A stretch of 28,113 nucleotides of DNA from a virus, in IMG/VR virus record IMGVR_UViG_3300012985_000020, positions 1 to 28,113 of that record, one strand, 5' to 3'. The notes under the pieces are model-generated. The model did no database searches, had not been told where the DNA came from, and was given only the letters and a program-made list of their open reading frames with translations. The first letter of the stretch is position 1, and each line of letters opens with the position of its first letter. This document shows positions 1-28,113 of the stretch, piece by piece. The position numbers and the translations under genes were made by a program.

Positions 1-1346
1 CCTTTAAGCCCGTTAGAAGCGCGCACCTCCGCGAGCTTCCCAGATACCTGGCTATCACCGGTAGAGCTAAGTCCGAGTAGTTCATCAGACGCCCCAGGGA
101 TTTCCATAATGTTTTTGTCGATAATGTCTTGGTACTGTAAGTACCCTGGAGGAATATTCGGTGGAGATATCTCTCTAACGTCGGCATTGACATCGTAGCC
201 ATCATTGACCACAATCTGTCTACCCTGACCTGCTTGCAGGAGCATTGTAGGATCAAGCACTGCACCATTCTTTGTAATCCATCCGGTATTGATAATTGAT
301 TCCATGAGGTCGATAATCTGACTGTGGCGTCTATTATATTGCCTTTGCGCGTCAACAACCGAACGAACAAGCCCTTGAATCTTAAGCTCATACGTGTCAA
401 TTAGGGGTTCATGGTAAAGCAGAATCGGCATGAAAGGGAAGGTGTCAAGCCCAGTAGGATCAGGACCAGAGTAAAGAAGCTTTCCTCCAACGATGATGTT
501 AAGCTCAACACTTCTCTTGTTAGAAGTTATCAACTTAACTTGAGGTGTATAAGCCAGAGTTTTCTTTAATGCTCTTTCTTCTTCTCTCGTTCCGTTCCAT
601 TCCTCAGAAACTCCTGTGTCTTCATCCACCAGGTATTTCTGAACTTTGTTGTATCTCCGCCAGTATTGGTCATAAGTGACCAAGTTTTTAGCAATGTAAG
701 TAGAATTATACTGACGATATATCCCCAAGTACTGATATTTGTTGTCTCTAATCCCTGTAGGGATCATGTCTATTTCTTCAGGATCAATCCATGGAAGCAG
801 AGCTTTTACTTGCTCTTTGCTGAGTAAATCTCTAGTAGAGGCTTGATCGCAGTCGGAAAGATCTCGTTTTGTAAAATATGGGTCCAACATAAGGGCGTTG
901 AAAGGCTTCCAATAAAACTTGATATCACCGTTGACCTTATCTTTCGAGTAGTCCATGTAGATGCCAACAATCGCCAGCCCCGTCTTAAGCGAGTGTTCAA
1001 AGGCTTCGGAGATGATGTAGTCGGCATTTCCTTTGTCGTATACGTAGTACATAACGTTCGAGAAGAGATCGGCTGTAATTTCATCGCTGCCTTCAACTGG
1101 CGCCGTAACCGTTTGTGTCCTGTTTTCCCTTTCATAGCCGGAATATAGATTGATGACGCGTCGAATTTTGTTGAGCTGAAGAACCATCCGATTCTGCCGC
1201 TCAAGTTTAGTTCTTTCCAGGTTGGTCCACTGGTCTCCGGCATACATTCTGAGATCACGGTAGGCAGCAGCATAAAAAACTCCCCATGTGCGATACGCAT
1301 CATAGAAAAACTGTTGCCACTGGAACACTTTATTGTTGTGATCCAT
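1..1346 (-). CDS. Portal protein, P22-like (3' end outside window)
   Basis: Portal protein: the dodecameric ring at one capsid vertex through which DNA is packaged and ejected. The minus-strand frame is open from 1385 to the left edge. It reads as a classic portal N-terminus, with WGVFYAAAYRDLRMYAGDQW near residues 13-32 followed by the Tyr-rich INLYSGYERENR stretch, and further on an ISPPNIPPGYLQYQDI-like segment before the edge. About 447 codons are visible; the P22 portal is about 725 residues, so roughly the C-terminal third is missing. The first in-frame ATG is at 1346 and has only a weak GGAAC ribosome site. A better placed ATG at 1386 is out of frame by one base (a TTTT run follows it). 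It lies downstream of the large terminase in the usual order. Family call is firm; the start is uncertain. Confidence 0.9.
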   Translation of the reverse strand, partial: MDHNNKVFQWQQFFYDAYRTWGVFYAAAYRDLRMYAGDQWTNLERTKLERQNRMVLQLNKIRRVINLYSGYERENRTQTVTAPVEGSDEITADLFSNVMYYVYDKGNADYIISEAFEHSLKTGLAIVGIYMDYSKDKVNGDIKFYWKPFNALMLDPYFTKRDLSDCDQASTRDLLSKEQVKALLPWIDPEEIDMIPTGIRDNKYQYLGIYRQYNSTYIAKNLVTYDQYWRRYNKVQKYLVDEDTGVSEEWNGTREEERALKKTLAYTPQVKLITSNKRSVELNIIVGGKLLYSGPDPTGLDTFPFMPILLYHEPLIDTYELKIQGLVRSVVDAQRQYNRRHSQIIDLMESIINTGWITKNGAVLDPTMLLQAGQGRQIVVNDGYDVNADVREISPPNIPPGYLQYQDIIDKNIMEIPGASDELLGLSSTGDSQVSGKLAEVRASNGLK

Positions 1347-1406
1347 GGCTTGGTAACTTGTTCCATCATACTGAGCTGCAAACATTAGACGCTCTTAATA
1401 AAATAA

Positions 1407-1610
1407 TTACTTGTCATCAAAGATAAATTTTTTTTGGAACTCTCCGCACCATTCATCTTGAACAACCATTGGAAACCCTGAAACCGTTGCATCAATCCTT
1501 TTAGGAGGAAATCTTCTACAGTTACCATAAGATGTGCCATAAGAAACATCATCATCTTCGTAATCTTCTTCACGGTAGAACTTGCAGTTTCCGCATTCTT
1601 CTATATCCAT
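1407..1610 (-). CDS. Small Cys-rich phage protein between terminase and portal
   Basis: Function unknown. The 67-residue protein starts at ATG 1610, ten bases inside the terminase gene; a GTG at 1631 would add seven residues. It has CGNCKFY close to the N-terminus, an acidic EEDYEDDD patch, then GNCRRFPP and EWCGEF, so four cysteines are spaced as if to bind one zinc ion. It ends in an acidic FIFDDK tail. Proteins of this shape are often found among the virion genes of environmental phages. The overlap with the terminase gene suggests translational coupling. I infer metal binding only from the Cys pattern. Confidence 0.7.
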   Translation of the reverse strand: MDIEECGNCKFYREEDYEDDDVSYGTSYGNCRRFPPKRIDATVSGFPMVVQDEWCGEFQKKFIFDDK

Positions 1611-3091
1611 TCTTTTCTCATCCTGTTCCACTGCTCAGCAGACATTCCTGTCCCACCGATAAGCCTTTGAATGGATTCTACCCCATAGATTAAAGCTTTA
1701 GAACCGTGAGATGCCCAATCGTGGTAACTCCTTTCCCTATAGCAGCCGAGTTTTTCGTTCCACTCTTTTCTAAAGTTTTCAACTGCTCTAATTCCTTTTT
1801 CGCATTTCTGGTAATCAAAAAAGAATCGGGGTAACATATTGCGTAAGCATTCAATTCCAAACATCTCATTAGACTGTCTTGGAACGATGTCAACTTTAAG
1901 TCCTTGGTCACGTGCAATGTCAGCGAATGACTTTCCAGATCCTTTTTCCCTAGCTGCGGCATCGTGAGGTAGGAAGTGCTTTTCAAAAATGTAGGGTTTA
2001 GACTTAAGCCATCGAACATAGTGAGCTAATCCTTCGTCGCTGTTTTCGTAGTAATCGATACAATGGATTTGTTTGCCCACAGTCTGCCACACCCATATAG
2101 CACACGAATCCCCAATCCCGATATCCCAGCTGCTATATGTTTTAGCATGTTCATCGTAAGGAAGATGACAAATGCGCTTTTCTTGGCGAGCCAAACTAAT
2201 TTGTTTAGCAAAGTAGAACCCTTCATTAGCAGATTCAAATGCTTCTTCTGGCGTTGAAGGATATTCTCGCTTCATGTATTCGCCTTGAGTCTGCATCTTT
2301 TTCACGTACCAAGCTTTTTGATCTGCTGTTAAAATAATTTGTTTGTTTTCTAAACCTTCAAAGTACTTCTCTGAATCTTTATTTATCAATATATTTTTTG
2401 AGTCTAAAACATAATCAGGATGTTGCCACCAAGGAAAGAACCAAAGCTTCCAATCAAGCTTGCCTAATTCTAAGCCAGCATCCTGTAAAGCCTGAGCTTC
2501 TTTACACAAATTGAAGAAGTGGCCTTCCTTTCCGCGCGCTGTTGACTCAATGCAAACAAACTGTCCAGCTTGGACTGCGTTGAGGGAACCTGATACGATC
2601 TCATTGGCTTTGCTTGGATTTTCCTGGCATATTTTAGCAAATTCTGTAATGTGAAGAAGTTGGAGTGTTCCTCCACGTAGCGATGTAGCCACTCTAAATA
2701 CCGAGCCGTTGGCAAAGCGCATTTCGTGAACGTTATCGCGATACGCTGGACACATGTCTCGCACAAATTGGGGTAAGTTGTCATAGGCAAATTTGACTTT
2801 ATCAATAAATATTTCTTGAGCTACTGGCTTGCAGTCAGCAACAATAGCCGCGTTAACGTTTTGATTAAACAAACATGTGTCTAAGAACAATAATGCGTGA
2901 TATGTTGTGATTCCTAACTGTCTAGCCTTCAGTATGATATTCAGATAATGAGGCTGGTATAAAGATTCTTGAGCCCAGTTAGGCTCAAAATTCACCACCA
3001 TTCCCTGCTTATCTTTAATCATATAAAGATTTCTTAGTCTCCAAGGCTGGCTTCCCAAAGTGCTTGCAATGTCACACTGATAATCAATCAT
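1601..3091 (-). CDS. Terminase large subunit
   Basis: Packaging motor: ATPase plus headful or cos nuclease that drives DNA through the portal. In the 496 residues the ATPase region shows a deviant Walker A, KARQLGITT (about 55-63), as in many terminases of this class, and a Walker B with catalytic Glu in LLHITEFAK (145-153, Glu150). The STPEEAF box (279-285) is typical of these enzymes. The RNase-H-like nuclease follows: SWDIG (Asp323), HCIDYYE (Asp346) and LPHDAA (Asp377) supply the metal-binding acids. Length fits the family. The start at 3091 lacks a clear ribosome site. It reads leftward into the small Cys protein and the portal. A plausible small subunit lies far away at 9347-9781 instead of next to it. 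Confidence 0.95.
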   Translation of the reverse strand: MIDYQCDIASTLGSQPWRLRNLYMIKDKQGMVVNFEPNWAQESLYQPHYLNIILKARQLGITTYHALLFLDTCLFNQNVNAAIVADCKPVAQEIFIDKVKFAYDNLPQFVRDMCPAYRDNVHEMRFANGSVFRVATSLRGGTLQLLHITEFAKICQENPSKANEIVSGSLNAVQAGQFVCIESTARGKEGHFFNLCKEAQALQDAGLELGKLDWKLWFFPWWQHPDYVLDSKNILINKDSEKYFEGLENKQIILTADQKAWYVKKMQTQGEYMKREYPSTPEEAFESANEGFYFAKQISLARQEKRICHLPYDEHAKTYSSWDIGIGDSCAIWVWQTVGKQIHCIDYYENSDEGLAHYVRWLKSKPYIFEKHFLPHDAAAREKGSGKSFADIARDQGLKVDIVPRQSNEMFGIECLRNMLPRFFFDYQKCEKGIRAVENFRKEWNEKLGCYRERSYHDWASHGSKALIYGVESIQRLIGGTGMSAEQWNRMRKEWI

Positions 3092-3140
3092 TTAAATTTC
3101 ACATGTAATTTATTTTTTTATACACAATTTAAAGAAATTA

Positions 3141-3170
3141 TTTACACACAAAAAGATGTTGGCATATAAA
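3141..3170 (+). promoter_or_regulatory. Sigma-70-type promoter for the rightward cassette
   Basis: TTTACA at 3141-3146 and TATAAA at 3165-3170 with an 18-bp spacer, pointing rightward into the gene starting at 3211. The same TTTACACA...AAACAAACATTT wording occurs in the promoter at 24803. The 3092-3210 gap is AT-rich and divergent; the leftward promoter for the terminase could not be pinned down. Confidence 0.6.
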
Positions 3171-3210
3171 CAAACATTTGATAACAATGGTAGACAATCT
3201 AGGAGTCCAC

Positions 3211-3633
3211 ATGGAAATAAAGGTAAATAGACGTCTTGAAAAAGATAAACTAGTCTTTGAAATTGAAGTTACAAATCCCCATGTTGCTCCATTTTCTGAA
3301 GAAGATGAAGCAATTATGAACGTGCTTGAAGACGCTAGAAATAAATTTGTTAGCACAGCAGATGAGAATAACAAATCTAGAATCACAGCTGAAGAATACA
3401 TTCTCCACGCTAAGAACAAAGTTTTCGAAAGAGTTCTAGAGTCACTTAGGTTTTCAATATCCAATCAGCTTGAGTCAAAGTTTAATCCAATGTGTCAAGA
3501 AATTTACAATTGGATCCATGACAATCAAGACAAAAGAATAAGCCGGTGGATGTCATCATGTAATCCTGTAAGAACAAAGTACTACTTTGACAACGACCTA
3601 AATATCGAAAAATCCTATGACGATGAGGACTAG
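3211..3633 (+). CDS. Hypothetical protein, first gene of rightward cassette
   Basis: Not recognised. The start at 3211 was chosen because AGGAG sits five bases upstream; ATG 3187 is also in frame but has no such site. The 140-residue product begins with a beta-like segment (MEIKVNRRLEKDKLVFEIEV), then looks helical and charged, and ends in a very acidic tail (SYDDED). No signal peptide or membrane segment. It is followed without a gap by the helix-turn-helix gene (TAG then ATG), so it is the promoter-proximal gene of the 3211-5438 cassette. Confidence 0.75.
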   Translation: MEIKVNRRLEKDKLVFEIEVTNPHVAPFSEEDEAIMNVLEDARNKFVSTADENNKSRITAEEYILHAKNKVFERVLESLRFSISNQLESKFNPMCQEIYNWIHDNQDKRISRWMSSCNPVRTKYYFDNDLNIEKSYDDED

Positions 3634-3882
3634 ATGGTTAGCAAGTGGATCGCGATAAATCCTCTTACCATTGAAGAAAGAATGAAAATAAAAGAAGCCA
3701 TTGACAAAGGATTTTCTTATGGAGAGATGGCAGCCTACGTTGGACGATGCAAGTCAGTAGTTATGAGAGAATCCAAGCGCCTTGGCAAAGCCGAAGGATA
3801 CGACCCAACCAAGGCTCAGCAAGACTTTGAGAATAAACAAAAGCTTATAGGAAAGAAAAAGCTCACATTGGAAAAACAATGA
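3634..3882 (+). CDS. Small helix-turn-helix protein, IS30-like HTH
   Basis: Likely a small DNA-binding protein. Residues 11-51 have the layout of the helix-turn-helix found at the N-terminus of IS30-family transposases and related regulators: LTIEERMKIKEAIDKGFSYG, then EMAAYVGRCKSVVMRESKRL. No transposase catalytic domain follows; after residue 52 there is only a Lys-rich tail. GAGGAC just before the start serves as ribosome site, and the ATG abuts the previous stop codon. A second protein of the same type is at 11888. I infer a regulator of this cassette, or an adaptor in packaging; a small terminase role cannot be excluded given the neighbouring large subunit. Confidence 0.75.
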   Translation: MVSKWIAINPLTIEERMKIKEAIDKGFSYGEMAAYVGRCKSVVMRESKRLGKAEGYDPTKAQQDFENKQKLIGKKKLTLEKQ

Positions 3883-4061
3883 TTTATGAAATATTTTTTG
3901 TTCTAATCATGGCACTTATAACCTCTGCACTGTTTGTAAGTAGCCTAAAAAGAACCATGCGAAATGAAATAACCACCTGGAGACTCATATGCCTAACATT
4001 TTTTTCATTGCTACAATTCACATACTTTGTTTATGTAGTTTTTCGAACATTTATTCTGTAG
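3879..4061 (+). CDS. Small two-helix membrane protein
   Basis: Sixty residues with two hydrophobic segments (about 2-21 and 35-58) separated by a basic loop (SLKRTMRNE). It starts within the stop codon of the previous gene (ATGA) and its last 73 bases overlap the next gene in another frame. A small bitopic protein overlapping a secreted protein resembles lysis or superinfection-exclusion modules, but no holin or spanin signature is visible. The function is therefore open; membrane location is well supported. Confidence 0.65.
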   Translation: MIYEIFFVLIMALITSALFVSSLKRTMRNEITTWRLICLTFFSLLQFTYFVYVVFRTFIL

Positions 4062-4576
4062 GATATCAACAAAACTACAGCAACTACTTCCCTAGAATGA
4101 ATGAAGCCACGCTGTTGAATCTACAGTCCTACGCGCAGACAGCAAAAGATGCTTGTGGCGACAGATATAGCGACAGATGTATTCGCACCATGTATCTTGT
4201 GAAAAAAGAGGTGGAATACATTACAAAGGCTCAAGTGAGAGTTGAAAACTTTATAGATGATGCTTTCCGTCAGGCGGGTCAAAGAGGAATACAGTTTTCA
4301 GAAAGCCAAAAGTCCTACTGTAAAGACTCTCTTCTTATGACATGCAAAAGCAAGATCCAAGAAAAAGATGATTATGAAGTTTTCAAACTAGAATACCCTC
4401 GATGGGGAGAAGAATTTGACTACGAGTCATCTAAGATGGAAATGGGTGCATCTTTAGTAATTACAGGTTACCTTATCCAATTCGTACCTAATCCAATATG
4501 CCAAGAAGTAGGAAAAGGTGTTACGGAGTTAGGATTCCAAGTTTTAGCAGACACTTCACTGGCACCAAGAAGATGA
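3989..4576 (+). CDS. Secreted or periplasmic Cys-rich protein
   Basis: Function unknown; probably exported. GGAGA stands upstream of the ATG at 3989. The first roughly 24 residues form a signal-peptide-like hydrophobic stretch (NIFFIATIHILCLCSFS) followed by a polar Tyr/Asn-rich region. The mature part contains paired cysteines (DACGDRYSDRC, SYCKDSLLMTCKSK, NPICQE) that could form disulfides in the periplasm, and a weakly hydrophobic segment near the C-terminus (GASLVITGYLIQFVP). No lipobox is evident. It overlaps the membrane protein upstream and ends in an ATGA overlap with the phosphoesterase. Context suggests an envelope-acting accessory protein. Confidence 0.7.
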   Translation: MPNIFFIATIHILCLCSFSNIYSVGYQQNYSNYFPRMNEATLLNLQSYAQTAKDACGDRYSDRCIRTMYLVKKEVEYITKAQVRVENFIDDAFRQAGQRGIQFSESQKSYCKDSLLMTCKSKIQEKDDYEVFKLEYPRWGEEFDYESSKMEMGASLVITGYLIQFVPNPICQEVGKGVTELGFQVLADTSLAPRR

Positions 4577-5208
4577 TTATAGACTGCATTTCAGATCTAC
4601 ACGGATATAAACCCTCCTTACAAGGTGGCGATCTTCTAATCGTCGCCGGAGATCTTACAGCAAGAGATACTGTAGAGGAAAACGCATCTTTTTTGATTTG
4701 GTTAAACGAGCAGCCATATATAAAAAAGATCCTAATAGCTGGGAATCATGATGGGTTCATTGAAAAGAATCGAGGTTGGGAGATTGGATTGTTAAGGAAT
4801 TTTGATTATCTTCAAGATTCTGGACTTGAATTTGAAGGCTTAAAAATCTGGGGATCTCCTTGGACACCTACCTTCTACAACTGGCATTTCATGAAAGATC
4901 GTGGAGAGCCAATAAAAGAGAAGTGGGATTTAATTCCTGAAGACGTGGACATCTTAATCACTCACGGACCTCCCTACGGGATTCTTGATCATGTTGAGAT
5001 TTCGTCAAAGGGGGATTCATCTAGACGCGCTGGATGCATGGATTTAATGAACAGAATCCCTGCGCTTAAAAAACTAAAACTACACGTCTTTGGCCATATT
5101 CATGAAGGTTATGGACAGGAGTCTATCCGGGATACAACCTTCGTCAATGCTAGTATAATGGATGGATCTTATAATCCTATAAACAAACCAATCAGAATAG
5201 AACTATAA
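4573..5208 (+). CDS. Calcineurin-like metallophosphoesterase, MPPED type
   Basis: A dinuclear-metal phosphoesterase. All family motifs are visible: DCISDLHG (residues 4-11), LLIVAGDLT, IAGNHDG, LITHGPPYGILDH and HVFGHIHEGYG. The GPP-YGILD wording and RRAGCMDLMNRI before the last His motif are characteristic of the MPPED/UPF0046 branch, members of which hydrolyse phosphodiesters such as cyclic nucleotides in vitro. The 211-residue length is normal. The ATG at 4573 overlaps the stop of the secreted protein (ATGA). No signal peptide, so cytoplasmic. Its place in a self-promoted cassette suggests an accessory role; activity against nucleotide second messengers is a plausible but untested idea. 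Confidence 0.92.
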   Translation: MIIDCISDLHGYKPSLQGGDLLIVAGDLTARDTVEENASFLIWLNEQPYIKKILIAGNHDGFIEKNRGWEIGLLRNFDYLQDSGLEFEGLKIWGSPWTPTFYNWHFMKDRGEPIKEKWDLIPEDVDILITHGPPYGILDHVEISSKGDSSRRAGCMDLMNRIPALKKLKLHVFGHIHEGYGQESIRDTTFVNASIMDGSYNPINKPIRIEL

Positions 5209-5438
5209 TGCTCCCAACAAACATTTACCACTACTCACCTAGAGAATCTATAGAATTAAAAGATTCCTACTACGAAAGCTTTAGACAATCGATTTCAGAA
5301 GAAGGCTCCATGAAACCGTGTGGATTATGGTTAAGCATTGAAGATGATGAGACCGACATGAATTGGTTTGATTGGTGTAAAATCGAACAATTCCGACTTG
5401 AGTGCCTGAGATTCAAATCGACAAAGATGGACTTGTAA
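5208..5438 (+). CDS. Small protein, possibly C-terminally truncated
   Basis: Starts in the stop codon of the phosphoesterase gene (TAATG). The 76 residues include YHYSPRESIEL near the N-terminus, then MKPCGLWLS and WFDWCKIEQFRLE. This layout resembles a longer phage family with a KPxGLW motif and a WxxWC motif that I recall only loosely. Just past the point where the protein turns basic and stops, the two other frames read plausible continuation (IQIDKDGLVNM, then DIYHVMNIKEDMVG). It may therefore be a frameshifted remnant of a longer gene whose end now collides with the convergent gene ending at 5477. Confidence 0.6.
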   Translation: MLPTNIYHYSPRESIELKDSYYESFRQSISEEGSMKPCGLWLSIEDDETDMNWFDWCKIEQFRLECLRFKSTKMDL

Positions 5439-5476
5439 ACATGATAATGCACAGGATATCTACCATGTTATGAACA

Positions 5477-5962
5477 TTAAAGAGGATATGGTGGGGTTGG
5501 TGGGAGTGGTGGGGGTGGAAAGTGCGATGGATTAACAATTGGCAGATCTTGCCCAGTTAAAGTGAATAGTCCACCTTGAACATAAGGAGTGCATAAGCGC
5601 CCATCAACAGGTAACCCACGGTTATTGTAAAGTTGAAAAGTGTTAGCCGTACACTGTTGTACAACAAAGCTGTTGTTATTGATCTGCTCCATACCAGTAG
5701 CAAGAGCAACAGGTACTGAAATAAACTTGGTCGCTCGTAGGCTTTGCCCGTTTTGCAGTCCGTGGTTTGTGATGGTGATGACCATTGGCAGCGCAGCGGT
5801 TATGTTCTCTGGGATATATTGTCTATTGGTGAAGTGTGACAGCGAACTGTCACCAGAAGGCGGATTCACTGGATACACGTCTGGCGGTTGTTGGTCAATG
5901 AATTGATACATCGGATCATTAGGATTCGAAGGATCGGGCATTGGATTAAGTGGACTTGTCAT
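5477..5962 (-). CDS. Tail or fibre-associated protein with FCCH-like module
   Basis: Probable virion protein. The start at ATG 5962 has AGGAGAG nine bases upstream; an upstream start at 5992 is less likely. A Pro-rich N-terminus (PLNPMPDPSNPNDP) is followed by a module with VITITNHGLQNGQ, then NNNSFVVQQCTANTFQLYN and YVQGGLFTLTG. This wording matches the FCCH-like beta module found repeatedly in phage tail hub and fibre proteins. A Pro-rich tail (PPPPLPPTPPYPL) ends the protein. It overlaps the stop of the 60-residue Cys gene by 17 bases and faces the rightward cassette end-on. Confidence 0.7.
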   Translation of the reverse strand: MTSPLNPMPDPSNPNDPMYQFIDQQPPDVYPVNPPSGDSSLSHFTNRQYIPENITAALPMVITITNHGLQNGQSLRATKFISVPVALATGMEQINNNSFVVQQCTANTFQLYNNRGLPVDGRLCTPYVQGGLFTLTGQDLPIVNPSHFPPPPLPPTPPYPL

Positions 5963-6128
5963 TATTCCATCTCTCCTCTCTGCGTTTTTCAATCAATTCT
6001 AGTAGTTTATCATGTAAAAACGTGTCACAGCATCCCGTTTCACATCCTAAAGCGTCCATAGGAACAGAACCGCCAAGAAGCATGTTAGCCAATCGACATA
6101 ATTCAATATAACAGAGCTTACATATCAT
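5946..6128 (-). CDS. Small Cys-rich protein
   Basis: Unrecognised 60-residue protein. AAAGGA lies seven bases before ATG 6128. It has MICKLCYIELC at the start and CETGCCDTFLH in the middle, seven cysteines in all, and a charged helical C-terminus (LIEKRREERWNNDK). The Cys pairs could bind a metal. It is translationally coupled to the downstream tail-like gene by overlap. Function is not inferable. Confidence 0.6.
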   Translation of the reverse strand: MICKLCYIELCRLANMLLGGSVPMDALGCETGCCDTFLHDKLLELIEKRREERWNNDKST

Positions 6129-6190
6129 AAATAAATCCTTTACAAAAACTGATGTTAGGCGATAAAACTTAAGAAAACAAGAGGTGTTTT

Positions 6191-6346
6191 ATGGCTAAAA
6201 TGAAATCTGATCCAGTAGCTAAGTTCGTTACAGGCTCTAAACAAACCAAAGCTCCTAAACCAAAGAGTTTAACTCCCAAAACGGATTCTACAAAAGCAGG
6301 CGATAAAAAACGAGCAGGGAAATATGGAAAATCAGTCAATTATTGA
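6191..6346 (+). CDS. Small Lys-rich basic protein
   Basis: A 51-residue, strongly basic protein preceded by GAGGT five bases before ATG 6191. It contains KQTKAPKPKSLTPK and DKKRAGKYGKS, with almost no hydrophobic core, so it is probably disordered and may bind nucleic acid. Its composition resembles the tiny basic proteins at 20223 and 20564. It overlaps the start of the next rightward gene by 23 bases. Function unknown. Confidence 0.65.
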   Translation: MAKMKSDPVAKFVTGSKQTKAPKPKSLTPKTDSTKAGDKKRAGKYGKSVNY

Positions 6347-6560
6347 TTACTCAATCGAGAGCCTATCTGCAATTTTTGCCAATCACGCGAGAATTCAAAA
6401 CAACAACTACCAAAAAGATCTAGAAGAGTATAGGAATAACAATCCTGGGCAACCTTTGCCTGAACACTTGAAAGATTCTTTCAATCTTTGTCTGGCTCTA
6501 TGCATCATGTGTAAAGAAATTAAAGCTCTTCACGATAAAGTGACTGATAAGCCAGAATAA
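6324..6560 (+). CDS. Hypothetical small protein
   Basis: Not recognised. The 78-residue product starts at ATG 6324 with AGGG four bases upstream, inside the end of the preceding basic-protein gene. It is predicted mostly helical: IIDYSIESLSAIFANHARI, a polar NNNPGQPLPEH turn, then LCLALCIMCKEIKALHDK with three cysteines. Its 3' end overlaps by 41 bases a small leftward gene (6520-6690). Probably cytoplasmic; role unknown. Confidence 0.6.
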   Translation: MENQSIIDYSIESLSAIFANHARIQNNNYQKDLEEYRNNNPGQPLPEHLKDSFNLCLALCIMCKEIKALHDKVTDKPE

Positions 6561-6690
6561 TGGCTGTTCTAAGGTCAGGCTCCATCTTCGCTATGTAATA
6601 GATTAAATCTTGTTCATAGCGATTTCTATCCATAAGCATCTGACCGGCTTGAGTAATAAGATCAAACAGTCCTTCTTCATAATTTTTCAT
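6520..6690 (-). CDS. Possible 56-residue helical protein directly after tRNA-Leu
   Basis: An open frame of 56 codons from ATG 6690 to TAA 6520. The sequence is protein-like (YEEGLFDLITQAGQMLMDRN, YEQDLIYYIAKMEPDLRTAI) and probably all-helical. It begins two bases after the 3' end of tRNA-Leu and has no Shine-Dalgarno site of its own, because the upstream bases are the tRNA. Processing of the tRNA 3' end would leave a nearly leaderless mRNA. It overlaps the convergent gene ending at 6560. Reality is uncertain. Confidence 0.45.
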   Translation of the reverse strand: MKNYEEGLFDLITQAGQMLMDRNRYEQDLIYYIAKMEPDLRTAIILAYQSLYREEL

Positions 6691-6692
6691 AG

Positions 6693-6781
6693 GCGTAAGG
6701 TGGGATTCGAACCCACGGAATCGGATGCCTCCTAATCACGAGCTTTAAGCCCGCTGCATTCAGCCTCTCTGCCACTCACGC
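6693..6781 (-). tRNA. tRNA-Leu (anticodon UAA)
   Basis: Complete cloverleaf on the minus strand, 89 nt. Acceptor GCGTGAG pairs with CTTACGC (one G-U), the D-stem is GCA/TGC, the anticodon stem GCGGG/CTCGT encloses the loop CTTAAAG with anticodon TAA, and there is a long class II variable arm. The T-arm GTGGG-TTCGAAT-CCCAC is canonical. The CCA end is not encoded and the base after the acceptor is C instead of the usual A, so 3' maturation depends on host enzymes. UUA is a common codon in this AT-rich genome. Confidence 0.92.
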
Positions 6782-6825
6782 GAAATTGACCGGCCACTGT
6801 CCCAACCCACCCCCAACGGGGACGC

Positions 6826-6869
6826 TATGCGACTCAAATGAGTTTCTGCTTTCGCTTCATCAGGCTATA
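6826..6869 (-). ncRNA. Candidate hammerhead ribozyme (type I topology)
   Basis: The minus strand contains every invariant residue of the hammerhead core in order. CTGATGA is at 6863-6857, and stem II is GC-GAAA-GC with an A-A pair at its base. GAAA is at 6846-6843. Stem III is ACTC/GAGT closed by ATTT. TC at 6832-6831 sets the predicted cleavage after C6831. Stem I pairs GC with GC, then UAU with AUA across one bulged A, and may extend through CCCCC (6876-6872) with GGGGG (6814-6810). GACCGG (6899-6894) pairs with CCGGTC (6793-6788), enclosing the whole element. The weak point is the A-A at 10.1/11.1, normally G-C. It lies between two tRNA-type elements. Confidence 0.6.
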
Positions 6870-6929
6870 AAGGGGGCTGCACCTCAACATATACCGGTCT
6901 GGAGGTAGTGAGCTTCTTTGTTTAACATA

Positions 6930-7022
6930 AGCACGTGTTGGAGTTGCGCCAACGACCCTCTTCTATGACTGGACGAATCCAGCTTATCTCGAAGATGCTC
7001 TAACTACCTGAGCTAACATGCC
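6930..7022 (-). ncRNA. tRNA-like element with 27-nt anticodon loop
   Basis: Minus strand. Acceptor GGCATGT/ACGTGCT (two wobbles), then TA, D-arm GCTC-AGGTAGTTA-GAGC, A26, anticodon stem TCTTC/GAAGA, a 5-nt variable loop and T-stem GTTGG/CCAAC all fit a tRNA exactly. Two things do not. The anticodon loop is 27 nt instead of 7 and contains its own hairpin, CTGGA-TTCG-TCCAG. The T-loop reads CGCAACT instead of TTCAACT. The loop begins GAGATAA, close to the Ile(GAT) loop CTGATAA, and ends TCATA, close to a CAT loop. It could be a tRNA with a short insert, a decayed tRNA, or a tRNA mimic. Confidence 0.55.
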
Positions 7023-7149
7023 ACAACGGGGCCTTTTAACGTGACTCACCCCAGCACCATCCGTTTCTTCCCAAGCTCCGGACAAACAGTCGGATGCGAA
7101 TCGCACCCCTTTGTACGATAAATACGTACAACTTAAAATATCTAGACCT
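7023..7149. other. Unresolved, probably structured non-coding segment
   Basis: No convincing gene. The segment 7023-7114 is bounded by ACAACGGGG and CCCCTTTGT, which pair over nine positions with one mismatch, and it abuts the tRNA-like element with no gap. Inside is a hairpin-forming GATGCGAATCGCA stretch (7093-7105). I could not fold it into a cloverleaf on either strand. Confidence 0.4.
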
Positions 7150-7317
7150 CTAACATTCTGTACAAATCCACATGAATGCTTTATGACCGATGACCATATT
7201 CATGAGAGATTTGCATTTAGGACAAGATGGTATCTCAATGGTATTGCCAAACACATCTGCAGCCTTAGCTTCCCAACAGTCTGTAGACTGTGAAGAGTCA
7301 TTTTCATCCTCTAACAT
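7150..7317 (-). CDS. Small zinc-ribbon protein
   Basis: Fifty-five residues starting at ATG 7317, chosen because GAGGAAGT precedes it; a longer frame from 7392 would overlap the previous gene heavily. The acidic N-terminus (MLEDENDSSQSTD) is followed by a classic four-Cys ribbon: PSCPKCKSLMN, then MWICTEC at the very C-terminus. It is the most downstream protein gene before the RNA cluster. Likely binds zinc; partner unknown. Confidence 0.7.
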   Translation of the reverse strand: MLEDENDSSQSTDCWEAKAADVFGNTIEIPSCPKCKSLMNMVIGHKAFMWICTEC

Positions 7318-7429
7318 ACTTCCTCTTATACCTTCTCCACATGTTTTTTGTGATACCTTCACCTTGAAGGCAGCAATCCATGATGGATACAAGTTCTTTC
7401 CTAAGCTTCTTTACTCTAACTCGTCTCAT
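7304..7429 (-). CDS. Short basic phage protein
   Basis: A 41-residue frame from ATG 7429 that overlaps the DUF3310 stop by 14 bases and the zinc-ribbon start by 14 bases. The sequence MRRVRVKKLRKELVSIMD ... NMWRRYKRKYVRG has the basic, helical look of small phage proteins with a W-R-R-x-K-R ending that sit between structural and accessory genes. There is no strong Shine-Dalgarno, so translation may depend on coupling. Function unknown. Confidence 0.55.
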   Translation of the reverse strand: MRRVRVKKLRKELVSIMDCCLQGEGITKNMWRRYKRKYVRG

Positions 7430-7712
7430 GTGTAGTCCAATAGTTAAGTTGTAATCCGGTGTTCTTACATTCTCTCTGTAGATACCATATCGCTTTACGC
7501 AGATCCTGAATTCTGTCCTGCTTCTTTCCAGCGCGAAGGATGTATTTTACTGCATTGCCAAGACAAAAGCCAAGGTTAAAATCTTCTATAATGTCTATGC
7601 ATTCAAACTTATTCCCTTGGTAATGCGAAGGATGGTTAACCGCTTCGGAAGATTTAGGGCGTTTTCTGTAGAAAGCAGTGAGTAAAGCGGGTTTACATGA
7701 ACTCAATTTCAT
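7416..7712 (-). CDS. DUF3310 protein
   Basis: The core VNHPSHYQGNKFECIDIIE, then NAVKYILRAGKK and DLRKAIWYLQRE is the complete DUF3310 signature, a small phage family sometimes annotated as nucleotide-kinase-like without firm proof. The product is 98 residues. The ATG at 7712 is immediately after AGGAG, too close for good use; a TTG at 7706 has correct spacing and could be the true start. The N-terminal 30 residues precede the conserved domain and contain a DNA repeat shared with 20179. Part of the leftward accessory group. Confidence 0.85.
   Translation of the reverse strand: MKLSSCKPALLTAFYRKRPKSSEAVNHPSHYQGNKFECIDIIEDFNLGFCLGNAVKYILRAGKKQDRIQDLRKAIWYLQRECKNTGLQLNYWTTHETS
7682..7699. repeat. 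Repeated element, copy 1 (see 20179)
   Basis: GTAAAGCGGGTTTACAT inside the 5' part of the DUF3310 gene, the same motif as at 20179 with G for A at one site. GTAAA/TTTAC arms flank a GCGGR centre. Confidence 0.55.
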
Positions 7713-7715
7713 CTC

Positions 7716-7907
7716 CTAGTAAACAACATAACTGTTAATCAAATTGCTAATGTCTGTGTAGCTAAACAGCCAGTAGAGAACATAGAACCACCCACACATC
7801 ATATGCATCAAACCAAAGAAGATAGACTTGTTAATAGCATACGAAAGAGCGAAGGCTATCGCTCCTCCAGGTATTGCTCCTGATCCCACTTTCTTAGTTA
7901 TTCCCAC
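7716..7907 (-). CDS. Small membrane protein
   Basis: Sixty-three residues from GTG 7907, with GGAG six bases upstream. A Gly-rich start (GITKKVGSGAIPGGAIAFAL) leads into a hydrophobic hairpin, about residues 11-32 and 34-50 (MCGWFYVLYWLF). This resembles small phage inner-membrane proteins with the opening KKVGSGA. It ends four bases before the DUF3310 start. The role could be lysis or exclusion; neither is shown by the sequence. Confidence 0.65.
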   Translation of the reverse strand: MGITKKVGSGAIPGGAIAFALSYAINKSIFFGLMHMMCGWFYVLYWLFSYTDISNLINSYVVY

Positions 7908-7908
7908 T

Positions 7909-8073
7909 CTACTCTCCGTTTGGTGTAATTCTTAGTTTATCCCCCAAGATCAGATAGTCAGTAAACGTAAGATCAGGGTAGAACTTCTTTAGGGCTTGAT
8001 ATTCTACCCTACATGCATAGTAGCCAATTAGACAGCAGGCAAGTATGATAAAGAGCAATCTGCTACCGTTCAT
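7909..8073 (-). CDS. Small membrane-anchored protein
   Basis: Fifty-four residues from ATG 8073, which overlaps the stop of the upstream gene by 11 bases. One N-terminal membrane helix (RLLFIILACCLIGYYACRV) is followed by a polar tail (FYPDLTFTDYLILGDKL). A longer frame to 8151 exists but has no start signal. The single helix plus short tail would suit a spanin-like or accessory protein; no family recognised. Confidence 0.55.
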   Translation of the reverse strand: MNGSRLLFIILACCLIGYYACRVEYQALKKFYPDLTFTDYLILGDKLRITPNGE

Positions 8074-8443
8074 CTGAATATTGCTCTTCGGCAGAACCAA
8101 TCTTTTCCCTAAGGTTCTCCAGTTTGCTCTCAATGTATCTTTTCTCCTCATAGACTTCTATGAAGTCCTTCATTACATCGACTAACACCCTTAGGTTTCT
8201 AGTCTCTTGATCTTTAAGGTTTTCAATTGATCGGTTATAGCTAGCCATCAAATCATCAATCTCTTCTGTTAAATCCATGTGTCTCTCCGTTTTTTTTAAG
8301 TTAACTGTCCAGTTCTCATTAATAACCTTACAGGGAACCTTCCTGCGCCTGTAGATTCTTTCTAAAAGTTCTTTAGCAGTGGTGTACTTTCTTAAGGCTT
8401 CAAGCCCTACTCCAAACTCTTCAGCACTTCTTATCTTACTCAT
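8063..8443 (-). CDS. Helical protein with possible internal start
   Basis: A 126-residue frame. The first 55 residues look like a basic helical domain (EALRKYTTAKELLERIYRRR) and the rest is a charged coiled-coil-like segment (DLTEEIDDLMASYNRSIENL ... EEKRYIESKLENLREK). An excellent Shine-Dalgarno (GGAGAG six bases before ATG 8278) lies in frame before MDLTEE, so a shorter 71-residue product may be made from the same gene. The C-terminal part has the same heptad layout as the product of 8436-8690, suggesting an old tandem duplication. Function unknown. Confidence 0.6.
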   Translation of the reverse strand: MSKIRSAEEFGVGLEALRKYTTAKELLERIYRRRKVPCKVINENWTVNLKKTERHMDLTEEIDDLMASYNRSIENLKDQETRNLRVLVDVMKDFIEVYEEKRYIESKLENLREKIGSAEEQYSDER

Positions 8444-8690
8444 CCTCACCTTCTTTTCTACACTGATCGTTAAGAGCGCCTAGAACCCTTCTTGTCTTGC
8501 TGACACAAGAAAAGTGGTCATCGTAGGCTTTCATAAAGCTCCTAATGGACATAACCAAATACTCCAACTGAACATCTTTAATGCGAAGTAGATTCTTCTC
8601 CTCATCTGCATAGATGTTGTATAACTCCTTTAAGTGGTCTAAAGGATCTGTATCTGTAGGTTTATAAACCATATCATCTAAGTAAGCCAT
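8436..8690 (-). CDS. Coiled-coil-like small protein
   Basis: Eighty-four residues from ATG 8690 preceded by GGAGGAAC. It has an acidic N-terminus (YLDDMVYKPTDTDPLDHL), long amphipathic helices (ELYNIYADEEKNLLRI, LVMSIRSFMKAYDDHF) and a charged end (RKEGEDE). Similar in length and pattern to the second half of the following gene, with which it overlaps by eight bases. Unrecognised; probably oligomeric. The 8691-8815 gap upstream is AT-rich with no evident gene. Confidence 0.6.
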   Translation of the reverse strand: MAYLDDMVYKPTDTDPLDHLKELYNIYADEEKNLLRIKDVQLEYLVMSIRSFMKAYDDHFSCVSKTRRVLGALNDQCRKEGEDE

Positions 8691-8815
8691 GTTCCTCCAT
8701 CCATTATTTTTTGACAACAACCATTGAAATAAATTTTCACTTAAGTATAATCAAGCCATTGTGTTTTTCATTTTTTTACTTCAATGTGTTTGTAGAGGGG
8801 ACATTCCCCTCTTTC

Positions 8816-9028
8816 TTACTCACCTCTAATATCACATAACTCCGCTCTAATCTTCATCAACGCCTTCTCCTCTTCCATAAGCACCATATCCCAATGCCTA
8901 GCATCTAACAAACTCCTACCATGCTTCTTATACAACTGCGTCTGCTTAAACCCCGCATACTCCTCTTTAATCCTATTAACAAACTCCTTCTGCCTAACCA
9001 ATCTCTCCAAACACTCAGCCTCTCTCAT
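8816..9028 (-). CDS. Small helical protein
   Basis: Seventy residues from ATG 9028, with GAGGTGGT directly upstream. The whole protein is predicted as charged helices (REAECLERLVRQKEFVNRIK, then MVLMEEEKALMKIRAEL). No domain recognised. The next gene upstream on the strand is over 300 bases away, so it may begin a transcription unit driven from the 9029-9346 region. Confidence 0.6.
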   Translation of the reverse strand: MREAECLERLVRQKEFVNRIKEEYAGFKQTQLYKKHGRSLLDARHWDMVLMEEEKALMKIRAELCDIRGE

Positions 9029-9218
9029 ACCACCTCAAATTTTTTACAGAAAAATTTTTTTTCTCACAAAGAGCGTAGTTTGATATGTCACAGATAATTT
9101 GTAAAGATTTTTTTTGTAAGTAAGCGGAAAGAATTATCTATAAAGATAGATGTTGTAAAGCTGTTTGTTGGAGTGAAAAGTGGGGTGGGTTTGGGAGAGG
9201 TCATGGGATAAGATTAAG

Positions 9219-9337
9219 AAGTAACCGGTACTACTTAAGGACATCACCCTACCTTCTTTTCCAAGGAAAGATTTGAGTTGATAAGGTTCCAAAGGTAGTA
9301 ACCAAGAGGTTGGTAACCATGTGGTCGGCTGGTTACC
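9219..9337. promoter_or_regulatory. Cluster of GGTTACC/GGTAACC half-sites
   Basis: The 9029-9346 gap has no gene. Within it are GTAACCGGTACTAC (9221-9234), GGTAGTAACC (9294-9303), GGTAACC (9312-9318) and GGTTACC (9331-9337). The last two could also form a 7-bp hairpin in the leftward transcript just after the small-terminase-like gene. Either an operator array or a structured terminator without a T-run; which of the two cannot be decided by eye. Confidence 0.45.
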
Positions 9338-9346
9338 TGGCTTACG

Positions 9347-9781
9347 CTATTGCTTAGATGGTTCTGCTGGATTCTTAGACTTGTTGATGATGAAGTCAAA
9401 TGCTGCTGTAGCTATATCCTTAGCGGCATTCTTTGCTTCATCTTGCTCATAACCTCTGTGTCTTGCTTGCGTCTTAAGCAGAAAGAGTTGAAGAGCGGTA
9501 TCTTTACTTTCTAAAGCTCTATCCCATACTGATACTTCAAGCTCATCAATGATGCGTTCTCTTGCATCTTCTAATGCAGTCTTCAGTTCAGGATCAGCAT
9601 CACATCTTCTTCGAACGGTTCCTCTTGTAGTACCTAATGCATCAGCAATACGAGAGAGGTTACCATGTGTTTTAGGTATGAGTTCAAGTATTTGATTTTT
9701 GTCAAGCGGGATGCCTGGCTTTGGGCATTTAGCCTTTTCGCCTATGAGGTTGCCTTTTGCTTTAGAAGGGAAGCCTGCCAT
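9347..9781 (-). CDS. Small terminase-like DNA-binding protein
   Basis: 144 residues. A helix-turn-helix (NLSRIADALGTTRGTVRRRC, residues 41-60) is followed by PELKTALEDARERIIDELE and then ALQLFLLKTQARHRGYEQ. This run of a DNA-binding domain, a helical oligomerisation region and an FFLKT-x-x-x-RGY-like ending is typical of small terminase subunits, which recognise the packaging site. It is about 6.2 kb from the large subunit rather than adjacent. A general regulator is the alternative. The start has little ribosome-site support; a leader hairpin and strong promoter boxes lie upstream. Confidence 0.6.
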   Translation of the reverse strand: MAGFPSKAKGNLIGEKAKCPKPGIPLDKNQILELIPKTHGNLSRIADALGTTRGTVRRRCDADPELKTALEDARERIIDELEVSVWDRALESKDTALQLFLLKTQARHRGYEQDEAKNAAKDIATAAFDFIINKSKNPAEPSKQ

Positions 9782-9816
9782 AATATCATTAGTTTAAGTT
9801 TTTAACCTCTCTCAGC

Positions 9817-9832
9817 GGGGCCGAGTGGCCCC
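9817..9832 (-). promoter_or_regulatory. GC hairpin in leader of the 9347-9781 gene
   Basis: GGGGCC and GGCCCC form a perfect 6-bp hairpin with a 4-nt loop in otherwise AT-rich DNA. It falls close to the predicted 5' end of the leftward transcript and lacks a T-run, so an mRNA-stabilising hairpin or operator fits better than a terminator. Confidence 0.5.
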
Positions 9833-9845
9833 ATCGTCAAGCGTG

Positions 9846-9886
9846 ATTATACTGACCCTTATCTCACACTAAAAAACCCTTGTCAA
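9846..9886 (-). promoter_or_regulatory. Leftward promoter boxes
   Basis: TTGACA (9886-9881) and TATAAT (9851-9846) are both consensus on the minus strand but 29 bp apart. TTGACA pairs at 17 bp with GATAAG (9863-9858), and TATAAT pairs at 17 bp with TTTTAG. Two overlapping promoters are possible. They would drive 9347-9781. Confidence 0.5.
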
Positions 9887-9951
9887 GTCTTTTTTTTAAC
9901 ACCTAAGAATTAAACACTTGAGATTTAATTTACCTTAAAAGAGAGATAGTT

Positions 9952-9982
9952 ATTGTACATTCACAATAGTACGTGCTATATT
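9952..9982 (+). promoter_or_regulatory. Rightward early promoter with palindrome over -35
   Basis: TTGTAC (9953-9958), an 18-bp spacer and TATATT (9977-9982) face the early operon beginning at 10081. ATTGT and ACAAT form an inverted repeat (9952-9967) over the -35 box, a natural operator position. A 5' leader hairpin AGTCTCC/GGGGACT (10004-10019) follows. Confidence 0.55.
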
Positions 9983-10080
9983 ATATGACATAGACAGTTA
10001 ATCAGTCTCCCTGGGGACTCAGCCAACATACTTAGCAGGTTGTAGCGATAAACTTCTATTAACAAACACAAGAGGACAAG

Positions 10081-10266
10081 ATGAGTAATACACAAGAGTT
10101 ACAAGAGATGAAGTCGTGGTTATTAGAATGCTTTGAAGATGAACATGACCAAGAGCAAATAGAAGAGTTGAGCTATACGCAATGTGTTAGAGCTATTAAT
10201 AGGCACTATGACGGTGGAATCAGAGCATTTAGAGAGTGTTTAAACTGGACAACGGTGGAGGTATAA
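10081..10266 (+). CDS. Early operon small acidic protein
   Basis: First gene of the rightward early operon, 61 residues, with AGAGGA before ATG 10081. Acidic and helical (ELQEMKSWLLECFEDEHDQE), with a C-terminal NRHYDGGIRAFRECLNW segment. Small acidic proteins at this position in phages often target host proteins, but nothing here names a partner. Followed one base later by the next gene. Confidence 0.65.
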   Translation: MSNTQELQEMKSWLLECFEDEHDQEQIEELSYTQCVRAINRHYDGGIRAFRECLNWTTVEV

Positions 10267-10267
10267 G

Positions 10268-10585
10268 ATGGAGACAAGAGAAGTAACAACAACAGATTTA
10301 GCAGATTTCGGATTTCATGATAGAGAGGAGTTAATACAATTACTAAGAGCTTGGCATGAAAAAGGCTTACCTGAAGGCTTTTATGAAGACGAAGTTAGAG
10401 CGATGATGAATAGAAACAGTGGTAATGTTTTTCTAACTAATAGCGAGTATCAAGTAGCTATGATGAATGGTAGCAAGCTTGAAATGTGGCATAATTGCGG
10501 TAATTGTGGGCATGAAGGCTTTGAAGAAGATTGTCAACTAAATGATGACGGCTGCAATGAGTGTGTTGATCACAAAATCAAATAA
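10268..10585 (+). CDS. Early operon protein with C-terminal Cys cluster
   Basis: 105 residues, GGAGGT upstream of ATG 10268. The N-terminal two thirds is helical (REELIQLLRAWHEKGLPEGF). The C-terminus carries WHNCGNCGHEGFEEDC, then DDGCNECVDHK: a CxxC...C...CxxC arrangement with His that should bind zinc. Not assigned to a family. Confidence 0.65.
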   Translation: METREVTTTDLADFGFHDREELIQLLRAWHEKGLPEGFYEDEVRAMMNRNSGNVFLTNSEYQVAMMNGSKLEMWHNCGNCGHEGFEEDCQLNDDGCNECVDHKIK

Positions 10586-10594
10586 GGATAACAG

Positions 10595-10783
10595 ATGCCA
10601 CGAGCATTTGTGAAGAAAGAGATGATGGTTGCAGGCGCTTACCCTAAATGCAGCCATGAAGTTGAGCCTTTTAAGTGGATACTATGTTCGTTTGAACGCC
10701 TAATAATTGTAGGTATGAAATCAGGACTACCATGGTTTGAAGATGAAAAAATGAATGAATTAAAACAAAAAAACACAAGATAA
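10595..10783 (+). CDS. Early operon hypothetical protein
   Basis: Sixty-two residues, AAGGA before ATG 10595. It contains KCSHEVEPFKWILCSFERL and a short GLPWFEDEKMNEL segment, with a Lys-rich end. Nothing recognisable. Spacing of nine bases on both sides places it firmly in the operon. Confidence 0.55.
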   Translation: MPRAFVKKEMMVAGAYPKCSHEVEPFKWILCSFERLIIVGMKSGLPWFEDEKMNELKQKNTR

Positions 10784-10792
10784 GGAATAACA

Positions 10793-11077
10793 ATGCACAG
10801 TAATAAACTTTTAAAAGAGCTTTTAGCTCACTCTTACAAGACAGAAAAAGAGCTCTTACAATTGATTTACGAATGCTTCAGAGAAATATTCAAACAACAT
10901 TCTAATCTAGCTATAGCCATGTTAGACGATGAGTTATCTGTAGGAATGGAAGTTGATGGATTCTTACGTGGACTATCATACTTCAAAAGAAATGTAGGAC
11001 ACCCTCTTTGTTCTCAACACGTAAAAGCTGAAGAAGCAGATGCAAATGAGGAAAGCGGTGAAGAAGGAAATGATTGA
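10793..11077 (+). CDS. Early operon hypothetical protein
   Basis: Ninety-four residues with AAGGA before ATG 10793. Helical N-terminal half (LLKELLAHSYKTEKELLQLI), a hydrophobic middle (SNLAIAMLDDELSVGME) and a very acidic C-terminus (KAEEADANEESGEEGND). Overlaps the next gene by eight bases. Function unknown. Confidence 0.6.
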   Translation: MHSNKLLKELLAHSYKTEKELLQLIYECFREIFKQHSNLAIAMLDDELSVGMEVDGFLRGLSYFKRNVGHPLCSQHVKAEEADANEESGEEGND

Positions 11078-11393
11078 ATTAAACGAAATAACAAAACAAA
11101 AACTAATGAAAAACTGGGGTGAGAAAGCAGATTCCCTAGAGTGTATGGCGGAAGTGAGGGTCTATGACCCTAGTTCCAGCTGGGAATGCTTTATCTATGC
11201 TTTAAACCCTAACGATGAAGATGAGATAGAATGCATTATAAGAGGATCAAAGATGGAAGAACCTTTCATTTGTGTGTGGGCATTTAGTCGCATGGCTAGC
11301 TTTTCTAATTCACTAATGGACGGAGTTGTTATTGACCACGAGTACAGGCCTATGCATGCAGCAATACTTTTTAATAAACTTGGAGGAAAATGA
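11070..11393 (+). CDS. Early operon protein, weakly DUF2958-like
   Basis: 107 residues from ATG 11070, chosen for GAAGGAA immediately upstream and the short overlap with the previous stop. The segment AEVRVYDPSSSWECFIYALN, then PNDEDEIECII is reminiscent of DUF2958 proteins (a DP...W...Y...D pattern), and MEEPFICVWAFSRM follows. The resemblance is loose and I would not assign the family. Ends in an ATGA overlap with the XRE gene. Confidence 0.6.
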   Translation: MIELNEITKQKLMKNWGEKADSLECMAEVRVYDPSSSWECFIYALNPNDEDEIECIIRGSKMEEPFICVWAFSRMASFSNSLMDGVVIDHEYRPMHAAILFNKLGGK

Positions 11394-11584
11394 GTCCCAC
11401 TGAAATCAGAGAAATGAGAAAAAGACTAGGTATCTCTCAAGAGAAACTAGCTAGCGTCATTGGTGTTACCTTCACCACAATTAGCCGCTGGGAAAACGGA
11501 GTTGGTAAACCTTCTCCTCTGGCGATTCACAGACTTAACGAAGTCTTAAAATCTCAAAACAAAGCGCGTGAAGGAGAAACTTAA
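11390..11584 (+). CDS. XRE-family helix-turn-helix regulator
   Basis: Sixty-four residues that are almost only a helix-turn-helix: EIREMRKRLGISQEKLASVI, then GVTFTTISRWENGVGKPSP with the hallmark SRWENG recognition-helix ending. GGAGG precedes ATG 11390, which overlaps the previous stop. The GKPSPLA ending is common in single-domain XRE proteins of phages and antitoxin-like regulators. Being inside the early operon, it may autoregulate it; the palindrome over the -35 box at 9952 is a candidate site (inference). Confidence 0.85.
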   Translation: MSPTEIREMRKRLGISQEKLASVIGVTFTTISRWENGVGKPSPLAIHRLNEVLKSQNKAREGET

Positions 11585-11907
11585 TGGACATTCCTGTCGT
11601 TTCGCCAGAAAATCTTCAAACTCGAGAAGAATACGCAACATGTCTGCTTTTTTGCATTGCAAGCATGAAAACCTTAGAGGCCTACCAAATGGAAGCCTAC
11701 AAGAAAGGATTGCTTGACGAAGTTGAGGAAGAAACTAGTAAAACAGTCTGTTGGGAGATTCAAAGGCTAATCGCCTTATGTCGCACTCAGATAACAAAAG
11801 TAATCGAAAAAACTGGCTTTGACGAGCAAGAAGCGTTGCTTAAATTCAAGAAGTCTTTTCCTAACGTTAAAATTCCTAGAAAAAGAAATGGGCAGAAAAA
11901 CAGTTGA
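11584..11907 (+). CDS. Early operon hypothetical protein
   Basis: 107 residues starting in the stop codon of the XRE gene (TAATG). Helical, with four Cys (YATCLLFCIASMKTLEAYQM, KTVCWEIQRLIALCRTQI) and a basic end (KIPRKRNGQKNS). The start overlap and the 20-base overlap with the next gene show tight operon packing. No domain recognised. Confidence 0.6.
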   Translation: MDIPVVSPENLQTREEYATCLLFCIASMKTLEAYQMEAYKKGLLDEVEEETSKTVCWEIQRLIALCRTQITKVIEKTGFDEQEALLKFKKSFPNVKIPRKRNGQKNS

Positions 11908-12217
11908 ATTTACTATTGAAGAACGTCAAAAGATACAAATACTAAAATCAAAGGGAAAGAGCGGCTCAGAGATTGCATTGTTGTTAGGTCGAAGTAAAAA
12001 CGGCATTAACACTGAAATAAGACGTGGCGGAGGGGATAATTATAACGCACACCATTCTCACAATCTTTATCTTCAACGAAAAGAAGAAAAATACGCAAAA
12101 CTAAGCGAAAGGAATAATGGCAACAAAGTGACATTCAAAATGAAACAACGCATTGAAAACCTAGAAATGCAGGTTGAAATCTTGCATGACACACTAAAGG
12201 AACTCTTGAAGAAATGA
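11888..12217 (+). CDS. IS30-like helix-turn-helix protein with coiled coil
   Basis: 109 residues from ATG 11888. Residues 8-45 (FTIEERQKIQILKSKGKSGS, then EIALLLGRSKNGINTEIRR) match the IS30-type helix-turn-helix in the same register as the protein at 3634. Instead of an integrase domain it has a C-terminal coiled coil (MKQRIENLEMQVEILHDTLK) for dimerisation. Likely a DNA-binding regulator. Ends in ATGA overlap with the ParB-like gene. Confidence 0.75.
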   Translation: MGRKTVEFTIEERQKIQILKSKGKSGSEIALLLGRSKNGINTEIRRGGGDNYNAHHSHNLYLQRKEEKYAKLSERNNGNKVTFKMKQRIENLEMQVEILHDTLKELLKK

Positions 12218-12933
12218 TAAGAAAAACAACAAACTATGAGATTTTCACATTTAGAGAAGACAACAGAGAGAAAATAGATAAAAAACATCTAGCAAGACTT
12301 GTTGAATCCATAAAATCTAGAAACCTTTTGGAACTTAGACCTATCATGGTTAATGAGAAACTAGAAATAGTAGATGGACAACACAGATTGCTTGCAGCTA
12401 AGCAATTGGGATATGAAATCTACTATCAAAAAGAGGAAAATCTAGATTGCGCTGATATTGTCAGGATGAATCTTAGCAAAGCGTGGACGCCAGCAGACTA
12501 TATGAACTTCCACTGCAAAAACAATAACTCGGAGTACCTGAAACTTCAATCATTCATGGAAAAACATGATATTTCTTTAAAAGTAGCGATGCATATAGCT
12601 CTTTGTGAGGATAGAAAGGGTCATGAAGAGTTTAGATTAGGCGAGTTTAAGTTTAGCGAAGAAGTCGATGGGGAGCAACTATCAATTTGCAAAGAAACCA
12701 TAAGCTACATCAGAAAAGTTAATGGATACAGCCCTTTTACTGGTTCTGCTAGATTTTGGAAAGCTCTGATTGCCTTAACTTCTCATGAATCTTTCAATGA
12801 AAAGAGATGGATTGCTAACTACAAGAAATTAGTTGATCACTTTGTACCTAAACCTACGGGTAAAGGATATTTAAAATGCATTCAGAAGATCTACAACTAC
12901 AACTGCTCAGAAAAGATAATCTTAGTAGATTAA
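12214..12933 (+). CDS. ParB-like protein
   Basis: 239 residues. The N-terminal ParB/sulfiredoxin-type domain is clear: ELRPIMVNEKLEIVDGQHRL, then LAAKQLG, with the DGQHR motif at 54-58 that binds nucleotide in ParB. The rest (WTPADYMNFHCKNNNSEYLK, then helical segments) lacks an obvious ParB helix-turn-helix or centromere pairing domain. Such stand-alone proteins in phages act as regulators, nucleases or partition factors; which of these cannot be told. Overlaps the previous gene by four bases. Confidence 0.8.
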   Translation: MIRKTTNYEIFTFREDNREKIDKKHLARLVESIKSRNLLELRPIMVNEKLEIVDGQHRLLAAKQLGYEIYYQKEENLDCADIVRMNLSKAWTPADYMNFHCKNNNSEYLKLQSFMEKHDISLKVAMHIALCEDRKGHEEFRLGEFKFSEEVDGEQLSICKETISYIRKVNGYSPFTGSARFWKALIALTSHESFNEKRWIANYKKLVDHFVPKPTGKGYLKCIQKIYNYNCSEKIILVD

Positions 12934-12943
12934 GGACAATCAA

Positions 12944-13093
12944 ATGTTATTAAATTATTTAACTAGATGCTTTTGGGCAAGTTTAGCTTTAACGGCACTG
13001 GCGTTGCTTAGCAGTGAATTTTGCGCTATAGTATTCGCTCTAGTTAGCGTTAGCTTTGCTATTTTGTTACATGCAGGAATGAAAGACTTATGA
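12944..13093 (+). CDS. 49-residue membrane protein
   Basis: Missed by length filters but well supported: AAGGA seven bases before ATG 12944, and the stop overlaps the recombinase start (ATGA). The product has two hydrophobic helices, WASLALTALALL and CAIVFALVSVSFAILL, joined by a short SSEF turn, and a Lys-Asp tail. It could be a small membrane effector. No homologue recognised. Confidence 0.65.
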   Translation: MLLNYLTRCFWASLALTALALLSSEFCAIVFALVSVSFAILLHAGMKDL

Positions 13094-13845
13094 AATATTT
13101 AATCTACTTACGAGTGTCTACGCACAAACAAGACACTGAAACTCAAAGGCGAGAATGTCTAGAGTATTTAGACAGGAAGTATCCAAGTGGTGGCTACATT
13201 TATACCATCTACGATGAAGGCGACTTAACTTCTCAGCTTCCAATGAACAAAAGACCTGAGTTGATCAGGATGTTAGATGATGTTACTCCTAAAAGCACAG
13301 TCTTGGTCTACGAGCTAGACCGATTAGCGAGGGATGTTTTAGAAGTTGTAGCTATCTATCGTGAAATCACTAAAGATAAGAAAGCTTTTGTACACTCTTT
13401 AAATGACGCAAGCTGCGATGAATTAACAGTAACTATTATGGGCGCAATCGCTCAGAAACAACGCGAGAGAACCCAAGGAAAGACGAAAGACAAGCTTTCT
13501 ACCAAAAGAAAGAAAGGAGAGAGGTACTCTCGTTTTCTTCCCTATGGATATGGTTTACATGAAACTAAATTAGTTCCAATACGCGTCGGCCATGAAATTG
13601 TCATGAAAAGAGGGATACTCGTTCCAATATTTGAGGAACAGCAGGCATTATCTCTGATGAAACAATTCTTTGCTGCGGGTATGTCATATCATTCGATTGC
13701 ACGCTCTCTAACTGAGCTGGGGTATAAAAATCGGGAAGGGAATCCATTTCAGAAGATGAGCATTTACCGCATTCTTTCCCGAATAGAGCAAACCAAGTTA
13801 GAGGATCAACTTCAAGAGGAGAAAGAACCTCTTCAGAGCTGTTGA
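13090..13845 (+). CDS. Serine recombinase (resolvase/invertase family)
   Basis: 251 residues. The catalytic domain has YLRVSTHKQDTETQ with nucleophile Ser10, and VLVYELDRLARD with catalytic Arg78 and Arg81, followed by AIAQKQRERTQGKTKDKLST, the usual long E-helix region. A recombinase-type DNA-binding part follows (MKQFFAAGMSYHSIARSLTE, LGYKNREGNPFQKMSIYRIL). It is shorter than phage serine integrases (450 or more residues) and lacks their zinc/coiled-coil domain, so resolution of multimers or inversion fits better than classical integration. Last gene of the early operon; its 3' 245 bases lie opposite the extended RusA frame. Confidence 0.9.
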   Translation: MKYLIYLRVSTHKQDTETQRRECLEYLDRKYPSGGYIYTIYDEGDLTSQLPMNKRPELIRMLDDVTPKSTVLVYELDRLARDVLEVVAIYREITKDKKAFVHSLNDASCDELTVTIMGAIAQKQRERTQGKTKDKLSTKRKKGERYSRFLPYGYGLHETKLVPIRVGHEIVMKRGILVPIFEEQQALSLMKQFFAAGMSYHSIARSLTELGYKNREGNPFQKMSIYRILSRIEQTKLEDQLQEEKEPLQSC

Positions 13846-14233
13846 TAATTATGATTGTTTTAGGATGTGGATGGTATAGTTTAATGGAATAACCTAAAGT
13901 AACCTTTTGGTCTCCATCAAAGCATATTCCATCCATACAGTCTAGGTAAAGCTTGATGAAATTATCTACATCAGGCTTTTTCTCATGTTTGAGAAGGCCA
14001 CTGTTATAAATCTTAAGACGATTCTTAGGAGTGCTGAGAGGAATAGGCATATGAAATATAAAAGACACACGGGGATGAGGAATAAAACAATAGTCAGCAA
14101 AATCCAAGGACATAATCTCCTTAATTCTTCTTTTGTCTTTCTCCCTGGGGTCGTAAATCCTTCCGAATCCATTCTTTCCTGAATATTTCATTCTAGTTTG
14201 GGCAATTGGTGTGCCATCAATCACAATCTTCAT
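13601..14233 (-). CDS. rusA: RusA-type Holliday junction resolvase with extended C-terminus
   Basis: Cleaves Holliday junctions during late recombination and clears branches before packaging. Start ATG 14233 has GGGAG five bases upstream. VIDGTPIAQTRMKYSGKNG opens the fold and KKPDVDNFIKLYLDCMDG, then CFDGDQKV carries the metal-binding acids (Asp88, Asp90, Asp106, Asp108). RusA proteins are about 120 residues; here the frame runs on for some 75 more past NSSEEVL, and that extension is simply the antisense of the recombinase gene. The original stop may have been lost, or the extension is tolerated. Confidence 0.88.
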   Translation of the reverse strand: MKIVIDGTPIAQTRMKYSGKNGFGRIYDPREKDKRRIKEIMSLDFADYCFIPHPRVSFIFHMPIPLSTPKNRLKIYNSGLLKHEKKPDVDNFIKLYLDCMDGICFDGDQKVTLGYSIKLYHPHPKTIIIINSSEEVLSPLEVDPLTWFALFGKECGKCSSSEMDSLPDFYTPAQLESVQSNDMTYPQQRIVSSEIMPAVPQILERVSLFS

Positions 14234-14501
14234 CAATACTCCCAAGATTCAGGTCTACATGCACGGACATATCAGCATCTTTGAGCCTTTGAAACCCTAA
14301 GATATTGCACACCCACTTTTTAGTGATTGGACAATCGTTACATGCTTGTTCTATATCAACAACTTCAGACCATTTCTTTAGAAAGAACATGGTAGCCATG
14401 AAAGTTTGTTCACAGAAAAGATAAATATCATCTGGTGGGATATTTCTTCTTAGATAGTTTACATTATCTTCAAATTGTTTCTTAAGTTGATTTTTGTCCA
14501 T
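14217..14501 (-). CDS. Replication-block hypothetical protein
   Basis: Ninety-four residues, AGGA four bases before ATG 14501. Helical with Cys pairs (YLFCEQTFMATMFFLKKW, EQACNDCPITKKWVCNILGF) and an acidic end (LGSIDEDCD). The three central Cys might bind a metal. It overlaps the gene upstream by 20 bases and RusA downstream by 17, so it is co-translated with recombination genes. Unrecognised. Confidence 0.65.
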   Translation of the reverse strand: MDKNQLKKQFEDNVNYLRRNIPPDDIYLFCEQTFMATMFFLKKWSEVVDIEQACNDCPITKKWVCNILGFQRLKDADMSVHVDLNLGSIDEDCD

Positions 14502-14670
14502 TAAGTCCTGTTACGTCAAAATAAATGTGTGTTCCTTCAGAATCTGTTTCTTCATGAACGCGCAGAACCTCTCTACCGTTCTTACCAAGTTTGTTAGATT
14601 TCTTAACAATATAGTCCAGATCAGCTATTGAAAGCTTAGTGTCATAAGTAACTGCATGTTCATGAAGCAT
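14482..14670 (-). CDS. Small hypothetical protein
   Basis: Sixty-two residues with GGGGG four bases before ATG 14670. A short alpha/beta pattern (DTKLSIADLDYIVKKSNKLG, then REVLRVHEETDSEGTHIYFD) suggests a compact fold. Sits between the SpoVG/SSB-like gene and the helical Cys protein. No family recognised. Confidence 0.6.
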   Translation of the reverse strand: MLHEHAVTYDTKLSIADLDYIVKKSNKLGKNGREVLRVHEETDSEGTHIYFDVTGLNGQKST

Positions 14671-14678
14671 AAAACCCC

Positions 14679-15002
14679 CTAAAAAGGAAAATCATCTTGT
14701 TCTGTAACCACAGGTTCGGGAGTCATATCAGGGTTGGAAGCAAGATATTTATCAATTGCCCCCATAATTTGACCGCGGAATCTGTTTTTAACGCCATCAT
14801 TATCAAATGTTACAAGCTCTGTGTACTTCTTTTCTCCCAGGTCATTAATAAACTCCCTGGAGGGAAGACTAATCCATCTATTAGTGCCCTTTTCAAAGAT
14901 TTTAACCTCATGTAATGTCATTTTCCAAGGAATAATATGCACATCACATGTAGCAAGTAAGGTTCCTTTGTTAACGGCATTAATGTTTTGAACTTCAATC
15001 AT
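14679..15002 (-). CDS. SpoVG-like protein with SSB-type C-terminal tail
   Basis: Likely single-strand or DNA-binding replication accessory. AGGTGAG precedes ATG 15002. The core reads KGTLLATCDVHIIPWKMTLH, then EVKIFEKGTNRWISLPSREF, with the beta pattern and the W-I-S-L-P-S-R box seen in SpoVG proteins (FVxMPSR), and a C-terminal helix RGQIMGAIDKYL as in SpoVG. It then ends in an acidic, disordered tail finishing EQDDFPF, which mimics the DDDIPF protein-docking tip of bacterial SSB. No OB-fold SSB gene is visible in the window, so this may be its replacement. The combination is inference; the motifs are seen. Confidence 0.65.
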   Translation of the reverse strand: MIEVQNINAVNKGTLLATCDVHIIPWKMTLHEVKIFEKGTNRWISLPSREFINDLGEKKYTELVTFDNDGVKNRFRGQIMGAIDKYLASNPDMTPEPVVTEQDDFPF

Positions 15003-15009
15003 TTCTCAC

Positions 15010-15849
15010 CTATAAAATTGTTCTGGTTCTTCTAGATTTACCTTTAAATTCAAATAATTGTCCTGTGTTTATTCTGTCTGACAATGCTTCTCCGCAGAAA
15101 GAAGCAAACTTAGTAGCCTCAAGATTTGTTGTAATTACAGTTCCCCTTCCTCTCCATTGCATTCGACTGTTGATCAAATCCATGAAGAATTCTAGGAATT
15201 TATTAGTTGCTTCCCCCGTGCCAAAATCATCGACGACAAGTAGGGACGTGTTAGTGATAGTGCTTATAAAATTATTAGTATGATCTCCAATAGAGTTTAA
15301 CCAGTTGGTAGAAAGTTGTTTTTGAGTAGTAAAAATACAAGAAACGGACTTTCTGATGAAAAGTTCACACATTCCCATAGCTGCATAAGTCTTTCCGGTT
15401 CCAGCTTTTCCCTGCATGTAAAGAATTCCTTTAGGGCTTTCGACAAACTTAAGCATGAAAGAGATTTTTCCGGGCTCTTGTTTGATGTTTTCAAACTTAA
15501 CGTCATGATGCAGATCGCCAATACCGTTTATTTCGCAAAATACTGGCCATGGCTGCATTATTTTAGATGGGGCAGTGTGTACATACCAACCACCATCATT
15601 TTTTGTCTTGTTGACCAAACAATCGCAATTTGAGCAAAGCCATACTTTTTCTTTAGAAATTGCAGGATCAACGCAGGGACAGTAGTAATTGCTTCCTCCA
15701 CACCATTCGCATGATTTTTCACACGACAAAATAGGGTTTTCCAACCTGACAATTCCTGAAGGAGTGAACACGTAGTGGCAAACAACAGACTTCTTTGGCT
15801 GTAGAGATTCTTTAAAGTCCGAAGAAATGTCGGTAATTGTTTTTGTCAT
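15010..15849 (-). CDS. DnaC-like helicase loader ATPase
   Basis: AAA+ ATPase of the DnaC/IstB group that would deliver the replicative helicase to the origin. The start at 15849 gives an ATGA overlap with the initiator gene; ATG 15858 is an alternative. Residues 43-77 hold many cysteines (CEKSCEWC, CPC, CSNCDC), an N-terminal zinc region that may bind the helicase or DNA. Walker A is GKAGTGKT (147-154), Walker B LLVVDDFG (203-210), sensor ITTN (239-242) and an Arg in LSDRI (259). The 279-residue length is usual. Initiator plus loader is the standard pair in lambdoid-style replication. Confidence 0.9.
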   Translation of the reverse strand: MTKTITDISSDFKESLQPKKSVVCHYVFTPSGIVRLENPILSCEKSCEWCGGSNYYCPCVDPAISKEKVWLCSNCDCLVNKTKNDGGWYVHTAPSKIMQPWPVFCEINGIGDLHHDVKFENIKQEPGKISFMLKFVESPKGILYMQGKAGTGKTYAAMGMCELFIRKSVSCIFTTQKQLSTNWLNSIGDHTNNFISTITNTSLLVVDDFGTGEATNKFLEFFMDLINSRMQWRGRGTVITTNLEATKFASFCGEALSDRINTGQLFEFKGKSRRTRTIL

Positions 15850-16826
15850 AAAGCCCATTTCTTCATCTCTTCCATCTTTTCAATCGCTGCCTGATCGTCT
15901 GAGCTTGGGGCAAACTTACGTGGAGGACGCGACACCATTTGCGAGTAAATTGTATTGAAATGATGATGAAAAATATCAGCAGGATTTGAAGGCTTACGCT
16001 TGTGTTTGTTATTGCAAACTACAGCTTGCCAGCCTTTGAAATCGCCACGTTGCTCAGTGTCATTACAAGCCCACTTGAAAGTTTTAAGCACAAGTTCTGG
16101 ATCTTGGTTCTCTTTTTCAACCATTCTCTCCACAGCAAGCAAAAATTTCGTCATGTCTTCAGGCTGTCGATAAACTGGATGAGCTTCTCTTGCAGCCACT
16201 ATCATCTGCGCAGTCAAAAACTTCACGGTAGATGAAAACTCTTCTGGCTGCCTAACTTTCTTTTTCTTAGAAGCAAACCCAACCTCCTTCTCAGCAGCGC
16301 AAGCTGCGTCCGGCGAAGCCGGTATTTCAGGAGGAATTAAAGGAGGTATATTTGTTGTTATACATGTGTTTTCTATAGAGTATGTATTTATTAGTGCCCG
16401 GTTTCCCGGATCCGGTTTTCCCGCATCCGGGTTATCCGTATCCGGGTTTCCGGACACGGTACTCTTTTCTTTAAATCTTTCTTCTTCTGGAAGTTTTTCC
16501 TCAAAAAATTCATATATAACATGCCCGAACCTTCCCTTTTCATTTCTTATTTCTTTCTTTAATGCGTATCCAGTCTTAATAAGTTCTTTAAGAATCGTAT
16601 AAATTTGTTCCTTTCCAATGCCTAATGCATCAGCTACTTGACGCGGATGAGCTTGCCAATTGTCAGGCAAAGAAAGCAGGTAGCAAAGCACTCCTTTTGA
16701 TTTAGGAGATAAGTCTTTGTCATTAAGCATCTTCTTAGAAATCATAACATAAGGGTTTTCCCTGTTATGCTTTCCTCTCTGGATTGTTACAGATAATTGA
16801 TTGACGGATAAATTAGAGTTTGACAT
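15846..16826 (-). CDS. Replication initiator with winged helix
   Basis: Probable O-like origin-binding protein, 326 residues, GGAGG five bases before ATG 16826. The N-terminal winged helix spans about 26-110: MISKKMLNDKDLSPKSKGVL, then WQAHPRQVADALGIGKEQIY. A linker with five-residue repeats (SGNPD, TDNPD, AGKPD, PGNR; 125-143) follows, then a DnaD-like helical C-terminal part (FLLAVERMVEKENQDPELVL, TFKWACNDTEQRGDFKGW) that would contact the loader. The repeat codons form GC-rich 15-bp tandem DNA repeats, listed separately. Ends overlapping the DnaC-like gene. Confidence 0.8.
   Translation of the reverse strand: MSNSNLSVNQLSVTIQRGKHNRENPYVMISKKMLNDKDLSPKSKGVLCYLLSLPDNWQAHPRQVADALGIGKEQIYTILKELIKTGYALKKEIRNEKGRFGHVIYEFFEEKLPEEERFKEKSTVSGNPDTDNPDAGKPDPGNRALINTYSIENTCITTNIPPLIPPEIPASPDAACAAEKEVGFASKKKKVRQPEEFSSTVKFLTAQMIVAAREAHPVYRQPEDMTKFLLAVERMVEKENQDPELVLKTFKWACNDTEQRGDFKGWQAVVCNNKHKRKPSNPADIFHHHFNTIYSQMVSRPPRKFAPSSDDQAAIEKMEEMKKWAL
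16399..16458. repeat. Four tandem 15-bp GC-rich repeats inside the initiator gene
   Basis: Units at 16399-16413, 16414-16428, 16429-16443 and 16444-16458, each like GGKTTTCCCGNATCC on the plus strand. They encode the NPD repeats. GC content is far above the surroundings. In lambda the origin iterons lie within O, so these are candidate iterons. Confidence 0.7.
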
Positions 16827-16840
16827 GATGACCTCCGTGG

Positions 16841-16893
16841 AATAATTTACACATTTTGATTGTAGAATAATTTACGCATTTTGATTTGTGTAG
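16841..16893. repeat. Tandem direct repeats upstream of initiator gene
   Basis: AATAATTTACRCATTTTGAT occurs at 16841-16860 and 16866-16885, each followed by a TGTAG-type end (16861-16865; 16889-16893). They sit 15-67 bases before the initiator start, covering its likely promoter, so operator or initiator-binding sites are probable. Confidence 0.65.
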
Positions 16894-16919
16894 AATATTT
16901 TATAAGTAGCGTGTTTGTT

Positions 16920-16939
16920 AATAGACTCGGTAGTCTATT
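16920..16939. promoter_or_regulatory. Inverted repeat AATAGACT/AGTCTATT
   Basis: Perfect 8-bp arms around CGGT, between the end of the HNH-like gene and the initiator promoter. Followed by TTTCC on the plus strand and by no T-run on the minus strand. It could act as an operator or attenuator; the arms share ATAGA/TCTAT with the palindrome at 17854. Confidence 0.45.
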
Positions 16940-16956
16940 TCCTTTATCGATGGGGC

Positions 16957-17265
16957 TTATGTCCCATCTTTATCCTTCTTGTTCCGGTAGTATTCTCGAT
17001 AGTACTCCGGATTCTTCTCTCGGAATTTCGATCTGTACTCGGTAAACTTTTCTTTATTCTTAGAGTAATACTCGCGCATGTAAGGGCGACGGTCATCGCC
17101 CTCTACACAGCGGTATTTCCAGGTCTGAGCTTTCTTTTGATAGCCGACGTTTCTTTTGATTGTGCATTTTTTACACTCACTACGTCTTTGTCCTGAACAA
17201 AAGTAGAAGTCTTTGCTGGCATCTTTTTCTTCACCACACCTTGTGCATACTTTCAATTCATTCAT
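16957..17265 (-). CDS. Zinc-finger protein, possibly endonuclease-VII/HNH related
   Basis: 102 residues from ATG 17265, which overlaps the previous stop. The N-terminus MNELKVCTRCGEEKDASKDF, then RRSECKKCTIKRNVGYQKK is the zinc knuckle that precedes phage HNH and recombination endonuclease VII-like domains (CxxC...CxxC with K-x-F). The rest is strongly basic and Tyr-rich (REYYSKNKEKFTEYRSKFRE), with no complete HNH His-Asn-His visible. It may be a DNA-binding zinc protein without nuclease activity. Confidence 0.6.
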   Translation of the reverse strand: MNELKVCTRCGEEKDASKDFYFCSGQRRSECKKCTIKRNVGYQKKAQTWKYRCVEGDDRRPYMREYYSKNKEKFTEYRSKFREKNPEYYREYYRNKKDKDGT

Positions 17266-17542
17266 GAAGAAGACCCTCAATACAAAAGAATGGAGTTCCT
17301 TCTTCAGTGGTAACGAATCCTTTTTTAAGATTAACAGCAATGTAACCAGGGATGTCTGTCGTTACCACGAAATCCATTAGCTCTAGGGTTCTTAAAGCTG
17401 GACTGTCTTGCATTTCTAATCTACTGAGTCCATTCATGCATTCAATAGAGCATAATGTCATCCATAACTTGGCTGCCTTAGTGCTTCGTTTGCAAATTCT
17501 TTGAAAGCATTTTTCACAGCACATGAAATATTTTTCACTCAT
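17258..17542 (-). CDS. Zinc-binding phage protein
   Basis: Ninety-four residues from ATG 17542 (a second ATG at 17548 is possible). The N-terminus has MCCEKCFQRICKRS with further Cys in TLCSIEC; this is followed by LRTLELMDFVVTTDI and VTTEEGTPFFCIEG. The pattern of an N-terminal Cys cluster, then LExxxFVTTT and a final FFC is common in small phage proteins of the replication region. Probably a zinc-binding accessory protein; its role is unproved. Overlaps its neighbours on both sides. Confidence 0.65.
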   Translation of the reverse strand: MSEKYFMCCEKCFQRICKRSTKAAKLWMTLCSIECMNGLSRLEMQDSPALRTLELMDFVVTTDIPGYIAVNLKKGFVTTEEGTPFFCIEGLLHE

Positions 17543-17807
17543 CTTCATGAATTCCTGCCAAAGTAATATGGATTCCGTTGTCTATAGGGTGCCACTCCAA
17601 GAGATTTTCTCTAGCTAGTTTCTTTATGTTCGTTCGAAAAGGTCTAAAATCTTCTGACATATCAATTTCGATAGTGGCTTTAGAGAAAAACACCTTACCT
17701 TCTCCGTCAGCTCTATTCAAACATTGCAGATAAGCGCTCATTGCTTCGGGGCAATGTCTAGAAATTTTGTCTAAAACTTCCTGTGTCGTGATAGCGTATG
17801 CGTCCAT
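17535..17807 (-). CDS. First gene of leftward replication operon, winged-helix-like
   Basis: Ninety residues from ATG 17807 with GAGAAAAA upstream. The secondary-structure pattern (ITTQEVLDKISRHCPEAMSA, then KATIEIDMSEDFRPFRTNIK, KLARENLLEWHPIDNGIHIT) of helices followed by a beta hairpin resembles a compact winged-helix DNA-binding protein. It may regulate the operon that it starts; the palindrome at 17854-17868 lies 47 bases upstream. The assignment is a weak inference. Confidence 0.6.
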   Translation of the reverse strand: MDAYAITTQEVLDKISRHCPEAMSAYLQCLNRADGEGKVFFSKATIEIDMSEDFRPFRTNIKKLARENLLEWHPIDNGIHITLAGIHEDE

Positions 17808-17853
17808 TTTTTCTCACAAAATAAATTTACTGTAGACAAAATAATCATCGGTG

Positions 17854-17868
17854 CGATAGAGTCTATCG
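17854..17868. promoter_or_regulatory. Perfect palindrome, candidate operator
   Basis: CGATAGA-G-TCTATCG, 7-bp arms around one base, about 47 bases upstream of the leftward operon start at 17807. Position and symmetry fit a dimeric repressor site. Confidence 0.55.
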
Positions 17869-18110
17869 TAGAGTTAATAAACAAATACGGGTGTTGTTCT
17901 TACAACTATGTATCTTTAAAATAATGGGTTTATACCATTTTTTATACGCTCCTAAAAACAAACGGGGTTGTTGTTTCCTAGAGCTAGAGTTAAATAAACA
18001 AACTTTAGAGCTAAATTAATACTCTCTTTGCTAATGTAATAATCTGTCCTCCCTCGAAAAGAAAACGATTTTACTAAGCAGCACTTATTTCCATCTTATC
18101 TATCTTGCTT
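17869..18110. other. Intergenic region with repeats, no gene seen
   Basis: AT-rich region between the leftward operon start and the 18138-18485 gene. It contains short direct repeats ATAAACAAA, TAGAGCTA and GTTGTT/AACAAC pairs, and ends in the hairpin at 18111. No open frame is convincing. A short rightward RNA ending at the hairpin is possible. Confidence 0.45.
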
Positions 18111-18135
18111 AGCCTCCCATAAAGGGAGGCTTTTT
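18111..18135 (+). terminator. Intrinsic terminator, rightward
   Basis: AGCCTCCC and GGGAGGCT form a perfect 8-bp hairpin with loop ATAAA, followed by TTTT on the plus strand only. No known rightward gene precedes it, so it either ends an unannotated rightward RNA from the 17.8-18.1 kb gap or serves as a structural 3' end for the leftward gene at 18138. Confidence 0.7.
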
Positions 18136-18137
18136 AA

Positions 18138-18485
18138 TTAAAGTAATTTGTTTTTTTGACCTTGTCCAGCTTTATTTGCATTTTTTTCTGCAACTACTTT
18201 AGCGTGAATCTCTTGCACTTTTTCTAATGATAAGTTGTATAGATCATAGATTTGCTTCAAAAGCGTCTTTTGAAATCTGTCGGAAAGTTCCTTGGTCTCC
18301 CAGTAGCAATACTGTAATTTTTGCTTTCTGTTGACCCACACTTCCGGCATTCTAATCCAAGCTTTCTTATGATTTGTGTTGTAGACTAGCTCACATTTTA
18401 TAAGAATCTTTTCATATTTTACCTCTAAGCATCCAATCATTCTAGTGTTAGGACGCAATTCAAACTTTACCAAATCTGCTTTCAT
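18138..18485 (-). CDS. Second SpoVG-like protein
   Basis: 115 residues, AAGGTGG five bases before ATG 18485. The core RMIGCLEVKYEKILIKCELV, then NTNHKKAWIRMPEVWVNRKQ repeats the beta arrangement of the protein at 14679: a beta hairpin, a W-I-(R/S)-(M/L)-P box, another strand, and a C-terminal helix (FQKTLLKQIYDLYNL). It lacks the SSB-like acidic tip and ends instead in a basic GQGQKNKLL tail. It is divergent to the nuclease/RecT-like operon. I infer a DNA-binding role in recombination or replication. Confidence 0.6.
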   Translation of the reverse strand: MKADLVKFELRPNTRMIGCLEVKYEKILIKCELVYNTNHKKAWIRMPEVWVNRKQKLQYCYWETKELSDRFQKTLLKQIYDLYNLSLEKVQEIHAKVVAEKNANKAGQGQKNKLL

Positions 18486-18510
18486 ATTTCCACCTTTCTA
18501 AAGAAAAAAC

Positions 18511-18539
18511 TTGTCTAATCAAATTTAATTTGGTACTTT
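18511..18539 (+). promoter_or_regulatory. Promoter of the recombination operon with operator in spacer
   Basis: TTGTCT (18511-18516), a 17-bp spacer and TACTTT (18534-18539). The spacer holds a perfect palindrome CAAATT-T-AATTTG (18520-18532), an ideal repressor position. It faces 18566 onward. Confidence 0.5.
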
Positions 18540-18565
18540 TCGATTAAACTTAAATTTTGAACATC

Positions 18566-18649
18566 ATGAAAAATCAAGAAGACTACGCAGTTTTATATTT
18601 CATAATCGCCATAATCTTCCTTTTCGTGTGGATTCTACACAATATATAA
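18566..18649 (+). CDS. Possible 27-residue membrane microprotein
   Basis: A short frame from ATG 18566 encodes KNQEDYAVLYFIIAIIFLFV, then WILHNI: a polar N-terminus and one continuous membrane helix. The ribosome site is weak (TTGAAC), so reality is uncertain. It ends 12 bases before the nuclease start and directly follows the operon promoter, so it could act as a leader or as a small membrane effector. Confidence 0.45.
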   Translation: MKNQEDYAVLYFIIAIIFLFVWILHNI

Positions 18650-18660
18650 ATAAACTTTAC

Positions 18661-19206
18661 ATGACAGAACAAGATAAGTCCAGAGAAAATTACACCAGAG
18701 TCACACAAATTTTATTCCCCTTTTCGGGTTTACAATCCATTCCACAAGAAATTCTACAAAATGCAGCGGAAAGAGGAACTCGCGTTCATCAAATCTGTGA
18801 AGGAATCGTAAGTGGAATAGGAGAAATAGGAGTAGATGATGAGACCTGGGGATTTGTGGAAAGCTTCAAAAAGTGGTGGAATGAAGAGCGCACTGTTGAG
18901 GCTATCGAAAAGAGATTCTGGGATGATGAACTTCGCATTACTGGCCAAGTGGATTTTATCCTCAAGGAGCAACACGGATTTACTATTTATGACATTAAAA
19001 CGTCTAGCCGCCCATCCAAAACGTGGCAAGCGCAAGGGTCGGCTTACGCATACTTAGCTAAAAAGTCTGGTTACCCCATCACTAAAGTCATCTTCATCCA
19101 TCTAAATAAGCACGGAAAAGAACCAAAGCTACATGAATATCCCGTAGACGACACGTTCTTTCTGTCCATCCAAAGAGTTTATAAACACTTCTTTTACAAA
19201 GAGTAA
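18661..19206 (+). CDS. PD-(D/E)XK exonuclease, RecB/Cas4-like
   Basis: A nuclease that likely resects double-strand ends for the RecT-like partner. Motifs in the 181 residues: AAERGTRVHQICEG (His43), then ELRITGQVDFIL (Asp98), TIYDIKTSS (Asp111, Lys113: the D...(D/E)xK core) and QAQGSAYAYLAKK (Gln126, Tyr129), all in RecB-family order. No iron-sulfur Cys cluster as in Cas4. ATG 18661 has a poor ribosome site; a GTG at 18628 is an alternative. It is followed two bases later by a small gene and then the RecT-like gene, the standard exonuclease-annealase pairing. Confidence 0.85.
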   Translation: MTEQDKSRENYTRVTQILFPFSGLQSIPQEILQNAAERGTRVHQICEGIVSGIGEIGVDDETWGFVESFKKWWNEERTVEAIEKRFWDDELRITGQVDFILKEQHGFTIYDIKTSSRPSKTWQAQGSAYAYLAKKSGYPITKVIFIHLNKHGKEPKLHEYPVDDTFFLSIQRVYKHFFYKE

Positions 19207-19208
19207 TC

Positions 19209-19409
19209 ATGAATGACTTAAGCGACAAAATGAAAGAAAGACTAGAGAAGTGGAGAAAAAACACTCTTGCAGTTCCTTCTGTTGAGAAGGTTAGAGAAAA
19301 GACGTCTGTCTATTTAGCACGTAGAGAGTATGGTGATGAGTATTCAGAAGAAGCAATGTTGCAAGAGCAAAGAAACAGGAGTGCCAATGAACAACGCCGT
19401 AGCCGTTAG
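19209..19409 (+). CDS. Small helical protein in recombination operon
   Basis: Sixty-six residues, AAGAG before ATG 19209, overlapping the RecT-like gene start by 23 bases. Charged throughout (DKMKERLEKWRKNTLAV, then REYGDEYSEEAMLQEQRNRS). Probably helical and possibly bound to one of its neighbours. No family recognised. Confidence 0.6.
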   Translation: MNDLSDKMKERLEKWRKNTLAVPSVEKVREKTSVYLARREYGDEYSEEAMLQEQRNRSANEQRRSR

Positions 19410-20178
19410 ACAACAATCAAACGAAATGAGTCTGACACGTTCCATTCCTTCAGAACATGAGATGATGGTTTACCATACAATGGCTGAGCAAGCCATCACC
19501 AGCAAAATGTATGGCAACAACTACAAAGACAAGTCTGCTGTAATGATGATCATGCTTTCTGCAAGAGAGCTCGGCATTCCACCCATGCAAGCGCTAAACG
19601 GTGGTATTAACATTGTCCAAGGTAAAGCCGAGATTTCTGCTCGAATGATGTCTGCCTTGATCCGCAAGTCAGGCCATAAGATAAAGGTAAAAGAGTGCAC
19701 TGAAATGAGATGCATTTTAGTAGGCACTCGCGGAGACACGGGAGAAACCGAAGAGACTTCTTTCTCAGTAACTGAAGCCCAAACAGCTGGCCTTGTAAAG
19801 CCAGGTGGTGGATGGGTCAAATGGCCTAAAGATATGTGCTTTGCAAGAGCATTAAGCCGACTAGCCCGTCAACTCTTCAGTGATGTCATAGGCATAGGTT
19901 ACGTTGAAGGAGAAATACACACTTCTGACGTAAAGCCAGAAGTTGAAAGTGTGTGTTATGAAGAAATTGTAGTTGAAGATGAGAATGAATTCCTTCAAAG
20001 CTTCTTATCAATCTTTGAGAAAGAAGAAAGATATTTGGCTTTAGAATACCTAAAAGTTGTACAACAGCATTTTCAATGTGATGTTATTCAGGCTGTTAAG
20101 AAGCTCACTCAAGACAAAAAAGTTTTGATCGATCAATTCCATAAGTGGGCAGAAAAGAACAAGAAAACAGAACCATAA
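19387..20178 (+). CDS. RecT-like single-strand annealing protein
   Basis: Anneals complementary strands produced by the adjacent nuclease. ATG 19387 is chosen for AGGAG four bases upstream; the upstream in-frame start is out of context. The 263 residues include AEQAITSKMYGNNYKDKSAV, SARELGIPPMQALNGGINIV, QGKAEISARMMSALIRKSGH, and later GGGWVKWPKDMCFARALSR. The GIPPMQAL...IVQGK...L...LIR run is the typical RecT core, and the length matches (E. coli RecT is 269). The C-terminal 80 residues are variable and acidic, then basic. Confidence 0.8.
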   Translation: MNNAVAVRQQSNEMSLTRSIPSEHEMMVYHTMAEQAITSKMYGNNYKDKSAVMMIMLSARELGIPPMQALNGGINIVQGKAEISARMMSALIRKSGHKIKVKECTEMRCILVGTRGDTGETEETSFSVTEAQTAGLVKPGGGWVKWPKDMCFARALSRLARQLFSDVIGIGYVEGEIHTSDVKPEVESVCYEEIVVEDENEFLQSFLSIFEKEERYLALEYLKVVQQHFQCDVIQAVKKLTQDKKVLIDQFHKWAEKNKKTEP

Positions 20179-20196
20179 GTAAAGCGGATTTACATC
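20179..20196. repeat. Repeated element, copy 2 (see 7682)
   Basis: GTAAAGCGGATTTACAT just after the stop of the RecT-like gene. It matches 7682-7698 (one change, and the match extends on both sides). The ends GTAAA and TTTAC are inverted repeats. Confidence 0.55.
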
Positions 20197-20222
20197 AAAA
20201 ATGAAAGAAGGGATGAAAACAT

Positions 20223-20354
20223 ATGCCTTTAAAAACAGGAAAATCCAAGAAAATTATCTCAGAAAACATTGCGACCGAGGTAAAAGCAGGCAAGCCAGTG
20301 AAGCAAGCAGCGGCAATTGCTTACTCGAAAGCCGGGAAATCCAAGAAGAAGTAG
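20223..20354 (+). CDS. Tiny basic phage protein (PLKTGKSKK type)
   Basis: Forty-three residues from ATG 20223. [20 protein letters not shown], then [20 protein letters not shown] is a widespread small protein of environmental phages and prophages, recognisable by its (K)SKK...AGKP-KQAxAIAxxKAGK wording. Function is not established; composition suggests nucleic-acid or virion association. Larger overlapping frames on both strands are shadows of it. Confidence 0.85.
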
Positions 20355-20363
20355 GAGAAAAGG

Positions 20364-20582
20364 ATGCTATTAGAAGAAGCCAGAAACGAATACAACAAGA
20401 ATCTAGCTCAGAGCTCTTGGCTTTACAAGACATTCCAAGAAAACAATCTAAACGCAAAAGAAAAGAAGAAGATACTCCTCGAGACAATGAAGGAGTTTCG
20501 AAAACAAAAAGAAGAACTTTACCAAGTTAATGAATATTTCAAACACTTCAAGAGGTTACCAAGATGGCAAAAGCAAAACTAG
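20364..20582 (+). CDS. Small helical protein
   Basis: Seventy-two residues; GGAGAAAAGG lies immediately before ATG 20364. Highly charged helix (NLNAKEKKKILLETMKEFRK), with a Tyr/Phe-rich end (YQVNEYFKHFKRLPRWQKQ). It sits between two tiny basic proteins of widespread phage type and overlaps the second by 19 bases. Function unknown. Confidence 0.65.
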   Translation: MLLEEARNEYNKNLAQSSWLYKTFQENNLNAKEKKKILLETMKEFRKQKEELYQVNEYFKHFKRLPRWQKQN

Positions 20583-20734
20583 GCTCTGGAGCAAGATTTA
20601 AAGCTGTAGAGAAGTCCGCTGCTAAATCAGGCGCAGCAAACCCAGCTGCTGTAGCAGCGGCTGCTGGCATGAAAAAATATGGCAAAGAGAAGATGGAAAA
20701 AATGTCCATGGCTGGTAGAAAGAAAGCTAAGTAG
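20564..20734 (+). CDS. Tiny basic phage protein (AKLGSGARF type)
   Basis: Fifty-six residues from ATG 20564 with GAGGTT upstream. MAKAKLGSGARFKAVEKSAA, then a run of NPAAVAAAAGMKKYGKEKME and GRKKAK matches a common tiny phage/prophage protein family (GSGxRFxxLE...GAxNPxAxAAxxGRKKYG). Like its neighbours it is Lys/Ala-rich. It ends eight bases inside the convergent tail gene. Confidence 0.85.
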   Translation: MAKAKLGSGARFKAVEKSAAKSGAANPAAVAAAAGMKKYGKEKMEKMSMAGRKKAK

Positions 20735-20990
20735 CAGTAATCTTTTTCCAAACAGAAGCATTATTCTGGATATAAGCCAGATACCACATATCACCCCACA
20801 CTCCGGTAGTGGGGTTTTCCCCCACTAACCAAAACGTTCCAAAGGAGTAGTACTTCCCAGTTGATGGCTGCTTAATGTCTGCAGAAGTGGGTTCTCTTGG
20901 CACTGTTACAATTATTGGAATAGCCACATTAGGCCCAAGATAAGCTCTTGGATTATTAGGACTATACCCTGTTAGATTGCGGCTACTCAT
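20727..20990 (-). CDS. Small tail-fibre-associated protein
   Basis: Eighty-seven residues. Start ATG 20990 overlaps the stop of the large fibre gene (ATGA). [20 protein letters not shown], then [20 protein letters not shown] and [20 protein letters not shown] resemble the short beta modules that many phages carry at or after their fibres (PT..D...GT.W.......WYL). Likely a fibre tip, chaperone or attachment module; it is the last gene of the leftward tail operon. Confidence 0.65.
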
Positions 20991-22381
20991 AATAAAACCT
21001 CTTGACCAGATGAAAGAGTTGTCGGAACGGTTGCTCCCCCTGACTGAGCTAAAACTACTCTTCTATACTTTCCTGCCGGAATGATCCCTTGAACTTGAAG
21101 TCTTCCTGTTAACACAAGGCTTAATAGACCTGAGCATCCCTGAACGTCTGTACTTGGACTTACAACATTCGTTGTAAAACCTGAGTCATCAGCGTATTGG
21201 AGAGTTGCGGTTAGAGCTTGAGAAGTCAAAAGAGAAGACATACTGGTTGGGTATGTATATAAAACAAATGCTGATCGTGTAGTTGAAAGCTGAGCAGAAG
21301 AAGTAGAAGAAGAGAAAGTAGGTGTTGCAAAAGATGGGCTAACTCCATTACTTGCAGTAGTTACTCTTCCTTTAGCATCAACAGTGATAGAAGCGTTTGT
21401 ATAACTTCCAGCTGACACTCCGGATGTTCCCAAAGTTGGATTAGGATAACTTCCAGTCAAATCACCGCCCGCTGTTCCCGATGGAGGAAAAGAAGTTGGT
21501 TTATTGGAAAGATCGTTATAACTTCCGCTTGTTGCAACTGTGGCGAGGGTCGGCTTATTTAAAATCTGTGATAATCCAGAGACTGAGTTCCAGTCAGAAT
21601 TAACCTGTGCTGGTGGAATTGTTGGCTTATTAGACAAATCTACATAGCTTCCGCTTGTCGCAACAGTAGCCAATGTCGGCTTATTAAGAATCTGTGAAAT
21701 GCCAGAAACAGCAGTCCAATCAGAGTTCACTTGAGCTGATGGGATAGTAGGTTTGTTAGACAAATCATTGTAGCTACCAGAAGTTGCAACTGTAGCAAGC
21801 GTCGGCTTTCCTGTTAGGTCGGCATATGCGCCAGAGGTTGCAACCGTTGCAAGCGAGGGTCTACCTGACAAGTCAGAGTAAGCACCAGTAGTTGCAACAG
21901 TTGAAAGAGAAGGTTTGTTCTTAATGTAATCAACCAAAGCATTATTTGATTGTGTCCAGTCAGATTGTATTTGAGCAGAAGGAATTGTAGGTTTATTGCT
22001 TAAATCGTTGTAGCTGCCTGAGGTAGCAACCGTTGCTAGAGAAGGACGACCAGAAAGATCGCTATAAGCACCGCTTGTAGCAACAGTAGCAAGAGTTGGT
22101 TTATTCTTAATGTAGTCTTGAGAAGTATTACTGGATTGTGTCCAATCTGACTGTAAAACCGTAGCTAAGATTAACGAAACCACAGTGTCATAATTAGTAA
22201 AAGCTTCCCAAGCTTGATTGTTTGTTCCCTCTTGGATGCATAAAAATAGAGCGCCATTAGTAGTGTTCATGAAATAATCACCAATCCCCGCTGTTGCAGA
22301 AGATGCAGCGTAAACATTATTATCAGGATCTGTACTATAAGTCCAAATCCTGACGCTGAAACCAAAAAAGGTTGTCTCCAT
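20987..22381 (-). CDS. Tail fibre with NKPT repeats
   Basis: Receptor-binding or fibre protein of 464 residues. From about residue 80 to 300 it is built of near-identical units: [20 protein letters not shown], then [13 protein letters not shown], with [17 protein letters not shown] variants. The [17 protein letters not shown] repeat is frequent in phage fibre shafts. [21 protein letters not shown] segment marks the end of the shaft, followed by a beta-rich head domain. The repeats are also similar at DNA level and could drive length variation by recombination. A trimer is the usual state of such fibres. Confidence 0.85.
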
Positions 22382-22390
22382 AGTTATCTC

Positions 22391-23869
22391 CTATGCAATT
22401 TTTACTGCCGTTAAGCGACCATATGCTGTCATGCTACCACCAGAAAAGTTTCCAGAGGCAACAAGATAGAACGTAGCAGCACCGGTTGTAACAATGTACA
22501 TAGGAATCGTAACAGCACAGTTTCCTGCCGAGAAGTTAGATGTCTGCCATGTAGAAACAACACTGTTGTTTCCAACAGTACCATGAGTAGCACTTGTCGG
22601 GCTTATGGATGCTTGCTGGATTCCTGAAACGGTAGGTGCTCCACCAAATTGGACAAGAGCGCTTATTAACCAAGTGCCACTTGTTAAAGAAATGCTTGTG
22701 ACGTTTGCAGGCGTAGCAGTAGTCAAACTAACCGCTGAACCTGAAGCAATTGTAGAATTCTGAGTGTTAGAAGTAACGGGGTTTTGAAAGGTTGGAGAAG
22801 TAGTTCCTGTGCTTGTAAGAACTTGTCCTGCTGTACCATTAGCAATAGTACTCATCTGCTCTGTTGAACTCATCGCCATTAAGGAAGAGCTTGCAACAGT
22901 TAGACCGTAAGTTCCACCCATGAATGCTCGGTTGATCTGCCTATTTCCAGAGCCTGTTTGGCCGATTCTTAAGGTGTTGTTTTCGCTCATTACGCCATCA
23001 TTTGCGATGCAAATGTTGCTGGATTCTGTTGAAGTGTAGGCAATCCCGGCGTTATATCCAAAAGCAGAATTGTAATTCCCGTCACCCTCCCCAAGAGATG
23101 AATCTCCAAATCCTGAGTTAAATGTTCCATTTAGATAGTTAGTCCCACTAGTATTGCCAAAGAATGAGTTGTTAGAAGCTGCGCCTCCTCCAACTGAGTT
23201 GTTGAAACAGTCATAACCAGCACAAGTGTTGGCACTGCCAGTGTCAATGTTAAAACCAACTAAACTTCCAAGATAAACGTTTTGAGATCCAGTTGTTACA
23301 CCTGAAGCCGCCTGGAACCCAATGATTACGTTATCATTCCCTGTGCTTAAATTTGGACAGCAGAACGCTCCAATACCTACGTTTTGTTGACCTGCGACAG
23401 TTCCCCCACCCATTGAGCTATGACCTAATGCCGTGTTGAAGAAACCAGTTGTGCCAAGCAAACTATGCCAACCCACTCCCGTGTTTCCCTCAATGTTTCC
23501 GCCAGAGCTAAACATTGACCCTTGGCCAATAGCTGTATTAGAACTTCCGGTAGTAAGAGAATTAAGAGATAGCTGGCCAACGGCTACGTTGGAAGAACCA
23601 GAAGTTAGTGCAGACAAAGACTGAACGCCAACGCCAGTGTTTCCGTCTGCACCAACCATTCCCGATGCGGTTGACCCAAGAACAATGTTAGTATCAAGAG
23701 CAAAGTCAAGAGTAAGGGTACTGCCAAGTCCTGCAAAAACAATGTTAGTATTGGCTGTAACAATATTCCAGTTAAAGCCATCGGGAGAAATTGGCCCTCC
23801 TGTGTTACCGGTTATCGTTAGACTTGTTGCTCCGCCACCACTATTACCAATTACTCCTGCCTGACTCAT
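22391..23869 (-). CDS. Fibre protein with YadA-head-like repeats
   Basis: 492 residues, virion surface protein. Residues about 70-290 contain 14-16 residue repeats such as GNTGVGVQSLSALTSGSSNV, AVGQLSLNSLTTGSSNTAIG and NVGIGAFCCPNLSTGNDNVI. This is the left-handed beta-roll pattern of trimeric autotransporter (YadA) heads, also used in phage and giant-virus fibres. RIGQTGSGNRQINRAFMGGT follows, a common connection before a C-terminal beta sandwich. It lies nine bases upstream of the NKPT fibre gene. Likely adhesion to the host or to surfaces. Confidence 0.85.
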   Translation of the reverse strand: MSQAGVIGNSGGGATSLTITGNTGGPISPDGFNWNIVTANTNIVFAGLGSTLTLDFALDTNIVLGSTASGMVGADGNTGVGVQSLSALTSGSSNVAVGQLSLNSLTTGSSNTAIGQGSMFSSGGNIEGNTGVGWHSLLGTTGFFNTALGHSSMGGGTVAGQQNVGIGAFCCPNLSTGNDNVIIGFQAASGVTTGSQNVYLGSLVGFNIDTGSANTCAGYDCFNNSVGGGAASNNSFFGNTSGTNYLNGTFNSGFGDSSLGEGDGNYNSAFGYNAGIAYTSTESSNICIANDGVMSENNTLRIGQTGSGNRQINRAFMGGTYGLTVASSSLMAMSSTEQMSTIANGTAGQVLTSTGTTSPTFQNPVTSNTQNSTIASGSAVSLTTATPANVTSISLTSGTWLISALVQFGGAPTVSGIQQASISPTSATHGTVGNNSVVSTWQTSNFSAGNCAVTIPMYIVTTGAATFYLVASGNFSGGSMTAYGRLTAVKIA

Positions 23870-23900
23870 AGTCCCCCAAAGGTTTTAATTAAAGAAATAA

Positions 23901-24239
23901 TTACCCATAAATATATTCAAGATAAACTCCGCCCATAGTAGGAGCGCTTGACTGCTTTACATAGAGGACTTCACCCTTTGCGATTACAAAGTTGTCATCC
24001 TTTCCTTGTACTTCGTTTGTAGTTAAGTCAAACAGCTTAAACGATCCGGCCGGCAAATAAAGTTGACCATCATCGTTCGTGTTATCAAAACTAAAGATCA
24101 TCCCGGCATCTGAATCATTGGTTATGCAAATGATTCTAGGATTCACTGTTGTTGCAGATCCCACTGCAGTATAAGTTCCTGAAATACTTCCAAACGCTAA
24201 AGTCCTTAGCGTGTCAAAATAAACTCTTTTAGAAGACAT
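23901..24239 (-). CDS. Small beta-rich tail protein
   Basis: 112 residues. All-beta sequence (RTLAFGSISGTYTAVGSATT, then NDSDAGMIFSFDNTNDDGQL and EVLYVKQSSAPTMGGVYLEY) with the N-D-S/D-A...S.DN...D...LPAGS wording found in small head-tail or fibre-base proteins of environmental phages. TTTACCTCC complement (GGAGGTAAA) precedes the start. Probably a tail or decoration component. Confidence 0.65.
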   Translation of the reverse strand: MSSKRVYFDTLRTLAFGSISGTYTAVGSATTVNPRIICITNDSDAGMIFSFDNTNDDGQLYLPAGSFKLFDLTTNEVQGKDDNFVIAKGEVLYVKQSSAPTMGGVYLEYIYG

Positions 24240-24250
24240 TATTTACCTCC

Positions 24251-24724
24251 TTAACTAATGATCATGTAGTTCCAAGTAGATGTGTCTGTTGCGTCTGCTG
24301 ATGTGATTGTAAAACTTGTTCCTGCAACAATTGCTGAAATTCTATAGGCTTGTGGAGCAGTAACAGTGCCAAGAACTGCTGGGTAGCAGAAGATCTTTGA
24401 CGCAGCAGTCACTGATGTGTTTGCAACCGTTACAGCTCCTGCTGTCATTGCAGCTGAAGTTCCAAGAGAAGCATTAGCACCTGTAGGAATGGTAATCTTT
24501 GTTGTTGCAACTGGCCGTGGAGTTGTACTACCAAAACCAAGAACAGGAGGAGATGCAAAATCTGCCGCTCCTGAGGCCTGAAGTTGAGCTGGAGTAACAG
24601 CAACGTTTGTTGTTGTTCCTGCTGCGGCTTCTACATCTGTTGCCAAACGGACAATACCTTGTTTATACTGAGTGGCTGGAGATCCATCGTATCCATTAGG
24701 ATTTCTAAGGTTTAAAGCTGCCAT
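24251..24724 (-). CDS. Fibre-like tail protein
   Basis: 157 residues, GGAGGGT before ATG 24724. The N-terminus (NPNGYDGSPATQYKQGIVRL, then ATDVEAAAGTTTNVAVTPAQ) has the GIxRLAT..EAxAGT...VTPxQL motif typical of phage fibre or collar-like proteins, where it joins the fibre to the particle. The rest is a Thr/Ala-rich beta region. Leading gene of the fibre cluster after the 24725-24904 gap. Confidence 0.8.
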   Translation of the reverse strand: MAALNLRNPNGYDGSPATQYKQGIVRLATDVEAAAGTTTNVAVTPAQLQASGAADFASPPVLGFGSTTPRPVATTKITIPTGANASLGTSAAMTAGAVTVANTSVTAASKIFCYPAVLGTVTAPQAYRISAIVAGTSFTITSADATDTSTWNYMIIS

Positions 24725-24802
24725 ATACCCTCCGAATTTTAAAATTATTTATTTATATTTAACCCGAAAAACATTTCCTAGTCTTCAATAATTTTATATA
24801 TA

Positions 24803-24831
24803 TTTACACAAACAAACATTTACTGTAAGAT
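24803..24831 (+). promoter_or_regulatory. Near-consensus promoter facing the 18-residue microprotein
   Basis: TTTACA (24803-24808), a 17-bp spacer and TAAGAT (24826-24831), on the strand opposite to all surrounding tail genes. It shares AAACAAACATTT with the promoter region at 3141. Confidence 0.65.
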
Positions 24832-24851
24832 AGATAAAAAGGAGAAACAAA

Positions 24852-24908
24852 ATGCTTATCTACATGATTTGTGTCGCCCTATATGTAATTGGCTCTTTAG
24901 GCGATTAA
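24852..24908 (+). CDS. 18-residue hydrophobic microprotein
   Basis: ATG 24852 is preceded by AAGGAG at optimal spacing and by a near-consensus promoter. The product MLIYMICVALYVIGSLGD is one short membrane-inserting helix with an acidic end. It lies in the only gap of the leftward tail operon, on the opposite strand, and its stop overlaps the stop of the large virion gene. Candidate small membrane toxin, lysis-timing peptide or leader for an antisense RNA; none is proved. Confidence 0.55.
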   Translation: MLIYMICVALYVIGSLGD

Positions 24909-27235
24909 TCTTTATTTATTTCAGACACAAGTCGTGGAATTTGTTTTGCTAATTCTTCTTTAGTTGTTGATCGGCTAACTCTTTCTAACAAATTTACTGC
25001 CTTAGAATTGGAAAGTAATTTTTTTTGTATCGAAGAATAAGCAGAAGAACCAATCTTTGCAGACACCTTTCCAAGTCCCATCGCAACAATAGCTGGCCAA
25101 GGAACGTGTAATGCATGCATTAACCCTCCAAGAATTCCGATATCTTTTACGTTTTTTAACGAAGATTTTATAAAAGATTGAGTGGTTGGATTAGAGTATA
25201 GGTTTGAATTTCTTTCAAAATTAGAAGCAGCAACCTCTAATTGGTCAAATCTTCTTACTGTGCTTGGACCTGCAATTGATTCCGTTACGCTTCGGATATC
25301 TCGGTTTTTGAATATGTTATTAGCTTTCTTGAAATTAATTGTTCCGGAAGGGTCAGTGGTGGAATTTAATAAGTCTTCAATGAAGAGTCTTTCAAAGCTT
25401 TGAAAGATCCTTCTTCCAGAAGGACTTTGATTAAGAGTTTCTCTTACGACTCCGTATCCTTTGGGAGTAGACATAAGATCAAGTATTTTTTCTGGTCGCT
25501 TTCCAGTATTAATTGCTTGAGTTGCATCTTTTAACACTTCATTTCTAACAACTTCACGGCCACCGGAAGAAGTCAAAGGATCTTTAACATCAATTATCTG
25601 ACTAGCAGCAGCTCTGGCATTTGGTGAAAGCTCAGGAGATATTTGGGAAATGGCCCTTGCATTAGAAGAAGAGCTTCCAGATTTTGTAATATTATCAACA
25701 ATCATTCTTTCAGCTATATTTTGTATTGATGCGTCTGGAATAGCAGTTTTAAGATTTCGCAGGTTACTTGCTTTGGAAGAAGAAGTGGTAATGCTTTCAG
25801 GGTTTTCAGTAAACCTAACCTTTCTCATATAGTTAGTTCCCCAAGTCTCTGCATTTCTTGCATGCAACTGGTTAGCATCTTGATAAAGGGATAAGGCTTC
25901 TGGTCTTTTTGACAAAACATCCCTTGTTTCTTCTCTCAAAGTGTTAAGAATAGGCTTTAGTCTATGAGATTGTTCTCTTAGCTCACTTCCATAATTAACT
26001 TCATTATTGCCGTTTTGAACTAGATCAATCATCTGATTAGCGGTCTTTCTTGTAGGAGCAGACGATTCTTCTATTAATTGAGAAGGAATTAAAGGTTTTC
26101 CTTCAGCATTGAGAATCCTAGACTCAGACTGAACAGAAGAAGGTGTTACTGTTTCCAGCTGGGCAATCAGCTTATTTAAATAATCTACTACAGCATTTTG
26201 ATCTCTTGACGGGCTGGTAGAAAGAATAGAATTCCTTAATTCTTTTGCCTGTTCTAGAGTTTTAGGAGCTGGACCAGATAGGCCATTAGCGGCCTCTCTA
26301 GCTTGTGAATATGCAGACTGTTCTGCTGCTAAAACATTCTGTCTAAACGTGGCATTAGCTGCTTCTTGAATCGCAGCCCCACCCTGATCATTAGTCACCT
26401 GAAGAGGACTTATTAGATTAAGAGCTCCCTGCCTATGCATGTTGTCGGCATTTCTCTGAAGAGAAGACAGGTTGGCGTTAGTAAGTTCTGTGTATCTATC
26501 CGGGGAAATTCTAGATGCTGATGATTCAAATTCACGAATTGTATCATCTGAAAATTTGTTAATTATATCTTGCAACTTTACTTTTTCAGACTTAAAAGCA
26601 TTACTTGCTACAGCTCGATCTAATCCAGTCTCACCAGATTTAAAAACAGGATGAAGAGAGGAAGCTTGACGAGCTCCTTGTTTAGCGACATTAGACGCAA
26701 CACCTGTGCCAAATCCTGCCGCAAGATCAACTCCAATGGCTGCTAGTTCACCTGGTCCGAAATTATCAAACTTACCGTTTTTACCATAAACTTCCCTAAC
26801 AGTTTGTCCAGCTTGACTACCCACGAGTCCAGCTAGAATTCCCGGAATACCACCTAATGCTCCCAATGCTGCTCCGCTAGATCCAACCCGTAAACGACGA
26901 GAAGTTTCATCTTCAGACTCAGGAAATTTAGAGATAACGTTTAACAGAGGATTTTCTTTTTCAAAGTCTGTAGGATTCGCTTCTTCACCATAAGCTAAAT
27001 CTTCTAAAGGCCTTGACCATTCATTAACTCCATATTGAATTAACGCAGGAATTCCTAAGGCTGCTTCAGCGAACCCCAATAGAATAGACTTTGCAGCTCC
27101 CGCTTTTTCTTTTTGATCTTCTACAGACTTCTCAGGCTCAAATCCAAATTGGGAGTATTGAGGGCCTTCTTCTTCCTCTTCTTCTGGAGTAAACCCAAAC
27201 TTAGAGTAGTTATTTTGTTGGGGTGAATATGACAT
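24905..27235 (-). CDS. Large candidate internal virion/ejection protein
   Basis: 776 residues, probably a structural or DNA-ejection protein by position before the fibre genes and by composition. The N-terminus carries a duplicated motif, YSKFGFTPEEEEEE and YSQFGFEPEK. Then come Gly/Ala-rich hydrophobic stretches (LGFAEAALGIPALIQYG, GSSGAALGALGGIPGILAGL) that could insert into membranes, followed by several hundred residues of charged helices and coiled coil. A second hydrophobic patch (LGGLMHALHVPWPAIVAMGL) precedes the end. This layout fits proteins that leave the capsid and form a conduit through the host envelope. No enzymatic motif is visible. The start overlaps the preceding gene by 26 bases. 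Confidence 0.6.
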   Translation of the reverse strand: MSYSPQQNNYSKFGFTPEEEEEEGPQYSQFGFEPEKSVEDQKEKAGAAKSILLGFAEAALGIPALIQYGVNEWSRPLEDLAYGEEANPTDFEKENPLLNVISKFPESEDETSRRLRVGSSGAALGALGGIPGILAGLVGSQAGQTVREVYGKNGKFDNFGPGELAAIGVDLAAGFGTGVASNVAKQGARQASSLHPVFKSGETGLDRAVASNAFKSEKVKLQDIINKFSDDTIREFESSASRISPDRYTELTNANLSSLQRNADNMHRQGALNLISPLQVTNDQGGAAIQEAANATFRQNVLAAEQSAYSQAREAANGLSGPAPKTLEQAKELRNSILSTSPSRDQNAVVDYLNKLIAQLETVTPSSVQSESRILNAEGKPLIPSQLIEESSAPTRKTANQMIDLVQNGNNEVNYGSELREQSHRLKPILNTLREETRDVLSKRPEALSLYQDANQLHARNAETWGTNYMRKVRFTENPESITTSSSKASNLRNLKTAIPDASIQNIAERMIVDNITKSGSSSSNARAISQISPELSPNARAAASQIIDVKDPLTSSGGREVVRNEVLKDATQAINTGKRPEKILDLMSTPKGYGVVRETLNQSPSGRRIFQSFERLFIEDLLNSTTDPSGTINFKKANNIFKNRDIRSVTESIAGPSTVRRFDQLEVAASNFERNSNLYSNPTTQSFIKSSLKNVKDIGILGGLMHALHVPWPAIVAMGLGKVSAKIGSSAYSSIQKKLLSNSKAVNLLERVSRSTTKEELAKQIPRLVSEINKD

Positions 27236-28113
27236 TTTCCTCCCTAGCTTTATCTATTTGAGATTGAGTCATGTAACCGATTTTTCCATCAGGAGATTTA
27301 ACCTTTACTCTCTCAGACCCTTTGATCTCGTTTTGAGCTTTTACAGCTTTTTCTAACTCTTCCCTGAATTCTTGAACGATAGGTTTCATTCTATGATTTA
27401 CTTGGCTCTCTATATCGGGAACATATCCCTGTTTGGCAATGTCATCAACGATATCCCCATGCATTATCTTCAACTTATTAAGCTTATCAATGAAGTAAAT
27501 CGATGCCATATTAGCTTCTTTAGACTTGCCTATAGAAGGCAACATAGAATTAAGAAGAAGGAAAATCTCTCTTTCTGTTGGTCTTGATCCAAATATACCT
27601 TTTGAACCTTCAAGAAGCTTTTTATTAGATGCTTGTAAAGTAGCTTCATCTGGAGTTAATCCGGTTATAAGCTGTCCATAAGGGTTTGATTTTACTAATG
27701 CTTCCCATCCTTCTCCTGTTACATCTCCTTGGATTGCCTTTTTAGCAGTATCTAATGTGTACTCGAGCTCTTCAGCAGCTTCTCTCTCAGAAAGAGCGTT
27801 GGTAACATAAGAGGCAATTGACTTTTCTCTTTCTTCTTCATATTTACCGCCTGGCTTAGCCTTTAACTCTTCAGAAAGAGGGTCGATAATAGACTTCTGA
27901 TTAGAAGTAGAAACCCCAGCACGAGAAAGTAACTGTTGTTTCTGAGAAAGGGATGCCTTTTCCCATCGAGGATCATCAACAACTTGATTTATTCGTGTCT
28001 GCTGATCTTCATCAATAGGCCTATCAGCTTGATTGACTCTTCTGTCTAGAGAAGGTCTAGTAATCTGTGCAGCCATAGCGGGATTATCTTCATACGCAGC
28101 TAAAGATCCAGGC
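27210..28113 (-). CDS. Candidate virion protein (5' end outside window)
   Basis: The minus-strand frame is open to the right edge (PGSLAAYEDNPA precedes the Met at 28076), so the true start is probably beyond the window. About 300 residues are visible: helical and charged (SLSQKQQLLSRAGVSTSNQK, EREAAEELEYTLDTAKKAIQ), with a C-terminal KVKSPDGKIGYMTQSQIDKA, then VIFTPTK. That last segment resembles short C-terminal modules in internal virion proteins. Coupled to the 776-residue gene by overlap; both probably act in DNA delivery. Confidence 0.55.
   Translation of the reverse strand, partial: PGSLAAYEDNPAMAAQITRPSLDRRVNQADRPIDEDQQTRINQVVDDPRWEKASLSQKQQLLSRAGVSTSNQKSIIDPLSEELKAKPGGKYEEEREKSIASYVTNALSEREAAEELEYTLDTAKKAIQGDVTGEGWEALVKSNPYGQLITGLTPDEATLQASNKKLLEGSKGIFGSRPTEREIFLLLNSMLPSIGKSKEANMASIYFIDKLNKLKIMHGDIVDDIAKQGYVPDIESQVNHRMKPIVQEFREELEKAVKAQNEIKGSERVKVKSPDGKIGYMTQSQIDKAREENVIFTPTK

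What the first reader, a model, noticed from the sequence alone, without database searches (positions are those of the whole stretch)
6788..6899. Hammerhead ribozyme core between phage tRNA-type elements
On the minus strand CTGATGA, a GC-GAAA-GC stem, GAAA, a 4-bp stem III (including the A15.1-U16.1 pair) and TC occur in correct order and spacing, with a stem I of GC plus UAU/AUA around one bulge. That is every invariant hammerhead position, which is very unlikely by chance. The whole is enclosed by CCCCC/GGGGG and GACCGG/CCGGTC pairings. Hammerheads are known in phages and mobile DNA; one embedded in a tRNA array could cut the polycistronic tRNA transcript. The A-A pair at the base of stem II is unusual and could mean slow or lost activity.
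Basis: partly seen in the sequence, partly recalled or inferred. Interest (0 to 1): 0.88.

Follow-up and report, generated by a model that had tools for sequence, protein, structure and literature searches.

The report
Hammerhead ribozyme inside phage pseudoknot RNA
A virus of bacteria carries, just before a tRNA gene, a self-cutting RNA motif (a hammerhead) built into a knotted RNA that recurs in many unrelated phages and matches no family in the RNA library searched here, so it looks like an undescribed kind of phage RNA with an optional built-in scissor.

Summary
All hammerhead core positions are on the minus strand as described, with cleavage predicted between C6831 and G6830; 600 shuffles of the window gave no equal. 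Rfam finds no hammerhead here, nor in any relative tested. The motif is one module of a larger RNA (6788-6907, minus) with four further helices forming two nested pseudoknots: Pa, P1, P2, P3. A covariance model built without the window finds it at E=2e-22. About 100 relatives from largely unrelated phage contexts show near-complete covariation in Pa, P2 and P3, measured from sequence anchors only. Of 74 parsed hammerheads, none has the inactivating G17 and all place the cut at the same site. A10.1-A11.1 is a recurrent natural variant, so it does not suggest decay. About 22 relatives keep the scaffold without a hammerhead, and at least ten are circularly permuted. A third lie beside tRNA genes, always on the same strand. 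Best reading: an apparently undescribed phage noncoding RNA whose optional hammerhead makes a defined break in it. Cleavage and function are untested. Splitting a tRNA transcript is possible but not sufficient.

The parts
6902..6907 (-). Pa 5' strand (TACCTC), pairs with 6885-6880
   Evidence: same helix covaries in class C relatives and, anchor-based, in 70/76 class B relatives
6894..6899 (-). P1 5' strand (GACCGG), in the loop of Pa, pairs with 6793-6788 (pseudoknot 1)
6880..6885 (-). Pa 3' strand (GAGGTG)
6872..6876 (-). P2 5' strand (CCCCC), pairs with 6814-6810
   Evidence: P2 6/6 pairs in 75/76 class B relatives
6864..6869 (-). Hammerhead stem I 5' strand (TATAGC, bulged A6866)
   Evidence: outer stem I reads UUU/AAA in L016, L090, L349, L362 and UAU/AUA here
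6857..6863 (-). Hammerhead core C3-A9 (CTGATGA)
6848..6855 (-). Stem II, GC-GAAA-GC, flanked by A10.1 (6856) and A11.1 (6847)
6843..6846 (-). Core GAAA (G12 A13 A14 A15.1)
6832..6843 (-). Stem III with loop (ACTC-ATTT-GAGT), including A15.1-U16.1
6830..6831 (-). Predicted cleavage site between C17 (6831) and G1.1 (6830)
   Evidence: inferred from hammerhead anatomy; cut position fixed in 74/74 class B relatives
6824..6830 (-). Stem I 3' strand and joint (GCATAGC), start of the 3' product
6819..6823 (-). P3 5' strand (GTCCC), pairs with 6803-6799 (pseudoknot 2 with P2)
   Evidence: P3 6/6 pairs in 98/103 class B relatives
6810..6814 (-). P2 3' strand (GGGGG)
6799..6803 (-). P3 3' strand (GGGAC)
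6788..6793 (-). P1 3' strand (CCGGTC)
6692..6781 (-). tRNA-Leu(UAA), starting 6 nt after P1

Best explanation
The element (6788-6907, minus) is a member of an apparently undescribed family of phage noncoding RNAs with two nested pseudoknots (Pa/P1 enclosing P2/P3) into which a type I hammerhead ribozyme is built. Transcribed with the tRNA-Leu from the minus strand, the RNA should fold and cut itself between C6831 and G6830, leaving a 2',3'-cyclic phosphate on the upstream piece and a 5'-OH on GCAUAGC... of the downstream piece. P1 and P2 link the two pieces, so the immediate product is a nicked two-piece pseudoknot RNA rather than two freed transcripts. The ribozyme's job is most likely to make this defined break or end in the scaffold RNA, which has a function of its own. 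In this window the break also separates the tRNA-Leu transcript from upstream RNA at the covalent level. Shown by comparison: hammerhead core, four helices, fixed cut position, scaffold conserved without the ribozyme. Inferred: cleavage, two-piece product, and what the scaffold does, which remains unidentified.
For: Model R1, built from six relatives without the window, finds 6786-6913 (-) at 109.9 bits, E=2e-22, and also the other classes (L102, L119, L100, L053, L008, L038, L035), with nothing below E=1.9 elsewhere in 274 kb that includes control phage loci. Scaffold helices placed by sequence anchors alone form all six pairs in 98/103 (P3), 75/76 (P2) and 70/76 (Pa) elements, against 18%, 22% and 12% when partners are swapped among elements. 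H17 is C45 A25 U4 G0; N7 varies; the cut is always 2 nt before GUGGA, 74/74. Hammerheads with A10.1-A11.1 use C17 (20) or U17 (2), never A17, while those with G10.1-C11.1 use A17 (20) or C17 (17), which is what one expects if cutting is selected and the weaker pair needs the better cleavage residue. About 22 scaffolds keep all helices with no hammerhead. Permuted forms put the hammerhead at the 5' end of the scaffold but keep the same cut position. tRNA within 150 nt on the same strand in 27/100 elements, 0 on the opposite strand, against 1/385 control positions. Flanks of 100 elements give only 10 related pairs, so contexts are largely independent. Named isolates carry it: Mycobacterium phage Gaia, Arthrobacter phages Karkharias and Constance, M. 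abscessus prophage phiGD24-3, Enterobacter phage SDFMU_EhYP.
Against: No cleavage was or could be measured. Rfam hammerhead models do not reach threshold here or in relatives. The window's own subfamily (class C) is small, seven distinct sequences, and helices in the ten class C and C2 elements were chosen for pairing, so the unbiased covariation test rests on class B. R1 misses the class B elements of Karkharias, Constance and phiGD24-3, so the link between classes is by shared topology plus R1 hits on only some class B members. Stem I is short and bulged, and A10.1-A11.1 is expected to slow cleavage. No partner protein or function for the scaffold was identified.
Confidence: 0.8

Rival explanations
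1. tRNA-transcript processor: the hammerhead exists to cut the polycistronic tRNA transcript so that the tRNAs can mature, much as HDV-like theta ribozymes are thought to do at phage tRNA 3' ends; the pseudoknots only help it fold.
For: tRNA-Leu starts 6 nt downstream. About a third of relatives lie in or next to tRNA genes, always on the same strand. In phiGD24-3 the element fills the gap between tRNA-Ser and tRNA-Trp. Theta ribozymes sit at tRNA 3' ends in gut phages (PMC10879173).
Against: About two thirds of relatives have no detected tRNA within 1.5 kb. Scaffolds without a hammerhead are also found in tRNA arrays. The cut lies 49 nt upstream of the tRNA-Leu 5' end and the products stay base-paired.
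Confidence: 0.25
2. Tertiary-stabilised hammerhead: the pseudoknots are only a peripheral domain that holds stems I and II in the active shape, as loop-loop contacts or simpler pseudoknots do in other hammerheads.
For: [quoted passage not shown]
Against: About 22 scaffolds keep all helices and conserved joints with no hammerhead. In the permuted forms the scaffold lies entirely 3' of the hammerhead.
Confidence: 0.15
3. Catalytically dead relic: the three-way junction is kept only as structure, and the A-A mismatch has abolished cleavage in this phage.
For: The 10.1-11.1 pair is usually G-C and is described as among the most conserved of hammerheads; a U-U mismatch was the best tolerated mispair (PMC3088659).
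Against: A-A in 22 of 74 parsed relatives, all with an allowed H17 and no A17; the core is otherwise complete in the window.
Confidence: 0.08
4. Chance resemblance to a hammerhead.
For: The core is short.
Against: 0 of 600 shuffles. R1 hit at E=2e-22.
Confidence: 0.01

Closest known systems
Hammerhead ribozyme, type I (as in prophage hammerheads of Perreault et al. 2011, PMC3088659)
   Same: Core CUGANGA / GAAA / NUH with three stems, stem I open; phage setting; two-base-pair stem II and 10.1-11.1 mismatch have precedents.
   Different: Embedded in two nested pseudoknots of four extra helices that also occur without the ribozyme; stem II opens with A-A; not found by Rfam. Class B scaffold anchors and model R1 find nothing significant in PaP3 or Bcep176, two phages with hammerheads assayed in that paper.
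Theta ribozymes (HDV-like, tRNA-associated, gut phages; PMC10879173)
   Same: Self-cleaving motif adjacent to phage tRNA genes.
   Different: HDV-type fold, with the cut at the tRNA 3' end; here a hammerhead core upstream of a tRNA, with many members away from tRNAs.
Non-circularly permuted hammerheads / HRIMA-1 (Eckert and Weinberg 2023, PMC10085705)
   Same: Hammerhead core combined with pseudoknots.
   Different: There the pseudoknots lie in the core because its blocks are reordered. Here the core has the ordinary order and the pseudoknots lie outside it; the permutation seen here is circular and affects the scaffold.
GOLLD and ROOL RNAs (paper PMC12286853 seen in a search listing only)
   Same: From general knowledge: ornate phage noncoding RNAs often next to tRNAs.
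   Different: Far larger, from general knowledge; no Rfam match to any such family here or in relatives.

Membership tests
Hammerhead ribozyme | Core C3 U4 G5 A6 N7 G8 A9, G12 A13 A14 | tested here: met
   CTGATGA 6863-6857, GAA of GAAA 6846-6844
Hammerhead ribozyme | A15.1-U16.1 pair and H17 not G | tested here: met
   A6843-U6832 and C6831; relatives C45 A25 U4 G0
Hammerhead ribozyme | Three stems in order I-core-II-GAAA-III-H17-I | tested here: met
   stem I 2+3 bp around a bulge, stem II 2 bp, stem III 4 bp
Hammerhead ribozyme | Canonical pair at 10.1-11.1 (usual, not invariant) | tested here: not met
   A6856-A6847; also A-A in 22 and U-U in 10 of 74 relatives; U-U known to be active (PMC3088659)
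Hammerhead ribozyme | Match to Rfam hammerhead models | tested here: not met
   None at gathering score or E<=10; none in relatives either; no positive control run
Hammerhead ribozyme | Compensatory variation in relatives | tested here: met
Hammerhead ribozyme | Self-cleavage at the predicted site | not testable with these tools
   Needs in vitro transcription
Phage double-pseudoknot RNA family described here | Helices Pa, P1, P2, P3 in the order Pa P1 Pa' P2 [HHR] P3 P2' P3' P1' | tested here: met
   R1 E=2e-22 without the window in the model
Theta / HDV-like ribozyme | HDV-like fold with the cut at the tRNA 3' end | tested here: not met
   Hammerhead core and order; element lies upstream of the tRNA
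GOLLD / ROOL and other Rfam families | Covariance-model match | tested here: not met
   Only tRNA (and one tmRNA in L119) at threshold in the window and relatives

The most novel reading that the evidence does not exclude
A widespread, previously undescribed class of phage noncoding RNA with two nested pseudoknots, occurring in nature in linear and circularly permuted gene order, with or without a hammerhead whose only task is to open the RNA at one conserved position; the scaffold would carry out an unknown phage function.
Probability: 0.65. Interest if true: 0.9.

Novelty: new variant of a known kind. Interest (0 to 1): 0.84.

Why it matters
Hammerheads in phages have been known since about 2010-2011, yet what most of them are for is unclear. 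Here one is an optional module of a conserved RNA that exists with it, without it and circularly permuted, so comparing natural versions can show what the cut does. Lab-grown phages that carry the element make this testable. The family may have been overlooked because Rfam models do not see it and the main published search discarded hammerheads with a mispair at 10.1-11.1.

Tried and rejected
Rfam at gathering and permissive thresholds on the window and relatives: nothing but tRNA and one tmRNA. blastn of the window region against named phages: no relative. blastn of a class B element against plasmids: none. Close relatives of neighbouring window genes (L201-L204, DUF3310 loci): no convincing hammerhead at the equivalent place. 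Packaging-RNA idea, because several elements lie near terminase genes: 8 observed against 4.2 expected, too weak. A common neighbouring gene: none. A permissive hammerhead-plus-pseudoknot scan gave too many chance hits and was dropped. Known phage hammerheads in PaP3 and Bcep176 as members: no scaffold found. Recent gain or loss of the hammerhead at one locus: no pair of relatives with and without it.

Full report
Setting. The window is a 28,113-base virus record with a P22-like portal gene at one end and no DNA match to the 4.5 kb around the finding among 50,697 phage records. The finding lies in a minus-strand stretch between small ORFs and a tRNA-Leu(UAA) gene at 6781-6692.

Check of the observation. 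Every hammerhead position named is there: CTGATGA, the GC-GAAA-GC stem II, GAAA, stem III with A15.1-U16.1, C17 at 6831, and stem I of GC plus UAU/AUA around one bulge. In 600 dinucleotide shuffles no compact hammerhead of this quality arose; with relaxed stem lengths the expectation is 0.038 per window. Rfam finds only the tRNA at threshold and no hammerhead even at E=10. It also finds no hammerhead in relatives whose cores are complete, so its silence is not informative, although no positive control was run.

Relatives. The cellular genome collection gave 36, nearly all apparently chance matches in coding sequence and one real element in a Rhizobiales bin contig. The viral matches fall into type III hammerheads just upstream of ORFs (class A, a separate thing), type I hammerheads inside a larger conserved RNA (class B), window-like ones (class C), a small third group (C2), and coding false positives.

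The larger RNA. Class B, C and C2 elements share one order of strands: Pa, P1, Pa', P2, hammerhead, P3, P2', P3', P1'. Pa/P1 and P2/P3 are pseudoknots, the second nested in the first. The window has Pa TACCTC/GAGGTG, P1 GACCGG/CCGGTC, P2 CCCCC/GGGGG and P3 GTCCC/GGGAC. Across ten class C and C2 elements the helices differ in sequence but keep pairing. Those helices were chosen for pairing, so I made an unbiased test in class B, where sequence anchors fix the positions: all six pairs form in 98/103 (P3), 75/76 (P2) and 70/76 (Pa) elements, against 18, 22 and 12% when partners are swapped between elements, and several middle positions use all four Watson-Crick pairs. A covariance model from six class C elements without the window hits it at 109.9 bits, E=2e-22, and hits several class B and C2 members, with nothing below E=1.9 elsewhere in 274 kb.

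Is the ribozyme under selection? In class B, 74 parsed hammerheads have H17 = C45, A25, U4, G0; N7 varies; the cut lies exactly two nucleotides before GUGGA in all 74. A10.1-A11.1 occurs in 22, U-U in 10, G-C in 38. A-A elements use C17 (20) or U17 (2), never A17, while G-C elements use A17 (20) and C17 (17); that is what selection for cutting would give if the weaker pair needs the better cleavage residue, though shared ancestry may contribute. Mycobacterium phage Gaia has U3 and A8 in place of C3 and G8, a compensatory swap known to be active. Flanks of 100 elements give only 10 related pairs, so most contexts are independent.

The scaffold without the ribozyme, and permuted. A scan for the scaffold alone gave 104 stretches, 86 distinct once the loci then held were read. 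About 22 have no hammerhead between P2 and GUGGA yet keep all helices. Nine loci inspected by eye have the two halves in swapped order, with the hammerhead first and the P1/Pa half last; the Enterobacter phage SDFMU_EhYP element is of this kind, and L322 is permuted without a hammerhead, directly after a tRNA-Leu. The automatic permuted label also caught a few unpermuted elements with a variant anchor, for example L119, so its counts are approximate. In both orders the cut falls at the same place relative to the scaffold.

Context. 27 of 100 elements have a tRNA within 150 nt on the same strand and none on the opposite strand, against 1 of 385 control positions; most have no tRNA nearby. In phiGD24-3 the element fills the space between tRNA-Ser and tRNA-Trp. 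No neighbouring gene is common; the terminase trend is weak.

Mechanism. Most likely the transcript folds, the hammerhead cuts between C6831 and G6830, and the product is a two-piece pseudoknot RNA linked by P1 and P2. Because the scaffold is conserved without the ribozyme, I infer that the scaffold has a function of its own and that the cut opens or trims it. That the tRNA-Leu is covalently freed from upstream RNA follows from the position; that this is the purpose does not. Cleavage, association of the products and scaffold function are all untested.

Known or new. Hammerheads in prophages, two-base-pair stems II, a U-U mismatch at 10.1-11.1 and simpler pseudoknots are published (PMC3088659); that search rejected hits mispaired at 10.1-11.1 unless activity was measured, which may explain why this family was missed. 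Theta ribozymes are HDV-like and sit at tRNA 3' ends (PMC10879173). Reordered hammerheads with pseudoknots in the core are different (PMC10085705). Nine full-text searches found no report of this combination, but only openly licensed papers are held, so novelty is likely rather than certain. I file the ribozyme as a hammerhead with one usual feature not met (10.1-11.1) and the whole as a new variant of a known kind; the scaffold may be a new RNA class.

Noticed in passing
window 6929-7022 (-): tRNA-like gene (good acceptor, D and T stems) with a hairpin of about 20 nt inserted in the anticodon loop; intron-type tRNAs also lie near elements in L016 (+84), L362 (+229), L015 and L285, none in 77 control loci.
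   Followed up: partly
window 7080-7150 (-): Strong stem-loops (TTGTACG/CGTACAA, GGGTGCGATTCGCATCC) between the last ORF and the tRNA-like gene, unexplained; no Rfam family.
   Followed up: partly
L004, L013, L019, L020, L023, L024 and others: Apparent type III hammerheads (CTGTC-GCAAGG...CCTTGC-CTGATGA-AGCGAAAGCA-GAAACAG) placed just upstream of a ribosome-binding site and ATG in viral contigs; the three loci tried (L002, L020, L023) are not detected by Rfam.
   Followed up: no
L249 about 286-430: Two hammerhead-less scaffolds in tandem, about 110 bp apart.
   Followed up: no
L252, L293, L304, L038, L053, L102: A recurring hairpin around CGGAAAGACG follows the last helix of permuted and C2 elements.
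   Followed up: no
Enterobacter phage SDFMU_EhYP OQ884031, about 19.5-19.75 kb: Permuted element with hammerhead between the capsid and tail tubular genes, just after a terminator-like hairpin, enclosed by an AAGAGCACTG/CAGTGCTCTT stem.
   Followed up: partly
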